Shown here: positions 1 through 64,000 of the stretch, one piece after another
Layout: each line of letters begins with the position of its first letter
How positions within the stretch are numbered: position 1 is the first letter of the stretch
Source of the DNA: Candidatus Desulfofervidus auxilii
Lineage (GTDB): Bacteria > Desulfobacterota > Desulfofervidia > Desulfofervidales > Desulfofervidaceae
Length of the DNA stretch: 64,000 nt
Direction of reading: 5' to 3'
Assembly: GCA_030262725.1 (NCBI GenBank)
Contig: JAJSZS010000008.1
Coordinates: 1-64,000 of the forward strand
Made by a program: the position numbers and the translations under genes
Notes under the pieces: generated by a model
The model's input: only the letters and a program-made list of their open reading frames with translations
Database searches by the model: none
Told to the model about the DNA's origin: nothing

Positions 1-797
1 AATATCCACTGTATAACTTCATCCACAGTGGTATCTAATGTAACTGCCCTTCTAGCTAGCCAATAACGATAATCATCACCAAAAGGAATATCATTCAAAT
101 AACCATTATGATAGCCAGCACCAACTGAATTATAATATTGCATTGCTAACAATGCTCTTTCTTCATTCCATTGACTATAAGGCACTATGAAATTATTTAC
201 ATCAAATCCTAAAGCTATCAATTCTTCTTTTGACATTTCAAGTTCTCTTTCAACAGAATCAGACCTTATTTCATAATTTGAAGGATCATCACTATTAAAT
301 GTATGAATATAAAGAGTTTTTGTCTCATCATCGAAATAAAATGAACCTGGGGTGTTTTCCACTCCACTAATAGACCATTTTTTCTTTAACGGAATTCCGT
401 TTTCTACAACAAAAGGCAATTCATCATATTGATAATTAGTTAATGATTGATAAGTATAGTTCATACCAGAAACTTTCTGCCATTCATTAAATATCACCTC
501 ATCCTGATAGCTTTGGGGAATTTTATTAAAATGAGGGTGACTTTTACTATGTGAACATATTTCCCAACCTGCGCTTTGCATTTCAAGAAGCTGATTAACA
601 TTCATTTTCGACCAACTTCCAATACGATTCGAAATAACATTAGCAGTTCCCACAAATCCATACTGACTCAAAATAGGAAAAGCAGATTCGTACACGCTTT
701 TATGACCATCATCAAAGGAGAAAGTGAGCATTGCACTATTCGCATAAGGAGATAATACAAAGATTATAAGCATCAAGAAAATAAATTTTCTTAACAT
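1..797 (-). CDS. Polysaccharide deacetylase (NodB-like), C-terminus cut by window edge
   Basis: The reading frame runs from an ATG at 797 off the left edge without a stop (265 codons seen). It starts with a signal peptide (about residues 1-22). The NodB signature follows: TFSFDDGHKS around residue 26 (catalytic and metal Asp) and the metal-binding HSKSHPHF near residue 90. Family members are carbohydrate esterase 4 enzymes that remove N- or O-acetyl groups from polysaccharides, here presumably in the periplasm or at the surface. A GGAG ribosome-binding site lies about 8 nt before the ATG. The gene is separated by 254 bp from the exopolysaccharide operon to its right and probably modifies the same polymer (inference). 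A long stretch between the two motif blocks is not assigned. Confidence 0.85.
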   Translation of the reverse strand, partial: MLRKFIFLMLIIFVLSPYANSAMLTFSFDDGHKSVYESAFPILSQYGFVGTANVISNRIGSWSKMNVNQLLEMQSAGWEICSHSKSHPHFNKIPQSYQDEVIFNEWQKVSGMNYTYQSLTNYQYDELPFVVENGIPLKKKWSISGVENTPGSFYFDDETKTLYIHTFNSDDPSNYEIRSDSVERELEMSKEELIALGFDVNNFIVPYSQWNEERALLAMQYYNSVGAGYHNGYLNDIPFGDDYRYWLARRAVTLDTTVDEVIQWI

Positions 798-873
798 TTT
801 ATTTCTCCATATTTTAACGATTTGACTATAATATATTTTTCAAAAAGTCAAGTAACAAAATGTTTTTTGCTTA

Positions 874-1012
874 CGAAGTGGAAATAACGAGGTGATTTTT
901 GCTTTAATTAGTTTAAACATAAAGTTGTAGAAATAAAATACAATTGGCAACTTAAAAATGTTATATTGCAAGAGCTAATCTTTTTGACTTTTTCTTCCCG
1001 AAGTGGAAATAA
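874..1012. repeat. 14-bp direct repeat pair in the 798-1051 intergenic region
   Basis: CGAAGTGGAAATAA occurs at 874-887 and again at 999-1012, in the gap between the deacetylase and the sulfotransferase. No gene, hairpin or convincing promoter was seen in the gap apart from this pair. It could be a regulator site pair or a remnant of a longer repeat. Confidence 0.5.
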
Positions 1013-1051
1013 ATGGACGATAATTTTCATTTCCATTTTAATCTAAATTCA

Positions 1052-2044
1052 CTATTTACTTGCCGGCTTACTTCCCACTTTAAATTTTACTTTTTTGCCC
1101 TTTAAAGCACTGTTAAATAATAAGTTTGCCCTAACTACCTGTAGCATTCTTAAAGGTATTCCAATAAAAAGATCTCTAAATAGAAAACAAATTTCTTTAA
1201 TACACATTTTTGAACATTCTATTTCATAATTGTATATCTTAAGATATCGTTTAGCTAAAAAAGTAAATGCTTTTATTTCATAACTATTTAGTGTTTTTTT
1301 CCATTTATATATATTTTGAGGCGAAATAGGTTTAAAAATCAGTTCAGAATGATGTGAACCTATATAATATTTACTCTTCTTATAAAAATTGAGTATTTCA
1401 CTTTCGTAATTAATATTCAAGAAAAAGCATATTTTTTTTAATACTTCTTGAGGTTCCATAAGAAGATCTTCATAACGAATTCTCATCTTATTAGAATTTG
1501 GCACATATTTAAGAAATTTCTCTATCTTATAATTTTTATATTGCCACTCTAAAGCAACAACAGCAACATTATTTTTCGTTGGATCCATTTTACGCCAACT
1601 ATCAAAGACATCTCTACCATCTCTTACAATATGAATAAATTTTGCTTCTGGAAATAACTGATATAGCAATTTTATTTTTCTAAACAATGAAGGTGTTTTA
1701 TCTCCCCAAATAATTTTCCCTTCGTGTTTAGCATAACTTAAATAAAGGCTTTCAATAAGTTCTTTCAAAGTTATTTCTTTTTGTTGTTTTAAATTTTCTA
1801 AAAAGTCTGAATAATCATAGTTCCATAAATGGAAATGAGGACTATTTCTTAAGTAGTTATAAATTCTTTTTAAGGACTCACCATAAAAAGGTTTTTTAAA
1901 ATACTTATATTTTAAAAGTGGTCTTAAAAATTCAGCCTCTTCAGGTATAGCAATTTTTGAATGGCTGTTTAGAATAAGACGTAACAGAGTTGTACCAGAC
2001 CTTTGAGTACCCAAAATAAATATTGGTGGTTTTTTACTATTCAT
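1052..2044 (-). CDS. Sulfotransferase family protein (1 of 3)
   Basis: 330 aa. The N-terminal FILGTQRSGTTLLRLIL is the 5'-phosphosulfate-binding loop of PAPS-dependent sulfotransferases. IHIVRDGRDVFDSW near residue 140 is the 3'-phosphate-binding motif. The enzyme is expected to move sulfate from PAPS to a hydroxyl or amine of a sugar. It is the last gene of the operon that starts with APS kinase at 9886, which would supply PAPS. The lysine-rich tail is unassigned. Acceptor unknown; the polysaccharide made by the surrounding genes is the obvious candidate. Confidence 0.85.
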   Translation of the reverse strand: MNSKKPPIFILGTQRSGTTLLRLILNSHSKIAIPEEAEFLRPLLKYKYFKKPFYGESLKRIYNYLRNSPHFHLWNYDYSDFLENLKQQKEITLKELIESLYLSYAKHEGKIIWGDKTPSLFRKIKLLYQLFPEAKFIHIVRDGRDVFDSWRKMDPTKNNVAVVALEWQYKNYKIEKFLKYVPNSNKMRIRYEDLLMEPQEVLKKICFFLNINYESEILNFYKKSKYYIGSHHSELIFKPISPQNIYKWKKTLNSYEIKAFTFLAKRYLKIYNYEIECSKMCIKEICFLFRDLFIGIPLRMLQVVRANLLFNSALKGKKVKFKVGSKPASK

Positions 2045-2071
2045 TAGTTAGTTCCTTTGAAAATTTAATTA

Positions 2072-3478
2072 TTACCAAAAATTTATACTAGAAGTTTCAA
2101 GAAGCTCTATTAGCATTTCTTGTTTTCCCCATGGAAAATAATACCAAGTAGTAGCAATCATACCAAGAGGTTTTGGAACAAGTTTTTTCATAAATGATGA
2201 AAAAGTTGCAATAGCTCTTTCATCTTTAAAAGTAGCGCCAATGACTTCAAAGCCTTTTTTTCTAAAATAAATAATAGAAGAATATGTTTTTTGTGGAAAG
2301 TAAATCCAATCAGCAATAATAACGTTTTTATTAATAAAATCTATTGCTTTATACATTTGTTTATATCCACCATTTTTTTCTTTTTTAAGCATATCACTCC
2401 ATATAATAGTTCTTACTCCTTTCTTAAAAAGAAAATCGGTTATAATGTTAATATCTTTTGCAAAAAGCCTATAACTTATAGGCGGATTATATTTGTGCAT
2501 ACCAAAACATTCATCGTGTCCTATATGAAAGTACTCAGGATGAAATAAATTTAACAACTCTTCAATTAGATCAAAAACTATTTTATAAACTTCTTTCTTT
2601 TTGGGATCGTAACACAAAAATCTTTTAGATTTTTGTAAAAGCTTGTGCTGAATTAATCGCGGATATGCAGGAGCCAATAATCTTTCTTGTTTACACAAAA
2701 GATTTAATTCAGGAATTACGATAAAATATCTTTTTTTTGCAAAGTTAATAATGTCCCTAAGTTGATTTTTAGACAAAGCATTGGGACTCGAAATTTCAGG
2801 ATGACTACTATATTTTAAATTATTATCTATATGTAAGATCAAAACATTAAATTTCAATTCTGAAGCGATCTTTATAACTTCTTTTAATCTTTTAATATTG
2901 AAAGTATCGAAGACTGTCATATGAACAGCACGGAACGGAAAAATAGGATAATCAGATATTACGAGTGTTGGAATTGACAAATATTTCTTGCCACGCACTA
3001 TTCGAATATGACTCATTAAAATTATTTGTTTTATTGTTTGAATTGCATAAAATAATCCTTTTTTACTATTAAAAGAAACAAGGAAAAAATCCTTTGTAAT
3101 TATTATAGCATATCCTTCATCATTTTTTATTTTGATTTCCCAAGCATCAAGAAGTTTTTTTGCCAAAGGGTTTGTAGCTTTTAAAAAATATATAGAAGGT
3201 CTATAAGATAAATGGTCTTTATTTAAAATTTTATATCGATACTGACCGCAAATTTTAAAAGACTTTCCAATAATCTCTTTTATATTTTTCCAAAAAAGAT
3301 TTAGTTCAAATTCATAGTCATTGCTATCAAGAAAAATCAGTGTTTGTGAATCGAATCTAAATTCGCTGTTGTCAAGCCAATAAAATTTTTTAACAGGTGG
3401 AATAAACGCAAACAAAGATCTATAAAAAAGAAAGGTTAAAAGAATAATAAGAACATTAAAAAAGAAATTTTTAATCAT
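2072..3478 (-). CDS. Glycoside hydrolase family 20-like protein, membrane-anchored or secreted
   Basis: 468 aa. It has an N-terminal hydrophobic segment (about residues 5-27), a beta/alpha N-terminal domain, then a TIM-barrel-like region with YFHIGHDECFG near residue 318. The adjacent Asp-Glu pair matches the substrate-assisted catalytic pair of GH20 beta-N-acetylhexosaminidases (usual motif H-x-G-x-D-E). The SDYPIFPFRAVHM segment resembles the conserved start of the GH20 barrel. The first 8 nt overlap the upstream ligase gene, so the two are translationally coupled. Its likely role is trimming or editing an amino-sugar-containing exopolysaccharide. The family call is good; substrate is inference. 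Confidence 0.75.
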   Translation of the reverse strand: MIKNFFFNVLIILLTFLFYRSLFAFIPPVKKFYWLDNSEFRFDSQTLIFLDSNDYEFELNLFWKNIKEIIGKSFKICGQYRYKILNKDHLSYRPSIYFLKATNPLAKKLLDAWEIKIKNDEGYAIIITKDFFLVSFNSKKGLFYAIQTIKQIILMSHIRIVRGKKYLSIPTLVISDYPIFPFRAVHMTVFDTFNIKRLKEVIKIASELKFNVLILHIDNNLKYSSHPEISSPNALSKNQLRDIINFAKKRYFIVIPELNLLCKQERLLAPAYPRLIQHKLLQKSKRFLCYDPKKKEVYKIVFDLIEELLNLFHPEYFHIGHDECFGMHKYNPPISYRLFAKDINIITDFLFKKGVRTIIWSDMLKKEKNGGYKQMYKAIDFINKNVIIADWIYFPQKTYSSIIYFRKKGFEVIGATFKDERAIATFSSFMKKLVPKPLGMIATTWYYFPWGKQEMLIELLETSSINFW

Positions 3479-4787
3479 TGTTCAAAACTGACTCTTTATT
3501 TTTACTCCATGCCTCACCCATAGCCAAAAAAACTGGTAATAACCAAGAAGTAGAAGGATAACCTTCGACACTTTCGGTTAATCCACCTATAAAATAAGCA
3601 CAAACTAATCCAATTGCTAAATAAATAGCACGAACATTATATTTAGAAACTTGCAACAATCTATAAACAATGAGCAAACGAAAACATAAAAAACCAATTA
3701 ATCCAATCACTCCAACATCAAATAAAGTTGTAAAATAATCACTTTGAGCCGAAGCAAAATTAGTTCTTGGCCAGTAAACTATTCTCCACGCACTATAACC
3801 CATACCAAACAACAGAGCATCATGTTTAACTAGGGTTTGATACATCCATACCCAAACTTTGACTCTGGTGTGAAAAGAATTAATGCTATATGAACTAGTA
3901 TTTTCTATATAAGTTTTTAAAGGAATAGAAAAAATCTCTCTTAATTGTTGATACATTGAAGTATGGACAAAAAATATCAACGCGCAAAACATAACTCCTA
4001 TAACTACAGAATAATATTTTATTGGTTTATTTCTATAAGTGTAAAAAAGTGTTACTAATAGACTTAACATATACACTATAACGCCAATTTTAGCGCCTCC
4101 AAAATATACAGCAACAGGAAGCGTAAAAAATACTACTACATAATAATATTTCGAAATTTTTTTAGTGACTATATAATAATAAAAGATAGGGACAAGCACA
4201 CTTACAAATATAGAAAAACTATGAGGAAATTCAAAAAATAAAAAATGAAATTTAATACTTCTTGATGTATCATAACTAAAATTACTTATAAAAGCAAGAC
4301 ACAATCCTAGAAAAGAAAACAAAAGAAACAAAACGGCTAGAAAGTAACAAAAAATTTTATCAAAGTCTTTAAACTTTAATATACTTATTTGACAGAAATA
4401 ATAAATTGCTAAAAAAGATAAAACTTTACTACCTAATCTAAAAAAGGACAAGAAATTCCAATGATAAACCAGAGTGAAGAACAAAAAACATAGGTATACA
4501 ACAAAATATTTTAATAAACTGTGATTTAAATAATCTTTATTTTCCAAAATATTTAAAAGATGAAATAAAAATAAAAAAATACAAAACAAATTAATAACAC
4601 CTGTAAGACTAATATAAGGAAACATAATAGCAAAAACCTTTTGAGCAGTTCCACTTACCATATGAATTACAAAAAGCATAGGGAAAATATATTCTATTTT
4701 AAGAAAGCAAAAAATGGCAAAAATAATAAAAAAATAAAAAATAAATGATGTACTAATTTTTGCTAAAAATTCATTAATCTTAAACAT
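3471..4787 (-). CDS. O-antigen polymerase/ligase-like membrane protein (Wzy/WaaL type)
   Basis: 438 aa, about 10-12 hydrophobic segments, with a long periplasmic loop around residues 270-345 that includes GMGYSAWRIVYWPRTNFASAQSD cut here only by residue count (region about 325-350). This architecture and the loop position fit the Wzy_C/O-antigen ligase family, which polymerises or transfers lipid-linked repeat units on the periplasmic face. The gene sits between a GT4 and GH20 in a polysaccharide operon that also has a flippase, which makes a Wzy polymerase the most economical role. Polymerase and ligase cannot be told apart from sequence alone. Confidence 0.75.
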   Translation of the reverse strand: MFKINEFLAKISTSFIFYFFIIFAIFCFLKIEYIFPMLFVIHMVSGTAQKVFAIMFPYISLTGVINLFCIFLFLFHLLNILENKDYLNHSLLKYFVVYLCFLFFTLVYHWNFLSFFRLGSKVLSFLAIYYFCQISILKFKDFDKIFCYFLAVLFLLFSFLGLCLAFISNFSYDTSRSIKFHFLFFEFPHSFSIFVSVLVPIFYYYIVTKKISKYYYVVVFFTLPVAVYFGGAKIGVIVYMLSLLVTLFYTYRNKPIKYYSVVIGVMFCALIFFVHTSMYQQLREIFSIPLKTYIENTSSYSINSFHTRVKVWVWMYQTLVKHDALLFGMGYSAWRIVYWPRTNFASAQSDYFTTLFDVGVIGLIGFLCFRLLIVYRLLQVSKYNVRAIYLAIGLVCAYFIGGLTESVEGYPSTSWLLPVFLAMGEAWSKNKESVLNND

Positions 4788-4789
4788 AA

Positions 4790-5989
<1,200 letters not shown>

Positions 5990-6002
5990 TTACCTAAAAG
6001 TA

Positions 6003-6908
6003 TTATAATAATGGATACCCGTATCTAAAATTCAGAAAACCACCAATTAGTAAAAAAGAAATTTTATTAACTAATCTAATGTTTTTTCGATAGTCCTTAT
6101 TGAATTCAATTTTAACATTTTTTTTAAATCGCCATCGACTGCCTGCAATATTATGAATATTTTCTGTAATAGGATAACTCAAAACAGTTCCTGATGGGTC
6201 TAAGCCAAGCCATTTATATATTCTCTTCATTATATTTTCAGTATCACTTGATAACTCCTCATACAATACTCTAAAATAATGAAGATTTGTGATGTTACTT
6301 TTACCAATGTTTTCAGCAGCAATATTACATATTGTTCATCTAAAAGCAGTTCTTAAAGGATTCACTCGTGGAGTGAATACATTTTTACCATAACTTGGTT
6401 TAATTCTTGGAATCGAACAAGAATGAGTAACAGCCATACCATCTCTTACTAAATGAATGAAATATATCTCAAATAGATCACTTTTTATATAAATTTTTAA
6501 TCTAGAAAATAATTTTGAAGAATCAACAATAAATTTACATTTAGTAAGATCTTTTACTGTTTTAAGCAATCTATAATAATTATTTTGAATTTTTTTTATT
6601 TTATTTGGAGGAATAATATCTATTAAGGTAAGATTATTTAAAATTTTAGAAATTTTGTTTGGTGGATCATTATAATCTAATCTAAAATTTGTCTTTTCTG
6701 GTAAATTTTCAAAGATTTTATTCCAAAAACTACAAGAACTTATTTTCTTTCCACAAGAGCACAAAAGATCTTGTGATAACCATTTATCAAGAAACATCAA
6801 TTCTCCTAAACTTTGAATTTCTTTATGATTATTTAGAAGTAAATCCAATAATGTAGTACCACTACGTCCTGTAGGGCCAATATAAATTACTTTTATCCTC
6901 TCCTGCAT
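6003..6908 (-). pseudogene. Sulfotransferase (2 of 3) interrupted by one in-frame TGA
   Basis: Read through the TGA at 6336-6338, the frame is 301 codons long, close to its 312-aa neighbour, and shows no frameshift. The first part has the PAPS loop IYIGPTGRSGTTLLDLLL, a CSCGKKISSCSFW cysteine segment also seen in the neighbour, and IHLVRDGMAV. The downstream part has YEELSSD and a conserved NIAGSRWRFKK block matching the neighbour's SGNPMRFKK. The residue at the TGA aligns with Trp in the neighbour (TAFR-stop against SAFEW), so a TGG to TGA change is the simplest cause. No SECIS hairpin lies at the required distance, which argues against selenocysteine. It could be a real nonsense mutation or a sequence error. 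Confidence 0.8.
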
Positions 6909-6918
6909 CTTTAACTTT

Positions 6919-7857
6919 TCACTGTTTAACTAAATTATAATTAAACTTTAGCAATAAAGGCAAAGTAAATGTACTTACTATTAAACGTTGACTAAAAGAC
7001 ATCTTTTGATGCCATTCTTTATCGTATTTTATTTCAATTTTTCCCTTTTTAAACCGCATTGGATTTCCAGACACTGTATGATTTTCGGTTAAGGTTAAAA
7101 TGTTCTTTTGAAGAATATTTGAAACATCTCTTTTTATACCGAATTTTTTCAATATAATTCCTATAATCTTATCCGGACTGCTAACTAAATCTTCATATTT
7201 AACAAATATATAATTATTAAACATTTTTTTTGTAACTAGAAATAACAAATTAATTTTATTCCATTCAAAAGCACTTTTAAATGAAGAATAACGTGGCATA
7301 TAAACGATTTTATTTGTTATTTCAGGTCGTATTTTTTTCCTTTGCCATGAATAAGCGACAGCACAACTATGTCTAACTAAATGAATAACGTTAAGTTCAA
7401 TATTTTTTAAATTCAAAAGGACAAATGCATGAAGTGGAACCTTAGATGAATCTATGATAATATTACATGAAGCTACCTTTGCTATACTTGTATAAAGTTT
7501 AGAAAGTATTTGGATGTAATTTTTTAGTCTAAAATCAAAATCCCTAAATCTAATTTTAGGGAATAACAGAAAAGGTATATACCTCATTCTTTGCACAGAA
7601 TTTCTTAGCTTAAGAATATTTATTACATCTGAAGAGCTAATTTTTCCAAAGGCTTTTTCAACAACTTCTCTCCAAAAATCGCAAGAATTAAAAGGTTTAC
7701 CACATCCACATAATTGGTTTTCTAAAAAACTCCTTTCCCAAATAAGCCAAAGTTCTCCTGCAGAGAAGAATCCTTCAAATTCTCCTAAAATTCTTTCTAA
7801 AAGAGTGCTTCCGCTTCTTCCATATCCTGCGATATAAATAATTTTGATCTTTTCCAC
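6919..7857 (-). CDS. Sulfotransferase family protein (3 of 3)
   Basis: 312 aa. IYIAGYGRSGSTLLERIL at the N-terminus is the PAPS 5'-binding loop, and NVIHLVRHSCAVAYSW near residue 155 is the 3'-binding motif. A CGCGKPFNSCDFW cysteine cluster near residue 50 is shared with the broken paralogue next door, so the two likely arose by duplication. FVKYEDLVSSP near residue 220 fits the family. It lies 28 bp downstream of the flippase in the cysC operon. Predicted to sulfate the exopolysaccharide or its lipid-linked precursor in the cytoplasm. Confidence 0.87.
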   Translation of the reverse strand: MEKIKIIYIAGYGRSGSTLLERILGEFEGFFSAGELWLIWERSFLENQLCGCGKPFNSCDFWREVVEKAFGKISSSDVINILKLRNSVQRMRYIPFLLFPKIRFRDFDFRLKNYIQILSKLYTSIAKVASCNIIIDSSKVPLHAFVLLNLKNIELNVIHLVRHSCAVAYSWQRKKIRPEITNKIVYMPRYSSFKSAFEWNKINLLFLVTKKMFNNYIFVKYEDLVSSPDKIIGIILKKFGIKRDVSNILQKNILTLTENHTVSGNPMRFKKGKIEIKYDKEWHQKMSFSQRLIVSTFTLPLLLKFNYNLVKQ

Positions 7858-7884
7858 ACTGTATTCCTCAGACAGATTTTATTC

Positions 7885-9207
7885 TCATAAAGCCTTCCCA
7901 AATCCAAAATTAAAAGCTAGACTATTAACACCTAATCGTTTTCGCACAAGCCACCACAATGCTATATTCCATGTTACCATTGAAATTGCCGTAGCTATTG
8001 CTGCTCCTTTGATGCCATAGGGAGGAATTAAAATAAAATTTAGCAAAATATTAACCCCTGCAGCTAGAGCTAAACCTCGCGCAGTGTCCTTTTCATGACC
8101 AGTCATGTTTAAGAGAACGCCAACAGAACCCACTGCTGAATTTACCACTTGTCCTAAAAGAAGGATTAAAAGAGGAATATAGGCAAGAATAAAATCTTTT
8201 CCAAATATTAAGCTAAGAAGGGATTTCCCAAAAAATACAAAAAGGCATGTAATAAGTAAATTAAAACCAAATATAGCTTGAGCACTACGCGTTACTAAGC
8301 GTTGAAGTCTGTCCATTTCCTTTTTTGCGTAAAGAGTTGCGAAACGTGGAGCTACAACCATATTTACTGCTTGAAGACCAAAAGCAGTCACTAAGGCCAT
8401 TTGCACCGCTACCCTGTAGATTCCTACTTGAGCAGGGGGTTTAAAAATCCCAAGCATTACTATATCCGTTTGATTATTTATTACCCACATACTAGCAATA
8501 AAGGCAAGGGGAATTAAACTACTAAACCACCTCTTTCCTTCATAGATTGGTTTAACTTTATATACATTTAAGGGAGTATTCCGATAAAGCAACCACGCCC
8601 CTATTATAAAAGCAATTCCTGCTGCTGTTACATTAAGAGCCATTGCTTGTGGAGGGGTAAGTTTTTGGTGAAAAAGAAAAAATACAATACATAAAAAAGC
8701 AAAAAATAAAGCAGGGCGAATAAAAAATTCAGGAAGCTGCCCTATGACAACTTTATGTAAACCTCTTAAAGCAGCTCCTCTCAAATTTCCAAGAGAAACA
8801 AGAGGAACAAGAAAAAGAGCCCATAAAAAGGTCCATTCTTTAAGACCAAGTTTACCTTTTTTAAAGATAAGAAAAATTGAACCTATAACAATAATAAGAC
8901 TTATAGAAATAACCATTATTACTTTTCCTGCCCAACGCCAAATACCCTGCACAATTTCTGGTTTGTTTTTAGCCATACCTTTAGCTGTTTCCCGGACTAT
9001 AAGTTGTGGAAGCCCTGCTTGAGCTGGCATGGAGAGAAGAGCTATAAAAGCATAAGCATAAGCATATATTCCATAGCCTTCTGCTCCTAATATTCTTGCA
9101 AGAAGCACAGTAACCAAAAAAGAAAAACCAGCATGAGATATTTTTAACAAAAAACTCCAACTTGTTTCTTTTGCTAGCTGCGAATTTAATAGATATTTAA
9201 AATCCAT
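7885..9207 (-). CDS. Polysaccharide flippase (Wzx-like, MOP superfamily)
   Basis: 440 aa from the chosen start, with about 12-14 transmembrane segments. The N-terminal LLARILGAEGYGIYAYAYAF is the typical start of polysaccharide biosynthesis/flippase proteins, and the GIKGAAIATAIS block near the end is also characteristic. It would flip undecaprenyl-linked repeat units to the periplasm for the Wzy-like protein at 3471. An upstream ATG at 9249 would overlap cysC by 32 bp. The ATG at 9207 (MDFKYLLNSQLAKE) gives the usual family N-terminus and lies 10 bp after the cysC stop, so it is preferred. Confidence 0.85.
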   Translation of the reverse strand: MDFKYLLNSQLAKETSWSFLLKISHAGFSFLVTVLLARILGAEGYGIYAYAYAFIALLSMPAQAGLPQLIVRETAKGMAKNKPEIVQGIWRWAGKVIMVISISLIIVIGSIFLIFKKGKLGLKEWTFLWALFLVPLVSLGNLRGAALRGLHKVVIGQLPEFFIRPALFFAFLCIVFFLFHQKLTPPQAMALNVTAAGIAFIIGAWLLYRNTPLNVYKVKPIYEGKRWFSSLIPLAFIASMWVINNQTDIVMLGIFKPPAQVGIYRVAVQMALVTAFGLQAVNMVVAPRFATLYAKKEMDRLQRLVTRSAQAIFGFNLLITCLFVFFGKSLLSLIFGKDFILAYIPLLILLLGQVVNSAVGSVGVLLNMTGHEKDTARGLALAAGVNILLNFILIPPYGIKGAAIATAISMVTWNIALWWLVRKRLGVNSLAFNFGFGKAL

Positions 9208-9217
9208 TATTTTAAGA

Positions 9218-9886
9218 TTAAATAATTTTTTTTGTTTTAAGAAAATCAAGAATTTTATTTACACATTCGTCTATACTTAATTGGTCTGTTTCAAGAGTTA
9301 TTTCTGGAGATTCAGGCTCCTCATAAGGGTCATCCAGCCCTGTAAGTCCTTTTATTTCTCCTGCAAAAGCTTTTTTATAAAGTCCTTTTGGATCTCTCTG
9401 AATACATATTTCAAGAGGACATTTTACAAAAACCTCTATAAATTCTCCATCTGAAAGAAAGTTTCTAACCATCTTTCTTTGCTCTTTATAAGGTGAAGCA
9501 AAGGCACAAATAACTATAATACCCGCATCTACAAAGAGTTTAGCCACTTCACCTACACGGCGAATATTCTCATCCCTGTCCTTTTTTGAAAATCCCAAGT
9601 CTTTACATAAACCATGCCTTATATTATCTCCATCAAGAAGGTAAGTATGCACTCCCATGTTACACAATTTTTCTTCAAGCTCTCGTGAAATTGTTGTTTT
9701 GCCAGAGCCAGGAATTCCTGTAAACCAGATTACCGCAGGACGATGTCCTTTATTTTTTGTTCTTTGCTCTTTAGAAACCCTTGATTTCTGCCAATAAATA
9801 TTTTTGTTTTGAGTAGAATCATTTTTAGAAGTACCAGTTGTGGGAGAATAAGATGATGAATTAGAATTATAAGTTTTCTCATTCAT
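9218..9886 (-). CDS. cysC: Adenylylsulfate (APS) kinase
   Basis: 222 aa. It phosphorylates APS to PAPS. The P-loop is GIPGSGKTT near residue 58, followed by DGDNIRHGLCKDLGFS and the DENIRRVGEVAKLF signature, the FVKCPLEICIQRDPKGLY block and GLDDPYEEP, all diagnostic of CysC. The first 27 residues are a polar, Ser/Thr/Asn-rich extension not typical of the family. It is the first gene of the operon containing three sulfotransferase genes, so its PAPS probably feeds sulfation rather than assimilation. In a sulfate reducer, the APS would be drawn from the dissimilatory Sat reaction (inference). Confidence 0.95.
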   Translation of the reverse strand: MNEKTYNSNSSSYSPTTGTSKNDSTQNKNIYWQKSRVSKEQRTKNKGHRPAVIWFTGIPGSGKTTISRELEEKLCNMGVHTYLLDGDNIRHGLCKDLGFSKKDRDENIRRVGEVAKLFVDAGIIVICAFASPYKEQRKMVRNFLSDGEFIEVFVKCPLEICIQRDPKGLYKKAFAGEIKGLTGLDDPYEEPESPEITLETDQLSIDECVNKILDFLKTKKII

Positions 9887-9926
9887 TGCTATGCCTCTTC
9901 AAGATTTTTTTATTACCTTTACGTAG

Positions 9927-9944
9927 TAGCAACCTCTACTCCAT
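9927..9944 (-). promoter_or_regulatory. Weak sigma-54-like promoter before cysC
   Basis: On the minus strand the GG-N10-GC spacing is present (GG at 9942-9941, GC at 9930-9929) with TTGCT at -12, but the -24 half is TGGAG instead of TGGCAC. The predicted start would be about 30 nt before the cysC ATG. Low confidence because the -24 element is poor. Confidence 0.3.
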
Positions 9945-10039
9945 ACCTAGTGTTTAAATATTTTAAGAAATATAGCATACTTGTCTATTATAAGCTCATT
10001 GAATTAAAAGTCAAATTGCCTGAATTTGTTGACAGAAAA

Positions 10040-10843
10040 CTATGTTTTTAATAACCTATATTTTCTGAAAGGTATCTCAACTTCAATATAAACTTTATCT
10101 CCTTCCTTTAAGTTATGTCTTTTGCACAATTCATAACGTGTTATTTTTTCACTCCCTTCAAATGTTTTGGCAAAGCTAGTGCAACCACTACTTAAATTTC
10201 GTAAAGATGTTGTGTAAGTTTTATCGTCAATATTTAAAATAAAGGATTCACCAGGTGGAGGAAAAAATTGTCTAACTGTTTTCTTACAGGAAACTATAGC
10301 TAATCCAGAGGGGTTTGCCCCTATTCGTTGAACAGAAAATTCCAACCTTTTACGGGCTACAGGGTAAAAGATATTCTTAAAGATTTCTCTTCTAACTCTA
10401 AAGCCAATTTTTTTAAGTGTTTCATAAAGCTTGTTTATGTCTTCTATTTCAATTTTGTTTTCTTCTAAAAGCTTCTTTGTTATTCCTAGCGTTCCTTTGA
10501 CTTTTAAACCCAATTCCATTGCTGCTTTTCTTGCTGCAAAATCATCTAAAATAACCACGTCGGCATTTAATTCTACTGCCAAAGCTATTGCTTCAGATTC
10601 ACCTTGACCAAGTCTTTCATTTAACGCTTTATAAAGTTTTACTAATTTGGTGGCTAAACCAAAGTTAACATTGCTATGGTTTTTAATTTTTAAGATTTTT
10701 TCGTTAGCTTCATCGTCTTTGACAGAAATTTCTTCTATTACTTTTTTTGGAATGGCAACCATTTGGAATAAGGACAAAGCTTTTTCTAAATATCCAAGTT
10801 TTGCAAGAAAAATTAGGGGAGAGGTATTAAAAACCGCTGTCAA
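10040..10843 (-). CDS. PIN-domain toxin (DUF3368-like) with C-terminal extension
   Basis: 267 aa. Residues 1-150 form a PIN domain: FNTSPLIFLAK with the first acidic-site region, VIEEI, GQGESEAIALA near residue 78 and VVILDDFAARKAA near residue 95, supplying the acidic metal-binding cluster of a ribonuclease. DUF3368 PIN proteins normally stop near residue 160. Here about 105 extra residues follow (VARKRLEFSVQRIG to the end), with a beta-rich, basic segment of unknown type. The gene is immediately downstream of a small antitoxin-like gene. Likely an RNase toxin; the tail may bind RNA or DNA (inference). Confidence 0.75.
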   Translation of the reverse strand: MTAVFNTSPLIFLAKLGYLEKALSLFQMVAIPKKVIEEISVKDDEANEKILKIKNHSNVNFGLATKLVKLYKALNERLGQGESEAIALAVELNADVVILDDFAARKAAMELGLKVKGTLGITKKLLEENKIEIEDINKLYETLKKIGFRVRREIFKNIFYPVARKRLEFSVQRIGANPSGLAIVSCKKTVRQFFPPPGESFILNIDDKTYTTSLRNLSSGCTSFAKTFEGSEKITRYELCKRHNLKEGDKVYIEVEIPFRKYRLLKT

Positions 10844-11080
10844 TTACCACTCCTTTTCTATTTCTATATCTTCTTTTTCAAGAAAAGAAAAAGAATAACC
10901 AACACTATCTAGCATTTCTAATAAAGTTTTCTCTTCAAGATTTAGAAGTTCTGCAGCTTTTCTTAAACTTATAAGTCTTAAAGATAAAGCACCAACTACT
11001 GTTAGGAAAAGGTTCTTTTTTTCTTTGTCTCTGAAAAAAGGGATGGAAAGATCAAGATATTTTTGATTTTGTTCTTGCAT
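10844..11080 (-). CDS. UPF0175-like antitoxin
   Basis: 78 aa, starting at the ATG at 11080 just after a GGAGG ribosome-binding site; a TTG four codons earlier lies inside that site and is rejected. Residues 20-55 (LSLRLISLRKAAELLNLEEKT) look like the small helix-turn-helix of UPF0175 proteins, the usual partners of DUF3368 PIN toxins. The gene abuts the toxin start with no gap, so the two are co-translated. Expected to neutralise the toxin and repress the pair's own promoter. Confidence 0.7.
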   Translation of the reverse strand: MQEQNQKYLDLSIPFFRDKEKKNLFLTVVGALSLRLISLRKAAELLNLEEKTLLEMLDSVGYSFSFLEKEDIEIEKEW

Positions 11081-11200
11081 CTTAGCCTCCAATAATATTT
11101 TATAAGCTAAATATTTTCTTCAGTAAAGGGACTTTAGAAAACTGGGCGAGAATTTAAAAGTCAAATTGCCTGTGACTTATCAGATTTGAAGGATTTGGTG

Positions 11201-11428
11201 CTATTTGTTTATGAATTTTTTAATCTCTTCAACAGTTTCAATGGATTTAATTGCTTCATTGATTGTTTCCAGTAAATTTATATCTTCTATTTTCTTTATT
11301 TCAGGATAAATTTTTAATCCTTCTGTTCCAAACTTTGATTCAAGACCTAGTTTTATTGCTGTCAAAAGTCCCAGCCTGATTCCATGTTGAACTTGCTGCT
11401 CAAACAATTTCTGATCAGTAGCAGACAT
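11201..11428 (-). CDS. Small protein resembling the C-terminal tail of Rpn/PD-(D/E)XK family proteins
   Basis: 75 aa with a strong AAGGAGG ribosome-binding site. HGIRLGLLTAIKLGLESKFG followed by IYPEIKKIEDINLLETINEA resembles the helical tail found after the nuclease domain of Rpn-type transposase/nuclease proteins, but no catalytic domain precedes it. It may be a standalone descendant of such a tail or a free-standing small protein. A well-matched sigma-54 promoter lies 64 nt upstream. Function unknown. Confidence 0.6.
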   Translation of the reverse strand: MSATDQKLFEQQVQHGIRLGLLTAIKLGLESKFGTEGLKIYPEIKKIEDINLLETINEAIKSIETVEEIKKFINK

Positions 11429-11490
11429 AATTTTGAAACCTCCTTCTGATTAAATATAGCTCCGCCATTGAGGTTGGTTTCTTAATTTAA

Positions 11491-11508
11491 AAGCAAAAAA
11501 TATGCCAA
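11491..11508 (-). promoter_or_regulatory. Sigma-54 promoter for the 75-aa gene
   Basis: Minus strand reads TTGGCATATTTTTTGCTT: GG at 11506-11505, exactly 10 bases, then GC at 11494-11493. Both -24 (TGGCAT) and -12 (TTGCTT) halves are good. It points at the gene starting at 11428. Confidence 0.65.
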
Positions 11509-11648
11509 ACAAAAATCTTATTATACGTGTATTTTTTAAAAAATAAAGAGAAAATAATTTCTTATTAAGGGAAAATATTTTCTATTGTTTATTGTGCTTA
11601 AATAAATGATTTTTAAGCATAGGAAAAATTTTTCTCTTTGGTAAAATT

Positions 11649-11677
11649 TTGACAATTGTTCTAAAGCATGCTATTTT
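11649..11677 (+). promoter_or_regulatory. Sigma-70 promoter for the initiating transferase
   Basis: TTGACA at 11649-11654, 17-bp spacer, TATTTT at 11672-11677. The predicted start falls about 18 nt before the ATG at 11703. The TTG that would extend the gene upstream is the -35 box itself, which supports the ATG start. Confidence 0.55.
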
Positions 11678-11702
11678 TCTTGCAAAAATAGATGGGTTTT
11701 AT

Positions 11703-13328
11703 ATGGTTTTTCTTTATTCTTTTATTATAGCGTTTCTGATAACAACTATTTCCATACCATTATTTATAAGGGTTGCACCAAAGTTAAAATTGATTGATGT
11801 GCCTGATGAGAGGAAAAAACATACTAAGCCTATTCCAAAAGTAGGAGGATTGTCATTAGCTATAGGAGTCCTATTACCTTTATTATTTTGGGCAAGAAAT
11901 GTGCCCCATTTTTGGGCAATTTTTATCTCTATTTTTGTTATATTTATTTTTGGACTATTAGATGATGCTTATTGTATGTCCCCTAGTTATAAATTCCTTG
12001 GTCAAATTTTGGCTGCATTGATTGTTATATACTTAGGAGGAATAAAGATAAATTCACTTGGATATATTATTGGAGAAAAAGAATTAATATTAGGTTATTT
12101 GTCAATTCCTTTAACTGTATTTTGGTTAGTTTTAGGCACAAATGCTATAAATTTAGCAGATGGACTTGATGGATTAGCAGCAGGTATATGTTTGCTTATT
12201 TTTTGTTTTATTTGTTTTCTAGCTATAGAAATGGGTAGCTACTTAGTTAGCATTTTTGGTTTTGCAGTATGTGGAGGTCTTATTGGATTTTTAAGGTATA
12301 ATACGTTTCCAGCTGTTGTTTTTTTGGGTGATACAGGAAGCCAATTCCTTGGTTTTTCAGCTTCTTTAGTTACAATTATGCTTTGCCAAAACTCTATTTA
12401 TAGCCCTGTCTTACCAATTTTATTATTAGGATTTCCTTTAATTGATACAGCATATGTTATTATCAATCGAATCAAGCAGGGAAAATCCCCATTTAAAGCT
12501 GATCGCAGCCATTTGCATTATCGCTTACTCAATATAGGGATGAGTCATCAAGAGTCTGTATTAACAATTTATATACTTCAAACAATCTTTGTCTGTATAG
12601 CTTTCCTGTGCCGTTTTGAGCGTGATAAAATATTATTTTGGGGTTATTTACTTTTCCTCATAAGTTTTATATGGTTTATTTTTACTATTCAGCGAAAAGA
12701 GATTGTTTTTCCATATCCTAAGAAAGGTTTTTTAATTCATCAAAGATTTATAAGAACACAAATTGCCAATTACTGTGCTTATGCTTTATTTGTTTTTTTA
12801 GCTTTATTTTACATAGCCATGCCTTTTTTTCTAAAAGATGTTAAAAAAGACATAGGAATTATATGTGGCTTATTTTTAATCTTATTTTTTTCTTTTTCAA
12901 AAAGAAAAGAGTTATTTTCCAAGTTTATTTTTATTGTAGCTAGCTTTTTTATTTGTATATATTATTTTTATATTTTAGACTTCAAAGGTATAACACTATT
13001 TCAAAATAATCTAGCCCATTTATGCGATATATTTTTCTTTTTTCTTTCTATCTTATTCATAATTTTCCTTATAGGTACAAATGAGATAATCCCTATCACT
13101 ACATTTGATTATTTAGTTTTGGCACTTGCTATTATTATTCCAAATATTCCAGGCACACCTGTATGGCAATTTCATTTAGGTAAGTTTTTTGCCAAATTGA
13201 TTGCAATTTATTTTTTCTTAACCACATTTCTTGAAAAAAGATATTTTAGATATTTTTATATTTTTGTTATTTTGTCACTTTTATTGCTTTTGATTAGGTC
13301 ATTTAATTTTTTGGGTTATTTCTTGTAA
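11703..13328 (+). CDS. Undecaprenyl-phosphate sugar-1-phosphate transferase (WecA/TagO-like) with long membrane C-terminus
   Basis: 541 aa. The first 320 residues carry the MraY/WecA family signatures: DVPDERKKHTKPIPKVGG (substrate loop), FGLLDDAYCMSP (Mg-binding Asp pair), NAINLADGLDGLAAG (catalytic block), FLGDTGSQFLGF, and DRSHLHYRLL (the His-rich WecA motif). The enzyme starts lipid-linked polysaccharide synthesis by placing HexNAc-1-P on undecaprenyl phosphate. Most relatives end near residue 330-360; here about 180 residues with roughly six to eight more transmembrane segments follow. The 3' end overlaps the convergent PrsT gene by 30 bp. It faces the exosortase-type polysaccharide operon. 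Confidence 0.88.
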   Translation: MVFLYSFIIAFLITTISIPLFIRVAPKLKLIDVPDERKKHTKPIPKVGGLSLAIGVLLPLLFWARNVPHFWAIFISIFVIFIFGLLDDAYCMSPSYKFLGQILAALIVIYLGGIKINSLGYIIGEKELILGYLSIPLTVFWLVLGTNAINLADGLDGLAAGICLLIFCFICFLAIEMGSYLVSIFGFAVCGGLIGFLRYNTFPAVVFLGDTGSQFLGFSASLVTIMLCQNSIYSPVLPILLLGFPLIDTAYVIINRIKQGKSPFKADRSHLHYRLLNIGMSHQESVLTIYILQTIFVCIAFLCRFERDKILFWGYLLFLISFIWFIFTIQRKEIVFPYPKKGFLIHQRFIRTQIANYCAYALFVFLALFYIAMPFFLKDVKKDIGIICGLFLILFFSFSKRKELFSKFIFIVASFFICIYYFYILDFKGITLFQNNLAHLCDIFFFFLSILFIIFLIGTNEIIPITTFDYLVLALAIIIPNIPGTPVWQFHLGKFFAKLIAIYFFLTTFLEKRYFRYFYIFVILSLLLLLIRSFNFLGYFL

Positions 13329-15698
13329 AGTTTTTAATGCTAAAGCCTTACCAGGAAAATTTATGTCTTCCTTTGTCGCCTTTATTAACTCTGCCTTTGC
13401 CAATGTTAATTGTCCCATTGCTTTATATGTCATGCCAAGATGATAGTGATAAATAGGTTTGTTAGGATTGATTCTAATAGCCTCTCTTAAATCAGAAAGT
13501 GCCTTTTCATAATTTTTTAAATGATAATGGATCCAACCAGATGTGTCTAAGAAGTCTGGGTGATTAGGAAATTTTTTAATTACTTTATCTATTAAATTTC
13601 TTGCTTTTTTTAAATTTTCATCAGTTTTCATTTTTTCAACATAGAGAAAGGCTAAGTTGTTTGCAGCAGCTGCATGCTCTGGATATTTATTCAGTATATA
13701 CTGATAACAAGATTCAACTTTTTTATATTTTCCCTCTTGCTCATATAATAAAGCCAAAATAAACCAAGCATGAGGAGAGTCTTTTAATTCAGTTTTGATT
13801 ATTTTCTCATAATTTTTAGCTGTTTCTTTTGGGAAAAGATGTTTGTAAACTCTTGCTAAATTGTAATAAGTGTTAGAAGCTTCAGGTTTTATAGAAATGG
13901 CTTTCAAAAATGCCTCTTCAGCTTTTTTTGGTTTTTTGGCTATTAAATATACTTCACCAAGTAAATTCTGAATATAAAATTCATGTTTTGGTACTAAATT
14001 TAAATATTCTTTGCATTTTGCTATGGCTTTTTGATATTCCTTTTTAGCCACATAACAGCGTGTTAATTCTATTAAAGCTTCAAGAAAATCTTTTTTTATT
14101 TTTAATGCTTCTTTAAAATGATTTATTGCTTTGTCAAAATTTTTTTGACCTTTTTCTATTATGCCAAGCTTGTGATAGATAAAAGGATTTTTAGGGCTCA
14201 GATTTAATGCTTTATTATATGCTTTTTTAGACTTTTCTATTTTACCCTGTATAAGATAGGTGTCTCCCAAAAAAATCAATGTAGGGATATGATTTGGTGC
14301 TATTTTTAAGATTTCTTCAAATTCCCTTTCTGCTTCCTTTAAATCATGTTTTTTAAAGTAAACTTGAGCTAAGAGAAATTTTGATTCTAAGTCATCTTCT
14401 TTAATCTTTAATGCTTCTTTTAAAGTATCTTCTGCCAGCTCTATTTGTCCATTCATAAAATATGCCCTTGCCAAGAGGCGATAGGCATCTAGAAATTTTG
14501 GTCTTTCTTTTAAGACAAACCTCAATTCAGTAATAGCTTCATTTGCTTGTTTCATATTAAGATGATATTTTGCTTTTAAAAAATGAGCTTCCAAATTTTT
14601 AGGGTTTTTTTCCAATACAGCATTTATTTCATCAAATGCTAATTTGTTTTCTCCCTTTTCAAGGTAATAAGTGGCCAAAAGATTACGTGCCTTAAATAAT
14701 AATGGGCTTTCTTTTGCAGATTTAACACATTGTTTAAGTATATCTAAATATAGCTTTTCTTTTCCTTGCTGTTTGTATAAGTCAGCAAGAAATAAATAAA
14801 TTTCTGGCTCATTAAATGTTTCTATAGCTTTTTTTAAGGTTTTTTCTGCTTCAGTTATTTTCTTTTCTTTTAAAAGAATAGCAGCTAAAGTAAGGTGATA
14901 TTTGTAATCTTCTGGATGAGCCTTAATTAAATAGTTGGTAATTTCCTTTGCTTTATCAAATTCTGAAATTCTAGTATAAAATCTAACTAAAATTAATTTT
15001 GCCTTTTCTTCTTTAGAAAACCCAATAGCTTTTTTATAAAATGCTTCTGCTTCCTTGAATCTTTTTTGAGATTCATAAAAGCTAGCTAAAGCTAAATTGA
15101 GACTTAAATTTTTTGGATTATTTTTTAAACCTGTTTTTAAGGTTTCTTCTGCTAAGGCAAGATCATTTTTTACTTCATATAATTGGGCTAAAGAGATATA
15201 TGCTTGTGCTTTTTTAGGATCAAGTGAAATAATCTCCTTTAATATTTTAATTGCTTCTTCTTTTTTGTCTTGAAATTTTAAAGCAGTTGCTTTTAATAAA
15301 AGTGCTTCTGTATTTTTAGCTTCTTTTTTAAGAACTAATTCTGCTTTTTCCAATGCTTTTTCTGGTTTTCTTGCTATGACATAGATAAATCCCATTTTTA
15401 TATGTGCATCAAAAAGGTTTGGATCTAATGTTGTGGCTGTATTAAAATATTTAAAAGCTTGAGTTAGATTTCTCAATCTATAAGAGCATAGACCAACCAT
15501 GTAATAGCCTTTAGCAAATTTTGGGTCAATTTTTATGGCATTTTTAAACTCTAATTGAGCCTTTTTATAATCCCCTTTTTCAAAAAGCTCCATTCCTTTA
15601 TTAAAAAATGATTGCTTTCTTTCCTCTTTCCCTCCACAAGAAAAAATAATTAATAAGATTAATAAGAAAATCCAGCTTTTTAAAAATATTTTCATCAT
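13299..15698 (-). CDS. prsT: PEP-CTERM system TPR-repeat lipoprotein (PrsT-type)
   Basis: 799 aa. A lipoprotein signal ends in LLIIFSCGG (acylated Cys near residue 21). About 20 tandem tetratricopeptide repeats follow (for example FNKGMELFEKGDYKKAQLEF and YYNLARVYKHL). This size and layout match the PrsT family that occurs with exosortase and exopolysaccharide genes. It is likely an outer- or inner-membrane-anchored scaffold of the export machinery. It is the last gene of the minus-strand operon starting at 20971 and overlaps the ATPase by 4 bp. Its 3' end overlaps the convergent transferase gene. Confidence 0.85.
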   Translation of the reverse strand: MMKIFLKSWIFLLILLIIFSCGGKEERKQSFFNKGMELFEKGDYKKAQLEFKNAIKIDPKFAKGYYMVGLCSYRLRNLTQAFKYFNTATTLDPNLFDAHIKMGFIYVIARKPEKALEKAELVLKKEAKNTEALLLKATALKFQDKKEEAIKILKEIISLDPKKAQAYISLAQLYEVKNDLALAEETLKTGLKNNPKNLSLNLALASFYESQKRFKEAEAFYKKAIGFSKEEKAKLILVRFYTRISEFDKAKEITNYLIKAHPEDYKYHLTLAAILLKEKKITEAEKTLKKAIETFNEPEIYLFLADLYKQQGKEKLYLDILKQCVKSAKESPLLFKARNLLATYYLEKGENKLAFDEINAVLEKNPKNLEAHFLKAKYHLNMKQANEAITELRFVLKERPKFLDAYRLLARAYFMNGQIELAEDTLKEALKIKEDDLESKFLLAQVYFKKHDLKEAEREFEEILKIAPNHIPTLIFLGDTYLIQGKIEKSKKAYNKALNLSPKNPFIYHKLGIIEKGQKNFDKAINHFKEALKIKKDFLEALIELTRCYVAKKEYQKAIAKCKEYLNLVPKHEFYIQNLLGEVYLIAKKPKKAEEAFLKAISIKPEASNTYYNLARVYKHLFPKETAKNYEKIIKTELKDSPHAWFILALLYEQEGKYKKVESCYQYILNKYPEHAAAANNLAFLYVEKMKTDENLKKARNLIDKVIKKFPNHPDFLDTSGWIHYHLKNYEKALSDLREAIRINPNKPIYHYHLGMTYKAMGQLTLAKAELIKATKEDINFPGKALALKTLQEITQKIK

Positions 15699-16687
15699 CT
15701 TTCCCTATTTATTCTGTCTAACATTAAAACCAATCTATCTAATAAAGTTATAGTTTTTTGAAGCAATTCATAAACATTTTTTTCAAGATTTTTTAATCGT
15801 AAATCTATTTGTTTTAAAGAATTATCTGTTAAACTGCTTTCTTTTTCCTGTGTCTTTATTGTTTCTTCTATTTCAGGCATCTTATGCGAAAATAATTCTC
15901 CTATTACATCACTAACCACATCTTTTGTAATTGTTTTTAATTCATCAACAAATCCATAAACTAATGCAGCATCACAAATTGCATTGATTAAACGTGGTAC
16001 ACCACCGCTATGTTCAAATATAAGCTGAATAGCCTCTTCAGAAAAAATATCTGTATTTATAGCACCTGCTACTTGAAGCCGATGTTTAATATAGGCAAAG
16101 GTCTCTTTTCTGTCTAAGGGAAACAAATGATAATTTAAAGTAATGCGTTGAAGTAATTGTTTTAAAGAAGGATGAAGAAGTTTACTTCTTAAATTAGGCT
16201 GTCCAGTAAGAATAATTTGTAATAAATGTTTATTGTTAGTTTGAAAATTGGATAACATTCTAAGTTCCTCAAGTACTTCAACAGATAAATTTTGTGCTTC
16301 ATCTACTACAAGAACAGCAGGTTGATTATTTTTGCATTTTTCCATTAAGAAGTTGTGTAATTTATCCAATAACTGTGCCTTTGTTTCATCTTTATCATAA
16401 TTAATGTTATATTCTTGAAGAACTGCTTGAATAAATTCTAAGGTATTTAAATTCGTATTTGTAATTACTCCTATAATATCTCCTTGAATTTGATTTAAAA
16501 ATTTTTTGATTAAAATAGTCTTTCCTGTTCCAGGCTCTCCTGTAATCATAATAAAGCTTAAATTGTTTAAAAAACCATATTCAAGGTAACTTAAGGCAGC
16601 TTTATGTTTAGAGCTAGTAAAAAAATATTTTGGATCAGGAGCAGATTCAAAGGGTTTTTCTTTAAGACCATAGAATTCTAAATACAT
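15695..16687 (-). CDS. ExeA-like secretion ATPase of the PEP-CTERM/exosortase locus
   Basis: 330 aa. It begins MYLEFYGLKEKPFESAPDPKYFF... (a typical ExeA/GspA start), followed by Walker A GEPGTGKTILIKKFL near residue 50, Walker B VLVVDEAQNLS near residue 125 and SGGVPRLINAICD near residue 228. Residues 285-325 form a coiled-coil tail (LKQIDLRLKNLEKN). Family members of this size are recurrent in exosortase polysaccharide clusters; they lack the peptidoglycan-binding half of ExeA. It overlaps the kinase upstream by 1 bp. Exact role unproven. Confidence 0.85.
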   Translation of the reverse strand: MYLEFYGLKEKPFESAPDPKYFFTSSKHKAALSYLEYGFLNNLSFIMITGEPGTGKTILIKKFLNQIQGDIIGVITNTNLNTLEFIQAVLQEYNINYDKDETKAQLLDKLHNFLMEKCKNNQPAVLVVDEAQNLSVEVLEELRMLSNFQTNNKHLLQIILTGQPNLRSKLLHPSLKQLLQRITLNYHLFPLDRKETFAYIKHRLQVAGAINTDIFSEEAIQLIFEHSGGVPRLINAICDAALVYGFVDELKTITKDVVSDVIGELFSHKMPEIEETIKTQEKESSLTDNSLKQIDLRLKNLEKNVYELLQKTITLLDRLVLMLDRINRER

Positions 16688-17466
16688 TATTCTAAATAAT
16701 AAAGCTCAGTTTTTTCTGTTAAGGGCATTTTATTTAAAATTATTCCTAAAAGAGGCTTATTTTCCAAAAGTTCTAAAGCTTTTTTAACTTGTTCTATTGT
16801 AGTTTTATATACTTCTACTATAAGCAATACAGCATCTATATAAGAGGACAATACTAAAGCATCAGCATATGTTAAAACAGGTGGAGAATCAAAAAATATA
16901 TAACGGTCTGGATAGCGATTTTTTACCTCTTTAACTAATGCTTCCATTCTGGGTGTATCTAATATTTCAGTTGCATTAGAGACAGCTTTTCCACCTGGCA
17001 ATATAACTAATTTTTCGATACCTGGATTAACTAATAAGGTTGATAATGGAATTTCTCCATTAATTAAATAGTCTGAAAGTCCTTTTTCTAAGTTTAAACC
17101 AAAAAAATTAGCAATAGATGGATTTCTTAAATCTGCATCAACCAAAAGCACTGTTTTTGTAAATTCCTTTGCAAAAGTTATGGCTAAATTGATGGCAGTT
17201 ACTGTTTTACCTTCTCCTGGCATCACACTTGTAATAAGTAAACTATTCCATCCCCTTTCCTGAGTGCGCTGTAATATTTGTGTTCTTAAGAAACGATAAT
17301 ATTCATAAACTTTATTATTTTTAAAAGCAGCAATTATCTTATTTTTCTTAAGATTTTCTAAATCTGCTTTAATTATTTTAGTTTGAACATATTGAGGTGT
17401 GTTAAATTCTTTTTCAACCTTTTTAAACTGTTTTGCTTTTTCCAAAGCCTTTTCAATTTTATTCAT
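16687..17466 (-). CDS. Exosortase-locus tyrosine autokinase (BY-kinase, CpsD/Wzc C-domain type)
   Basis: 259 aa. Walker A SVMPGEGKTVTAINLA near residue 84, Walker A' VLLVDADLRNPS near residue 115, Walker B IFFDSPPVL near residue 180. These three motifs define bacterial tyrosine kinases. The N-terminal basic coiled segment (IEKALEKAKQFKK) matches kinases found beside PrsT/exosortase genes. The kinase is split from the chain-length membrane protein encoded next (17476). It controls polymer length or export through autophosphorylation. The usual C-terminal tyrosine cluster is short here (ELYYLE). Confidence 0.87.
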   Translation of the reverse strand: MNKIEKALEKAKQFKKVEKEFNTPQYVQTKIIKADLENLKKNKIIAAFKNNKVYEYYRFLRTQILQRTQERGWNSLLITSVMPGEGKTVTAINLAITFAKEFTKTVLLVDADLRNPSIANFFGLNLEKGLSDYLINGEIPLSTLLVNPGIEKLVILPGGKAVSNATEILDTPRMEALVKEVKNRYPDRYIFFDSPPVLTYADALVLSSYIDAVLLIVEVYKTTIEQVKKALELLENKPLLGIILNKMPLTEKTELYYLE

Positions 17467-17475
17467 TTTTTCCCT

Positions 17476-19209
17476 CTACCAAATTTTATACCAAAGAATA
17501 TCAAGCTTAATAAAATAGAAATGAACAAATACTAGGCAAATTATCATTAATAATAATGCTCCAGCAATATAAACAAGTTTAATTTTTTTCTTAGCTGCTA
17601 TATCTTCTTCTGTTTCTATAATAGGCAAGATACCAATTACAGGTATAGAAGTAATTGAAGCAATGTCTTTTACTCCTTTTACTGAATGATCAATGTATTC
17701 AGCAATAGAGACCGCAGCTATGCCCGTGCCTAAAGAAAGAATAAAGCCAATAAGAATGATAGCTAAACGATTGGGTTTGCAAGGTTCTTCAGGATATTGT
17801 GGTGGATCAATGATGGTAAATCTTTCTCCTTTTTGGCTTGATTCAAGTCTTTCAGCCACCTTTGCTTCCATTAATTTATCCATTAATTCACGATATTTTA
17901 TTTCAGCATTTGTTTTGTCTCTTAAAAGACTCTGATACTCTTTTTCTACCTCTGGCATCCTTTCTAAACGGCGTTGATAGTCTTCCAATTTTTTCCGCAA
18001 TTCCTCCCTTTGTTTTTTTAAATTTTCTATCTCCATCTCTGTGGAGGCAATTTGTGTAGAAAGATTTATATAACTTGGATTATCAGGTTCTTTAACAATT
18101 GTTGTCTTTAATTCATTGGAAGATTTTTCTATCTTTTTCTCAAGCTCTGCAATTTCTCTTTTTAACCTCTTTATATCAGGGTGTTTATCAGATAGCCTCT
18201 CTTTTAGGCTTGCCAATTGGGATTTTAAATTTTCTAACCTTTTTATATCATTTTGTAATTCATTTCTAACTTTTACTTCTTTTTCTAAGCTTTCTATTTC
18301 TTTTTTAAGTTTTAAGACATCTGGATGTTTGGGAGAAAGTGTTGCTATAGCACTTATATATTGATTTTTTAAAAGTTCTAATCTCTTTTCTGGCGTAAGG
18401 ATTCTTTCACCAGTTTCAGAAATTATAGGTAAATAAGGGTTAATTGTAGCTAACTGACCTTCTAAATAAATCTTCCTTTCTTGTAACATGGCTATCTGAT
18501 CATCCAAACGGGCAATCTCATCACTTAATCTTCTTAAATTTTGCAGATTCAGTTGTGTCAATTCTGGCAATTCTGTAAGGTGTTTTTCTTTAAATTCAGC
18601 AATTTTTTTGTCTAATTCTTCAATATGTTTTTTAAGCATATCAATTTGGGCTTCCAAAAATTGGGTAGTTTCTTTTGCTTTTGTTTCACGATTTTTTAAA
18701 TTTTCTTCCAAATATAATGAGGCTAAATAGTTGGTTACTTGCTGAACTGTATTAGGCTCTTTTCCTTCATAAGAAAGAGTAAAAGCAATTGTAGCTGCCT
18801 TTTCTCTTGGATTCGGTACTTCAATACTGATTGTTTCTAATTCAATGCTATCTCTCATCTTTTCAATAATTTCATCAATCGTAAGTTTCTCCCTTAAATC
18901 TGCATAAAGATTAAATCTATTTATCACCTCTAAAAGTCTTGGACGACTCATAATTTGCTGAGTAATAGCCTGAAGTCTTTCTTCTACATAACCAGTAACA
19001 GTCGTTCTAACTAAGTCAGGTGGAATTTCTTGTTCTTCAATAAGTATAGTAGCTGTTGACCGATATACAGGCGGAAGCAAAATGGCTAAAAGCAAAAAAG
19101 ATAAAAATACTAATGTAAAAGAGATTAAAAATGCCTTTTTTCTTCTCTTAAAAATCCTTATATAATCAGCTATCCCTTTATATTCTGTTTCAGAAATTTG
19201 TCTAACCAT
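17476..19209 (-). CDS. Polysaccharide chain-length determinant (Wzz/Wzc N-domain type)
   Basis: 577 aa. Transmembrane segment near residues 27-50, a Wzz domain (YRSTATILIEEQEIPPDLV), a long periplasmic coiled coil of about residues 170-450 rich in E/K/L heptads, the PPQYPEEPCKPNR proline-rich motif near residue 478, and a second transmembrane segment near 490-510, with an extra hydrophobic C-terminal helix (about 545-565). It would form the periplasmic part of the export complex with the Wza-like protein and be driven by the adjacent kinase. It sits 9 bp upstream of that kinase. Confidence 0.88.
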   Translation of the reverse strand: MVRQISETEYKGIADYIRIFKRRKKAFLISFTLVFLSFLLLAILLPPVYRSTATILIEEQEIPPDLVRTTVTGYVEERLQAITQQIMSRPRLLEVINRFNLYADLREKLTIDEIIEKMRDSIELETISIEVPNPREKAATIAFTLSYEGKEPNTVQQVTNYLASLYLEENLKNRETKAKETTQFLEAQIDMLKKHIEELDKKIAEFKEKHLTELPELTQLNLQNLRRLSDEIARLDDQIAMLQERKIYLEGQLATINPYLPIISETGERILTPEKRLELLKNQYISAIATLSPKHPDVLKLKKEIESLEKEVKVRNELQNDIKRLENLKSQLASLKERLSDKHPDIKRLKREIAELEKKIEKSSNELKTTIVKEPDNPSYINLSTQIASTEMEIENLKKQREELRKKLEDYQRRLERMPEVEKEYQSLLRDKTNAEIKYRELMDKLMEAKVAERLESSQKGERFTIIDPPQYPEEPCKPNRLAIILIGFILSLGTGIAAVSIAEYIDHSVKGVKDIASITSIPVIGILPIIETEEDIAAKKKIKLVYIAGALLLMIICLVFVHFYFIKLDILWYKIW

Positions 19210-19212
19210 TTT

Positions 19213-20406
19213 TTATTGCCATAAATATAATTTTGACCAATTAATTCCCAAAAAAATAACATTTCTTTCAGCTTTAAAATCAGTAAGTCTGCTTTTATAA
19301 AATTGTCTTAAATAAGCTAATTCAACTGAAAAATTTTTTGTTAAGAAAAATTGCATTGATGGTCTTACATCATAGCTATAATAATCTAATGTTTTTACAT
19401 CACCACTTGTTTCTCCTCTATAATAGCTAGCATAAAAAATACCTTTTAGTCTTTCTGTAAAATTATAGTCAATCTTACTATAAACCCTTCCTCTAAAAAT
19501 CATCTCCCCAATTACACTCGGTATAATGTCTCTCTCTATACCTATAAAAAATGTCCCCTTTTCCATTTTCCTAGAAAAACTTACATTCAATAATGCTCCA
19601 ACACCTTTTTCTCTTTTTGTCTCTGTATATGGCACAATAATAGGGTAATTTAAAAAATAAAAGATCATGTACCTTCTAAGTTTAACTTTAGAATCTGAAT
19701 ATCTTAAGCCTAAAAAACCACTTATTTGAGTTTTTTCAGAAAACATATAATCTATTCCACCAAAAAATAATACATTATGTGTTCGCCCTAAATCTGATTT
19801 AAAATAATTATAACCTAATCTGCTAATTAAAGAAATCCTTCCATCACTTAAATGGTATTCATAGGCTAAATTTCCACCTGTATACCAATAATCTATATAT
19901 ATAGCTGATTCATAATCACTTCGCATATAAAAAGAAGAAAATGTAATAAGACTTTTTTCTGTCAAAGAATAACTTATTAAGCCATCCCCTGAATAATTTT
20001 TTCTTATATTACGCTCTAAACCAATACCAGTCTCTGTCCATTCTGATTCAAGCGTTGTATCTCTTATGTATCTTCCATTTAAGGCAAGTGTCAGTCTTTC
20101 TGTTTTTAAATGACTTAATCCTATTCTATAAATCTGTTCTTCTGTATTTAAGTTTGTTTCATCTGCATAGCGCAAAATATTTACTTGAGCTTCTGTATTA
20201 ATCTTTGTTTTTTCTGTGTTAATAGAAGCTAATATTTTTGGACGAATATAAGTCACAAAATCATCTTTTTTGCCTCTCCAATAAAGATATATATTATCAT
20301 CATAACTTTGCCTTAAAGAAAATGAAGGTATAACTTTGTATTGAGCACCATATAAAATATTTGCCAAAATAACGAAAAACATTATAAAGCCCCACCTCAC
20401 TAACAT
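19213..20406 (-). CDS. Outer-membrane beta-barrel protein of the exosortase polysaccharide locus
   Basis: 397 aa. Signal peptide at residues 1-20 (LANILYGAQ). The rest alternates aromatic and polar residues in many short strands (for example VTYIRPKILASINTEKTK, LTLALNGRYIRD), ends in an aromatic residue region (INWSKLYLWQ), and resembles the TIGR-type outer-membrane proteins associated with PEP-CTERM systems. Proposed to be the outer-membrane conduit or an accessory for polymer secretion. Four bp separate it from the chain-length gene, and it follows the Wza-like gene. Function inferred from context. Confidence 0.7.
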   Translation of the reverse strand: MLVRWGFIMFFVILANILYGAQYKVIPSFSLRQSYDDNIYLYWRGKKDDFVTYIRPKILASINTEKTKINTEAQVNILRYADETNLNTEEQIYRIGLSHLKTERLTLALNGRYIRDTTLESEWTETGIGLERNIRKNYSGDGLISYSLTEKSLITFSSFYMRSDYESAIYIDYWYTGGNLAYEYHLSDGRISLISRLGYNYFKSDLGRTHNVLFFGGIDYMFSEKTQISGFLGLRYSDSKVKLRRYMIFYFLNYPIIVPYTETKREKGVGALLNVSFSRKMEKGTFFIGIERDIIPSVIGEMIFRGRVYSKIDYNFTERLKGIFYASYYRGETSGDVKTLDYYSYDVRPSMQFFLTKNFSVELAYLRQFYKSRLTDFKAERNVIFLGINWSKLYLWQ

Positions 20407-20425
20407 TTAGATTTTGACCTCATTC

Positions 20426-20971
20426 CTACGGCACAACAATTACATCACCACTTTTTAAAAATATATTTTGCTCAAGCTTTTTGCCTTTAGAAACTGCTTT
20501 ATAATCAAACTTGATTCTGATTTGTTTTCCCCCTTCTTGTCTCAGGATGCTGATATTGTCTAGGTCTGCAAATGGAGAAAATCCTCCTGCCATAGCCAAT
20601 GCCTGCATCACATTTATCCTTCTTCCTAAAGTATATGCCCCAGGCTTATTTACTTTACCAACAATATAAATTTTATAACTGTTTATCCCAATTAACATCA
20701 CTGTAACTACTGGATCAGAAATATATTCTTTTAATTTTTCTGTAATCTCTTTTTTTACCTCTTCTACTGTTTTTCCTGCTGCTTGAATCTCCCCTACTAA
20801 AGGAAAATTTATTTTTCCATCAGGACGCACAATCACCTGTTTTGTCAATGCTTCATCCTTCCAAACAGAAATCTCTAATACATCCTCTGGCCCAAGGACA
20901 AAAGATGAAGACTGTGCATAGACTTTGATAGGTAAAAGTAAAAAAATTACTAAAAAAATAAATTTTTTCAT
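20426..20971 (-). CDS. Polysaccharide export protein (Wza-like, SLBB)
   Basis: 181 aa. Signal peptide 1-19 (LPIKVYAQ). A Poly_export domain follows (FVLGPEDVLEISVWKDEALT, VRPDGKINFPLVGEIQAAGKT), then an SLBB domain (YIVGKVNKPGAYTLGRRINVMQALAMAGG). No Cys follows the signal, so it is not a lipoprotein, unlike Wza; short exosortase-locus export proteins of this length are usual. It is the first gene of the seven-protein minus operon down to 13299. A sigma-54 promoter at 21033-21049 points to it. Confidence 0.9.
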   Translation of the reverse strand: MKKFIFLVIFLLLPIKVYAQSSSFVLGPEDVLEISVWKDEALTKQVIVRPDGKINFPLVGEIQAAGKTVEEVKKEITEKLKEYISDPVVTVMLIGINSYKIYIVGKVNKPGAYTLGRRINVMQALAMAGGFSPFADLDNISILRQEGGKQIRIKFDYKAVSKGKKLEQNIFLKSGDVIVVP

Positions 20972-21031
20972 TTTAATACCCTATTTTTAAATTTTTAAAA
21001 CATTCCTATCATCCATCAATAAAAGTGTCAA

Positions 21032-21049
21032 TGGCAAAAATAATGCCAA
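21032..21049 (-). promoter_or_regulatory. Sigma-54 promoter for the export operon
   Basis: Minus strand TTGGCATTATTTTTGCCA: GG at 21047-21046, 10 bases, GC at 21035-21034. It lies about 60 bp before the Wza-like start. The element is nearly palindromic and also reads GG-N10-GC on the plus strand, but with a poorer -12 (AATGCC). Confidence 0.65.
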
Positions 21050-21151
21050 ATTAATGCGCAATAATTCCTTATCATATTCTTCTAACTTGGTCAAAATTAA
21101 GGAAAGAAATTTCTTATTTTTAAAAGTCGCCCAATTTTTAAAAACTTTTTG

Positions 21152-21168
21152 TATGAAAAATAATTCAC
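21152..21168 (+). promoter_or_regulatory. 17-bp putative upstream activator site (copy 1)
   Basis: TATGAAAAATAATTCAC, 60 bp upstream of the sigma-54 -24 box at 21229. Two other copies differing only in the central A/T bases lie at 29921-29937 and 29974-29990. The half-sites ATGAA and TTCAC suggest a dimer site. Confidence 0.55.
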
Positions 21169-21228
21169 AAAATGTGAAAATTTTTTCTTTTTTTATTTTG
21201 AAATGCTTAAAAAATCTATTTTTTATTC

Positions 21229-21245
21229 TGGCACAATTTTTGCTT
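21229..21245 (+). promoter_or_regulatory. Sigma-54 promoter for the PEP-CTERM gene pair
   Basis: TGGCACAATTTTTGCTT, with GG at 21230-21231, exactly 10 bases, GC at 21242-21243. This is a near-consensus -24/-12 element about 58 bp before the ATG at 21303, which has a GGGGG ribosome-binding site. Known for the family: RpoN and the PrsK/PrsR system control PEP-CTERM genes in some bacteria. Confidence 0.8.
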
Positions 21246-21302
21246 GACATATTCATAACATTAGTGTAAGCTTAATAATTAAATTTAATTTAGGGGGCAA
21301 TT

Positions 21303-22145
21303 ATGAAAAAGAATTTTTTAATTTTATTAATCTTGATAATTGTTTTATTACCATTTCTAGCTGTAGCTCACACAACTTATATAACAGGTGAGGATGTTGA
21401 TATTGTAAGTTGGCAAGAGTTTGTAAATGTAACTATAGAGGAAGGAAGTGCTAGTGGTGAAGTAAGTGGTGACATTAATGGGACAGTGAGTATTGATAAT
21501 CATTTCTCATTGAGCGTTAATTCTGGGACATTTGCTGGTTTTGAATTTGGTTTTAATAATTGGGAAGTCAGTGTTAATGGTGATACTTATACTGGAATAA
21601 GCACTTGGTTTTATGATCCAGAATCTGATGAAACACACATAGCTATAGGTGGAGATATAGCTGCAATAGGTTATGGCACTGAAGAAGGGGGAGAATTTGT
21701 TCTTGCAAGAATTGAAGATACACAATGTCATGGCAATTTTACATATAAAGAAACTAGTAGTTCATTTACTTCATATGATACAAATATTCTTTTAAATGTT
21801 GAAACCGAACTTTTTTATGGTCATGGAACTGGTTATTATAATGGTGGAATTGCTGCTTATTTAGTTGAATTAGAATTTGAAGATTTGTTAGAAGCAGAGC
21901 TTTTCATCTATATCTGTGACTGGGGAGATGGGAAAGGATTTGGAGTAGATCTGCCAGAAGAAACAGGATATTGGTGGTTAGGAGGGGTTAGTCCTCCACT
22001 TTATGGAGTAATAGAGGATATTGTAGGAGATGGAAAAGATGCTTTGATAGAGCATGCTGTCCCTTTACCTTCAACACTTCTTCTTTTAGGTAGTGGACTG
22101 TTTGGTATTTTGGTTATGAGAAAAAGGAGAGGAAAATGCAGCTAA
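21303..22145 (+). CDS. PEP-CTERM sorting-domain surface protein 1
   Basis: 280 aa. Signal peptide 1-22 (LLPFLAVAHT). A low-complexity, acidic, beta-strand-rich body rich in Gly/Glu/Asp/Thr, with repeated SGE/SGD segments, follows. The end is VPLPSTLLLLGSGLFGILVM followed by RKRRGKCS: a PxPST sorting motif, a hydrophobic segment and a basic tail, which is the exosortase recognition signal. The protein should be exported, cut by exosortase and incorporated into the cell surface or exopolymer. Its function beyond that is unknown. It overlaps the next gene by 10 bp. Confidence 0.88.
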   Translation: MKKNFLILLILIIVLLPFLAVAHTTYITGEDVDIVSWQEFVNVTIEEGSASGEVSGDINGTVSIDNHFSLSVNSGTFAGFEFGFNNWEVSVNGDTYTGISTWFYDPESDETHIAIGGDIAAIGYGTEEGGEFVLARIEDTQCHGNFTYKETSSSFTSYDTNILLNVETELFYGHGTGYYNGGIAAYLVELEFEDLLEAELFIYICDWGDGKGFGVDLPEETGYWWLGGVSPPLYGVIEDIVGDGKDALIEHAVPLPSTLLLLGSGLFGILVMRKRRGKCS

Positions 22146-23026
22146 AAAATTTTTTTGCAGGATTGATTATTTTTGTATTTATTCTATTTTCAGCTTTGGC
22201 AATGGCAGACAGGACTGATTTAGTTGGCTTTCCTTACCATAAGCAGGTATTCTCAGGAAATGTGGATGTTAGGGTTGAAATAAAAAATTTTGAAGGAATA
22301 TTTTCAGGAGCAGTTATTGGAGAATATAACAATAATTTTATTTGGTTAAGTATAACCTCTGGAGATTATGCAGGTTATGGTTTTGGTATGGGCACATCTG
22401 AAGGAACCATAGGATGTCCACCTTATATAGAGATGCAAGACTATGTAAGCAACTTCATTAATGCTAAAAAGCCAGAACATGGCTACGTAGCGGTTTATGG
22501 TGATTTTGGGGCAATAGGGTATGCAAATCCAACTGAATTAACAAGCCTTTTTGGTACTCAATATAGTGGAACATTTTATGCACCTGTGACTAATGAGACA
22601 GTGACTGATATTTATAACACTGTTCCTTTAGAGATTTATATATCCACTGGAAGTTTTTCTCTTTCTGGCTATTATTCTGGCACAATGACTATTACAGGGC
22701 TTACCTTTGATTTTGTTGATGTAAGTAACTTAGATCCTTTCCAAGAATGGGGCATAGATGAACTTGTTGGTTTTATTGGCGCTTATGATTGGAGTGAAAC
22801 AGGTGTAGGAGATGATGGTGAAATATATTTTGTATATACAGAACCCATTCATTTAGGTGCTGTTACTGGTGAATTAAAAGGGGTGCTTGTTGCTGATTTG
22901 GAAAATTATACTGCTTTTATTGAACATGCAGGCACTGCTCCTCCTATTCCTATTCCATCAACGCTGTTATTGCTTGGAAGTGGATTAATTGGTGTTTTGG
23001 CAATAAGAAAAAGTATTGGAATTTAA
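22136..23026 (+). CDS. PEP-CTERM sorting-domain surface protein 2
   Basis: 296 aa. Signal peptide 1-24 (LFSALAMADR). A beta-rich acidic body distantly like the upstream protein (shared YAGYGFGMG/AIGYA-type strands) follows, and the C-terminus is IPSTLLLLGSGLIGVLAIRK with a short basic tail, the exosortase signal. The start has its own GGAG site inside the end of the upstream gene, so the pair is translationally coupled under the sigma-54 promoter. Likely a matrix or surface protein; the paralogy with the upstream gene suggests tandem duplication. Confidence 0.85.
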   Translation: MQLKNFFAGLIIFVFILFSALAMADRTDLVGFPYHKQVFSGNVDVRVEIKNFEGIFSGAVIGEYNNNFIWLSITSGDYAGYGFGMGTSEGTIGCPPYIEMQDYVSNFINAKKPEHGYVAVYGDFGAIGYANPTELTSLFGTQYSGTFYAPVTNETVTDIYNTVPLEIYISTGSFSLSGYYSGTMTITGLTFDFVDVSNLDPFQEWGIDELVGFIGAYDWSETGVGDDGEIYFVYTEPIHLGAVTGELKGVLVADLENYTAFIEHAGTAPPIPIPSTLLLLGSGLIGVLAIRKSIGI

Positions 23027-23166
23027 GTATTAATCCTTGCAGAAGCTATTTCTAATGCTTTAAAAGAAGAAAACTAGGATTGATTTTAAAGCGTGAAATT
23101 GCAGAAATAAAAAGCAGATTAGCAATTTAATAGAATTTTCTGAAATTCTAGAAATTCCTAAATTAT

Positions 23167-24396
23167 ATGAGAATAGCAATGCTAAATAATTATTATTATT
23201 TGCGTGGTGGTTCAGAAAGGGTATTTTTTAATGAGATTGAATTATTAGAAAAACATGGGCATATAGTAGGAGTATTTTCAAGAGATCATCAAGAAAATTT
23301 CCCAAGCAAATATGCTTCTTTTTTTCCTCCAAATATTCAAACTGATAAGGTGAAATTCAATTTATCAGCTATAAAATTAATAAGTGAGATTATTTATTCA
23401 AAAAGAAATAAAAATCTTTTTGAAAATTTTTTAAGTTATTTTAAACCAGACATCATACATGCTCATAATATTTATGGTCGTATTACAACCTCTGTTTTAG
23501 ATGCTGGTAAAAGATATAGTTTGCCTGTAGTAATGACTTTGCATGATTATAAGCTTATATGTCCAAATTATAAATTGATGCGTAATGGAAAGGTTTGTGA
23601 AGATTGTAAGGGGAAAAAGTTTTATATGGCAATTTTAAATAAATGTCATAAGAATAGTTATCTTGCTTCATTTATTTATGTTGTTGAGACAGCTTTTAAT
23701 GAATTTTTAGGAAAATATAAAAAAAATGTAGATTTTTTTATAGCACCAAGCCGATTTTTAAAAAATAAATTGATTGAATTTGGCATGGATAGAGAAAAAA
23801 TTATTTATATCCCAAATTTTATAGATTTAAATAAGTATGAACCAAATTATGATTTTGAGGATTATTTTCTTTATTTTGGACGTATTTCAATGGAAAAGGG
23901 TATAGATTTATTAATAGATGCATTTTGTAATTTAAATCATAAAAAAATAAAACTTATGATTGTAGGAGATGGGCCAATTAGAGTAGAAATGGAGAGAAAA
24001 GTGGAAAAATTGAATAATAAAAATATTAAGTTTACAGGTTACTTAAGTAGAAGTAAGTTAAAAAAAATTATTCAAAATGCTCTAGCTATAATTTTGCCTT
24101 CACAATGGTATGAAAATGCCCCTATGAGTGTATTAGAAGCCTTTGCCTATGGAAAGCCAGTAATTGGAGCAAAGATTGGAGGAATTACAGAAATGATAGA
24201 TGAAGAGATTAATGGATATTTATTTAAAGCAGGGGACATTGATGATTTAAAAATAAAAATGGAAAGTATGATAAAAAAAGATAGATTTAAAATTATAGAG
24301 ATGGGGAAAAATGCCAGAGAAAAAGTTGAAAAAGAATATAATGCTCAATTACATTATGAAAAATTGATGGAAGTTTATGAAAAGGCTCAAATATAA
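23167..24396 (+). CDS. Glycosyltransferase family 4 (with cysteine insert)
   Basis: 409 aa, GT-B. The N-terminal LRGGSERVFFNEIE and the ALHDYK-type segment (MTLHDYKLICPNYKLM) precede a CPNY...CEDC...C cysteine cluster near residues 134-160 that occurs in a subset of GT4 enzymes. The C-terminal half contains YFGRISMEKGIDLLIDAF and NAPMSVLEAFAYGKPVIGA, the donor-binding part with the E-x7-E glutamates. It adds a sugar to the exopolysaccharide repeat. Its stop overlaps the convergent HepT gene by 10 bp. No close ribosome-binding site was seen. Confidence 0.87.
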   Translation: MRIAMLNNYYYLRGGSERVFFNEIELLEKHGHIVGVFSRDHQENFPSKYASFFPPNIQTDKVKFNLSAIKLISEIIYSKRNKNLFENFLSYFKPDIIHAHNIYGRITTSVLDAGKRYSLPVVMTLHDYKLICPNYKLMRNGKVCEDCKGKKFYMAILNKCHKNSYLASFIYVVETAFNEFLGKYKKNVDFFIAPSRFLKNKLIEFGMDREKIIYIPNFIDLNKYEPNYDFEDYFLYFGRISMEKGIDLLIDAFCNLNHKKIKLMIVGDGPIRVEMERKVEKLNNKNIKFTGYLSRSKLKKIIQNALAIILPSQWYENAPMSVLEAFAYGKPVIGAKIGGITEMIDEEINGYLFKAGDIDDLKIKMESMIKKDRFKIIEMGKNAREKVEKEYNAQLHYEKLMEVYEKAQI

Positions 24397-24782
24397 TCTT
24401 TAATCTGTTTTATAAATTCGTTCATGTCATCAATGTTATCCAGAAGTTTATATAGTAGCTTTGTATCAACAGATATGTATTCATGCACTAAAATGTTTCT
24501 TAGACCAACCATTCCTATGAGTTTTTTTTCTAAGGTTTTATCTATGTACTTGAATTTTCTAAGTAATTCAATGCATTCACTATAATTGTTTGGGCTTCCC
24601 AAGTTATATTTTGCACATATATGACAAGCTATATCTATTATGATCTGAATAGATTCTAAAAAGCCATAACGTAAAGCCCATTCCTTTGTTTTGTTTGATA
24701 ATACATCTTCTAAGGTGTGTTCTATTTTAAAATTTTTTAATTCAGCTATATTTCTCTCTAAAGTGATTAGTCTCTCATACAT
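24387..24782 (-). CDS. hepT: HepT-type RNase toxin (DUF86/HEPN)
   Basis: 131 aa, all-helical HEPN domain. The catalytic motif R-x4-H-x-Y is present as RNILVHEY near residue 105. Family members are RNase toxins or are neutralised by AMPylation by their MntA partner. The gene overlaps MntA by 8 bp in the same direction, the usual operon order (antitoxin first). It lies opposite in strand to the surrounding glycosyltransferases, so it is an independent insertion into the polysaccharide locus. Confidence 0.85.
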   Translation of the reverse strand: MYERLITLERNIAELKNFKIEHTLEDVLSNKTKEWALRYGFLESIQIIIDIACHICAKYNLGSPNNYSECIELLRKFKYIDKTLEKKLIGMVGLRNILVHEYISVDTKLLYKLLDNIDDMNEFIKQIKDYI

Positions 24783-25212
24783 AATTTTGCTCTCCGATTT
24801 TATTTCTTTCGATTCTTTCCAAAAATTTTTTTATATTTTTTTCATACAAATCTTTTAAATCTAGATAATAGAGCAGAGTGTTTTTTTTAAATTCAATAAA
24901 CTTATTATTGTCACTTACATATAAAACAATACCTTCTGTAATTATGTGTCTGCAAAATTTTGCATTTTTTTTATAAAGCTCATTTAAAATGATGATGTCT
25001 ATTTTTTTACACAATTTTGCTTCTAACTTTGCTATTATGTATCCCAATTCTAAAATATCTGGCATTTTGCTAAAATGTATGGCGATATCTATATCGCTTA
25101 ATTCACTGTAATGTTCTTTAGCATAAGAGCCAAAAACTATTATAAAATCAATAGATTTATAAATATCCAAAATTTCTTTTTTTAATTTTTTAAATAAATT
25201 CGATTTTTTCAT
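24775..25212 (-). CDS. mntA: MntA-type minimal nucleotidyltransferase antitoxin
   Basis: 145 aa. The nucleotidyltransferase signature GS-x10-D-x-D is seen as GSYAKEHYSELSDID near residue 28, followed by the third acidic position expected near residue 66 (KKIDIIIL). Minimal nucleotidyltransferases paired with HepT add AMP to the toxin tyrosine and inactivate it (known for the family). Residues 100-145 form a helical tail. No overlap with nearby glycosyltransferase genes except their intergenic regions. Confidence 0.83.
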   Translation of the reverse strand: MKKSNLFKKLKKEILDIYKSIDFIIVFGSYAKEHYSELSDIDIAIHFSKMPDILELGYIIAKLEAKLCKKIDIIILNELYKKNAKFCRHIITEGIVLYVSDNNKFIEFKKNTLLYYLDLKDLYEKNIKKFLERIERNKIGEQNYV

Positions 25213-25343
25213 ATGTTTGTTTTTATCATTTTCAGGAAAATTAGTAAAGTTAACTTAAGATTCCTAAATATAAAAATATTTGCAAAAATGCGAGATTTCT
25301 GTTTAAAATACTTTAAGAATATCTTGAAAATCAAATTATACTC

Positions 25344-26444
25344 ATGAAGATAGTTTATATAGCTTTAAAAGGGATGCCTTTAGGAGGTGGGATAGAGAAG
25401 TATACAGAAGAGTTGGGCAGCAGATTGGTAAAAAAAGGTCATAAAATAATAGTTTATTGTAGTCCTTATTATCAAACTAGAAATAATGAATATAAAGGTA
25501 TGAAGGTTAAAATACTTCCGTGTATTAATACAAAAAGTTTACAAAAAATATCGCTTTGTTTTTTAGCTAGCCTTGATCAGTTTTTGGAAAAAGATATTGA
25601 TATTGTGCATTATCATGCAGTGGGGCCTTCTATTTTTTCTTTTTTACCAAGAATGTTAGGTAGAAAAACTGTGGTTCAGATTCATGGTATTGAGTGGAAA
25701 AGACCAAAATGGGGATATTTGGGAAAAACATTTTTTAAATTAAGTGATTTATCAGCTGTTTATTTTCCTAACAAAGTGACAGCTGTATCAAAGGTATTAA
25801 AAGATTTTTATGAAAAGAAATTTGGTAGAGAAGTTGTTTATATTCCAACTGGGGTGAATAAACCAATAAAAAGACCACCTAAAAAAATAAAAAAATTTGG
25901 AATTAATGGAAATGATTATATCTTTTTTGCAGCTAGACTTGTTCCAGACAAAGGATGCCATTATTTAATTGATGCATTCAATGAGCTGAAGACAGATTTA
26001 AAATTGGTTATTGCAGGTGATGCTCCACATGAAGAAGGATATAAAAGAATATTGTATGAAAAGGCTCAAGGAAATAGAAATATAATTTTTACGGGATTTA
26101 TTCATGGAGAGCTATTAGAAGAATTTTTTAGCAACGCATATATTTATGTGTTGCCTTCAGAGATAGAAGGGCTTCCTACCTCTTTGCTTGAAGCGATGAG
26201 TTATGGAAATTGCTGTGTAGTAAGCGATATTCCTGAAAATTTGGAAGCTTTAGGCAATTATGGATATTCTTTTAAGTCAAAGGATTATAAAGATTTAAAA
26301 AGATGTTTACAAACATTGATTGATAAACCAGAATTAATCTATGAAAAGAAAAAAGATGTGGCAGAATATGTCTGTAAACATTATTCATGGGATAAGATTG
26401 CAGATGAATTTGAGCAATTGTATTATGAAATCCTAAAAAATTAA
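25344..26444 (+). CDS. Glycosyltransferase family 4
   Basis: 366 aa. GMPLGGGIEKYTEELG at the N-terminus is the classic GT4 acceptor-side loop. IFFAARLVPDKGCHYLIDAF and EGLPTSLLEAMSYGNCCVVS near residues 195 and 275 are the donor-binding blocks. IHGIEWKRPKWG near residue 113 is another family marker. It most resembles enzymes of exosortase-linked polysaccharide loci. It likely forms a unit with the radical SAM (18 bp later) and exosortase genes. Confidence 0.88.
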   Translation: MKIVYIALKGMPLGGGIEKYTEELGSRLVKKGHKIIVYCSPYYQTRNNEYKGMKVKILPCINTKSLQKISLCFLASLDQFLEKDIDIVHYHAVGPSIFSFLPRMLGRKTVVQIHGIEWKRPKWGYLGKTFFKLSDLSAVYFPNKVTAVSKVLKDFYEKKFGREVVYIPTGVNKPIKRPPKKIKKFGINGNDYIFFAARLVPDKGCHYLIDAFNELKTDLKLVIAGDAPHEEGYKRILYEKAQGNRNIIFTGFIHGELLEEFFSNAYIYVLPSEIEGLPTSLLEAMSYGNCCVVSDIPENLEALGNYGYSFKSKDYKDLKRCLQTLIDKPELIYEKKKDVAEYVCKHYSWDKIADEFEQLYYEILKN

Positions 26445-26461
26445 ATATTAATGGAGAAAAA

Positions 26462-27448
26462 ATGATTAATTTTTTGAGAAGTAATTCAATTATCTTTGGG
26501 ATTATTGGTGTTACTTATAGATGTAATGCTAAATGTTATATGTGTAACACATGGAAGTATCCTACTAAAAAGAGCGAAGAGATTGATGTAAAAACATTGG
26601 AGAAATTGCCAAAAATAAGGGTAATAAATGTAACAGGTGGTGAACCATTTATGAGAGATGATTTGGATGAAATTGTTTCTGTTTTAAAAAAGAAATGTAA
26701 AAGACTGGTAATCAGCACAAATGGTTTTTTTACTGAAAGAATTATTAAATTGGCAAAAAAACACCCAGATATAGGGATTAGAATAAGTATTGAAGGTTTG
26801 CCCAAAATAAATGATGAGCTAAGGGGGATAAAAGATGGCTTTGATAAAGGGTTAAGAACATTAATTGAATTAAGAGCTATGGGTATGAAAGATGTGGGAT
26901 TTGGGATGACTGTAACAGATAAAAATGCTAAAGATTTATTACCACTTTATAGACTTTCAAAATTAATGAAAATGGAATTTGCTACAGCTACTGTGCATAA
27001 TTCTTATTATTTTCATAAGTTTGATAATGAAATCAAAGATAAAGAATTAGTTATTGGTGAATTCAAAAAATTGATAAAAGAACTTTTAAGGTCAAATAGG
27101 ATAAAGGATTGGTATAGGGCATATTTTAATTATGGAATTATAAATTATATTAAAGGAAAAAAAAGATTATTGCCTTGTGAGATGGCTTTTAATTCTTTTT
27201 ATTTAGATCCATTGGGTGAGGTAAGACCATGTAATGTTATGGAAGAGACAATGGGAAATTTAAAAGAAAAAAGTTTTGAAGAAATATGGCATAGTCCAGA
27301 AGCAGAAAGAATAAGAGAAATGGTAAAAAGATGTAATCGAAATTGTTGGATGATTGGTAGTGTTGGGGAAATTATGAAAAAATATATTCATATTCCCACA
27401 AAATGGGTAATAAAAGCAAAATTCTTTAAAAAAATTGATTGGCCTTAA
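26462..27448 (+). CDS. Radical SAM/SPASM-type protein in the exosortase locus
   Basis: 328 aa. The cluster-binding motif C-x3-C-x2-C appears as YRCNAKCYMCNTW near residue 20; VTGGEPFMRDD follows. Toward the C-terminus CEMAF...CNVMEETMGNLKEKSFEE... with later C and C-N-x-N-C residues (about 240-295) resembles a SPASM region that holds extra Fe-S clusters. The substrate cannot be predicted; family members modify peptides or sugars. It lies between a GT4 and the exosortase gene and overlaps neither. An exopolysaccharide- or PEP-CTERM-related modification is an inference. Confidence 0.82.
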   Translation: MINFLRSNSIIFGIIGVTYRCNAKCYMCNTWKYPTKKSEEIDVKTLEKLPKIRVINVTGGEPFMRDDLDEIVSVLKKKCKRLVISTNGFFTERIIKLAKKHPDIGIRISIEGLPKINDELRGIKDGFDKGLRTLIELRAMGMKDVGFGMTVTDKNAKDLLPLYRLSKLMKMEFATATVHNSYYFHKFDNEIKDKELVIGEFKKLIKELLRSNRIKDWYRAYFNYGIINYIKGKKRLLPCEMAFNSFYLDPLGEVRPCNVMEETMGNLKEKSFEEIWHSPEAERIREMVKRCNRNCWMIGSVGEIMKKYIHIPTKWVIKAKFFKKIDWP

Positions 27449-27449
27449 A

Positions 27450-28988
27450 ATGAAGCATTCAAGAATAATAATCATACAAATTATTATTTTGTCTCTTTTA
27501 ATTTTTAGCATTTATACTCCTACTTTAATAGGCATCTATAAAAAAGTGTCTACAAATAAAGATTATACTCATGCATTATTAATGCCTTTTATTGCTGGAT
27601 ACCTTATTTGGGAAAGGAGAAAAGATTTATTAAATATACAAATTAAGCCTTGTTTAAAGATATTTCCATTAATTTTATTTACTTTTTTATTTTCTCTTTA
27701 TGGAGTCCTAGGTTCAGATATATCTGCAGCAAGAATATCATGGTGGCTTTGGTTGGTTTGCATTGTTATTTTCTGTTATGGGATTGATGCATTTAAAACT
27801 TTATTTTTACCCTTAATAATGCTTGGCTTTATGATTCCACTTCCACAACATGTTCAAGCCCCATTAACAATGTCTTTAAAATTGATTTCATCTAAATTGG
27901 CTTTTTTTATAATCAATACTGCTGGTATTCCTGTGCATGTAGAAGGAAATATAATTGATTTGGGTGATGTTCAATTGCAGGTTGTGGATGCATGTAGTGG
28001 TTTAAGATATGTTTTGCCTTTAATAGCCTTAGGTATTCTTTGTGCATACTTTTTTCAAAAACATTTATGGAAAAGAATAATACTTGTTATCTTAACTCTT
28101 CCTATTGCGGTTTTGATGAATGGTTTAAGAGTGGGAATTACTGCCATACTTTATCAATGGGTAAGCCCAAAAGTGGCAGAAGGATTTTTTCATGGATTTT
28201 CTGGTTGGTTTATATTTATTGCATCATTTGCTTTATTGATGGGTTTTAATTATATACTTAAATTGTTGCCACCTAAAGATTTTAAAAAACAAAAAGATAT
28301 AGTTAAGGATTTAAAACAAAAGCAAAATAATTATGTTGTTTTTGGTATTATAGTAGTTCTGTTAAGTGTGCTCTTTTTAACTTCTATTAGCACAGCTACT
28401 ATGCCAAGAGTTGAACTGGTTAATGGTATAAAGGCATTTCCTCTTGAATTTAATGGATGGAAAGGTATTTTAGAACCAATTGACCCAGAAATTTTAAAAA
28501 GATCAGGAGCAGAGGAGGGTTTTCAAGCTACTTATATTAATAAAAAGAAAGAAATAGTTTCAGTTTATATAGGCTATCGTGGAACACCTTTTATGGAAAC
28601 AGAAGAATTTTTTCATAGTCCTACTGTTTGCTTACCTGCAAGTGGCTGGAAAATTTTGGAAAAAACTACTTATAGAATTCCCAATATACCTTATTATAAA
28701 AATTTTGTAGTAACAAGGCTTTTGGCTGAAAAAATGGGACAAAGACAATTATTATATTTCTGGTTTCAAACAAAGAGCAAAATAGCTCGCCATATTTTTG
28801 AAAACAGATTTCATTTAGCTCTGCATGCCTTAAAAAGAGATAATACTTATGACCTAACAATTCATGTTTATACACCAATTAAATACAATGAGGATATAAA
28901 AATTGCCCAAAAACGATTAAATAATTTTGTTAAAGATCTTGAATCTGTTATGATTGAATTTTTAAATAAAAAAGGGCAGCTTAATTAA
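27450..28988 (+). CDS. Exosortase fused to EpsI domain
   Basis: 513 aa from ATG 27450, 1 nt after the upstream stop; an in-frame TTG at 27435 would overlap the radical SAM gene and is less likely. The first about 285 residues contain about eight membrane segments with the exosortase catalytic residues: Cys in VVDACSGLRY, Arg in MNGLRVGITA and His in EGFFHGFSGWF. The C-terminal about 200 residues form an EpsI (DUF3485) domain (FPLEFNGWKG..., GYRGTPFMETEEFFHSP). Exosortase is a transpeptidase that cleaves and sorts PEP-CTERM proteins; its likely substrates are the proteins at 21303, 22136 and 29008. It ends in a hairpin shared with the convergent gene. Confidence 0.92.
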   Translation: MKHSRIIIIQIIILSLLIFSIYTPTLIGIYKKVSTNKDYTHALLMPFIAGYLIWERRKDLLNIQIKPCLKIFPLILFTFLFSLYGVLGSDISAARISWWLWLVCIVIFCYGIDAFKTLFLPLIMLGFMIPLPQHVQAPLTMSLKLISSKLAFFIINTAGIPVHVEGNIIDLGDVQLQVVDACSGLRYVLPLIALGILCAYFFQKHLWKRIILVILTLPIAVLMNGLRVGITAILYQWVSPKVAEGFFHGFSGWFIFIASFALLMGFNYILKLLPPKDFKKQKDIVKDLKQKQNNYVVFGIIVVLLSVLFLTSISTATMPRVELVNGIKAFPLEFNGWKGILEPIDPEILKRSGAEEGFQATYINKKKEIVSVYIGYRGTPFMETEEFFHSPTVCLPASGWKILEKTTYRIPNIPYYKNFVVTRLLAEKMGQRQLLYFWFQTKSKIARHIFENRFHLALHALKRDNTYDLTIHVYTPIKYNEDIKIAQKRLNNFVKDLESVMIEFLNKKGQLN

Positions 28989-28997
28989 GCTGCCCTT
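28972..28997 (-). terminator. Intrinsic terminator between convergent exosortase and PEP-CTERM rhodanese genes
   Basis: A perfect inverted repeat AAGGGCAGC...GCTGCCCTT (28972-28997, central TTAATTAA) overlaps the exosortase stop codon. On the minus strand it is followed by a T run, so it terminates the rhodanese transcript (stop at 29008). Confidence 0.75.
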
Positions 28998-29007
28998 AAA
29001 TAATAAT

Positions 29008-29718
29008 CTAACGCTTTATAATCTTTTTCCTCAATCCAATGAAACCAATAAGGCCAGAACCTAAAAGTAAAATAGTACTTGGAATAGGAGTAGGTGCTTG
29101 AGGAGGATTCCACTCTACCATTACGATTTCTTTATAATGATAAGCCCCAGTTGAATCTTCATCAATAACAGGCAATCCATAATCTATCCAACCAGGGCAC
29201 TCACCCAATTGTTCATCATAAAAAGGTTTCCAACAATAAGTACCATCACAACTAGTTCTACCTTCAAAACCACCAACAATATTATAAACATTAGTATAAC
29301 CTGCTCTTATCAATTCATTTCCTGCTAAAAGACTGCGTTTTCCACTGTGACACATTAAAGCTACCGTAGCATCAAGTGGAATAAGTTCTTGAAAATCAGT
29401 CAAAAAATAAGGATTTTTTACTCTTGCTTCATTTTCATAGTCAAAGAGCATATAAGAAATATTTAAGACTTTTCCTTCTAATCCATCACCTCCAGGATGA
29501 CCAGGTGTGTTTTTCCATCCCTTTCCAGGACGGGGATCCCAATAATCATAACCACTCCATTCTTGAGGTGTTCTAACATCAACCAAATAATCAATATCAT
29601 CTGTTAACAACATATTATAAGCATCAAGTGGACTTATATTTTTCACAAAAGCTGCAAAGGTGTTAGTTACACCCATTACTAAAAATAAAAGTAAGCTAAA
29701 TACAATGATTTTTTTCAT
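29008..29718 (-). CDS. Rhodanese-domain protein with PEP-CTERM sorting signal
   Basis: 236 aa. Signal peptide 1-22 (VTNTFAAF). A single rhodanese domain (residues about 30-150: MLLTDDIDYLVDVRTPQEWSG and the active-site loop ALMCHSGKRSLLAG with the catalytic Cys) follows. The C-terminus is PIPSTILLLGSGLIGFIG plus RKKIIKR, an exosortase signal. A catalytic rhodanese displayed at the cell surface or in the matrix is unusual; it could move sulfane sulfur or act as a sulfur sensor. It is expressed from its own sigma-54 promoter. Confidence 0.9.
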   Translation of the reverse strand: MKKIIVFSLLLFLVMGVTNTFAAFVKNISPLDAYNMLLTDDIDYLVDVRTPQEWSGYDYWDPRPGKGWKNTPGHPGGDGLEGKVLNISYMLFDYENEARVKNPYFLTDFQELIPLDATVALMCHSGKRSLLAGNELIRAGYTNVYNIVGGFEGRTSCDGTYCWKPFYDEQLGECPGWIDYGLPVIDEDSTGAYHYKEIVMVEWNPPQAPTPIPSTILLLGSGLIGFIGLRKKIIKR

Positions 29719-29823
29719 CTTATCCCTCCTTAAGTTATTTTTTCTTTGTATAAAGTTAGGATCAGAAATTTATTCTTCATACCTCCCCCTCCTTAATTAT
29801 TTTTTTACTTTACAAACTTTTTA

Positions 29824-29841
29824 CGGCAAAATTTATGCCAA
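29824..29841 (-). promoter_or_regulatory. Sigma-54 promoter for the PEP-CTERM rhodanese
   Basis: Minus strand TTGGCATAAATTTTGCCG: GG at 29839-29838, 10 bases, GC at 29827-29826. It lies about 106 bp before the ATG at 29718. Confidence 0.7.
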
Positions 29842-29920
29842 GTCAAGAAAAAATTTTAAAATAATAAATTGTGTTATTTTTAAATATAAAGTTTTACATA
29901 TGAAATTTTTTTCTCTTTTT

Positions 29921-29937
29921 GTGAAAAATTTTTCATA
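29921..29937 (-). promoter_or_regulatory. 17-bp putative upstream activator site (copy 2)
   Basis: Minus strand TATGAAAAATTTTTCAC, about 80 bp upstream of the sigma-54 promoter of the rhodanese gene and in the same orientation relative to it as copy 1 is to its own promoter. It differs from copy 1 only at two central A/T positions. Confidence 0.55.
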
Positions 29938-29973
29938 TAAAAAATGTCCAAAATATTTAATAAAATTTTATAA

Positions 29974-29990
29974 TATGAAAAAAAATTCAC
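29974..29990 (+). promoter_or_regulatory. 17-bp putative upstream activator site (copy 3)
   Basis: TATGAAAAAAAATTCAC, one base different from copy 1. It sits 37 bp farther from the rhodanese promoter than copy 2 and in opposite orientation, so it may pair with copy 2. Confidence 0.5.
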
Positions 29991-30046
29991 TTGACTTAAA
30001 TGTCTACTATAATAAAATTTTAAAAATTTTTTAAAAGGAGGAAAAA

Positions 30047-30526
30047 ATGAAGATCTATTTAATGCAACATGGTGAGGCTTTACCAAAAGAAAAGGATCCA
30101 GAAAAGGGTCTTTCACCTGAAGGAAAGGAGCAGATTGAGTTGAGTGCAAAAGCTTTAAAAAAAATGGGGATAGAGTTTGATGTTATTATTAGTAGTCCAA
30201 AAAAGAGGGCAAAGCAAACAGCAGAGATTGTAGCTAAGGAATGTGGATATGGAGGAGAAATTGTTATAAATTCTGTTTTTGAGCCTTTAGCTTCACCTGA
30301 AGAGGCTATTTCTTACTTAAAATCTCTTAATAAAGAAAATATTTTTGTAGCAGGTCATCTACCTTCTTTAGCAGAAATTGCTTCAAGACTATTGAGCGAT
30401 ACAGGTGTTTCTATCCAGTTTCAATATGGTGGGGTTTGCCATATTTCAGTAGAAGAGGAGAAGGGGAAACTTATCTTTCTTATAACACCAGAGCAATTAA
30501 GAATTATAGCTGGTTATAGTGATTAA
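30047..30526 (+). CDS. sixA: Phosphohistidine phosphatase SixA-type
   Basis: 159 aa. The phosphoglycerate-mutase/histidine-phosphatase signature starts at residue 2: IYLMQHGEALP (catalytic His; the usual RHG is QHG here, as in SixA). ISSPKKRAKQTAEIV (second Arg region) and VAGHLPSLAEIASRLL (second catalytic His) follow. SixA removes phosphate from histidine phosphotransfer domains. It has a strong AAAAGGAGG site. No phosphorelay partner is encoded directly beside it, although kinases lie downstream in the window. Confidence 0.85.
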   Translation: MKIYLMQHGEALPKEKDPEKGLSPEGKEQIELSAKALKKMGIEFDVIISSPKKRAKQTAEIVAKECGYGGEIVINSVFEPLASPEEAISYLKSLNKENIFVAGHLPSLAEIASRLLSDTGVSIQFQYGGVCHISVEEEKGKLIFLITPEQLRIIAGYSD

Positions 30527-30541
30527 CTAGTAACTATGCTT

Positions 30542-33500
30542 TTATTTCTCAATCCAAAATTGGGTTATATTAGGCAAGAAAACAGGTTTTTGTTTTACTT
30601 CTACTACCTCTCCAGTAGAAAGCTGCACGTAGCTTTTTAATTCCTTGCCTATCTGTTTTGTTACAATGCTTTCGCCAAGAGCAGGTGCACCTTTGCCAAT
30701 ATGAACATGGGATTGTATTTTATTACTTTTGAATGCAACATTCAAATCAAGCAATATAGCAGGTTCTTTATAGGGTATGCCAGCTTTATAATAAATAGAA
30801 TACAAATATGTATCTCCACCATAACCGCAAATGTCATTATTGGGTAGAAAAGAAGTAAACATTGCTAGCTGACCAACAACAACTGGTTTTGAAATAACTC
30901 TCTCAGCTGGACTTGAGGTAGATAGATTTATTTTCCAACCGTTATAATTGGTCAAGATATAATTAACACAACCATCCCAATCAGTGCCTGTATAACCACC
31001 ACAACCACTTACAGTGACATTGACTACTTCTGTTACTATCTTTTCTGTAGCCATGTTGGTGGTTGTTGAATCAGGATAATCATCAGATGTGCCCCAAATA
31101 TTATCTTCTCCAGGAGAACACGGCCCAATAACCCCACCTTCGCAGGCACAAAGATAGGATTTGGCAGTGGCAGAAACCTGAACATTTGTTGCATCAAAAA
31201 TGTCAGTTACAGTTGAGCAAGTTCCATATTCTTTATTTTGTGAGTCCCAACAAGTGTCTTTTATTCCATAAATATACTGTTGAGTATTATCTGTTTTATC
31301 AGTTTGACCAAAATATTTCCCTGTACCAAAGAAACACCAAAGATTGCCTTGTTCATCAAAAGTCAATTCTGGTGCAGCAGTAACAGGTGCAGCAGCATTA
31401 TGGAGTGTAGTTATCTGCCAACTTGCTACATTTGTGCTTTCATTTGTTAAAATCCTAAGCATTTTTCCGGTAAGTGTATTACCTGACTTCTCTACTGTAC
31501 CACAATAGATAGCTTCTACATTATAATCATTATCTGGATCAACTGCTACACAATCACCAACATAGGTATTACTGCCTATCTGTAATTTTCCAACCAAACT
31601 TCCATCTCTTAAATCTATAACATAAATATAACCTGTACTTGGTGGTGTATCCCCATTATAATCTGTTGGACCAGAACCTAAGACTACATACCAATGACCA
31701 TTTTCATCTTCATCACCAATCCTGACAATGGCTGGATAAGATGTAGTGAAGTTTAAATCAGGATCAGAAAATTCCCAAAGTAATGATGGTGATTCTGGAT
31801 CAGTAATATCTAAAGCAAAAATAGAGGGTAGACCTACCCTCTTGCCCTTAACTCAGGGTGCATTACTGGGTGGATTAGGACTGCCACCAAAACGCATCTC
31901 ACCGATCAAAATAGTTCGCCAACTATTTTTACTTTTAGCAGCTGTAGCAGTTCCGTTAATGCTTGCATCAAAAAGCATTGGTCTTTGATCTACATAGTAG
32001 ATATGACAATAATCTGGATAAGCTAAATATTTTAAATAAGGTAAAGCATTCATAGGTATGTATGCCCAAAGTTCCTTTGCTACATCTGTTCCTTCAAGTT
32101 CGGCTTTAAGACAAGGTTCAGAAGTTGTTGGGTTTTTGTCATTTACTTTACCTAAATAAAAGCAATGTAACATCCCATCATTTGCTCCAACAAAGAGATA
32201 ATCTTTGTGCTTATAAATACAGCTACCACCTGAACAATCTGAATCTTGAGTACAAGTCTGTGATGGATTATTAGAACATACTTTTTGAGAATAAGTATCT
32301 TGGATAAAACTCTCATAAGTATTATCCTGATATAAGATATGGTAAAGATTTAATGGAAAATGTGATAATATTCTGGGTGTGGAATAAACAATATCTCCTA
32401 ATTTCCAAATATGAGTTTCTCCTCCTATAGTTAATTCCCGATTTCTATGCCCACTACTATTGCATGTGCCTTCATCACTATCCAAACATACATCTACATC
32501 TATTCCTCGGACATAATTTATAATATTTTCTGCATCGTCATCATCATAAGCTCTGAGATAACGTTTCAAAGTAGAAGCATTGCTTGTTGTAAAATTGCCA
32601 CTCAATAAAGATGAACTATCTGTTGAAGTATAGATAGTCCTATCTCCAGCATCCCTTTGCCATAATGCTTTCCCTGCATCCCAAAGAGTTTTTAAATTAG
32701 ACAATGTTTTTGTCTCATCAGGTGAACAAGGAAATGTTACTTTACCATTACAATCTGAACTATATAGATGAATCTTTGTCTCATTATCTTCAAGGAAAAA
32801 TTTCATAACTTTATCTTCATCTAAGATTAATTGCTTATCATTGGTAGTGTTTTCTCTTATCTGCCCATATGGATCAATCCAAAATCCTTTTAAGTGACCA
32901 ACCCAAGATAACTTTTCATTATTTTCACTTGTAAAAGAAGGTAAAAAATATGCCTGACAAAAATTACCGCTACCTCTTACTGAAGTGGAAAGCATAGAGA
33001 CCGCAGTTCCAGAAGAGGCGCGTTTGAGAATATCGGCAAACACTTTAGAAAGCTTCTCTTCTAATTTTAAAGGATTAGCTACAAAAAAATAGGTATCAGG
33101 TTTTCCATCACCATCTTTGTCCCATTCATTAGATAAGTCAGGTTTGTTATTATTGTTTATATCTTCAAAACCACCCCATTTTGCTGCATACCAAAGAGGG
33201 TTTTTTAAAAGGGTAGCTGCTGAAGAGCCAGAGATGGTAAATATTTTTTCCCAAGTTAAAGGCATACTAGCAACCACTGAAGGTGTATCGCCATCTCCAG
33301 GTGGAGGGGCAGTATCACTGTCTTTTACTGGTAAATAAAGCCCATCTTCACTGGTTCCAGAAATGACAAATCCCAAAACCTGGTCTATACATCCAGCAGC
33401 ATAGTCTGAACTTAAGGTAATTTTGAGCTGATTAGCAGGCAAGGGGGGATTACAGGCATCTCCCACACAATATTCATATTTTACAACGCTATCCATATCA

Positions 33501-35512
33501 TGGTCTGCTCCTTGTTCAACATCTTCAAAATTTATTCTAAACTTTCCATAAGTGGGTGTAATCTCTTCGACATAAAAATCTACAATCTGATTGGAAGGAC
33601 AGTAAGCATTAGAAGAACAATTACTGATAATTAAACCTCTATCGCTATCATAAGTTAAATTGCATTTTTGCGCGCATGAATTATATACACTAAGACATCC
33701 ACTAACAGATTTCCCCACAGGAACTAGGGTAACGGTATGGTCGCCCACTTGAATCTTTATTTCAGGCACAGGAGAAGAAAGGGCTACACTATAGGTAGTT
33801 ACATTTTCTGCCTTTGTGGGGTCAGCAAAATTATTTTTAAAATCCGTATGTCCATAATAAGCAAGAGCTGCTGAGTAATAACTACCTTGCTTAGTGGGCT
33901 CCTCAGGGCATAAGCCTCTAACCTTACTCAAGTCTGAGACATTTTTAGCAGAACAAATAAAATCATATACACCATTACTTTCTCCTATAAAATAGTCTGC
34001 CCCTGAAATACCTTCTTCATCTCCTATGGTTTTGGCTAATTCAGCTACATCTAAGTCAGAAAGGTCACCTGAATAACTTTCAAAAGCACTCCCTGGCACA
34101 GTATCAGAATCATAACTGGGATTGATATCACTGATAATTACCATGAAAGGTTTAGAACACCAGGGGAACAATTCAGGAAGCTGAAGGGTATTTCCGGCTT
34201 TTTTAATCCCCCAGTCAGGTTTAGGGAGTAGTAATCCTGTATCACTAGAAGAACTATAAGTAAATTCTGATGTAGGACTTCCCTTACCTGCAAAATACCT
34301 CAAAGTTTCGTAAATCATTTCTGCAATGGGATTGCCCCACATGCGGCACTCTCCTTCATTTAATGGATGGGTAGTGATCCACCCACACGTATAGCTTCCT
34401 TGATAGCTATAATCAGAATATCTAAATCCCACTGTTTTTAACCTGTTTAAAGTGAGTATAATATTACCTTCAGTATTTTCCGAAGTTTTAAATATACCTG
34501 TATTGGGATTTATTTCATCTGAAATAGACCATATATTCTTTCTTAAGACACCCCCACTTAAGTTTTTTGTGTAAGAACCAGTTAAGAGTCCAAAATACAT
34601 TTGAGCCATATCTACACAGACTCCCTCATCGCTTTTGCAATCACTATCTGTATTACACGACTTAAAGCTCTTTGAACATACCTTTGTTCCATTTCCCTCA
34701 CCAAACTTTTGCAAAAGCCCAATGGGTTTATAGTTCCCATTTGGATATTCTTTGCAGTTTGGTTCAACACCCACAGATGGATCACAAACCTTTACTCTAA
34801 CATAATATTCACCATCTGGTGTTCCTAGACTGTTATCACAAACTGGTCTTTCTTTTGATGCCCACTCCCATATTCTATTAGACCTATTAAGTAACACCCT
34901 TATTTTGTGTGGCTCGCCTTCACTGGTAGAAGTTACACAGAAAAGATGCCTTTTACCCGCTGTGGGGGAGTCAAAAGGAGTAAGTAACCTGGTGTCATTA
35001 CCAAAATATTCCTTTCCCCAGCTATGGGCATCTTGAGGGATATAAACTCCTTCTAAAACTGTTTCTGATGAAGAATCCGTGCTTCTATATCCTCCATAAA
35101 GCACTTTTCTTAAAACGTCCATCCTAGACATAGAAAGCCAGTTTAAAAAATTTCCGCTCCATTCATCTTCTCCACCACAATATTTATCAGATGTGATTCT
35201 GGTAGGAACAAACTTAGCAGTAGCTCCAGAACCTTCATATTTGTAACATTTATAAGGGTCAAAGTATCCATAATAATCTATGGAGTGCTTGTATCCTACA
35301 TCAAGCAGTCCATCTTCATCCAAATCAGAGGCATCATTATAAGCCTCATAATAGAGTTTATGGTCTCTTCCCATAACAAGCATTACCAGAGGAGGACCTT
35401 GGGCTGAGATAAAAGGAGGCACAGCGCAATAATTATCCATAGTTTGAGTGAAGGCTAATCTTCCTATTAATGATGTAAAACTTATAAGGAAAATAAATAA
35501 TATTTTTTTCAT
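30542..35512 (-). CDS. pilY1: PilY1-type type IV pilus tip protein, predicted selenoprotein (UGA at 31853-31855)
   Basis: 1656 codons if UGA codon 1220 is read as selenocysteine. Signal peptide 1-22. Residues about 30-150 carry the PilY1 N-terminal signature (PPLVMLVMGRDHKLYYEAY, then NFLNWLSMSRMDVLRKVLYGG). A calcium-binding-like DINNNNKPDLSNEWDKDGDG lies near 795, and a C-terminal beta-propeller (YLFVGANDGMLHCFYLG) follows. Cys-rich inserts (CNTDSDC, CTQDSDC) recur. The UGA sits in NAP-U-VKGKRVGLPSIFALDITDPE, just before the conserved ALDITDPE strand. The downstream frame stays open to 30542 and continues the propeller with no frameshift. A SECIS-like hairpin follows at the right distance. 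PilY1 promotes pilus assembly and adhesion. If UGA were a stop, the C-terminal third would be lost. The start overlaps the 104-aa gene by 4 bp. Confidence 0.85.
31823..31855 (-). promoter_or_regulatory. SECIS-like selenocysteine insertion element after the PilY1 UGA
   Basis: Counting from the base after UGA, nt 11-18 (AGAGGGUA) pair with nt 23-30 (UACCCUCU), an 8-bp perfect stem closing GGUC. Read as a hexaloop it is AGGUCU at nt 18-23. In E. coli fdhF the SECIS loop is also AGGUCU at nt 18-23 after the UGA. The G in the loop falls 19 nt after the UGA, inside the known bacterial range. The bulged U of fdhF is absent. Confidence 0.8.
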
Positions 35513-35823
35513 CTTTTATACCTCTCTATTAAAATTTCAGTAACTAAATTGTCTATAACCTTTATAGTAACCCAATCTCCAATTTTAATATCTCTTAAAG
35601 ATGCAGGATTTTCAAAAAATGCCCCATTTACCTCCTTGTGAATGGCTACTCTACAATCTTGAGCAATATAAAAATCTTCTCCCGAAACATTTATATAGTC
35701 ATAGTTTTTAGAAATAGCATTTACTTTACCATTAAAATAATAATGGCTGCGTGTAAATCCTGTATGTGTTGGAAAAAACAACATAATTCCTAAACAGATT
35801 ATAAATAGCCAATTTTTTCTCAT
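35509..35823 (-). CDS. Small exported protein of the PilY1 operon
   Basis: 104 aa. Hydrophobic N-terminus (LFIICLGIMLFFPTHTGF), then a small beta-rich domain: YYFNGKVNAISKNYDYINVS, IKIGDWVTIKVIDN, TEILIERYKR. This looks like a periplasmic OB-like or DUF5666-type fold. A GAGGAGG site precedes it, and it overlaps PilY1 by 4 bp. Its position suggests a pilus-assembly accessory role. Not recognised as a named family. Confidence 0.7.
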   Translation of the reverse strand: MRKNWLFIICLGIMLFFPTHTGFTRSHYYFNGKVNAISKNYDYINVSGEDFYIAQDCRVAIHKEVNGAFFENPASLRDIKIGDWVTIKVIDNLVTEILIERYKR

Positions 35824-35886
35824 GTTTTCCTCCTCTATTCTTCTTTATTACTCCATTTATTGTGAAAAAATCGTGAAGTGTATGTG

Positions 35887-36330
35887 TTAATATCCTTTTA
35901 CATACATAATATATAAATCTGCTTGACTATTGTGTTTGGTAGCCTGAGAATGGACAAGGTAATAAATACCAACACCAGCTACTCCTGTATAAGCTCCTGA
36001 AATAGGAGGGAAAACTGGCACTCCTTTAAATCCAGCAAGAGGTTTCCAAAATACTTGCCATATTTCATAAAAATCATTAGGATCGCCAGGATCACCAGTT
36101 TGAGGGTTATTATTGATTAAATTTTGTAGTTGTCCATATGTTTTTGTTTCTAAATCTATTATTGCTTCTTCTATTCCTCCCTGTGCCATTTGAAGAGCTA
36201 TATTGTAGTTTTTAGCACTACCATATGTTTGATAGCCTCTTGTGCATAGATATGTAATAAGACCTATCAAAATTATTCCCATAATCATTACCATTAGTAC
36301 TGTTAATAAAGCTATCCCTTTGTTATTCAT
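35887..36330 (-). CDS. pilX: Minor pilin PilX-like
   Basis: 147 aa. N-terminus MNNKGIALLTVLMVMIMGI is a class III-type prepilin-like signal with a short basic leader and a hydrophobic helix (residues 5-30). Residues 30-60 (YGSAKNYNIALQMAQGGIEEAI) are typical of PilX proteins. The globular remainder is short and Gly/Pro-rich. It is last in the minor pilin cassette. The fourth of four overlapping or abutting genes upstream of pilY1, it probably primes pilus assembly together with PilY1. Confidence 0.75.
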   Translation of the reverse strand: MNNKGIALLTVLMVMIMGIILIGLITYLCTRGYQTYGSAKNYNIALQMAQGGIEEAIIDLETKTYGQLQNLINNNPQTGDPGDPNDFYEIWQVFWKPLAGFKGVPVFPPISGAYTGVAGVGIYYLVHSQATKHNSQADLYIMYVKGY

Positions 36331-37352
36331 TATTGTAACTCCCTTAAAGGTATTTCTAAGGTAATTGTGCGCCAGCGATAATGGCGTAATTCACTATTAA
36401 GGTTAACAATGTTATCTGCTGTACTTATTGTGGCGTTTGGATAATTATAAGAAGGATCTCTTTTTCCATACTGTTTTACAATAAAAATACGCACAAGTCT
36501 AAGTCGATTTTTTAATGTAACTGGAGCTTCTCCAGAAATATCATCTTCCCATGTAACATTACCTGCAGGATCTATAAGCCCAAATTGAACTTGGAAATCT
36601 AATACTCCATCTAAAATAGGCATAGATGAACCATAAACACGACATAATGAGCATATATTATTTGCATTACAACTGCATAAACGATAGCCTGTAAAAGTAT
36701 TTAAAAAATAATCTTGAAAAGTATTAATGTTATTTCCAGCATCAGTTTTACTGATGCCTCCAAGACTAAAAGCAAATACAGTTTTTATATCAGCTATAAA
36801 ACCTGTAGCATTATTTAAACTGAGATTATTTCCTGCTACGCCTTGGATTGTATATATGTTTCCAAAAAGTTCTTTTGTTTCAGTATTTAAAAAGACAATT
36901 TTATCGTTGCTTTCAAACTGGGGGAAGTTAGGATAACTAGGAGCAGGAGTTTCTTGGTTTGAGGTGATAGTGACAGTTGTATCTGTAGCATTGATATAGC
37001 TTGTATTATATCCCCATTTCATATAATTATCAGCAGCAGAAGAAATAGAAGCTCCTTTAATTATTAATTCATCAGAATTATTTTGGCCATTATTATTGTT
37101 TGAACCTATAGGCACAAAGTAGTCTGTAGCTACAATTCTTACAATAACAGGGACTCCTAGTCCTGCCATGGCTACATCTCTTAATAATATAGATTCAGAT
37201 ACAATGCCTGTTTGTGTAGTCCTTGTTTTTGCGGCTTCTTGATAAGAGCGTTTAGTTAGGTTAGACAAAAATGTTAATGTAGCTGAAGTGAGGATAATAA
37301 ATATTACCATTATTACTAAAAGCTCCGCCAATGTCATACCTCTGTTTTGCAT
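36330..37352 (-). CDS. pilW: Minor pilin PilW-like
   Basis: 340 aa. N-terminus MQNRGMTLAELLVIMVIFIIL carries a prepilin cleavage pattern (G-M-T-L-x-E) and a hydrophobic helix; Glu at mature position 5 is present. The body is long and low in Cys except for CNANNICSLC near residue 230. Size fits PilW. Overlaps pilX by 1 bp and pilV by 1 bp, so the cassette is one tightly packed operon. Proposed to be part of the pilus-initiation complex with PilX, PilV and PilY1. Confidence 0.78.
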   Translation of the reverse strand: MQNRGMTLAELLVIMVIFIILTSATLTFLSNLTKRSYQEAAKTRTTQTGIVSESILLRDVAMAGLGVPVIVRIVATDYFVPIGSNNNNGQNNSDELIIKGASISSAADNYMKWGYNTSYINATDTTVTITSNQETPAPSYPNFPQFESNDKIVFLNTETKELFGNIYTIQGVAGNNLSLNNATGFIADIKTVFAFSLGGISKTDAGNNINTFQDYFLNTFTGYRLCSCNANNICSLCRVYGSSMPILDGVLDFQVQFGLIDPAGNVTWEDDISGEAPVTLKNRLRLVRIFIVKQYGKRDPSYNYPNATISTADNIVNLNSELRHYRWRTITLEIPLRELQ

Positions 37353-37900
37353 TATGGTTGCCTCTTTATTGTTTCTAAAGTCACAAAATGAGGTGTACTA
37401 GTGTTGTTTCCTTCAAACCAATAAACAACAACAACTATATTTTTCCAATCAGCTGCAGTATCTATTCCCCAAATTTTATAATAAGTCTTAGAAGAAACTC
37501 TTGTGATAGGAGTAATTGTATTATAAGTTGTGATAGCTAAAGCAGTACTTGGATGGTCTATACCATTTGTTGCATCATTTGCGTCTGCTATATCTGCATT
37601 TCCATCATATTGATCATTTCCATTGTCTAACAAGTAAACATTACCATTACCATTTGGGTCAGGATGTGGATTATTTATAAAGGTATTGTTGTTTACAATA
37701 TCACTCAAAAGTTCATCATTATAAGGCAAATTTGTTAGATAATTTATTGTTGCTTCAGCAATTTGAATAGCAGTTTTTTTATGCTCTAAATAGGCATTAT
37801 GTTTTATGATAGTTACAGTAGCATGAGTTAATGCTATTAATATGATTCCAAGTATAGTTAAAGCTATCATTACTTCTACAAGCGTAAATCCTTTTTTCAT
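37352..37900 (-). CDS. pilV: Minor pilin PilV-like
   Basis: 182 aa. MKKGFTLVEVMIALTILGIIL is a classical type IV prepilin leader with the G-F-T-L-x-E site and hydrophobic helix. The remainder has Asn/Asp-rich stretches and a YFKIW/VVVVYW-like strand near the end. The start overlaps fimT by 4 bp. Expected cleavage and N-methylation by PilD (not in this window). Confidence 0.82.
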   Translation of the reverse strand: MKKGFTLVEVMIALTILGIILIALTHATVTIIKHNAYLEHKKTAIQIAEATINYLTNLPYNDELLSDIVNNNTFINNPHPDPNGNGNVYLLDNGNDQYDGNADIADANDATNGIDHPSTALAITTYNTITPITRVSSKTYYKIWGIDTAADWKNIVVVVYWFEGNNTSTPHFVTLETIKRQP

Positions 37901-38334
37901 TGTATCCTTATCCTAAATATTGACACTGAAATTTGTTTTGTTTTTCCATTATTATGCGTTAAAGTAAGTGTGAATGACTGATCTGGTGTGCCCTTGCGAG
38001 TGAAAAGGACTCTATTGTTAGCAGGGTATCCAGAAAGAGTGATGTTATTAAGATTTCTTGTTTCCAATTCTTCTCCTGTATCGTATGCATTGTTATCATT
38101 TTGGTCTTCAAAAATAGTATAGCTATTTGGCACAAACTGGATGCCAAATCTGTGTGCATTACCAAGAGATTTTTGCCTTGCCCATTCTAAATCAGAATAT
38201 AATTGGTTTGTTGCATCAGTTAGGTTATAATTTGCTACAAGATGTTTAAAGCCGATAGTGCCAAGACCTAATAATATAACCAAAATTCCTATAACTACTA
38301 AGAGCTCAGTTAAAGTTACACCTTTAACTCCCAT
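37897..38334 (-). CDS. fimT: Minor pilin FimT/GspH-like
   Basis: 145 aa. MGVKGVTLTELLVVIGILVIL has a prepilin cleavage site (G-V-T-L-x-E) and helix. Residues 40-60 (LYSDLEWARQKSLGNAHRFG) match the FimT/GspH N-terminal region. FGIQFVPNSY and the strand-rich end fit the fold. First gene of the minor pilin cassette; it abuts the histidine kinase stop codon directly (overlap 1 bp). Confidence 0.82.
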   Translation of the reverse strand: MGVKGVTLTELLVVIGILVILLGLGTIGFKHLVANYNLTDATNQLYSDLEWARQKSLGNAHRFGIQFVPNSYTIFEDQNDNNAYDTGEELETRNLNNITLSGYPANNRVLFTRKGTPDQSFTLTLTHNNGKTKQISVSIFRIRIQ

Positions 38335-39311
38335 TACTTATTCCTTATACTATTTATTGTGAAAAAATCGTGAAACTTTCTTGTAGGAAACAAACATTTA
38401 AGTTCGAAATAACCATCTTTTTCATTATAAAAAAGTTTCATTTTATACCTTTCACCTAGTCTTTTAGCAAGTGTTAAGCCAATGCCGCTTCCTTTTGGAA
38501 CATTAGGATTAATATCGTTTTTTATAAACAAAACAATATTTTTGGCTTCATTATATAAAGAAATATATATCTCTTTTTCTGCATATTTTACAGCATTTTC
38601 AATTAAAAGATAAAAAATCATTCCTAAATCTGTCTGATTAGCGGTAAGTTTTGTTTCTTTTAGGTTCAATATAATTTTCTTATTGTTTAAAATCTCTCTA
38701 AACTGTTGAAGAATTAATTCAATAAGTGTTTTTAGATCTATGTTTTTTACATTTATTTTTCTAGCCTTAAAGTTTCGTATAATATTTAATGTGTGTTTAA
38801 ATTCTGTTTCAATGAAATTATAACTTTTATTTAATCTATCTAAAGCAGGGGATGAAATTTTTTGTTTAAGGATTTCTAGATTCAATTTTTGTATAGCTAA
38901 AAAATTGCCTAATTTATGTGAGAGAGTAAGAAGGATAAGTTCTAAAAATTTTCTATTTTCTTCTCTTTCTCTTATATGGTGCCATAAAAGTTTATAAAAA
39001 ATGTAAGTAAGAGCAAAGATTAAAAAAGTTTCCCAGAGAAAAAGATTTAAAGCAAAATTTTTTGTTTTTTTGTTTACATGATCTAGATTTATATAGACAA
39101 ATTTTCCATTGAGCGAAGGAGTAAGAAGTAGCCAATTTTTTTCATTAATTATAGAATTAGATATTTTAAAATATTCAGGAAGATTTTGATTTTTGTTCTC
39201 ACGAATAAGTTTTAATTCTGTTTCTACCTTATCATAAAAGGCATTTAGAAGAGAAAGTTTATAAAAGCTGATGGCAACAAAATTAAGAGCAGATATACCC
39301 AATGTAAGCAT
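38334..39311 (-). CDS. Sensor histidine kinase, partner of the OmpR-type regulator
   Basis: 325 aa from ATG. Two transmembrane segments (about 2-22 and 90-110) bracket a small sensor region. The H-box is LTLSHKLGNFLAI near residue 130 (His in SHK). The N-box (LLIENAVKYAE) and G-box (GSGIGLTLAKRLGERY) follow. An upstream in-frame extension without ATG (IKIGFEHRILIAFFI from about 39356) would complete a normal N-terminal helix, so the true start may be a rare ATT codon overlapping the regulator stop. The 3' end carries one copy of the 23-bp repeat. Confidence 0.85.
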   Translation of the reverse strand: MLTLGISALNFVAISFYKLSLLNAFYDKVETELKLIRENKNQNLPEYFKISNSIINEKNWLLLTPSLNGKFVYINLDHVNKKTKNFALNLFLWETFLIFALTYIFYKLLWHHIREREENRKFLELILLTLSHKLGNFLAIQKLNLEILKQKISSPALDRLNKSYNFIETEFKHTLNIIRNFKARKINVKNIDLKTLIELILQQFREILNNKKIILNLKETKLTANQTDLGMIFYLLIENAVKYAEKEIYISLYNEAKNIVLFIKNDINPNVPKGSGIGLTLAKRLGERYKMKLFYNEKDGYFELKCLFPTRKFHDFFTINSIRNK

Positions 39312-39346
39312 AATGAAAAAAGCAATTAATATTCTGTGTTCAAAAC

Positions 39347-39994
39347 CTATTTTAATCGGTAACCTCTGCCTTTATAAGTTTCTATAGTATTTTCAGGTAA
39401 AATTTTTCTTAATTCTTTTATATAAGTTCGGATAATTTCATCTCCTACTGGATTATCCGCCCAAACATAATTTAGTATTCTTTCCTTGCTTACAACTTGT
39501 CCACGATGTTTAATAAGGAAGCAAAGCAATTCCCATGCTTTTGGAGATATTTTTATTTCTTGACCGTCTTTTAAAATCACACCTGAATCTAAGTGGATTT
39601 TCAAGTTGTCTATTTCAATTACTTTTGGAAGAGACATTTTGCGTCGATTTAAGGCTTTAAGTCTTAAAATAAGCTCCTTTGGAGCAAATGGTTTTGTTAA
39701 ATAATCATCCGCTCCTTCTTCAAAACAAACTTCTTTGTCCTTTAATTCTTTTTTGGCAGTGAGGACCAAAATTGGTGTAGTTATACCTTTTTCCCTTATT
39801 TTTTTTAAAATGTCCTCACCTTTTTGATATTTAAGGATTAAATCAAGGATAATGACATCAAATACTTCATTTTCTAGTATAGATTCAACAAGCCTGTCAT
39901 CAATAACCCACTTTACATTAATATCGTTTATTTCGAGATATTCTTTAAGACTTTCCCCTAAATTGGGATCATCTTCAATAAGAAGAATTTTCAT
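39347..39994 (-). CDS. OmpR/PhoB-type response regulator
   Basis: 215 aa. Receiver domain 1-115 with acidic pocket LLIEDDPN, phosphoacceptor Asp in VIILDLIL near residue 51, Thr/Ala and LTAKKELKDKEV, and Lys in DDYLTKPFAPKELIL. DNA-binding winged helix 125-215 (SPKAWELLCFLIKHRGQVVS, IRTYIKELRKIL, TYKGRGYRLK). It probably controls the pilus cassette next door. Its own promoter at 40003-40031 predicts a nearly leaderless mRNA. Confidence 0.9.
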   Translation of the reverse strand: MKILLIEDDPNLGESLKEYLEINDINVKWVIDDRLVESILENEVFDVIILDLILKYQKGEDILKKIREKGITTPILVLTAKKELKDKEVCFEEGADDYLTKPFAPKELILRLKALNRRKMSLPKVIEIDNLKIHLDSGVILKDGQEIKISPKAWELLCFLIKHRGQVVSKERILNYVWADNPVGDEIIRTYIKELRKILPENTIETYKGRGYRLK

Positions 39995-40002
39995 CTTTTT
40001 AT

Positions 40003-40031
40003 CTAATACCCAATTAAAGATTACTTGTCAA
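40003..40031 (-). promoter_or_regulatory. Sigma-70 promoter of the regulator gene, short leader
   Basis: Minus strand TTGACA (40031-40026), 17-bp spacer, TATTAG (40008-40003), then 8 nt to the ATG at 39994. The predicted transcript would start about one nucleotide before the ATG. Confidence 0.55.
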
Positions 40032-40061
40032 ATTGAAAGAAATTGATTAAAAATATTTTGG

Positions 40062-40138
40062 CGGGACGTAGCTCAGTTTGGCAGAGCACAGCGTTCGGGA
40101 CGCTGGGGTCGCAGGTTCAAATCCTGTCGTCCCGACCA
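40062..40138 (+). tRNA. tRNA-Pro (CGG)
   Basis: Acceptor CGGGACG (40062-40068) pairs with CGTCCCG (40128-40134), and the discriminator A is followed by an encoded CCA (40136-40138). Anticodon stem CAGCG/CGCTG encloses TTCGGGA, giving anticodon CGG. The T arm GCAGGTTCAAATCCTGT is intact. 77 nt. Confidence 0.95.
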
Positions 40139-40142
40139 TGTT

Positions 40143-40883
40143 TTAAAATAATGTGTGACATAAAATTCCTTTGTTTTTAAAAGATAAGATTAATTCATCT
40201 TTCTTTTTAATAAAGAATTCCCTTCTCATTGCTTTTTCTAATTTATATTTTCGATAGACCCAATCAGCATAATGATAATTCATTTTATCAATTAGTACAT
40301 AATCTACTTTTCCTTCTAGTTTAATTGGTAAATTTTCCACTCCTGGTAAAATAGGGGCGATCATTACATAAGTTTTAATACCTTTTTTATGTAAATTTGC
40401 TAAAGCATTAATTCTTTCTTCAATAGAGGAAGTTTTAGGCTCAAAAATTTTTTTAATCCTTTCATCTGCGGTAGTGATTGTGAAACCAACTTCTATATTT
40501 TGAAATTTTCTTAACAAATCTAAATCTCTTAAAATTAAAGATGATTTAGTTTGAATTATTACTGGCCAATTGTTTTCAAGTAAAATTTCAAGACATTTCC
40601 TTGTCAATTTATATTTTCTTTCAACTGGCTGATAAGGATCACAAATGCCACTTATCCAGACTTTCCCTTTTTTCTTTTTCTTTATTTCCTCAGCAAGCAG
40701 TTTAGGAGCATTAATTTTGATATCAACAAAATTTCCCCATTTTTCTTTATGATTAGTAAATTTTTTCATAAATCTAGCATAGCAATAAAAACAACCATGT
40801 TGACAACCAAAATAAGGGTTAAGGGTCCAATTAAAAACTTTTGATTTAGAAAGAATACTTTTAACTAAGACTTCTCTAATCAT
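40143..40883 (-). CDS. SplB-like radical SAM protein
   Basis: 246 aa. The motif C-x3-C-x2-C lies at residues near 27 ([14 protein letters not shown]). [20 protein letters not shown] and [17 protein letters not shown] match SPL-family radical SAM proteins of the Rv2578c type. The spore photoproduct lyase active-site Cys cannot be assigned confidently, so a DNA-repair role is not claimed. It overlaps hpt by 8 bp. Function unknown. Confidence 0.8.
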
Positions 40884-41400
40884 TAAAGATTAATCGATAA
40901 ATATCAGGCAAAGAACGATATTGTTCATTGAAATCAAGACCATATCCAACAAGAAAACCACTTAATTTAAATCCTATATAATCTATTTTTATCTCAACTT
41001 CTCTTCTTTCAGGCTTATCTATGAGAGCACATATCTTTAAAGAAGCAGGTTGTTTCTTTTTTAAATGTTTGATTAAAAAATCAAGAGTATAGCCAGTATC
41101 TACAATATCTTCTACTATAATTACATCTTCTCCTTTTAAAGGAATTTCAACATCTTTTACAAGCTTTACTTCTCCTGTACTATAATCTTTTTCTCCATAA
41201 CTAGCTAAACGTACAAAGTCTATTTTGACTGGTAATTCTACATTTCGAACCAAATCAGCCAAAAAAATAAAAGCACCTTTTAAAATACCAATAAATATTG
41301 GAGTACGACCAGCATAATCTTTAGTAATTTGTTTTGATAATGCCTTTACTTTTTTTAAAATTTCCTCATTCCTTACTACTAATTCTTTTTTTGGCTGCAT
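40876..41400 (-). CDS. hpt: Hypoxanthine phosphoribosyltransferase
   Basis: 174 aa. The PRPP-binding motif VIIVEDIVDTGYTLDFLI lies near residue 95, with FIGILKGAFIFLADL and the flexible SYG loop (VRLASYGEKDYSTGEV). It salvages hypoxanthine/guanine to IMP/GMP. Good AGGAG ribosome-binding site. It overlaps the radical SAM gene; no functional link between them is obvious. Confidence 0.93.
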   Translation of the reverse strand: MQPKKELVVRNEEILKKVKALSKQITKDYAGRTPIFIGILKGAFIFLADLVRNVELPVKIDFVRLASYGEKDYSTGEVKLVKDVEIPLKGEDVIIVEDIVDTGYTLDFLIKHLKKKQPASLKICALIDKPERREVEIKIDYIGFKLSGFLVGYGLDFNEQYRSLPDIYRLIFND

Positions 41401-41436
41401 ATTTGCTCCTTTCCTTTTATCAAGCGAGTGATAAAA

Positions 41437-41667
41437 TTAAATATCTGCTTTAATAAGTGTTTCAGTACTTATTACTCCTTCTATTTGACCGATATTTTCA
41501 ACAATGATTTTAGTAAGTTCATCTAAATTCTCAGCTTCTATCATAACTACGATATCATACCGTCCAAAAACACCATAAGCATATTTTACTTTATCTATCT
41601 TTCTTATTGCTTCTAATACTGATTTTACTTTTCCTGGCCCTACTTTTAATAATACACCTGCTATCAT
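41437..41667 (-). CDS. Lrp/AsnC ligand-binding domain protein (stand-alone)
   Basis: 76 aa. It has the beta-alpha-beta-beta-alpha-beta ACT-like pattern (AGVLLKVGPGKVKSVLEAI, YDIVVMIEAENLDEL, IEGVISTETLI) of the AsnC effector domain, without a helix-turn-helix. Stand-alone forms bind amino acids and assemble into rings. Strong AGGAGGAGG site. Position before hpt suggests an unlinked housekeeping role. Confidence 0.85.
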   Translation of the reverse strand: MIAGVLLKVGPGKVKSVLEAIRKIDKVKYAYGVFGRYDIVVMIEAENLDELTKIIVENIGQIEGVISTETLIKADI

Positions 41668-41678
41668 ATCCCTCCTCC

Positions 41679-42518
41679 TTATTTTAATTTTTTAAAAGAA
41701 ATGGCTGTAAAACAATGTCCATCTCCTTGCCAATTTATGGGCACCCAAAGAAATTCGATTTTTTGCTTTGTCTGCTCACGGCTAGCAATAATAAGGCGGA
41801 ATTCATAATCTTTATAGTTTCTCTGTGGGGTACAAAAAAGATCAAAACTTAATTGTGTTCTTGAATATTCTTTAAAAAGAGTACGCCTGGGATGTAACCA
41901 AAAATCATCTTTTTGCTGAAGCCAAATAAGATAAGGAAAAAGAGTCTTAATAGGAACAGCACTTCCTATAACACCATTTGTTTCTATTAAGGCTTTTTTA
42001 TAAGCGCGCCAAAGTAAAGCAATTAAAGCCTCTCCTTTTACTCCTTTTTTATCTAATTGAGTATAAATTTCTTTTATCACTTGAGCCAAATCAATCTTTG
42101 TTAAATTTATCTTTTGTAAAAGCTCATATTGAGGGCCATACCAGATTTTTACTTCATTTTTTGATAAAATAAATTCCAATGTTAATAATCCAGCCTTTAA
42201 TTTAGGTAATTGTCCTTGTAACTTTATTTGTGGTAGTTGAGCTGCTAAAATACTTCCTAATTTTGCTTTATAAGCTTCCTTTTCTCCATTAACTTCTTTT
42301 TTAGCTTGGTCTAAAAAGGACTTAGTAATTTCCAAAGTTATTGAAAGAGATTTTATTTTTTCATATTTTTGTTCAGCTTCTTTTAAGATACCTTCTAATA
42401 TAAAAGGAGAATTATTTTTTTCTTTAGCTTTAAGATATTCTTTTATATTTTTAGCTAGTTTTTCATATAATGTTCCTGTTTGTATTAATTGTTTTGTTAA
42501 ATCTATTTTATCCATCAT
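41679..42518 (-). CDS. Conserved hypothetical protein of the hxlB/hxlA operon
   Basis: 279 aa. The first about 100 residues are helical and coiled-coil-like (KLAKNIKEYLKAKEKN, LDQAKKEVNGEKEAY). The rest is mixed, with FFWLHPRRTLFKE-type basic and aromatic blocks near 200 and QGDGHCFTAISFKKLK at the end. No signal peptide, no transmembrane segment, no motif recognised. The start ATG is nested in the end of hxlB (4-bp overlap), so translation is coupled to the hexulose-phosphate genes. Function unknown. Confidence 0.7.
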   Translation of the reverse strand: MMDKIDLTKQLIQTGTLYEKLAKNIKEYLKAKEKNNSPFILEGILKEAEQKYEKIKSLSITLEITKSFLDQAKKEVNGEKEAYKAKLGSILAAQLPQIKLQGQLPKLKAGLLTLEFILSKNEVKIWYGPQYELLQKINLTKIDLAQVIKEIYTQLDKKGVKGEALIALLWRAYKKALIETNGVIGSAVPIKTLFPYLIWLQQKDDFWLHPRRTLFKEYSRTQLSFDLFCTPQRNYKDYEFRLIIASREQTKQKIEFLWVPINWQGDGHCFTAISFKKLK

Positions 42519-43078
42519 AAGTTTGCATGAACTCTTTTCATTTCTTCTTCTTTTACTCCTAATTGCTTCATTAATTCAGCTACACAGGCTTCAAAAAAGA
42601 TAAGAGTAGAAACTTCAAAAAGAGTACCTAAGGGAGTGATACTTGAACCCATTAATTCACCTACTTCATAATGGACATGTTCTTTTGGTCTTATTTTAGA
42701 AGGAATAATTACAACTAAATTTGCCATTTTTGCTAAAGGAGAATCAGGATCGCTAGTTACGGCTATTACATTGCCTTTTAGAGATTTAGCTGCTTTTGCT
42801 GTTTCTACAACAATGGCTGTCTTTCCAGAACCAGAAACAGCAAGTAAGCTATCTCCTTCCCTTAAAGCTGGTGTGACAGTTTCTCCAACAACAAAAACTT
42901 TTATGCCTAAATGCACTAAACGCATTGCAAATGCCTTTGCTACCAATCCAGAACGTCCTGCTCCTACCACATATATTCTAGGTGAGTTTTTTACAGTTTT
43001 AACAAATTCTTCAAATTCTTTAGGATTTATACGTTCTGTAATTTCAGCAATTCTTTTAATTATTTCACGATAATACAC
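42515..43078 (-). CDS. hxlB: 6-phospho-3-hexuloisomerase
   Basis: 187 aa SIS-domain protein. IYVVGAGRSGLVAKAFAMRL and LLAVSGSGKTAIVV near residue 90 are phosphosugar-binding loops, and VHYEVGELMGSSITPLGTLFE is the PHI signature. It isomerises D-arabino-3-hexulose 6-phosphate to fructose 6-phosphate. The 14-bp overlap with hxlA indicates co-expression. Used in formaldehyde fixation (RuMP) or, in reverse, to make ribulose 5-phosphate from fructose 6-phosphate. Confidence 0.92.
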   Translation of the reverse strand: MYYREIIKRIAEITERINPKEFEEFVKTVKNSPRIYVVGAGRSGLVAKAFAMRLVHLGIKVFVVGETVTPALREGDSLLAVSGSGKTAIVVETAKAAKSLKGNVIAVTSDPDSPLAKMANLVVIIPSKIRPKEHVHYEVGELMGSSITPLGTLFEVSTLIFFEACVAELMKQLGVKEEEMKRVHANL

Positions 43079-43700
43079 TTTCTATCTCCTTTTTTAAAGT
43101 TATTACTGCTTTTTTAGGATCAGAGGCTTTTGTAACAAATCCTCCAACAACGATAATACTTGGTTTATATTTCATAATTTTAGGTATATCTTCTGGTGTA
43201 ATGCCTCCAGCAACTGAAAGGGGAATAGAAAAGTTTTCTTTAAATAATGCTAAATCTTTAAAAGATTTACCTTTGACAACTTGAACATCAATAGCTGTGT
43301 GAATATTAAAATAATCAGGATTTAATGAAACTATTTTTTGAGCTCGTTCTAATTTATCTTCTATGCCAATAAAATCTACTATTACTTTTTTCTTAAAATT
43401 ATGTGCTGTTTTAATAGCTGCTTGAATGGTCTCAAGAGGAGCAGCAGCACAAACTGTCATCATGTCAGCACCAGCATTAAAGACAAGTTTTGCTTCTAAT
43501 TCTCCTACATCCATTGTTTTTGTATCTGCAAGAATAAGATTTGAAGGGAAACGTTGTTTTAAAGTATGTATAATTTTTGTTCCTACTGATTTTAAAAGAG
43601 GTGTGCCTACCTCTAAAATCTCTACAAAAGGAGCTATTACCTCTGCAATATTAAGAGCTTTTTTTTCCTCTACAAGGTCTAAAGCAATTTGTAATTTCAC
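43065..43700 (-). CDS. hxlA: 3-hexulose-6-phosphate synthase
   Basis: 211 aa, OMP decarboxylase superfamily TIM barrel. LILADTKTMDVGELEAKLVF and VIVDFIGIEDKLER carry the D-x-K-x-x-D-like active-site residues; SVAGGITPEDIPKI binds phosphate. It condenses formaldehyde with ribulose 5-phosphate or runs in reverse. Begins with GTG and lacks an obvious ribosome-binding site. First gene of the hxlA-hxlB-hypothetical operon. Confidence 0.92.
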   Translation of the reverse strand: MKLQIALDLVEEKKALNIAEVIAPFVEILEVGTPLLKSVGTKIIHTLKQRFPSNLILADTKTMDVGELEAKLVFNAGADMMTVCAAAPLETIQAAIKTAHNFKKKVIVDFIGIEDKLERAQKIVSLNPDYFNIHTAIDVQVVKGKSFKDLALFKENFSIPLSVAGGITPEDIPKIMKYKPSIIVVGGFVTKASDPKKAVITLKKEIESVLS

Positions 43701-43766
43701 ACTTATTTTTTAACACTGATAGGAAAACAAGGCAAGTTTAGTATTTTATCCTAATTCTAAAATTTT

Positions 43767-44192
43767 TTAATGTTTAAGTGAAATTATTCCCAAAGCACTT
43801 AAAGTTAAGATAACTGCTACTATAAAGGCTAAAAATGGATAAAGTATTTTTTCTTTTTCCTTTAACATAGTAAAAGCAGATACCCACACTCCTACTACTG
43901 CAGCTATGCAAGAAAATGCTATGCCCAACATACCTAAACCATCACCAGATCCAAGTTTCTTTAAATACCAATGGCCATGAATAGCATGCCCTGCGCATTT
44001 TTCCCAAATTTCGTGAACATCTTCCCCTTCCCATAAAAGAGAAAGTACACAAGAAGATTTAGCATATTGTGGACCACCAAAAAGATAAATGGCAGCTCCA
44101 ATAACTGCAACAATCATACCTATAAAAGTAATCCAATAAACTATTTCGCCATAAACAATACCTGCCAATGGTGCTTTAGGTTTTTCTTGCAT
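43767..44192 (-). CDS. Small membrane protein partner of the first TSUP transporter
   Basis: 141 aa with three or four hydrophobic segments (about 10-30, 85-105, 117-137). Its paralogue at 50774 also sits beside a TSUP gene, and both share PLA-IVYGEI-YW and GHWYLKLSSGDGL-like blocks, here GHWYLKKLGSGDGLGML. The conserved pairing suggests a transporter subunit. The first part of the protein carries Lys/Pro only, with no signal peptide. It lies 12 bp downstream of the TSUP gene. Function unknown. Confidence 0.75.
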   Translation of the reverse strand: MQEKPKAPLAGIVYGEIVYWITFIGMIVAVIGAAIYLFGGPQYAKSSCVLSLLWEGEDVHEIWEKCAGHAIHGHWYLKKLGSGDGLGMLGIAFSCIAAVVGVWVSAFTMLKEKEKILYPFLAFIVAVILTLSALGIISLKH

Positions 44193-44204
44193 ATTTTCCC
44201 TCCT

Positions 44205-45236
44205 CTATGATACTACGGCTGAAGCCGCTTTCCAAAGCTCTACTGCTTTCATTAATAGCCTTATACCAGAAAATAACATGATAGCAATTATCAACCATCT
44301 GACAAAACCAGCTTTTATTTTAATCATTATTGCTGCCCCAATAAGTGTGCCTACTATTAAACCAATCATGCAAGGCACAGCGAAAATAGGAAGGATTCCT
44401 CCTCCCATAATATAAGGCCAAACAGCTGCTGTATCACCTATTCCAATCATTACTTTACTACAAGTAGCTGCTACTTTTAATGGTGCCATCATTACCAAAT
44501 TAAATACTGGCACCATAGCCCAACCTGCTCCTAAACCAAAGAGTCCAGAGATTAATCCTACCCCACAAAAGAGAATTGCAGCAATATGAGCATTTTTTAC
44601 TTGATAATTAACCACTCTTCCTAAAGAATCTTCCCAATAGGCCATAGCTAAACCCAATCTTTCAGTAAAACTATCTACTTCACCTACCTCAGGATATTCA
44701 ATTTTCTTTCCTGCAAAGATAAAGAGCATAGAAATACCAATGACAATTATTCCTAATCCTCCTCTAACTAATGCTTCTCCTTTTATTCCCATTGTTGCTT
44801 TTACATATCCAGCTAAAAGGGCTCCTATTACTGCACACACAGCATATGGTACTGCTCCATAAAATAAGATCCTTATATTAGCAATGCCTTTTCGCAAAAA
44901 AGGTTTTGCTGCTACTAATGCACCAGCCATAGCAACAAATAATCCAGTTGCTCTGATAACAAACGAATCAATTGGAGTAAATCCCATCATAATAGGTGTA
45001 AAAACAACACCTCCACCTACACCTGCTAATACAGCCACAATACCTATCACAATACAGGCTATAAGAAAAAGGAAGAAAAAGGCTACAGGACTAATACCTA
45101 AAGTTTTTTCTGCCGCTGGTGCTACTGTCTCTGCTGCCTCTTCAACTGCATATACAATTTTGTTTCCTAACAAGGACATTATAATTGTTACAATACTGAT
45201 ACCTAATACCCATTTCCATTTCTTTTTTAAATCCAT
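44205..45236 (-). CDS. TSUP-family (TauE/SafE) anion exporter 1
   Basis: 343 aa, about eight to nine transmembrane segments. Two GxGGGxxxxP repeat motifs typical of the family are present: VLAGVGGGVVFTPIMMG and LFGLGAGWAMVPVFNLV. The family exports sulfite, sulfoacetate or other organic sulfonate anions. The N-terminal helix and acidic linker precede the core. Start is the ATG 45236 after GGAGGG (a TTG one codon before is not used). The promoter TTGACA-N17-TATTAA lies upstream (45264-45292), divergent from the heme kinase gene. Confidence 0.9.
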   Translation of the reverse strand: MDLKKKWKWVLGISIVTIIMSLLGNKIVYAVEEAAETVAPAAEKTLGISPVAFFFLFLIACIVIGIVAVLAGVGGGVVFTPIMMGFTPIDSFVIRATGLFVAMAGALVAAKPFLRKGIANIRILFYGAVPYAVCAVIGALLAGYVKATMGIKGEALVRGGLGIIVIGISMLFIFAGKKIEYPEVGEVDSFTERLGLAMAYWEDSLGRVVNYQVKNAHIAAILFCGVGLISGLFGLGAGWAMVPVFNLVMMAPLKVAATCSKVMIGIGDTAAVWPYIMGGGILPIFAVPCMIGLIVGTLIGAAIMIKIKAGFVRWLIIAIMLFSGIRLLMKAVELWKAASAVVS

Positions 45237-45263
45237 CAAAATCCCTCCATCTTTTTAGGCAAA

Positions 45264-45292
45264 TTAATACCTTTTTGTTTGTAAAATGTCAA
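45264..45292 (-). promoter_or_regulatory. Sigma-70 promoter of the first TSUP operon
   Basis: Minus strand TTGACA (45292-45287), 17-bp spacer, TATTAA (45269-45264), start about 25-30 nt upstream of the ATG. Confidence 0.5.
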
Positions 45293-45313
45293 TAGTTTTT
45301 TTTATTTCAATAG

Positions 45314-45342
45314 TTGCTTTTTGAAACAATAACAGCTATAAT
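45314..45342 (+). promoter_or_regulatory. Sigma-70 promoter of the heme-motif kinase, overlapping a putative activator site
   Basis: TTGCTT at 45314-45319, 17-bp spacer, perfect TATAAT at 45337-45342, then 10 nt to the ATG at 45353. The -35 box overlaps GTTGCTTTTTGAAAC (core 45314-45326), a member of the TTRCW-N3-TGNAA set, which suggests autoregulation by the encoded system. Confidence 0.5.
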
Positions 45343-45352
45343 GTATTACAAA

Positions 45353-47413
45353 ATGACACTTTTAAATAGATTGCAAGTAAGATTAAATGCAATTAGTTTA
45401 AAGGCTAAGGTAATTATTGGTGTAAGTTTGATTTTGATTGTAGTAATAGGTCTTTTTACCTATTATGATACCTTAGCACGGATAAAATTCCATTTTGATA
45501 AGCAAGAAGAATGGGCATTTGAACTTAGTGATACAGTTATGAGAAGTATTGAATATCCCATGTTTGATGGAAATATGGATTATGTTCAAGCTATTTTAGA
45601 AAGATTGTATAAAATGGAAGATGTAAAAGTTGTAAATCTTTGCGATGCTAATGGTGTTATTAAATATAGTGGGTTGCCATCTAATATAGGTAAAAAAGAC
45701 ACTTCTGAAATTACTAAAAAGGCATTACTTACTGGTTTATTGACTAAAGGTTTAGAAATCTTAGGAGGAGAAAGGGTTCTTTATCATGCTATGCCTATTG
45801 CTAATGAAAAAACTTGTTATAAATGCCATGGAAGGGAAAGAAGGATACTTGGCGTTTTAACAGTTGGAATAAACTGGACTCCTATAGAAGAAAGGGTAAT
45901 AGCACTTAGAAATAGAGAGATTTTCTTAGGTGTAATTTCTATTATAGTAGTAGGTTTCTTTTTAACTTTATTTTTAACCAAATATGTTACTCGCCCACTT
46001 TCTACTCTCACTCGATTAGCTGATGAAATTAGTCGAGGAAATCCGGGTTTTGAATTTGGAAGGGTAGTTAAATGTTGGGAAATACAAAAATGTGATGAAG
46101 TCAATTGTCCAGCATATGGAAATACTGAAATTATGTGTTGGTACATAGATGATACGCTTTGTAAGGCTGAACTATCTGGGAAATTTCCAGAAAAATTAAA
46201 TATGTGTCGTAAATGTACAGTTTATAAACGCCATATGGGTGATGAAATGGTTCAATTAGCAGATGCATTCAAACATATGCTTTATAGGTTAAGAATTTCT
46301 AAAGAAAAATTGAAACAATCTGAAGAAAAATATAAATTTCTTTTTGATACTGACCCAAATTCTATTTTTATTTTAGATCATGAAACCTATAGGATTTTGG
46401 ATGCAAATGCGAGGGCAGAGAGTCAATATGGTTATTCAAAAGAAGAATTTTTGAATATGTCTTTTTGGGATTTGGGATTTAAAGAAGATATGGAAGAGAT
46501 GAAATATCACTTTAAAAATATTTTGGATGGTCGATGTGTGCTTTTTTCTAAAAAATCACATCGTAAAAAGGATGGAAGCCGTTTCTATGTAAATATTCAT
46601 GTATGTGGAGTGCGGTTTGCAGGAAAAAATGCCTTTATTGCTACTACAATTGATATTACAGAAAGTGTGCAGAAAGAAGCACAATTAATTCAGGCTAGTA
46701 AATTAGCAACATTAGGAGAAATGGCAGCAGGTATAGCACATGAGTTAAATCAACCTCTCAATGTTATGAAAGTAGGTAGTGATTTTCTTAAAAAAATGAT
46801 AGAAAGGGGTAAAAAGATAAGTGATAAAGATTTAAAAACAGTAGCTCAACAGATAAGTAGTCAAGTAGATAGGGCATCTCAAATTATTAATCATTTGAGG
46901 GAATTCGCTAGAGTATCAGATATTGAGGCTCATGAAGTAAATATTAATGAACCTATTAGAAATGTTTTTAAGATATTAGGACAGCAGCTAAGGTTACGTC
47001 AAATAGAAGTAGAATTAGATTTAGATGAGAATTTACCTCCAATAATGGCAGATAGTAATCGATTAGAGCAAGTATTTATAAATCTTGTAACTAACGCTAG
47101 AGATGCTATAGAAGAAAAGCCTTCAGGTGATAAATTGTTAAAAATAAAGTCATTTTTGGATAAAAATGATGTTGTCGTTACTGTATCTGATAGTGGAAAA
47201 GGAATTCCCAGAAATATTATGGATAGAATATTTGAGCCTTTTTTTACCACTAAAGAAATAGGTAAAGGCACTGGTCTTGGTCTTTCTATTAGTTATGCCA
47301 TTATTAGAGATTATGGTGGTAGTATAACTGTAGAAAGTGAAGAGGGTGTAGGAACAACTTTTGAATTAAGATTTCCTGCATGTTTTAAACATAATAAAAA
47401 TACAAGGCATTAA
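45353..47413 (+). CDS. Histidine kinase with heme-binding CxxCH sensor and cysteine-rich 2-CW insert
   Basis: 686 aa from ATG 45353 (the upstream TTG lies in the -35 box). Transmembrane helices about 19-37 and 190-210. Between them a periplasmic sensor of about 150 residues includes TCYKCH (C155, C158, H159), a c-type heme-attachment motif. After the HAMP-like region lies a Cys-rich block (about 241-288): CWEIQKC, CPAYG, CW, C, MCRKC. A PAS domain (about 320-430) precedes HisKA ([20 protein letters not shown]) and HATPase ([24 protein letters not shown]). It likely senses redox state, O2, NO or sulfur species through the heme. Followed after 1 nt by the hybrid receiver-kinase. Confidence 0.88.
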
Positions 47414-47414
47414 A

Positions 47415-48557
47415 ATGAAGCTTTTATTAATTGATGATGAAGAACCCGTAAGGGAGATTTTAAGTTTATCTTTACGTAGTGATGGTTATGAAGTTATAAC
47501 TGCAGGTGATGGTGAAGAAGGGATAAGATTATTCCAACAAGAAAAACCTCCAATTGTTTTAACTGATATAAAAATGCCTGGTATGGATGGGATTGAAGTA
47601 TTAAAAAAAATCAAACAAATAGACCCTGAGACCGAAGTAATAATTATTACTGGACATGGCGATATGGATTTAGCTATTCAATCTCTTAAACTCGAGGCTT
47701 CTGACTTTATTACTAAGCCTATTAAAGATGAGGCATTAGCCATTGCCTTAAAACGGGCTATAAAAAGAAGAGAAATGAGACAAAAGCTTAATGAATACAC
47801 TACTAGTCTTGAAAATAAAGTAAGAGAAGCTATAGAGGAGATAAGAATAAAAGAGATGCAATTATTTCAATCAAGAAAACTTGCAGCCTTGGGGACACTT
47901 TTAGCTGGTGTAGCTCATGAATTAAATAATCCCCTTTCCAATATATATACATCTTGCCAAATACTTTTAGAAGAGATAGAAAGCCCTGATTTAGATTTAA
48001 AAAAACAGCTTCTAAAACAAATTGAAGAACAAACTAATAAAGCACGCAATATTGTTCGTTCCCTTTTAGAGTTTTCAAGACAGAGAGAATTTAAAAAAGA
48101 AATATTGAATTTAAAAGAAATAATGGAGGAGACAATAAGTTTTGTTCAAGGACAGATACCGCCAAAAGTAGAAATGATAGTTGAGATTCCAGATGACATT
48201 GAAATTTATGCTGATAAGCAACATATTGAACAAGCATTTTTAAATATTATTACAAATGCTATACAAGCTATACCAGATAAAGGGACAGTTAGTATTAAAG
48301 CAAGTGTAGATAAAGATAAGGGGGTAGTGAATATTGAGTTTAAAGATACAGGTGTTGGTATTGAGCCTGATATTTTACCTAGGATATTTGATCCATTTTT
48401 TACTACTAAAGAAGTGGGTGAAGGTTCAGGTCTTGGTTTATTTATTACACATGAAATTATAGAAAGACATCAAGGTTATATTGCAGTAGAAAGTGAAGTA
48501 GGAAAAGGTACTACTTTTTTGATAAAATTGCCTTTGGAGAAGCTCAAACATGAATGA
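47415..48557 (+). CDS. Receiver-histidine kinase hybrid
   Basis: 380 aa, no transmembrane segment. Receiver 1-118: LLIDDEEPVR, Asp acceptor in VLTDIKMPGMDG near residue 52, Lys in DFITKPIKDE. A coiled linker follows, then HisKA LAALGTLLAGVAHELNNPLSN (His near 170) and HATPase (NIITNAIQAIPDKG, GSGLGLFITHEII). The domain order is receiver then kinase, so it may relay from the membrane kinase upstream. Directly follows the heme kinase gene and overlaps the NtrC-type gene by 8 bp, so one operon encodes the three signalling proteins. Confidence 0.88.
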   Translation: MKLLLIDDEEPVREILSLSLRSDGYEVITAGDGEEGIRLFQQEKPPIVLTDIKMPGMDGIEVLKKIKQIDPETEVIIITGHGDMDLAIQSLKLEASDFITKPIKDEALAIALKRAIKRREMRQKLNEYTTSLENKVREAIEEIRIKEMQLFQSRKLAALGTLLAGVAHELNNPLSNIYTSCQILLEEIESPDLDLKKQLLKQIEEQTNKARNIVRSLLEFSRQREFKKEILNLKEIMEETISFVQGQIPPKVEMIVEIPDDIEIYADKQHIEQAFLNIITNAIQAIPDKGTVSIKASVDKDKGVVNIEFKDTGVGIEPDILPRIFDPFFTTKEVGEGSGLGLFITHEIIERHQGYIAVESEVGKGTTFLIKLPLEKLKHE

Positions 48558-49905
48558 AAAGGTAAAATTATTAGTAGTTGATGATGAGCCGATTGCTTTA
48601 AAAAATCTTGAGTATATTTTAAAAAAAGAAGGTTATGAAGTAGTGTCAACACAAAGCGGAGTACATGCATTAAAACTTTTAGAAGAGGAAGAATTCCCCG
48701 TTGTTTTAACAGATTTACGTATGGAAAAAGTTGATGGTATGCAGATTCTTGAAAGGTGTCGTCAGCTTTATCCAGATTCAGAAGTTATTATCATTACTGC
48801 ATATGCAACAATTGATTCAGCTGTAGAAGCAATGAAAAAAGGTGCTTATTATTATATTGCTAAACCTTATAAATTAGATGAAGTGCGCAAAGTTGTAGCT
48901 GAAGCAGTAAAGAAAAATAGACTTCAAAAAGAAGTTAAAGAATTAAAACAACGCTTGGAAATATTTGAAAATAAAGTCACAATTATTACAGAAGATAATA
49001 ATATGAAAAAACTTCTTGAAACAGCCAGAAAAGTAGCACCTACAGATTGCAATATTCTTATTACAGGAGAGACTGGTACAGGTAAAGAATTGTTAGCTAG
49101 ATACATCCATGAACATAGTCGTAGGGCAAAAGGACCTATGTTAGCTATAAATTGTGGTGCATTTCATGAAGAGCTTTTGGCAAATGAGCTTTTTGGCCAT
49201 GAAAAAGGGGCATTTACTGGAGCAAATTATTTAAAAAAAGGACTCATTGAAATGGCATCTCATGGTACCCTATTTTTAGATGAGATCACAGATATGTCAC
49301 ATGCTATGCAAACAAAGCTTTTACGAGTTATTCAAGAAAAAGAAATTCTAAGATTAGGAGGAACAAGACCAATTAGAGTAGATGTTCGCTTTATTGCTGC
49401 TACAAATCAAGATATTCACGAGGCTGTTAAAAGCGGTCGTTTTAGACAAGATTTATACTATCGTCTTAATGTAGTTTCTTTACATATACCTCCACTTTGC
49501 GAACGTAAAGGAGATATTCCTTTGTTAAGTTATTATTTTTTAAAAAAATATGCAATTACTATGAAAAAAGATGTTAAAAAAATTTCTTCTCAAGTTATGG
49601 ATATATTAATGAATTATGATTATCCTGGTAATGTAAGAGAATTGGAAAATATTATTGAAAGGGGAGTAGCACTTTGTCCAGGAGATACACTTTTACCTGA
49701 ACATCTTCCCGAAGATTTAAGAAGATTAAAGGTTTTTACTATTCGTGGTGATCGCCGCTATCCTACCTTAAAAGAACAAGAAAAATCTTACATTTTATGG
49801 GTACTTAAAAAAGTCAAAGGTAACAAAACAAAAGCTGCTGAAATTTTAGGTATAGATCGAGTTTCTCTTTGGAGAAAGCTAAAAAGATATGGTATCAATA
49901 TTTAA
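48550..49905 (+). CDS. NtrC-type sigma-54 activator (receiver-AAA+-Fis)
   Basis: 451 aa. Receiver 1-120 (LLVVDDEPIALKNLEY, Asp in VLTDLRMEKVDG near 54). AAA+ domain about 145-385: Walker A GETGTGKELLARYIHEH, GAFTGA near residue 220 (contact with sigma-54), Walker B TLFLDEITDMS, and the R-finger/sensor II regions. C-terminal Fis-type helix-turn-helix KGNKTKAAEILGIDRVSLWRKL. It should activate the sigma-54 promoters at 50541-50558 and 52376-52392 through the putative sites at 50675, 50708, 52457, 52512 and 52533. Its stop overlaps the convergent gene 49902 by 4 bp. Confidence 0.92.
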   Translation: MNEKVKLLVVDDEPIALKNLEYILKKEGYEVVSTQSGVHALKLLEEEEFPVVLTDLRMEKVDGMQILERCRQLYPDSEVIIITAYATIDSAVEAMKKGAYYYIAKPYKLDEVRKVVAEAVKKNRLQKEVKELKQRLEIFENKVTIITEDNNMKKLLETARKVAPTDCNILITGETGTGKELLARYIHEHSRRAKGPMLAINCGAFHEELLANELFGHEKGAFTGANYLKKGLIEMASHGTLFLDEITDMSHAMQTKLLRVIQEKEILRLGGTRPIRVDVRFIAATNQDIHEAVKSGRFRQDLYYRLNVVSLHIPPLCERKGDIPLLSYYFLKKYAITMKKDVKKISSQVMDILMNYDYPGNVRELENIIERGVALCPGDTLLPEHLPEDLRRLKVFTIRGDRRYPTLKEQEKSYILWVLKKVKGNKTKAAEILGIDRVSLWRKLKRYGINI

Positions 49906-50333
49906 GATTTAGGTTTAATAACTATTAAAGGGCAATTTAGTTCTTTGCATTTTTGCAATGTCTTTATATCTCTTTCAGAAACAATAGTAAAAAGGATTTC
50001 ATTGTGTGTTTTCACATAATTTGCGATTTCTTCTTCTAAATTTCCTATAGAAAGATTTGCGTTTGGAATAATCTTTTTGGTAAAATAATAAAACAATTTT
50101 TTTAATTTTCCTTTCAAGGTTTTTCTTTTGCTTGGTTTAATTACATAAAGTATCTCAATTTCTGCTCCAATTCTTTTACCTAAATTCTCTGCATAAAGTA
50201 ATGCTTCTTTATCTGTTTCTTTCTCTAATACCTCTCTAGCTATTTCAAATGCTCCTGCTTCTGCATAAGTAGCTGCTTCAAATAAGGTTTCTATTTTTTT
50301 AAATAAAACGGCTAATAAGATTTTTCTTTTCAA
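49902..50333 (-). CDS. UspA-like protein with N-terminal AATYAEAGAFE helix
   Basis: 143 aa. Residues 12-38 are a short helical motif KKIETLFEAATYAEAGAFEI shared with the next gene. The remainder (ALLYAENLGKRIGAEIEILYV, LNCPLIVIKP) has the alternating strand/helix pattern of universal stress proteins but lacks the full ATP-binding glycine motif. A fusion of the small helix motif to a Usp-like fold is unusual. Transcribed with the 55-aa gene from the sigma-54 promoter. Confidence 0.65.
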   Translation of the reverse strand: MKRKILLAVLFKKIETLFEAATYAEAGAFEIAREVLEKETDKEALLYAENLGKRIGAEIEILYVIKPSKRKTLKGKLKKLFYYFTKKIIPNANLSIGNLEEEIANYVKTHNEILFTIVSERDIKTLQKCKELNCPLIVIKPKS

Positions 50334-50489
50334 TTCTAATTACCGACGGGAAGCCCTAATCTCCTTACGTTCTTCAGGCCTCTTGTAAATAGGAACCCGT
50401 TTTTCTTTTTTCTTTAATACCTCTCTAGCTATTTCAAATGCTCCTGCTTCTGCATAAGTAGCTGCTTCAAATAAGGTTTCTATTTTTTT
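50226..50489. repeat. 75-bp exact direct repeat in two adjacent genes
   Basis: A 75-bp segment at 50226-50300 is repeated, identical, at 50415-50489. It encodes the KKIETLFEAATYAEAGAFEIAREVLxK motif in both genes. Perfect nucleotide identity points to recent duplication or gene conversion rather than selection alone. Confidence 0.9.
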
Positions 50490-50507
50490 TAATAATTTTC
50501 CTAACAT
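50340..50507 (-). CDS. Small helix-motif protein (55 aa)
   Basis: 55 aa from ATG 50507, preceded by AAGGAGG at good spacing. A TTG 13 codons earlier lies in the -12 promoter box and is rejected. It contains only LLKKIETLFEAATYAEAGAF and a basic, arginine-rich tail (RPEERKEIRASRR). The motif also begins the TSUP protein at 51254 (residues about 10-30: LLEVATLAEAGSYE). Likely a docking or regulatory peptide; function unknown. First gene of the unit, expressed from the sigma-54 promoter. Confidence 0.7.
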   Translation of the reverse strand: MLGKLLKKIETLFEAATYAEAGAFEIAREVLKKKEKRVPIYKRPEERKEIRASRR

Positions 50508-50540
50508 GGCGTCCTCCTTTCTTGTTTTCACTTTATGGTA

Positions 50541-50558
50541 ACGCAACTTCTATGCCAA
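50541..50558 (-). promoter_or_regulatory. Sigma-54 promoter for the small-protein operon
   Basis: Minus strand TTGGCATAGAAGTTGCGT: GG at 50556-50555, exactly 10 bases, GC at 50544-50543, about 36 nt before the ATG at 50507. Confidence 0.75.
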
Positions 50559-50674
50559 TATTAAAATTATGATTTATCCATCATAATTAGACCCTCTTTA
50601 AACTAGTTTTTGTTTCATTTTTTTAATAAAAAATACTTATTCGATTTGTGCTAAATAAATAGAGACTTAATTTG

Positions 50675-50687
50675 TTACTATCTGCAA
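50675..50687. promoter_or_regulatory. Putative activator site A
   Basis: GTTACTATCTGCAAT (core 50675-50687), TTRCW-N3-TGNAA pattern, about 130 bp upstream of the sigma-54 promoter at 50541-50558, typical enhancer distance. Confidence 0.5.
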
Positions 50688-50707
50688 TAGATGATAATAA
50701 ATATTTT

Positions 50708-50720
50708 TTGCAATATGCAA
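50708..50720. promoter_or_regulatory. Putative activator site B
   Basis: TTGCAATATGCAA is a perfect palindrome around ATA; centre 33 bp from site A (about three turns). Confidence 0.55.
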
Positions 50721-50734
50721 CACTTAATAAAAAT

Positions 50735-50756
50735 AAGGGACACCTGCGTGTCCCTT
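50735..50756 (-). terminator. Intrinsic terminator after the second TSUP operon
   Basis: AAGGGACAC-CTGC-GTGTCCCTT; on the minus strand it is followed by TTATTTTTATT. It lies 18 bp past the stop of 50774-51238 and separates that operon from the site A/B region. Confidence 0.75.
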
Positions 50757-50773
50757 TAATTTTATAGATTATA

Positions 50774-51238
50774 TTAAGAAGGTAAAGCAATCAGACCTAA
50801 GAAGGCGACAATACATATCAAACCAGCGATAAAAGCTAAAGCAGAAAAAAGATATTCTTTTTGTTTTAAAAGTGCTAAACCAGAAAAAAACATAGCAGGA
50901 ATAACAGCAAAGACACCAAAAGCAATACCAAACATGGTTAATCCATCACCACTGCTAAGTTTAGTTAAATACCAATGTCCTTGTGGTAATTTTCCTATAA
51001 CTTCATTCCATATGGTAGCAATATTATTTCCTTGCCAAGCAAGAGAAAAAACTTGGGGTATATCCCTATAGTTTTTTCCTGCAATAAAAGCAAAAGCTGT
51101 ACCAATAGTAGCAATTATTGCTCCTAATAAAGTCCCCCAATAAATGATCTCTCCATAAACAATTGCTGCAAGTGGTGGTTTAGGTTTGGTTTCCTCTGTT
51201 ATGATTATTTCCTTAGTTATAACCATTTCTTGAGCCAT
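50774..51238 (-). CDS. Small membrane protein partner of the second TSUP transporter
   Basis: 154 aa, paralogue of 43767-44192. Four hydrophobic segments (about 25-50, 55-75, 105-125, 135-150). IVYGEIIYWGTLLG and GHWYLTKLSSGDGLTMFGIA are shared with the paralogue. The N-terminal 20 residues are acidic/basic (VITKEIIITEETKPKPP). GGGGGTG ribosome-binding site. It abuts the TSUP gene (15 bp gap) and is followed by a terminator. Proposed transporter subunit; function unknown. Confidence 0.75.
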   Translation of the reverse strand: MAQEMVITKEIIITEETKPKPPLAAIVYGEIIYWGTLLGAIIATIGTAFAFIAGKNYRDIPQVFSLAWQGNNIATIWNEVIGKLPQGHWYLTKLSSGDGLTMFGIAFGVFAVIPAMFFSGLALLKQKEYLFSALAFIAGLICIVAFLGLIALPS

Positions 51239-51253
51239 AATTTCACCCCCTAA

Positions 51254-52339
51254 TTAAAATATAGGTAAATCTATGCCAAATATTCCTTCTATTCCACGGA
51301 TTATTAATTTAATGCTTGTTAAAAACAAAATGCCAATAAGTATATATCTTACAAATGCTGCTTTGACTTTAACTAAGATAGTTGCTCCAATGATTCCACC
51401 AACAACCTGTCCCAACATCCAGGGTGCAGCAAAAAGAGGGAGTAAAGCACCATATATAATATATGGCCATATAGCAGCAGCATTACCTATAGCAAGCAAA
51501 ACACCGCTACAAGCAGCTGATACTTTTAATGGAACTGCCATAACAAAATTTAAAACAGGTACTACTGCCCATCCTCCACCAAGTCCAAAAAATCCTCCTG
51601 TAAATCCTACTAAAGCAAAAAGTAAGAATCCAGGAATGCCTCTTGTAGCTTGATAATTTATTAATTTTTTTAATGATTCTTCCCAGTAACTTCCGCTAAG
51701 TCTTAATCTTTTAGTAAAACTATCTACATGTTTTACTTCAGGATATTCTGTTTTGGCACCTCCAAAAACAAACATAAGAGCAATAAAAACAAGAGTAACT
51801 CCTAATGCGAGTCTTACAATGGCATCGCCTAATGCCCCTAAATATGCTGAAAGATAGACAGCACTAAAAGCTCCTACCATAGCTCCAAGAACAATGGGAA
51901 TTGAACAGAAATATACAATTTTGATATCAGCTAATCCCTTTCTCATAAATGGGCCTGTGGATATTAATCCACTAAACATAGCTACAACAAGTCCTGTTGC
52001 TCTGACTAATAGTGTATCAAGTGATGTAAAACCTAAAACAATAGGAGTAAATAAAACTCCTCCTCCAACTCCTGCTATAACAGCCACTATAGCAATACCA
52101 GTGCTTAATAAGAAAGATACAACGATTATTCCTAGCATAAATGATGGGCTCATAATTTCTGTAGGGTGCACTTTTGAAAATAAAGCCATAGCTATATATG
52201 AGATGGCAATCAAAAATAGCAATAAGGCTGCCTCTAACATACCAGTCCCTTCATAAGAGCCTGCTTCAGCCAGAGTAGCAACTTCAAGTAAATACTCAGC
52301 TTTTCTTCTTGCCCTTTTTAATGTGCTTAATACCCCCAT
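51254..52339 (-). CDS. TSUP-family (TauE/SafE) anion exporter 2 with helix-motif N-terminus
   Basis: 361 aa, about eight to nine transmembrane segments. VIAGVGGGVLFTPIVLGF and FFGLGGGWAVVPVLNFV are the paired family motifs. The first 30 residues (RARRKAEYLLEVATLAEAGS) carry the same AEAG helix as the genes at 49902 and 50340, which the other exporter lacks. It exports sulfite or sulfonate anions by family analogy. Promoter at 52376-52392 is sigma-54-like and activator sites lie beyond it. Good AGGAG site. Confidence 0.88.
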   Translation of the reverse strand: MGVLSTLKRARRKAEYLLEVATLAEAGSYEGTGMLEAALLLFLIAISYIAMALFSKVHPTEIMSPSFMLGIIVVSFLLSTGIAIVAVIAGVGGGVLFTPIVLGFTSLDTLLVRATGLVVAMFSGLISTGPFMRKGLADIKIVYFCSIPIVLGAMVGAFSAVYLSAYLGALGDAIVRLALGVTLVFIALMFVFGGAKTEYPEVKHVDSFTKRLRLSGSYWEESLKKLINYQATRGIPGFLLFALVGFTGGFFGLGGGWAVVPVLNFVMAVPLKVSAACSGVLLAIGNAAAIWPYIIYGALLPLFAAPWMLGQVVGGIIGATILVKVKAAFVRYILIGILFLTSIKLIIRGIEGIFGIDLPIF

Positions 52340-52375
52340 AATAATTCTCCTTTAAATTTTTCATTAAATATGGAA

Positions 52376-52392
52376 TACAAGTTTTATGCCAA
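52376..52392 (-). promoter_or_regulatory. Sigma-54-like promoter for the second TSUP operon
   Basis: Minus strand TTGGCATAAAACTTGTATT: GG at 52390-52389, 10 bases, then GT instead of GC at 52378-52377. The -24 half is perfect, the -12 half weaker. Predicted start about 27 nt before the ATG. Confidence 0.5.
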
Positions 52393-52456
52393 TTTCATAA
52401 GTTACGTAATAAATTAACTTTTTTGACATAAGCCTTTAAATAAAATGGCTATTGTG

Positions 52457-52469
52457 TTGCATTTTGTAA
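52457..52469. promoter_or_regulatory. Putative activator site C
   Basis: GTTGCATTTTGTAAT (core 52457-52469) fits TTRCW-N3-TGNAA. About 68 bp beyond the -24 box at 52390. Confidence 0.5.
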
Positions 52470-52511
52470 TAATAAATTTAATGACTTTGAAAATTAAAAA
52501 AGCTAATTATG

Positions 52512-52545
52512 TTACATAATGAAACTTAAATATTGCAATGTGTAA
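52512..52545. promoter_or_regulatory. Putative activator sites D and E
   Basis: GTTACATAATGAAAC (core 52512-52524) and TTGCAATGTGTAAC (core 52533-52545). Their centres are 21 bp apart, two helical turns, which fits cooperative dimer binding. They lie between the divergent TSUP and Lon genes. Confidence 0.55.
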
Positions 52546-52557
52546 CTTAGATTGCCA

Positions 52558-52586
52558 TTGATATCAGAATCAAACTAAGATATAAT
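52558..52586 (+). promoter_or_regulatory. Sigma-70 promoter of the Lon gene, leaderless
   Basis: TTGATA (52558-52563), 17-bp spacer, TATAAT (52581-52586), then 6 nt to the ATG at 52593, so the transcript would start at or next to the ATG. Confidence 0.7.
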
Positions 52587-52592
52587 TTTTTT

Positions 52593-54590
52593 ATGAAATT
52601 TTTTAAAAAATCTGAAGAAAAACAAATTCCGGAAATAGAAGAATTACAAAAAATTATTAATGAAACTCAATTACCTCCAAATGTTAGAGAGATTGCTATT
52701 CAAGAATTAGAAAGACTTTCTAGGATGAGTCCTAGTACAGCAGAATTTACTGTTGGTGTTAACTATGTTGAGTATTTAATTACTCTTCCCTGGTATAAAA
52801 AGACCCAAGATAATTTGGATATAAATTGGGCAGAGAAAATCCTTAATGAAAATCATTATGGTTTAAAGAGTGTTAAAGAAAGAATTTTGGAATATTTAGC
52901 TGTTAGAAAATTAAGATTAGAAAGGAAATATCAAATACTAGTAGTAGATGATGATGAAACTGCCAGGAATAATTTACAACATATTTTAAAAAAAGAAGAT
53001 TATGAAGTAGCTACAGCAAGTAATGCTATAGATGCACTTAGGTTGCTTGAAACTGTTGAGTTTGATGTGATCCTTACTGATTTAAGGATGAAAGACATAG
53101 ATGGCATGGAATTATTAGAAAAAATTAAGTGTAAGTATCCAGAAATGCAAGTTATTATGATTACCGCTTATGCTACAATTCCATCGGCAGTAGAAGCTAT
53201 TAAAAAAGGGGCTTATCATTATATTGCTAAACCTTTCCAATTGGAGGAAGTCCGAAATACTGTAAGAGAAGCATTAGAAAGAAAATTTTTACAACAAGAG
53301 ATAAAAGGTCCAATTTTATGTTTTGTAGGCCCACCAGGTACAGGAAAAACTTCATTAGGTAAGTCTATTGCTCAAGCATTAGGGAGAAAATTCATTCGTA
53401 TTTCACTTGCAGGGATGAAAGATGAGGCGGAAATAAGAGGACATCCACGTACATATGTAGCTGCTCTTCCAGGTAGAATAATTCGTGAAATACGTCGGGC
53501 TGGGACTATTAATCCTGTATTTATGTTAGATGAAGTAGATAAAATAGGTCAAGATTTTAAGGGTGATCCAGCTTCTGCTTTGCTAGAAGTCCTTGATCCT
53601 GAACAAAATGCTAGCTTTACTGATTATTATTTGGATGTACCATTTGATTTATCAAAAGTCATGTTTATTACTACTGCTAATATTACAGATCCCATTCCAG
53701 ATCCACTTTTAGATAGAATGGAGATTTTACCTTTTTCAGGATATACAGATGAAGAAAAAGAAAAAATTGCCTTTCAATTTATTATTCCTAGACAAATTAA
53801 AGAAAATGGACTGTCTAAAAATCCTCCAAGGTTTACAACTGATGCAGTATATAAAATTATTCGTGAATACACATATGAAGCAGGTGTAAGAAGTCTAGAA
53901 AGAGAGATTGCTTCTATTTGTAGAAAAATTGCTAGAAAAATTGTTAAAAACAATAATATCTCTAAAAAGGACTTTAATATAGATTCTCAACTTGTAGAGA
54001 AATATCTTGGTCCAAGAAAGTTTTACCATGAAGTGGCACAAGCAAAAGATCGTATAGGAGTGACTACTGGTCTTGTATGGACGGAAGTAGGAGGAGATAT
54101 TATCTTTGTTGAAGCTACGAAGATGAAAGGGAAAAGAGAACTTATTTTGACAGGTTCATTAGGAAATGTAATGCGTGAATCTGCACAGGCAGCTTTGAGC
54201 TATGTTCGTAGCAATGCAGAATTATTTGGGATTCCACCAGATTTTTTTGATTATCATGATATTCATATTCATGTTCCTGCAGGGGCTATACCAAAGGATG
54301 GCCCTTCTGCTGGTATAACTATTGCTTTAGCCCTAATTTCTCTTTTAACAGGAAGACCAGCAAGAAGAGATGTAGGAATGAGTGGTGAGTTGACTTTAAG
54401 TGGCAGAGTTTTGCCAGTAGCAGGAATTAGAGAAAAAATATTAGCTGCTAGGCGAGCTGGAGTAAAAATTGTAATCTTACCTAGTAAAAATAAGGTTGAT
54501 GTTGAAGATCTTCCAGAAAGTATACGAAAAGATTTAAATATCATTTTAATAGACAAAATTGAAGATATTGTAGATTTAGTTTTAAGATAA
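52593..54590 (+). CDS. Lon-type protease with a response-regulator receiver inserted before Walker A
   Basis: 665 aa. Residues 15-110 are the Lon helical region ([29 protein letters not shown]). A complete receiver follows, about 115-232 (ILVVDDDE, D163 in [13 protein letters not shown]213 in [10 protein letters not shown]), then Walker [16 protein letters not shown] (246-253), Walker [11 protein letters not shown], and the protease domain with Ser572 in KDGPSAG and Lys615. The N-terminal LON substrate domain is missing. In other Lon proteins the AVRKL helix leads directly to [12 protein letters not shown]; here the receiver takes that linker place. Phosphorylation may control ATPase or proteolysis. 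It is divergent from TSUP 2 and 2.7 kb past the NtrC gene. Confidence 0.93.
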
Positions 54591-54592
54591 AT

Positions 54593-56365
54593 ATGGAGTT
54601 AGAAAAATCTGTTGAACAATTGCCACATCAACCAGGTGTTTATCTTATAAAAGATAAGAGAGGGCATATTATTTATGTTGGCAAGGCAAAAGATTTACAA
54701 AAACGAGTAAAAAGCTATTTTTCTCGTCAGACTTCTGCTAAAGTGAAATCCATGTTAAGCCAGGCAGTTCAGATTGATTATATTATTACACCTTCAGAAA
54801 AGGAAGCATTGATTCTTGAATGTAATCTCATTAAGACTCATAAGCCTCGTTATAATGTAGTGTTACGAGATGATAAAAATTACCCATATTTAAGAATTGA
54901 TTTAAATGAAAAATGGCCAAGGTTTGTTATTGTAAGGCGTATGCAAAAGGATGGGGCAAAATATTTTGGCCCATTTGCTTCTGCTAAGGCAGTGAGGGAG
55001 ACATTAAAATCAATGAGCCAATTATTTCCTTTAAGAAGATGTAGTGATTTTGTTTTAATGCATAGAAAAAGACCTTGTTTAAATTATCAAATTGGTCGTT
55101 GTGTTGCACCATGTGTAGGTTATGTGACAGAAGAAGAATATAAAAAGCTTGCTTTTCAAGCCTGTTTATTTTTAGAAGGGCAAGCAGATGGGCTCTTAGA
55201 AACTTTGGAAAATGAGATGAAAAAAGCCTCTGCTAATCTTGAATTTGAAAGAGCAGCTTTTTATCGAGATAGAATATTTGCCATCAAACGTACATTAGAA
55301 AAACAGGCAATGGTTTCTTCTGACTTTGTTAATCAAGATATAATGGGATATTTGTCTTGGCCAGAAAAAGAGAAAAAGATAGAAGTGATTGTATTGCAAG
55401 TAAGAAATGGATATTTGCTTGGGGAGAGAAACTATACTCTTTCCCTTTCTATGGCATCTCCTAAAGAGGCTTTTAAAAGATTTTTAGAACAGTATTATTA
55501 TCGCCAGGATTTTATTCCTTCTGAAATTATTATTCCTTTTTTGCCAGAAGAAAAAAAGGTTTGGGAGGAATGGTTAAGTGAAAAAGCTAATGGAAAAGTA
55601 AATATCACTACTCCTCAAACAGAAGAGCATAAAAGACTTTTGACAATGGCAATAGAAAACCTTAAGCATCACCTTAATACAAAATTGATGGAAAAAAGTG
55701 TCCTTTTTACTTTAAAATCTATTTTAAATTTGCCTCAAATACCTAAAAGGATTGAATGTTTTGATATCTCAAATATTCAAGGGCAATTTGCTGTTGCCTC
55801 TATGGTTGTTTTTATAGATGGAGAACCAGCAAAGGATGAATATCGTCGTTTTAAATTAAAACAAGAAGGCTTTCCCAATGATTATGCTATGATGGAAGAG
55901 GTGTTAAGCAGAAGATTTTCAAAGAATGAGACATTACCAGATTTATTATTAATAGATGGAGGTAAAGGGCAATTAAAAATAGCTATTGAAGTACTTAAAA
56001 AAAATGGTCTTAATATATCTGTGGCAGCCATTGCTAAAGGAAGAGAAGGAGAAGAAGATAAAATTTATCTACCAGAAAGGAAAAATCCTTTAATGCTTAA
56101 ATCATATTCACCTGCTTTAAGATTTTTAAAGCATATTCGAGATGAGGCTCATCGGTTCGCAATTAGCTATTATAAAAAACTTCATAGAAAGGAGTTATTG
56201 GACTCTGCACTTGAGAATATTCCTGGTCTTGGTCCAAAGAGAAGGGCTTTGTTATGGCAACATTTTAATTCTTTAGAAGAGATAAAAAATGCCTCTCTTG
56301 AAACTCTCTGTAAAATAGGATTACCTTATTCTGTAGCAAAGTCTTTAAAAGAGGCATTAACTTAA
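54593..56365 (+). CDS. uvrC: Excinuclease ABC subunit C
   Basis: 590 aa. GIY-YIG domain at 10-95 (GVYLIKDKRGHIIYVGKAKDL), Cys cluster with CLNYQIGRCVAPCVGY near 160, UVR motif (ENEMKKASANLEFERAAFYRDR, about 205-230), the RNase H-like catalytic part (FDISNIQGQFAVASMVVF, LLIDGGKGQL) and helix-hairpin-helix end (NIPGLGPKRRALLWQHF). It makes both incisions in nucleotide excision repair with UvrAB. Two nt after the Lon stop, so probably co-transcribed. Confidence 0.97.
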   Translation: MELEKSVEQLPHQPGVYLIKDKRGHIIYVGKAKDLQKRVKSYFSRQTSAKVKSMLSQAVQIDYIITPSEKEALILECNLIKTHKPRYNVVLRDDKNYPYLRIDLNEKWPRFVIVRRMQKDGAKYFGPFASAKAVRETLKSMSQLFPLRRCSDFVLMHRKRPCLNYQIGRCVAPCVGYVTEEEYKKLAFQACLFLEGQADGLLETLENEMKKASANLEFERAAFYRDRIFAIKRTLEKQAMVSSDFVNQDIMGYLSWPEKEKKIEVIVLQVRNGYLLGERNYTLSLSMASPKEAFKRFLEQYYYRQDFIPSEIIIPFLPEEKKVWEEWLSEKANGKVNITTPQTEEHKRLLTMAIENLKHHLNTKLMEKSVLFTLKSILNLPQIPKRIECFDISNIQGQFAVASMVVFIDGEPAKDEYRRFKLKQEGFPNDYAMMEEVLSRRFSKNETLPDLLLIDGGKGQLKIAIEVLKKNGLNISVAAIAKGREGEEDKIYLPERKNPLMLKSYSPALRFLKHIRDEAHRFAISYYKKLHRKELLDSALENIPGLGPKRRALLWQHFNSLEEIKNASLETLCKIGLPYSVAKSLKEALT

Positions 56366-56373
56366 ATAAAACA

Positions 56374-57624
56374 ATGTTTTCAATTTATACATTAGGATTG
56401 TGGCTTGGGGTAAGTTTTAGTTTGCCACTAGGAATAATTCATCCAAAAATAAAACATTATATAAAAAATCGTCTTGGACACCATCTTAACTATCCATTTT
56501 TTTCTAATCAACCTGTTTGGTTTCATGCCCTTTCTGTTGGTGAAGTGCTTTCAGTAGTACCTTTGGTAAAAGCATTTAAAAAAAGATATTCAGAAATTTC
56601 TATTTTTTTTACTGCTAGCACACTTACTGGTCATGAGATGGCTAAAAAACAATTAAAAGATATAGCTGATGCTATAAACTATTTTCCATTAGATTTTCCT
56701 AATGTTATAAATCATTATTTAAAACGAATTAATCCAAGGCTTATTATATTCACAGAGACAGATATATGGCCTAATTTTTTAAATATAATGCATAAAAATC
56801 ATATTCCAACTATACTTATCAGTGCAAGGATATCTGAACGTTCTTATAAGAGATATTGTTTAATAAAAAGTTGGGTTTCTCATGTTATAAATCATCTTGA
56901 ATTTATAGGGGCACAGAGAGAGGAGGATAAAAGGCGCTTTTTGGGATTAGGTTTTAAAAAAGAAAAAATTAAAGTAATAGGTAGTCTTAAATTTGATTTG
57001 CCTTTACCTGATTTGGGTCAAAAAACACTGATAAGAAAAGAATTAAACATTTCCTTAAAACAAACTATCTGGATAGCAGGAAGTACTCATCGGGGTGAAG
57101 ATGAAATTATTTTAAAAGTTCATCGAGCTCTTTTGTCCCTTTTTCCTAATCTCTGTTTAATTATTGCCCCACGCCATCCAGAAAGGTTTGATGAAGTAAC
57201 AGCACTTTCTTTAAAAATGGGATTTCGTACTAAACGACGTACAGAAGATAAAAAAGGGGATTATGAAGTAATTGTGCTTGATACTTTAGGAGAATTAGCT
57301 AAAGCATATGGTATTTCTCATTTTGCCTTTGTTGGAGGTAGCTTTGTTCCTATAGGTGGGCATAATCCATTAGAAGTAGCAGTTTGGGCAAGACCAGTTA
57401 TCTTTGGGCCATATATGTTTAATTTCAGTGAGATTGCCAAAATGTTAGTAGAAAACAAAGCAGCTATTGAAGTAAAGGATGAAAAAATGTTATTTCAGGT
57501 TTGTCGTTTTCTATTAGAAGATAAATCTGCTGCTGAGATAATAGGAGAGCAGGGTAGAAAATTAGTAACTGCACATCAAGGAGTGATAGAACATTATTTA
57601 AAATTAATAGAAAAATGGATTTAA
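56374..57624 (+). CDS. waaA: Kdo transferase (lipid IVA)
   Basis: 416 aa. PVWFHALSVGEVLSVVPLVKAF matches the WaaA N-terminal domain, FTASTLTGHEMA and TETDIWPNFL the acceptor side, and GGSFVPIGGHNPLEVAVWARP the nucleotide-sugar (CMP-Kdo) domain. It adds Kdo to the lipid A precursor at the inner membrane. Overlaps lpxK by 10 bp. Confidence 0.95.
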   Translation: MFSIYTLGLWLGVSFSLPLGIIHPKIKHYIKNRLGHHLNYPFFSNQPVWFHALSVGEVLSVVPLVKAFKKRYSEISIFFTASTLTGHEMAKKQLKDIADAINYFPLDFPNVINHYLKRINPRLIIFTETDIWPNFLNIMHKNHIPTILISARISERSYKRYCLIKSWVSHVINHLEFIGAQREEDKRRFLGLGFKKEKIKVIGSLKFDLPLPDLGQKTLIRKELNISLKQTIWIAGSTHRGEDEIILKVHRALLSLFPNLCLIIAPRHPERFDEVTALSLKMGFRTKRRTEDKKGDYEVIVLDTLGELAKAYGISHFAFVGGSFVPIGGHNPLEVAVWARPVIFGPYMFNFSEIAKMLVENKAAIEVKDEKMLFQVCRFLLEDKSAAEIIGEQGRKLVTAHQGVIEHYLKLIEKWI

Positions 57625-58682
57625 ATCGCCTTTTTTATCTGTTTCAAGAAGGCCCTTATACTTTAAAACTTTTTGCCTATGGTTTAAGCACTTTTTATTT
57701 TGGTGGTTTAAGATTACATCAATTTCTTTATAAATCAGGATTATTATCTCAAAAAAAATTACCTTCTAAAATAATAAGTATAGGAAATTTATCTGTAGGT
57801 GGAAGTGGCAAAACCCCATTTGTTATTTTTTTAGCTAAATTTTTTAAATCCATGGGGGAAAAAGTAATAGTAGTTACACGGGGTTATAAAAGTCAATCAA
57901 AATCATTTATAGTTTCTGATGGAAATAAGATTTATCTAACAGCAAAACAAGCTGGTGATGAAAGTTATCTTTTGGCAAGCAATTTAAAAGGAATTCCTGT
58001 TTTGAAAGGGAAAAATCGATATAAGGCAATCAAATTGGCTTATAAATATTTTTCTCCTAAAATTGTCATTTTAGATGATGCTTTTCAACACTATGCCTTA
58101 AAAAGAGACATTGATATTGTTTTATTAAATGCAAAAAATCCTTTTGGAAATGGCTATTTATTACCAAGAGGTATTTTGCGTGAACCTATATCTGCATTAA
58201 AAAGAGCTCATGCAGTAATTATCACAAAGGTAAGGCATGAGAGGGAAATAAAGAAGTTTAGAAATTTTTTAAAAAAGAATTTTTCTCATTTGGCTATTTT
58301 TGATGCTTTTTCATATATAAATAAAATTTTCAATCTTAAAGGAGAATCTTTTAGTCCTTTTATGCTTTATAATAAACCTTGCTTAATATTTTGTGGTTTA
58401 GCAAATCCAAAAAATTTTTATGAAACTTGTAAAGAGTTAAATATAAAAATAATAAAATTTTTTTCATATCCAGATCATTATTTTTATACAGAAAAAGATA
58501 TAAAAAATCTTATCAAAATGGCAAAAATTTTTGGTGCAGAAGCATTGGTAACAACAGAAAAGGATGCAGTAAAATTAAAATCATTTAATTTTGATTATCC
58601 ATTATATTATCTTCAATTAGAGATTAAACTTTATCAAGAAGAAGCATTTAAAAAATGGATAATAAAAAAATTGGCATTTTAG
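57615..58682 (+). CDS. lpxK: Tetraacyldisaccharide 4'-kinase
   Basis: 355 aa. ISIGNLSVGGSGKTPFVIFLAK is the P-loop block; LDDAFQHYALKRDIDIVLLNA and EKDAVKL are LpxK family blocks. It phosphorylates lipid A disaccharide. Its 3' end overlaps waaF by 28 bp, in the same direction. Confidence 0.95.
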   Translation: MDLNRLFYLFQEGPYTLKLFAYGLSTFYFGGLRLHQFLYKSGLLSQKKLPSKIISIGNLSVGGSGKTPFVIFLAKFFKSMGEKVIVVTRGYKSQSKSFIVSDGNKIYLTAKQAGDESYLLASNLKGIPVLKGKNRYKAIKLAYKYFSPKIVILDDAFQHYALKRDIDIVLLNAKNPFGNGYLLPRGILREPISALKRAHAVIITKVRHEREIKKFRNFLKKNFSHLAIFDAFSYINKIFNLKGESFSPFMLYNKPCLIFCGLANPKNFYETCKELNIKIIKFFSYPDHYFYTEKDIKNLIKMAKIFGAEALVTTEKDAVKLKSFNFDYPLYYLQLEIKLYQEEAFKKWIIKKLAF

Positions 58683-59671
58683 TACGTTCTCCAAATTGGC
58701 TCGGTGATGCTGTTATGTGTTTACCTTTTTTAGAAAATTTGCGAGTTATTTATCCAGATGCCTGGATTGGGATATGGTGTTATTCTAATTTAAAGGATTT
58801 ATTTAAAGCATACCAAGGTGTTGATGAAATCATTATTTTACCTAAAAATAAATTTTTTATTTTAAAACAGCGTTCTAAATTAAAAAAATTATTTTCTATA
58901 TGTATTCTTTTGCCAAATTCATTTTCTTCTGCTCTTATATCTTTTTTAGCAGGCATTCCAAAAAGAATTGGTTATGACACAGATGGAAGGAGGCTATTTT
59001 TAACAAAATCATATCCTGCTCCAAAAGGCATTCATCAAATTGATTATTTTCTCCATCTAATTAAATGTTTAGGATATAATCCAAAACCATTTACTCCTAA
59101 TTTAAAACCACTACCTGAAGGGGAAAAAGAAAAAGAATTATTAAGGAAAAAATATGGATGGGGAAAGGAATATGTTATTTTTGCACCAGGTGCAGCTTAT
59201 GGTTTAGCTAAATGTTGGCCACCAATTTATTTTGCAAAATTGGCAGAAAAGATTAAAAAAACAGGCAGAGAAATTATTTTAGTAGGAAGCAAAAAGGACA
59301 AAAATGTTACTTCACTTATTTTAAGTTATTTAAGAAATCAAAAAGGCATTTATGATATTACTGGAAAAACAACACTTGCTGGTATTATAAGCATTATAAA
59401 AGAAGCTAGTATAGTGATAAGTAACGATTCAGGTCTTATGCATTTAACTGCTGCTTTAAGATGTCCCCAAATTGCCATTTTTGGTCCAACCTCTCCTGCA
59501 CGCACTAGTCCTTATGGTAACACTACATACATTATTCACCATCCTGTTCCTTGTAGTCCTTGTACTTATCGCCAATGCCCTAAGGATCACATTTGCATGA
59601 AACAGATTAGCGTAGATGAGGTATTTAATATTTATCAAAAAATTAAAACTCATAGCTATAATACACCTTAA
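58655..59671 (+). CDS. waaF: Lipopolysaccharide heptosyltransferase II-type
   Basis: 338 aa, GT9 family. RSPNWLGDAVMCLPFLENL, ISNDSGLMHLTAALRCPQIAIFGPTSP and the late Cys block PCSPCTYRQCPKDHICM identify it. Adds heptose to the Kdo-lipid A core. The ATG lies within lpxK. Its 3' end overlaps the convergent coiled-coil gene by 29 bp. Heptosyltransferase I versus II cannot be fully separated, II preferred. Confidence 0.9.
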   Translation: MDNKKIGILVRSPNWLGDAVMCLPFLENLRVIYPDAWIGIWCYSNLKDLFKAYQGVDEIIILPKNKFFILKQRSKLKKLFSICILLPNSFSSALISFLAGIPKRIGYDTDGRRLFLTKSYPAPKGIHQIDYFLHLIKCLGYNPKPFTPNLKPLPEGEKEKELLRKKYGWGKEYVIFAPGAAYGLAKCWPPIYFAKLAEKIKKTGREIILVGSKKDKNVTSLILSYLRNQKGIYDITGKTTLAGIISIIKEASIVISNDSGLMHLTAALRCPQIAIFGPTSPARTSPYGNTTYIIHHPVPCSPCTYRQCPKDHICMKQISVDEVFNIYQKIKTHSYNTP

Positions 59672-60482
59672 TTCCTTTCTTTCTAGCATACTCATCAACA
59701 TTTGGCTCACTTATCATGTAAGTTACTATTAATGGAAATATCCTTTCAAACACACCTTCAAGTTTTTTGAGTTTTTTCTTTATGAATTTATTAATATCAT
59801 TTTTTGAAAGCTGTGCTTTTCCTTCACCAATAATAGTAAATCTTTCACCATCCTTTACAGCTTCACCTATTATGTTTACTTCAATGGGTTTACCATCTTT
59901 ATCAGTTACATAAGTTCTTTTAAGTTTCCCTATAATCTCAAGACCAAAGTCCTGTTTAAGAAGTTTCGGAAGTGCTTTAAAGGCATCGTCTTCAAGTCTG
60001 TAACCAACTGTTATAGAAAGTCCACCAAGTTGTTTTCTTGTTTCTTTATGTTCAACTATAAGTTTTTGAAGTTCTTCTTCAGTTCTTTTTTGCGCTTCAG
60101 CAAGCTCTTCAACACGTTTTTCAGTTCTTTTTTGTGCTTCAGCCAATTCTTCAATACGTTCTTCTGTTCTTTTTTGCGCCTCAGCTAATTCCTCAACACG
60201 TTCTTCAGTTCTTTTCTGTGCTTCAGCCAATTCTTCAACACGTTCTTCTGTCCTCTTTTGTGCCTCAGCTAATTCTTCAACACGTTTTTCGGTTCTTTTC
60301 TGTGCCTCTGCAAGTTCTTTTTGTGCTTTTGCTAAATCTTTTACAATTTCCTTAAGTTCATTAAAATCTTTTGCCTTTACAAGTTCATCTGTAATATCAT
60401 AAAGTACTTCTGCTAAAAGTGTAGCCTGTTTTTCTGAAAATCCCTTTCTTAATCTTTCCTTAAGTTCATTTTGTTTAAACAT
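59643..60482 (-). CDS. Coiled-coil protein with DUF3782/PD-(D/E)XK-like C-terminus
   Basis: 279 aa. Residues about 57-140 are six near-exact 14-residue repeats ([14 protein letters not shown]) that will form a continuous coiled coil. Residues 150-279 resemble the PD-(D/E)XK nuclease-like part of DUF3782 proteins: EVNIIGEA then [11 protein letters not shown] (E-x-K-type). It could be a nuclease or a structural protein. It overlaps waaF by 29 bp. Function unknown. Confidence 0.75.
60063..60314 (-). repeat. Six 42-bp tandem repeats in the coiled-coil gene
   Basis: Six 14-codon units encoding L-AEAQKRTE-x-RVEE, with few silent differences. The copy number may vary by slippage or recombination. 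Confidence 0.85.
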
Positions 60483-60546
60483 TTAATTCCCCTTTTTAAC
60501 TTTATTTTTATCAAAATTTTAATCTATTTGCAAAAAATTAGTGCTC

Positions 60547-60575
60547 TTGACATCTCTTTTTTCTCCTTGCATTAT
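60547..60575 (+). promoter_or_regulatory. Sigma-70 promoter of the AmrS-type gene, leaderless
   Basis: TTGACA (60547-60552), 17-bp spacer, CATTAT (60570-60575), then 7 nt to ATG 60583. The upstream GTG at 60541 lies before the -35 box, so the ATG is the likely start. Confidence 0.5.
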
Positions 60576-60582
60576 AGAAAAA

Positions 60583-61728
60583 ATGCTTTATTCTAGAAGA
60601 GATTTTTTAAAATGCACTTTTTGCTTCCTTGCATCTTTTTTTTCTGATTCTTGGGCAAAAACTATTTATTTTAGAAAAGGACTTATTAAGACTAAAGTTT
60701 CGCCGTATTTTAAAAAGCTAGACAATAAATCCATAATGTGCACTTTATGCCCCAGGTTTTGTGTTGTTGCTGATGGGAAAAGAGGTTATTGCGAAGTAAG
60801 AGAGAATAGGGGAGGTATTTATTATAGTCTGGTTTATGGAAATCCCTGTGCTGTCCATATTGATCCAATTGAGAAAAAACCATTCTTTCATGTACTTCCT
60901 GGAACTAGTGCTTTTTCTATTGCTACAGCAGGTTGTAACTTTGATTGCAAATTCTGTCAGAATTGGGAAATTTCTCAGGCTAGACCAGAAGAGACATTCA
61001 ATTATGATTTACCTCCTGAAGAAGTAGTTGCTTTAGCAAAAATCTATAAGTGTTCTTCTATTGCTTCTACCTATGTTGAACCAATGATTTTTTATGAATA
61101 CATGTATGATATTGGGCGCCTTTTAAAAGAAGAGGATATTCTTAATACTTGCCATTCTAATGGCTTTATTAATCCAGAACCATTAAGGGCATTATGTAAA
61201 TATTTAGATGCTGCTTGTATTGATCTTAAAGGTTTTAGTGAAAAATTTTATGAAGAACTAACAGAAGGTAAATTAGCTCCAGTACTTAGGACATTAAAAA
61301 TTTTAAGAAAAGAAGGTGTACATACTGAGATTGTTAACTTAATAGTGCCCACAAAAAATGATGATTTTAAAATGATAAAAGAAATGGTAGAATGGATTAA
61401 AACAGAATTAGGAAATGATGTTCCTTTACATTTTACTCGTTTTTACCCTAGATATAAATTAAATAATCTTCCTCCTACACCAATAGATACTTTAGAAAAA
61501 GCAAGAAGCATAGCTTTAAAGGCTGGTTTAAAATATGTTTATATAGGAAATGTGCCTGGTCATCCTGCAGAAAATACTTATTGTCCTAGGTGTGATGAAG
61601 TGCTTATTAGGCGTATAGGATATAGAATTGAAGCTATTTATCTTAAAGATGGTAAATGTGGCTATTGTGGATTTCCTATACCAGGTATTTGGTCAAAAAA
61701 GAAGCAAAAACAGGGCAAGCAAGTTTAA
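60583..61728 (+). CDS. amrS: AmmeMemoRadiSam-type radical SAM protein with twin-arginine N-terminus
   Basis: 381 aa. The N-terminus MLYSRRDFLKCTFCFLASFF contains SRRDFLK, a twin-arginine export motif, followed by a hydrophobic segment. The body is a typical AmrS: CTLCPRFCVV, YGNPCAVHIDPIEKKPFFH, radical SAM C-x3-C-x2-C in AGCNFDCKFCQNWEIS, and two late Cys pairs (YCPRCD, GKCGYCG). Family function is unproven. Export of a radical SAM enzyme would be unusual, as SAM is cytoplasmic, so the motif may be a membrane anchor or chance. The 3' end overlaps the convergent gene by 36 bp. Confidence 0.9.
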   Translation: MLYSRRDFLKCTFCFLASFFSDSWAKTIYFRKGLIKTKVSPYFKKLDNKSIMCTLCPRFCVVADGKRGYCEVRENRGGIYYSLVYGNPCAVHIDPIEKKPFFHVLPGTSAFSIATAGCNFDCKFCQNWEISQARPEETFNYDLPPEEVVALAKIYKCSSIASTYVEPMIFYEYMYDIGRLLKEEDILNTCHSNGFINPEPLRALCKYLDAACIDLKGFSEKFYEELTEGKLAPVLRTLKILRKEGVHTEIVNLIVPTKNDDFKMIKEMVEWIKTELGNDVPLHFTRFYPRYKLNNLPPTPIDTLEKARSIALKAGLKYVYIGNVPGHPAENTYCPRCDEVLIRRIGYRIEAIYLKDGKCGYCGFPIPGIWSKKKQKQGKQV

Positions 61729-63936
61729 AGATATGAGTATAATAAGACTATTAGGTATACCTAAAATAGGTATAATTATAAGACTTGTTCCCAATGCTCC
61801 TAAAGCAGAACCAAAAAGGTCAATACCATAAAAAATAGAAGCCACTTTTTTGATTTCTTCACCTGCCTGACGATATGTTTCAGCTGCAGTGAGAAACTGC
61901 ATACCACCTAAAATGCCAGCCAAAAGTAAAAGACTCGGAAAAAGTAAATGGATTAAAATAGGATATTGTAAAACTTTCATATTATTAAGAAAATAAACAA
62001 TACCTAATTCTATAAAACAAATTATGCATAAGCCTGCTTGTAGGTATAAGAGAAATTTTTTTGGTTTACTGGGAGGATAAGAGCGAATAATAAAACTTCC
62101 AAAAGTAAGTCCTAACATAAAGGCAGTAATGAGGATAGCAAGTTCATGATAAACATAACCATAAAATACTTGAAAGCTAATAAAAACTATAATTTCTAAG
62201 CTCATTTCAGTAAATCCTGTTATAAAAACAGCATTAAATAAAGGTAGGTTTAAATATCTTTTAGAAAATATAAAAATTAATATACCTAGAGCAATTATGA
62301 AGAACAAACAATAAGTTAAAGATAGATGTCTTAATTTTAAGACTGTTTTTCTTATAGCCGGAAAATGAGTAGTACTCCATAACACCATTCCGTAAAAATA
62401 ACATCTTGGTTTTAAATCTGTATTTAAATCAAAAATCTTTGTTTCTTCTAAAATAGATTTAAAAAAGGCGAGTTTTAAAGGGGAGAGGTCAAATTTGAGA
62501 TAATATTCTTGAACGTATTTGAGATTAAGCTTTCGTTCTTTTATACGTTCAAAAAGTACTTCCATATTAGGTGTTAAAGTATTTTTTGAAGGGCTAGCTA
62601 AAAAATAAGCCTTTTCACCTGGCAAAGCTAATACTTCTTTAAAAACTGTTTTAAGTGTAAAATATATACTTCTTAAAAAGTCTGCTAATACCAATCCAAT
62701 CATATCTGGGGCAGAAGAGACACTGAGACAGAAGATTCCATTTTTATCTAAAATATTTTTTACTTCTTTAAAGAAATCTTGAGTATAAAAACGATTGAGT
62801 TGTGCAGTTACTGGATCACCTAAGTGAAGAATAATAACGTCAAATTTTTTTGTAATATTTTTTATAAATAATCGCCCATCTTGATGAAATACATTTACAC
62901 GCTTGTCTTTTAAAGCATTTTTAATCTCATTAGGCAAATATCTTTTACTTAATTTAATTAAATATGGATCAAGTTCTACATAAATAATATTTTTTATTGA
63001 TGGATGTTTTAAAATTTCATTCAAACAACCTGAGACTCCTCCTCCAATTAAAAGCACAGATTTGGGTTTGGGATGTTCCAATAAAGCGAGATGAACAGCA
63101 TATTCAGTTGTAGCTGGGTCAGGATAAGTAAAGGCATAAAGACCACTTTCATAAACAATAATTTGATTCTGTGTTTTTAAAAATGTCAAATGCCCATATA
63201 TTGTATCTTTAGATACAATTACTTTATAAGGTTGCCATTGCCACTGTCGACTCTTTTTTTCAAGCCACTGCCAATTGATTAAACTGATAAAAATTAAACA
63301 AAGAATAAGAAAATTTAAAACTTTTAATATTTTAGAAAATCTTTGGCCATAAAACCAACTATAAGTAGCAATTAATAAAGAAAGATAAAGAGCAATTTTA
63401 AGAATAGGTATTTTAGGACATAAAAAGAAATAAAAGAGGATACCTCCTATTCCTGCTCCAATAGCTTCTTTTAAATAAACCTGAGTAATAACTTGATTTT
63501 GAGAGAATTTTCTTAAAACTTCACATCCTAAAGTAAAAAGGGCTCCAATAAAAAAAGCATAAGGTAAAAGAATGAGAAAAGAGACTATTAATGATTCAAG
63601 CACAGAGTTTATTTCACCTAATCCTAAAATAGGTTTAATTAAACGACAAAGAATAAGACAGCCTGGTAAAGTTAAAGAAATAATTGAAAAGAAGAAAAAG
63701 AAAAAAATTTTTTCTTTTTTTATCCATCTAGCTATAAAACTTCCTAATCCTGTCCACAATAGCCAACTAGCTAAGGCAATACCAGCAGTAATTTCATTAC
63801 CAGATAAAAGAACCATTAATTCCCTTAAAAACAGAATTTGTCCTAAAGTGGCAGCCAGACCTAAAAGGATAAATGCACTACCTAAAGGCATATTCAGACA
63901 ATACCCTAGGCTTGAAAAAGAGACAAGATGATTCAT
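61693..63936 (-). CDS. Membrane-fused spermidine synthase-like protein
   Basis: 747 aa. An N-terminal membrane part (about 6-8 segments, residues 15-215) precedes a spermidine synthase/methyltransferase-like domain (about 235-450: VLLIGGGVSGCLNEIL, IIYVELDPYLIKLSKR, DVIILHLGDPVTAQLNRFYT), and a second membrane part follows (530-745). Such fused proteins often act on unknown aminopropyl or methyl substrates, not on putrescine. The start may also be M16. Its 3' end overlaps AmrS. Confidence 0.8.
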   Translation of the reverse strand: MNHLVSFSSLGYCLNMPLGSAFILLGLAATLGQILFLRELMVLLSGNEITAGIALASWLLWTGLGSFIARWIKKEKIFFFFFFSIISLTLPGCLILCRLIKPILGLGEINSVLESLIVSFLILLPYAFFIGALFTLGCEVLRKFSQNQVITQVYLKEAIGAGIGGILFYFFLCPKIPILKIALYLSLLIATYSWFYGQRFSKILKVLNFLILCLIFISLINWQWLEKKSRQWQWQPYKVIVSKDTIYGHLTFLKTQNQIIVYESGLYAFTYPDPATTEYAVHLALLEHPKPKSVLLIGGGVSGCLNEILKHPSIKNIIYVELDPYLIKLSKRYLPNEIKNALKDKRVNVFHQDGRLFIKNITKKFDVIILHLGDPVTAQLNRFYTQDFFKEVKNILDKNGIFCLSVSSAPDMIGLVLADFLRSIYFTLKTVFKEVLALPGEKAYFLASPSKNTLTPNMEVLFERIKERKLNLKYVQEYYLKFDLSPLKLAFFKSILEETKIFDLNTDLKPRCYFYGMVLWSTTHFPAIRKTVLKLRHLSLTYCLFFIIALGILIFIFSKRYLNLPLFNAVFITGFTEMSLEIIVFISFQVFYGYVYHELAILITAFMLGLTFGSFIIRSYPPSKPKKFLLYLQAGLCIICFIELGIVYFLNNMKVLQYPILIHLLFPSLLLLAGILGGMQFLTAAETYRQAGEEIKKVASIFYGIDLFGSALGALGTSLIIIPILGIPNSLIILISLNLLALFLLLF

Positions 63937-63949
63937 TAATAAAAAACGC

Positions 63950-64000
63950 TTGACTAATTTTTAAAACTAATGTTAGATAAGCTGAAAAAAGAAAGGGAGG
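63950..64000 (+). promoter_or_regulatory. Sigma-70-like promoter and ribosome-binding site of a gene beyond the window
   Basis: TTGACT (63950-63955), 17-bp spacer, TTAGAT (63973-63978), and GGGAGG at 63995-64000, the last bases of the window. A gene on the plus strand probably starts within a few nt. Confidence 0.4.

Follow-up and report, generated by a model that had tools for sequence, protein, structure and literature searches.

Background

The closest described relatives of the gene reported here are the PilY1/PilC tip proteins, among them PilY1 of P. aeruginosa (PDB 3HX6) and PilY1.3 of M. xanthus, which are alike with its product in propeller fold, in a Ca-type acidic motif and in having minor pilins as gene neighbours. 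The product of the present pilY1 differs from them in a predicted selenocysteine (Sec) in a propeller loop and in a long, Cys-rich N-terminal half. In the literature searched, no PilY1/PilC protein with Sec has been described. In P. aeruginosa PilY1 one thiol, Cys152 of the N-terminal vWA domain, tunes force and surface sensing (PMC8806160), whereas the Sec predicted here lies in the C-terminal propeller.

On the side of Sec insertion, the point of comparison is the SECIS element of E. coli fdhF, whose product is cytoplasmic and unrelated to the PilY1 protein, the latter being predicted to be exported. Envelope proteins with predicted Sec are known, some of them linked to electron transfer, namely the ExtKL cytochrome, the MtrB/PioB-type barrel GSU2204 and the TonB receptor FCYXU (PMC13188914); unlike the pilY1 product, none of these is a pilus component or adhesin. 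The preliminary description of this DNA knew of no PilY1 selenoprotein, and the literature searched, although incomplete, agrees: PilY1 is not among the 119 prokaryotic selenoprotein families of a 2026 catalogue (PMC13188914), and it was absent as a selenoprotein from a 2022 review, from further selenoproteome papers and from a search for 'selenoprotein' with 'PilY1'. In NCBIfam, no model for a Sec-bearing PilY1 was matched. We judge the present pilY1 to represent a real, new selenoprotein family, which would be the first in a pilus within the literature searched.

HotSeep-1 is a partner organism that lives attached to methane-eating archaea, and the Desulfofervidaceae host of the present locus is a heat-loving sulfate reducer. 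Expression data indicate that a PilY1 of HotSeep-1 might matter in its partnership with ANME-1 (PMC10553843).

The pilY1 gene and its product

The window, the whole stretch of 64,000 nucleotides that was analysed, belongs to a genome of 2,268,002 bases (G000). It was compared with G001, an independent assembly in one contig (2,540,211 bases) from another genus, taken as HotSeep-1 ('Ca. Desulfofervidus auxilii'), and with G002 and G003, which represent two other genera of the family. The pilY1 frame runs on the minus strand from 35512 to 30542 and encodes 1656 residues, with one internal stop and a TAA end. When the frame was re-read, the single in-frame UGA placed at 31853-31855 (minus strand) by the preliminary description was recovered as residue 1220. 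The claim that the frame then stays open for 436 codons and continues the propeller (30545..31852, minus strand, comprising the remaining propeller and the C-terminus) was likewise borne out. The dN/dS of the codons downstream of the UGA was 0.17 against HotSeep-1 and 0.11-0.21 against G002 and G003, and purifying selection on them is similar to that on the codons ahead of the UGA. A stretch in this part, DPDNDYNVEA, fits the DxDxDY motif of the family.

The UGA could be a true stop, produced by a nonsense mutation or by splitting of the gene, in which case the cell would make a truncated PilY1 and the downstream part would be a pseudogene or separately translated. The standard code does read pilY1 as two ORFs, and UGA is the ordinary stop of 7 of the 41 long ORFs in the window. 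Such a reading is at odds with the purifying selection past the UGA, with the lack of any ATG, GTG or TTG among the first 85 codons after it, which are conserved, and with a cut that would take away over half of the propeller. It is also opposed by the conservation in a second genus described below, and overall we regard a true stop as very improbable.

The protein matched the Pfam family T4P_PilY1 (PF05567, E = 1e-15). The profile of its PilY1 domain matched the sequence of the P. aeruginosa PilY1 C-terminal domain (3HX6) with E = 1.7e-63, and a predicted model of the domain (pLDDT 86) matched the fold of 3HX6 with E = 6e-22. In the model, strands 383-390 and 415-420 (numbering of the modelled domain) flank the loop that holds Sec1220, and model confidence in this loop is moderate (pLDDT about 71-73). 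Since 3HX6 has a tight turn at this place, the Sec would sit in an insertion that is absent from P. aeruginosa.

Directly upstream of pilY1, and also on the minus strand, is a small conserved ORF of 104 aa with a hydrophobic N-terminus (35509..35823; 83% identical in HotSeep-1). It is followed at 35887..38334 (minus strand) by four minor-pilin-like genes, identified from ORFs and Pfam as PilX-like, PilW-like, PilV-like and GspH/FimU-like. The Pfam matches were to PilW (below the cut-off), N_methyl and GspH; the PilX-like ORF had no Pfam match and is named by position. With a C-terminal beta-propeller and a gene beside minor pilins, the pilY1 product is of the PilY1/PilC type. Its location at the pilus tip we infer from the M. 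xanthus system (PMC7541494).

The hairpin downstream of the UGA

A putative bacterial SECIS hairpin was found by folding at nt 11-30 past the UGA (31823..31842, minus strand), with AGGUCU in the apical loop. Nucleotides 11-17 pair with nt 24-30 to give 7 bp around AGGUCU at nt 18-23; if the inner A-U is counted, the stem has 8 bp around the loop GGUC. The position and loop in the preliminary description were therefore right, and its perfect 8-bp stem closes GGUC and not AGGUCU, which 7 bp enclose. Its further statement that loop sequence and position equal those of fdhF was verified in E. coli records, in which AGGTCT begins at nt 18 past the TGA exactly as it does in pilY1. The bulged U of the fdhF element is absent from the corresponding position of the pilY1 hairpin.

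Folding of the 46-nt stretch gave an MFE of -15.8 kcal/mol (z = -2.3), a value at or below which only 0.3% of the window's TGAs fell. The hairpin falls within the published bSECIS limits (loop of 3-9 nt on a stem of 4-16 bp, G in the first two positions of the loop, a distance of 16-37 nt from the UGA and MFE <= -7.5; PMC13188914).

The preliminary description had also held that such a hairpin would not accompany a random UGA. Of the 1,971 TGA triplets of the window, 11 were followed at the register of the pilY1 hairpin by a stem of 6 bp or more, and AGGTCT together with the stem occurred at that register after one only, the pilY1 UGA (0.006 expected if independent). When only a stem of 6 bp or more, G in the first two positions of the loop and a distance of 16-37 nt were required, as a loose bSECIS-like test, 14% of the window's TGAs passed, so a hairpin on its own would be weak evidence. 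When the whole genome was scanned for TGA-N17-AGGTCT as a way of finding SECIS elements, there was no enrichment over a reversed control and the scan was uninformative; an Rfam search at the pilY1 hairpin returned only chance-level matches.

Conservation of the UGA and hairpin in relatives

A TGA inside the pilY1 match was sought in 59 relatives and then in 395 genomes of the phylum. It was present only in G000 and in HotSeep-1, at the same codon, and none of the other sampled genomes of the phylum had one; the Sec trait is carried by these two sequences only. The preliminary description had reasoned that homologues with neither Cys nor Sec at this position would speak against Sec, and the HotSeep-1 homologue has a UGA there. 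Sequencing error at the UGA was considered and rejected, as the occurrence of the same codon and loop in a second genus makes an error or a random nonsense mutation very unlikely; the identical UGA and hairpin in another genus likewise argue against the true stop discussed above. Under the standard code, the pilY1 gene model of HotSeep-1, itself a syntrophic partner of archaea that oxidise methane, would be broken in two.

The HotSeep-1 hairpin keeps the AGGUCU loop and differs in one pair of the stem, which is U-G there and C-G in G000. Eight of the codons from +3 to +11 specify the same residue in both genomes, and six of these are identical. The six (+4 to +8 and +10) are every same-residue codon within the hairpin, while elsewhere in the domain 289 of 541 (53%) are identical.

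In G002 and G003 the Sec1220 codon is replaced by a Thr codon (ACA and ACT, respectively), with no such hairpin after it. At residue 1228 the two Sec proteins have Leu and the two Thr homologues have Tyr, and other homologues with the same motif mostly have Tyr or Phe; Leu1228 in the Sec proteins is explained by the loop, whose GGU CUA requires it. A tree of the domain paired the two Sec proteins (94/64) and placed them as sister to the two Thr proteins, within a fully supported four-member Desulfofervidaceae clade, so a single origin of the trait suffices. An exchange of Sec with Thr between sister lineages, instead of the exchange of Sec with Cys, would be unusual.

Selenocysteine machinery

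The preliminary description proposed a search for Sec genes in the organism, and all were found: G000 encodes selA, selB, selD and a tRNASec with a UCA anticodon. Its SelD has an in-frame UGA of its own, as does a formate-dehydrogenase-like gene. Behind each of these UGAs is a hairpin with a GG-type loop, at 20 nt for selD and at 23 nt for the formate-dehydrogenase-like gene.

Taken with the frame, the hairpin and its conservation, these genes suggest that the product of pilY1 is a full-length tip/priming protein of type IV pili with Sec at codon 1220, inserted by the bacterial Sec system of the cell itself (probability about 0.88). For the insertion of Sec at the UGA taken by itself, our confidence is higher still. 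SelA would turn Ser-tRNASec(UCA) into Sec-tRNASec. SelB, bound to the hairpin whose AGGUCU begins 18 nt past the UGA, would bring this tRNA to the codon so that Sec enters at position 1220. The full-length PilY1 would then be exported and, if the M. xanthus system is a guide, would cap the pilus together with minor pilins (PMC7541494).

Decoding of the UGA as another amino acid was also weighed, for example as Cys by a selC*-type tRNACys (UCA) with SelB*, or by near-cognate read-through. Systems of the selC*/selB* kind with opal anticodons occur in Desulfobacterales (PMC7609411), and in each of the relatives G002, G003 and G004 a second SelB lies next to a selC*-like tRNA. In G000 itself only one SelB scored above the family cut-off, and the one tRNASec-like gene besides tRNASer is a standard tRNASec; in HotSeep-1 the selC*-like tRNA has the anticodon GCA and would not read UGA. 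Decoding as another amino acid therefore has an even slimmer chance than a true stop, and insertion of Sec is strongly preferred.

The second SelB proteins are divergent (35-40% identical to the canonical one), and the loci that hold them with a second tRNASec-like gene are L065 3794-5840 (G003), L066 5646-7726 (G002) and L067 6503-8536 (G004). ARAGORN assigned the anticodon GCA (Cys) to the second tRNASec-like gene of G004 and to an orphan copy in HotSeep-1, and the second genes of G003 and G002 look alike. These SelB and tRNA pairs of Desulfofervidaceae resemble the selC*/selB* tRNACys systems (PMC7609411).

HotSeep-1 has selB, tRNASec(UCA), a UGA-containing selD and the UGA-containing pilY1, and a search for selA in its genome gave no match. 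SepSecS was searched for as a stand-in for the absent selA and none was found.

The formate-dehydrogenase-like gene of G000 (L122, around G000:C1:98656-99417) has its in-frame TGA within QARIUHSATVAAL, followed by a 9-bp hairpin. It is common to G002, G003 and G004 and had no match in HotSeep-1 at the cut-off used.

Possible role of Sec1220

The preliminary description looked to Cys at the UGA position of relatives for support. The nearest two homologues have Thr, and when the Sec was masked, no more than 3 of 38 aligned homologues had Cys opposite Sec1220. Pairings of C opposite U from the first tblastn were discarded because the query had been written with C, and the masked alignment gave no Cys column. 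Of 36 distant PilY1 homologues, 21 carried Cys in the same loop, 17 of them with a motif such as CVKTP. Given the Thr in the closest relatives, residue 1220 is not essential to the fold, and the homologues do not establish a Sec/Cys exchange. Cysteines corresponding to C1421 and C1432 are common among homologues and are lacking in the Thr homologues, which makes these two residues candidate partners of Sec1220.

Sec1220 would be placed on an exposed loop between two propeller strands, where it might act outside the cytoplasm. More speculatively, its side chain would most likely be a redox-sensitive group (a selenenylsulfide or an oxidisable selenol) or a soft-metal ligand, and we rate a redox or metal role at slightly less than an even chance. 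It could act somewhat like Cys152 of P. aeruginosa PilY1.

Alternatively, Sec may be inserted and its side chain have no selected function; the UGA, if of use, would then provide selenium-dependent control of full-length PilY1. The Thr of the sister lineage fits this account, no conserved partner Cys was identified, and truncation would inactivate the domain. Its difficulty is that retention of the hairpin has cost residue 1228 its usual aromatic and that the UGA has been kept in two genera despite single-base routes to sense codons. We consider a functionless side chain unlikely, and less probable than a redox or metal role.

Because a stop at the UGA removes 436 residues, over half of the propeller, the full-length tip protein would depend on selenium supply. 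Sec on the pilus tip complex might thus combine redox or soft-metal chemistry with a selenium-dependent full-length adhesin, and in HotSeep-1 selenium might bear on syntrophic contact through the pilus; this wider picture is doubtful.

A minor observation concerns the mosaic structure of pilY1. From 32315 to 35877 of the window, including the small upstream ORF, DNA identity to HotSeep-1 was ~86-90%, and dS in the N-terminal part of pilY1 was 0.42; the remainder of the gene was ~68% identical, with dS of 1.5-1.8. The N-terminal half of PilY1 in G002 and G003 is very different. This pattern suggests that the tip domain has recently been exchanged between genera.
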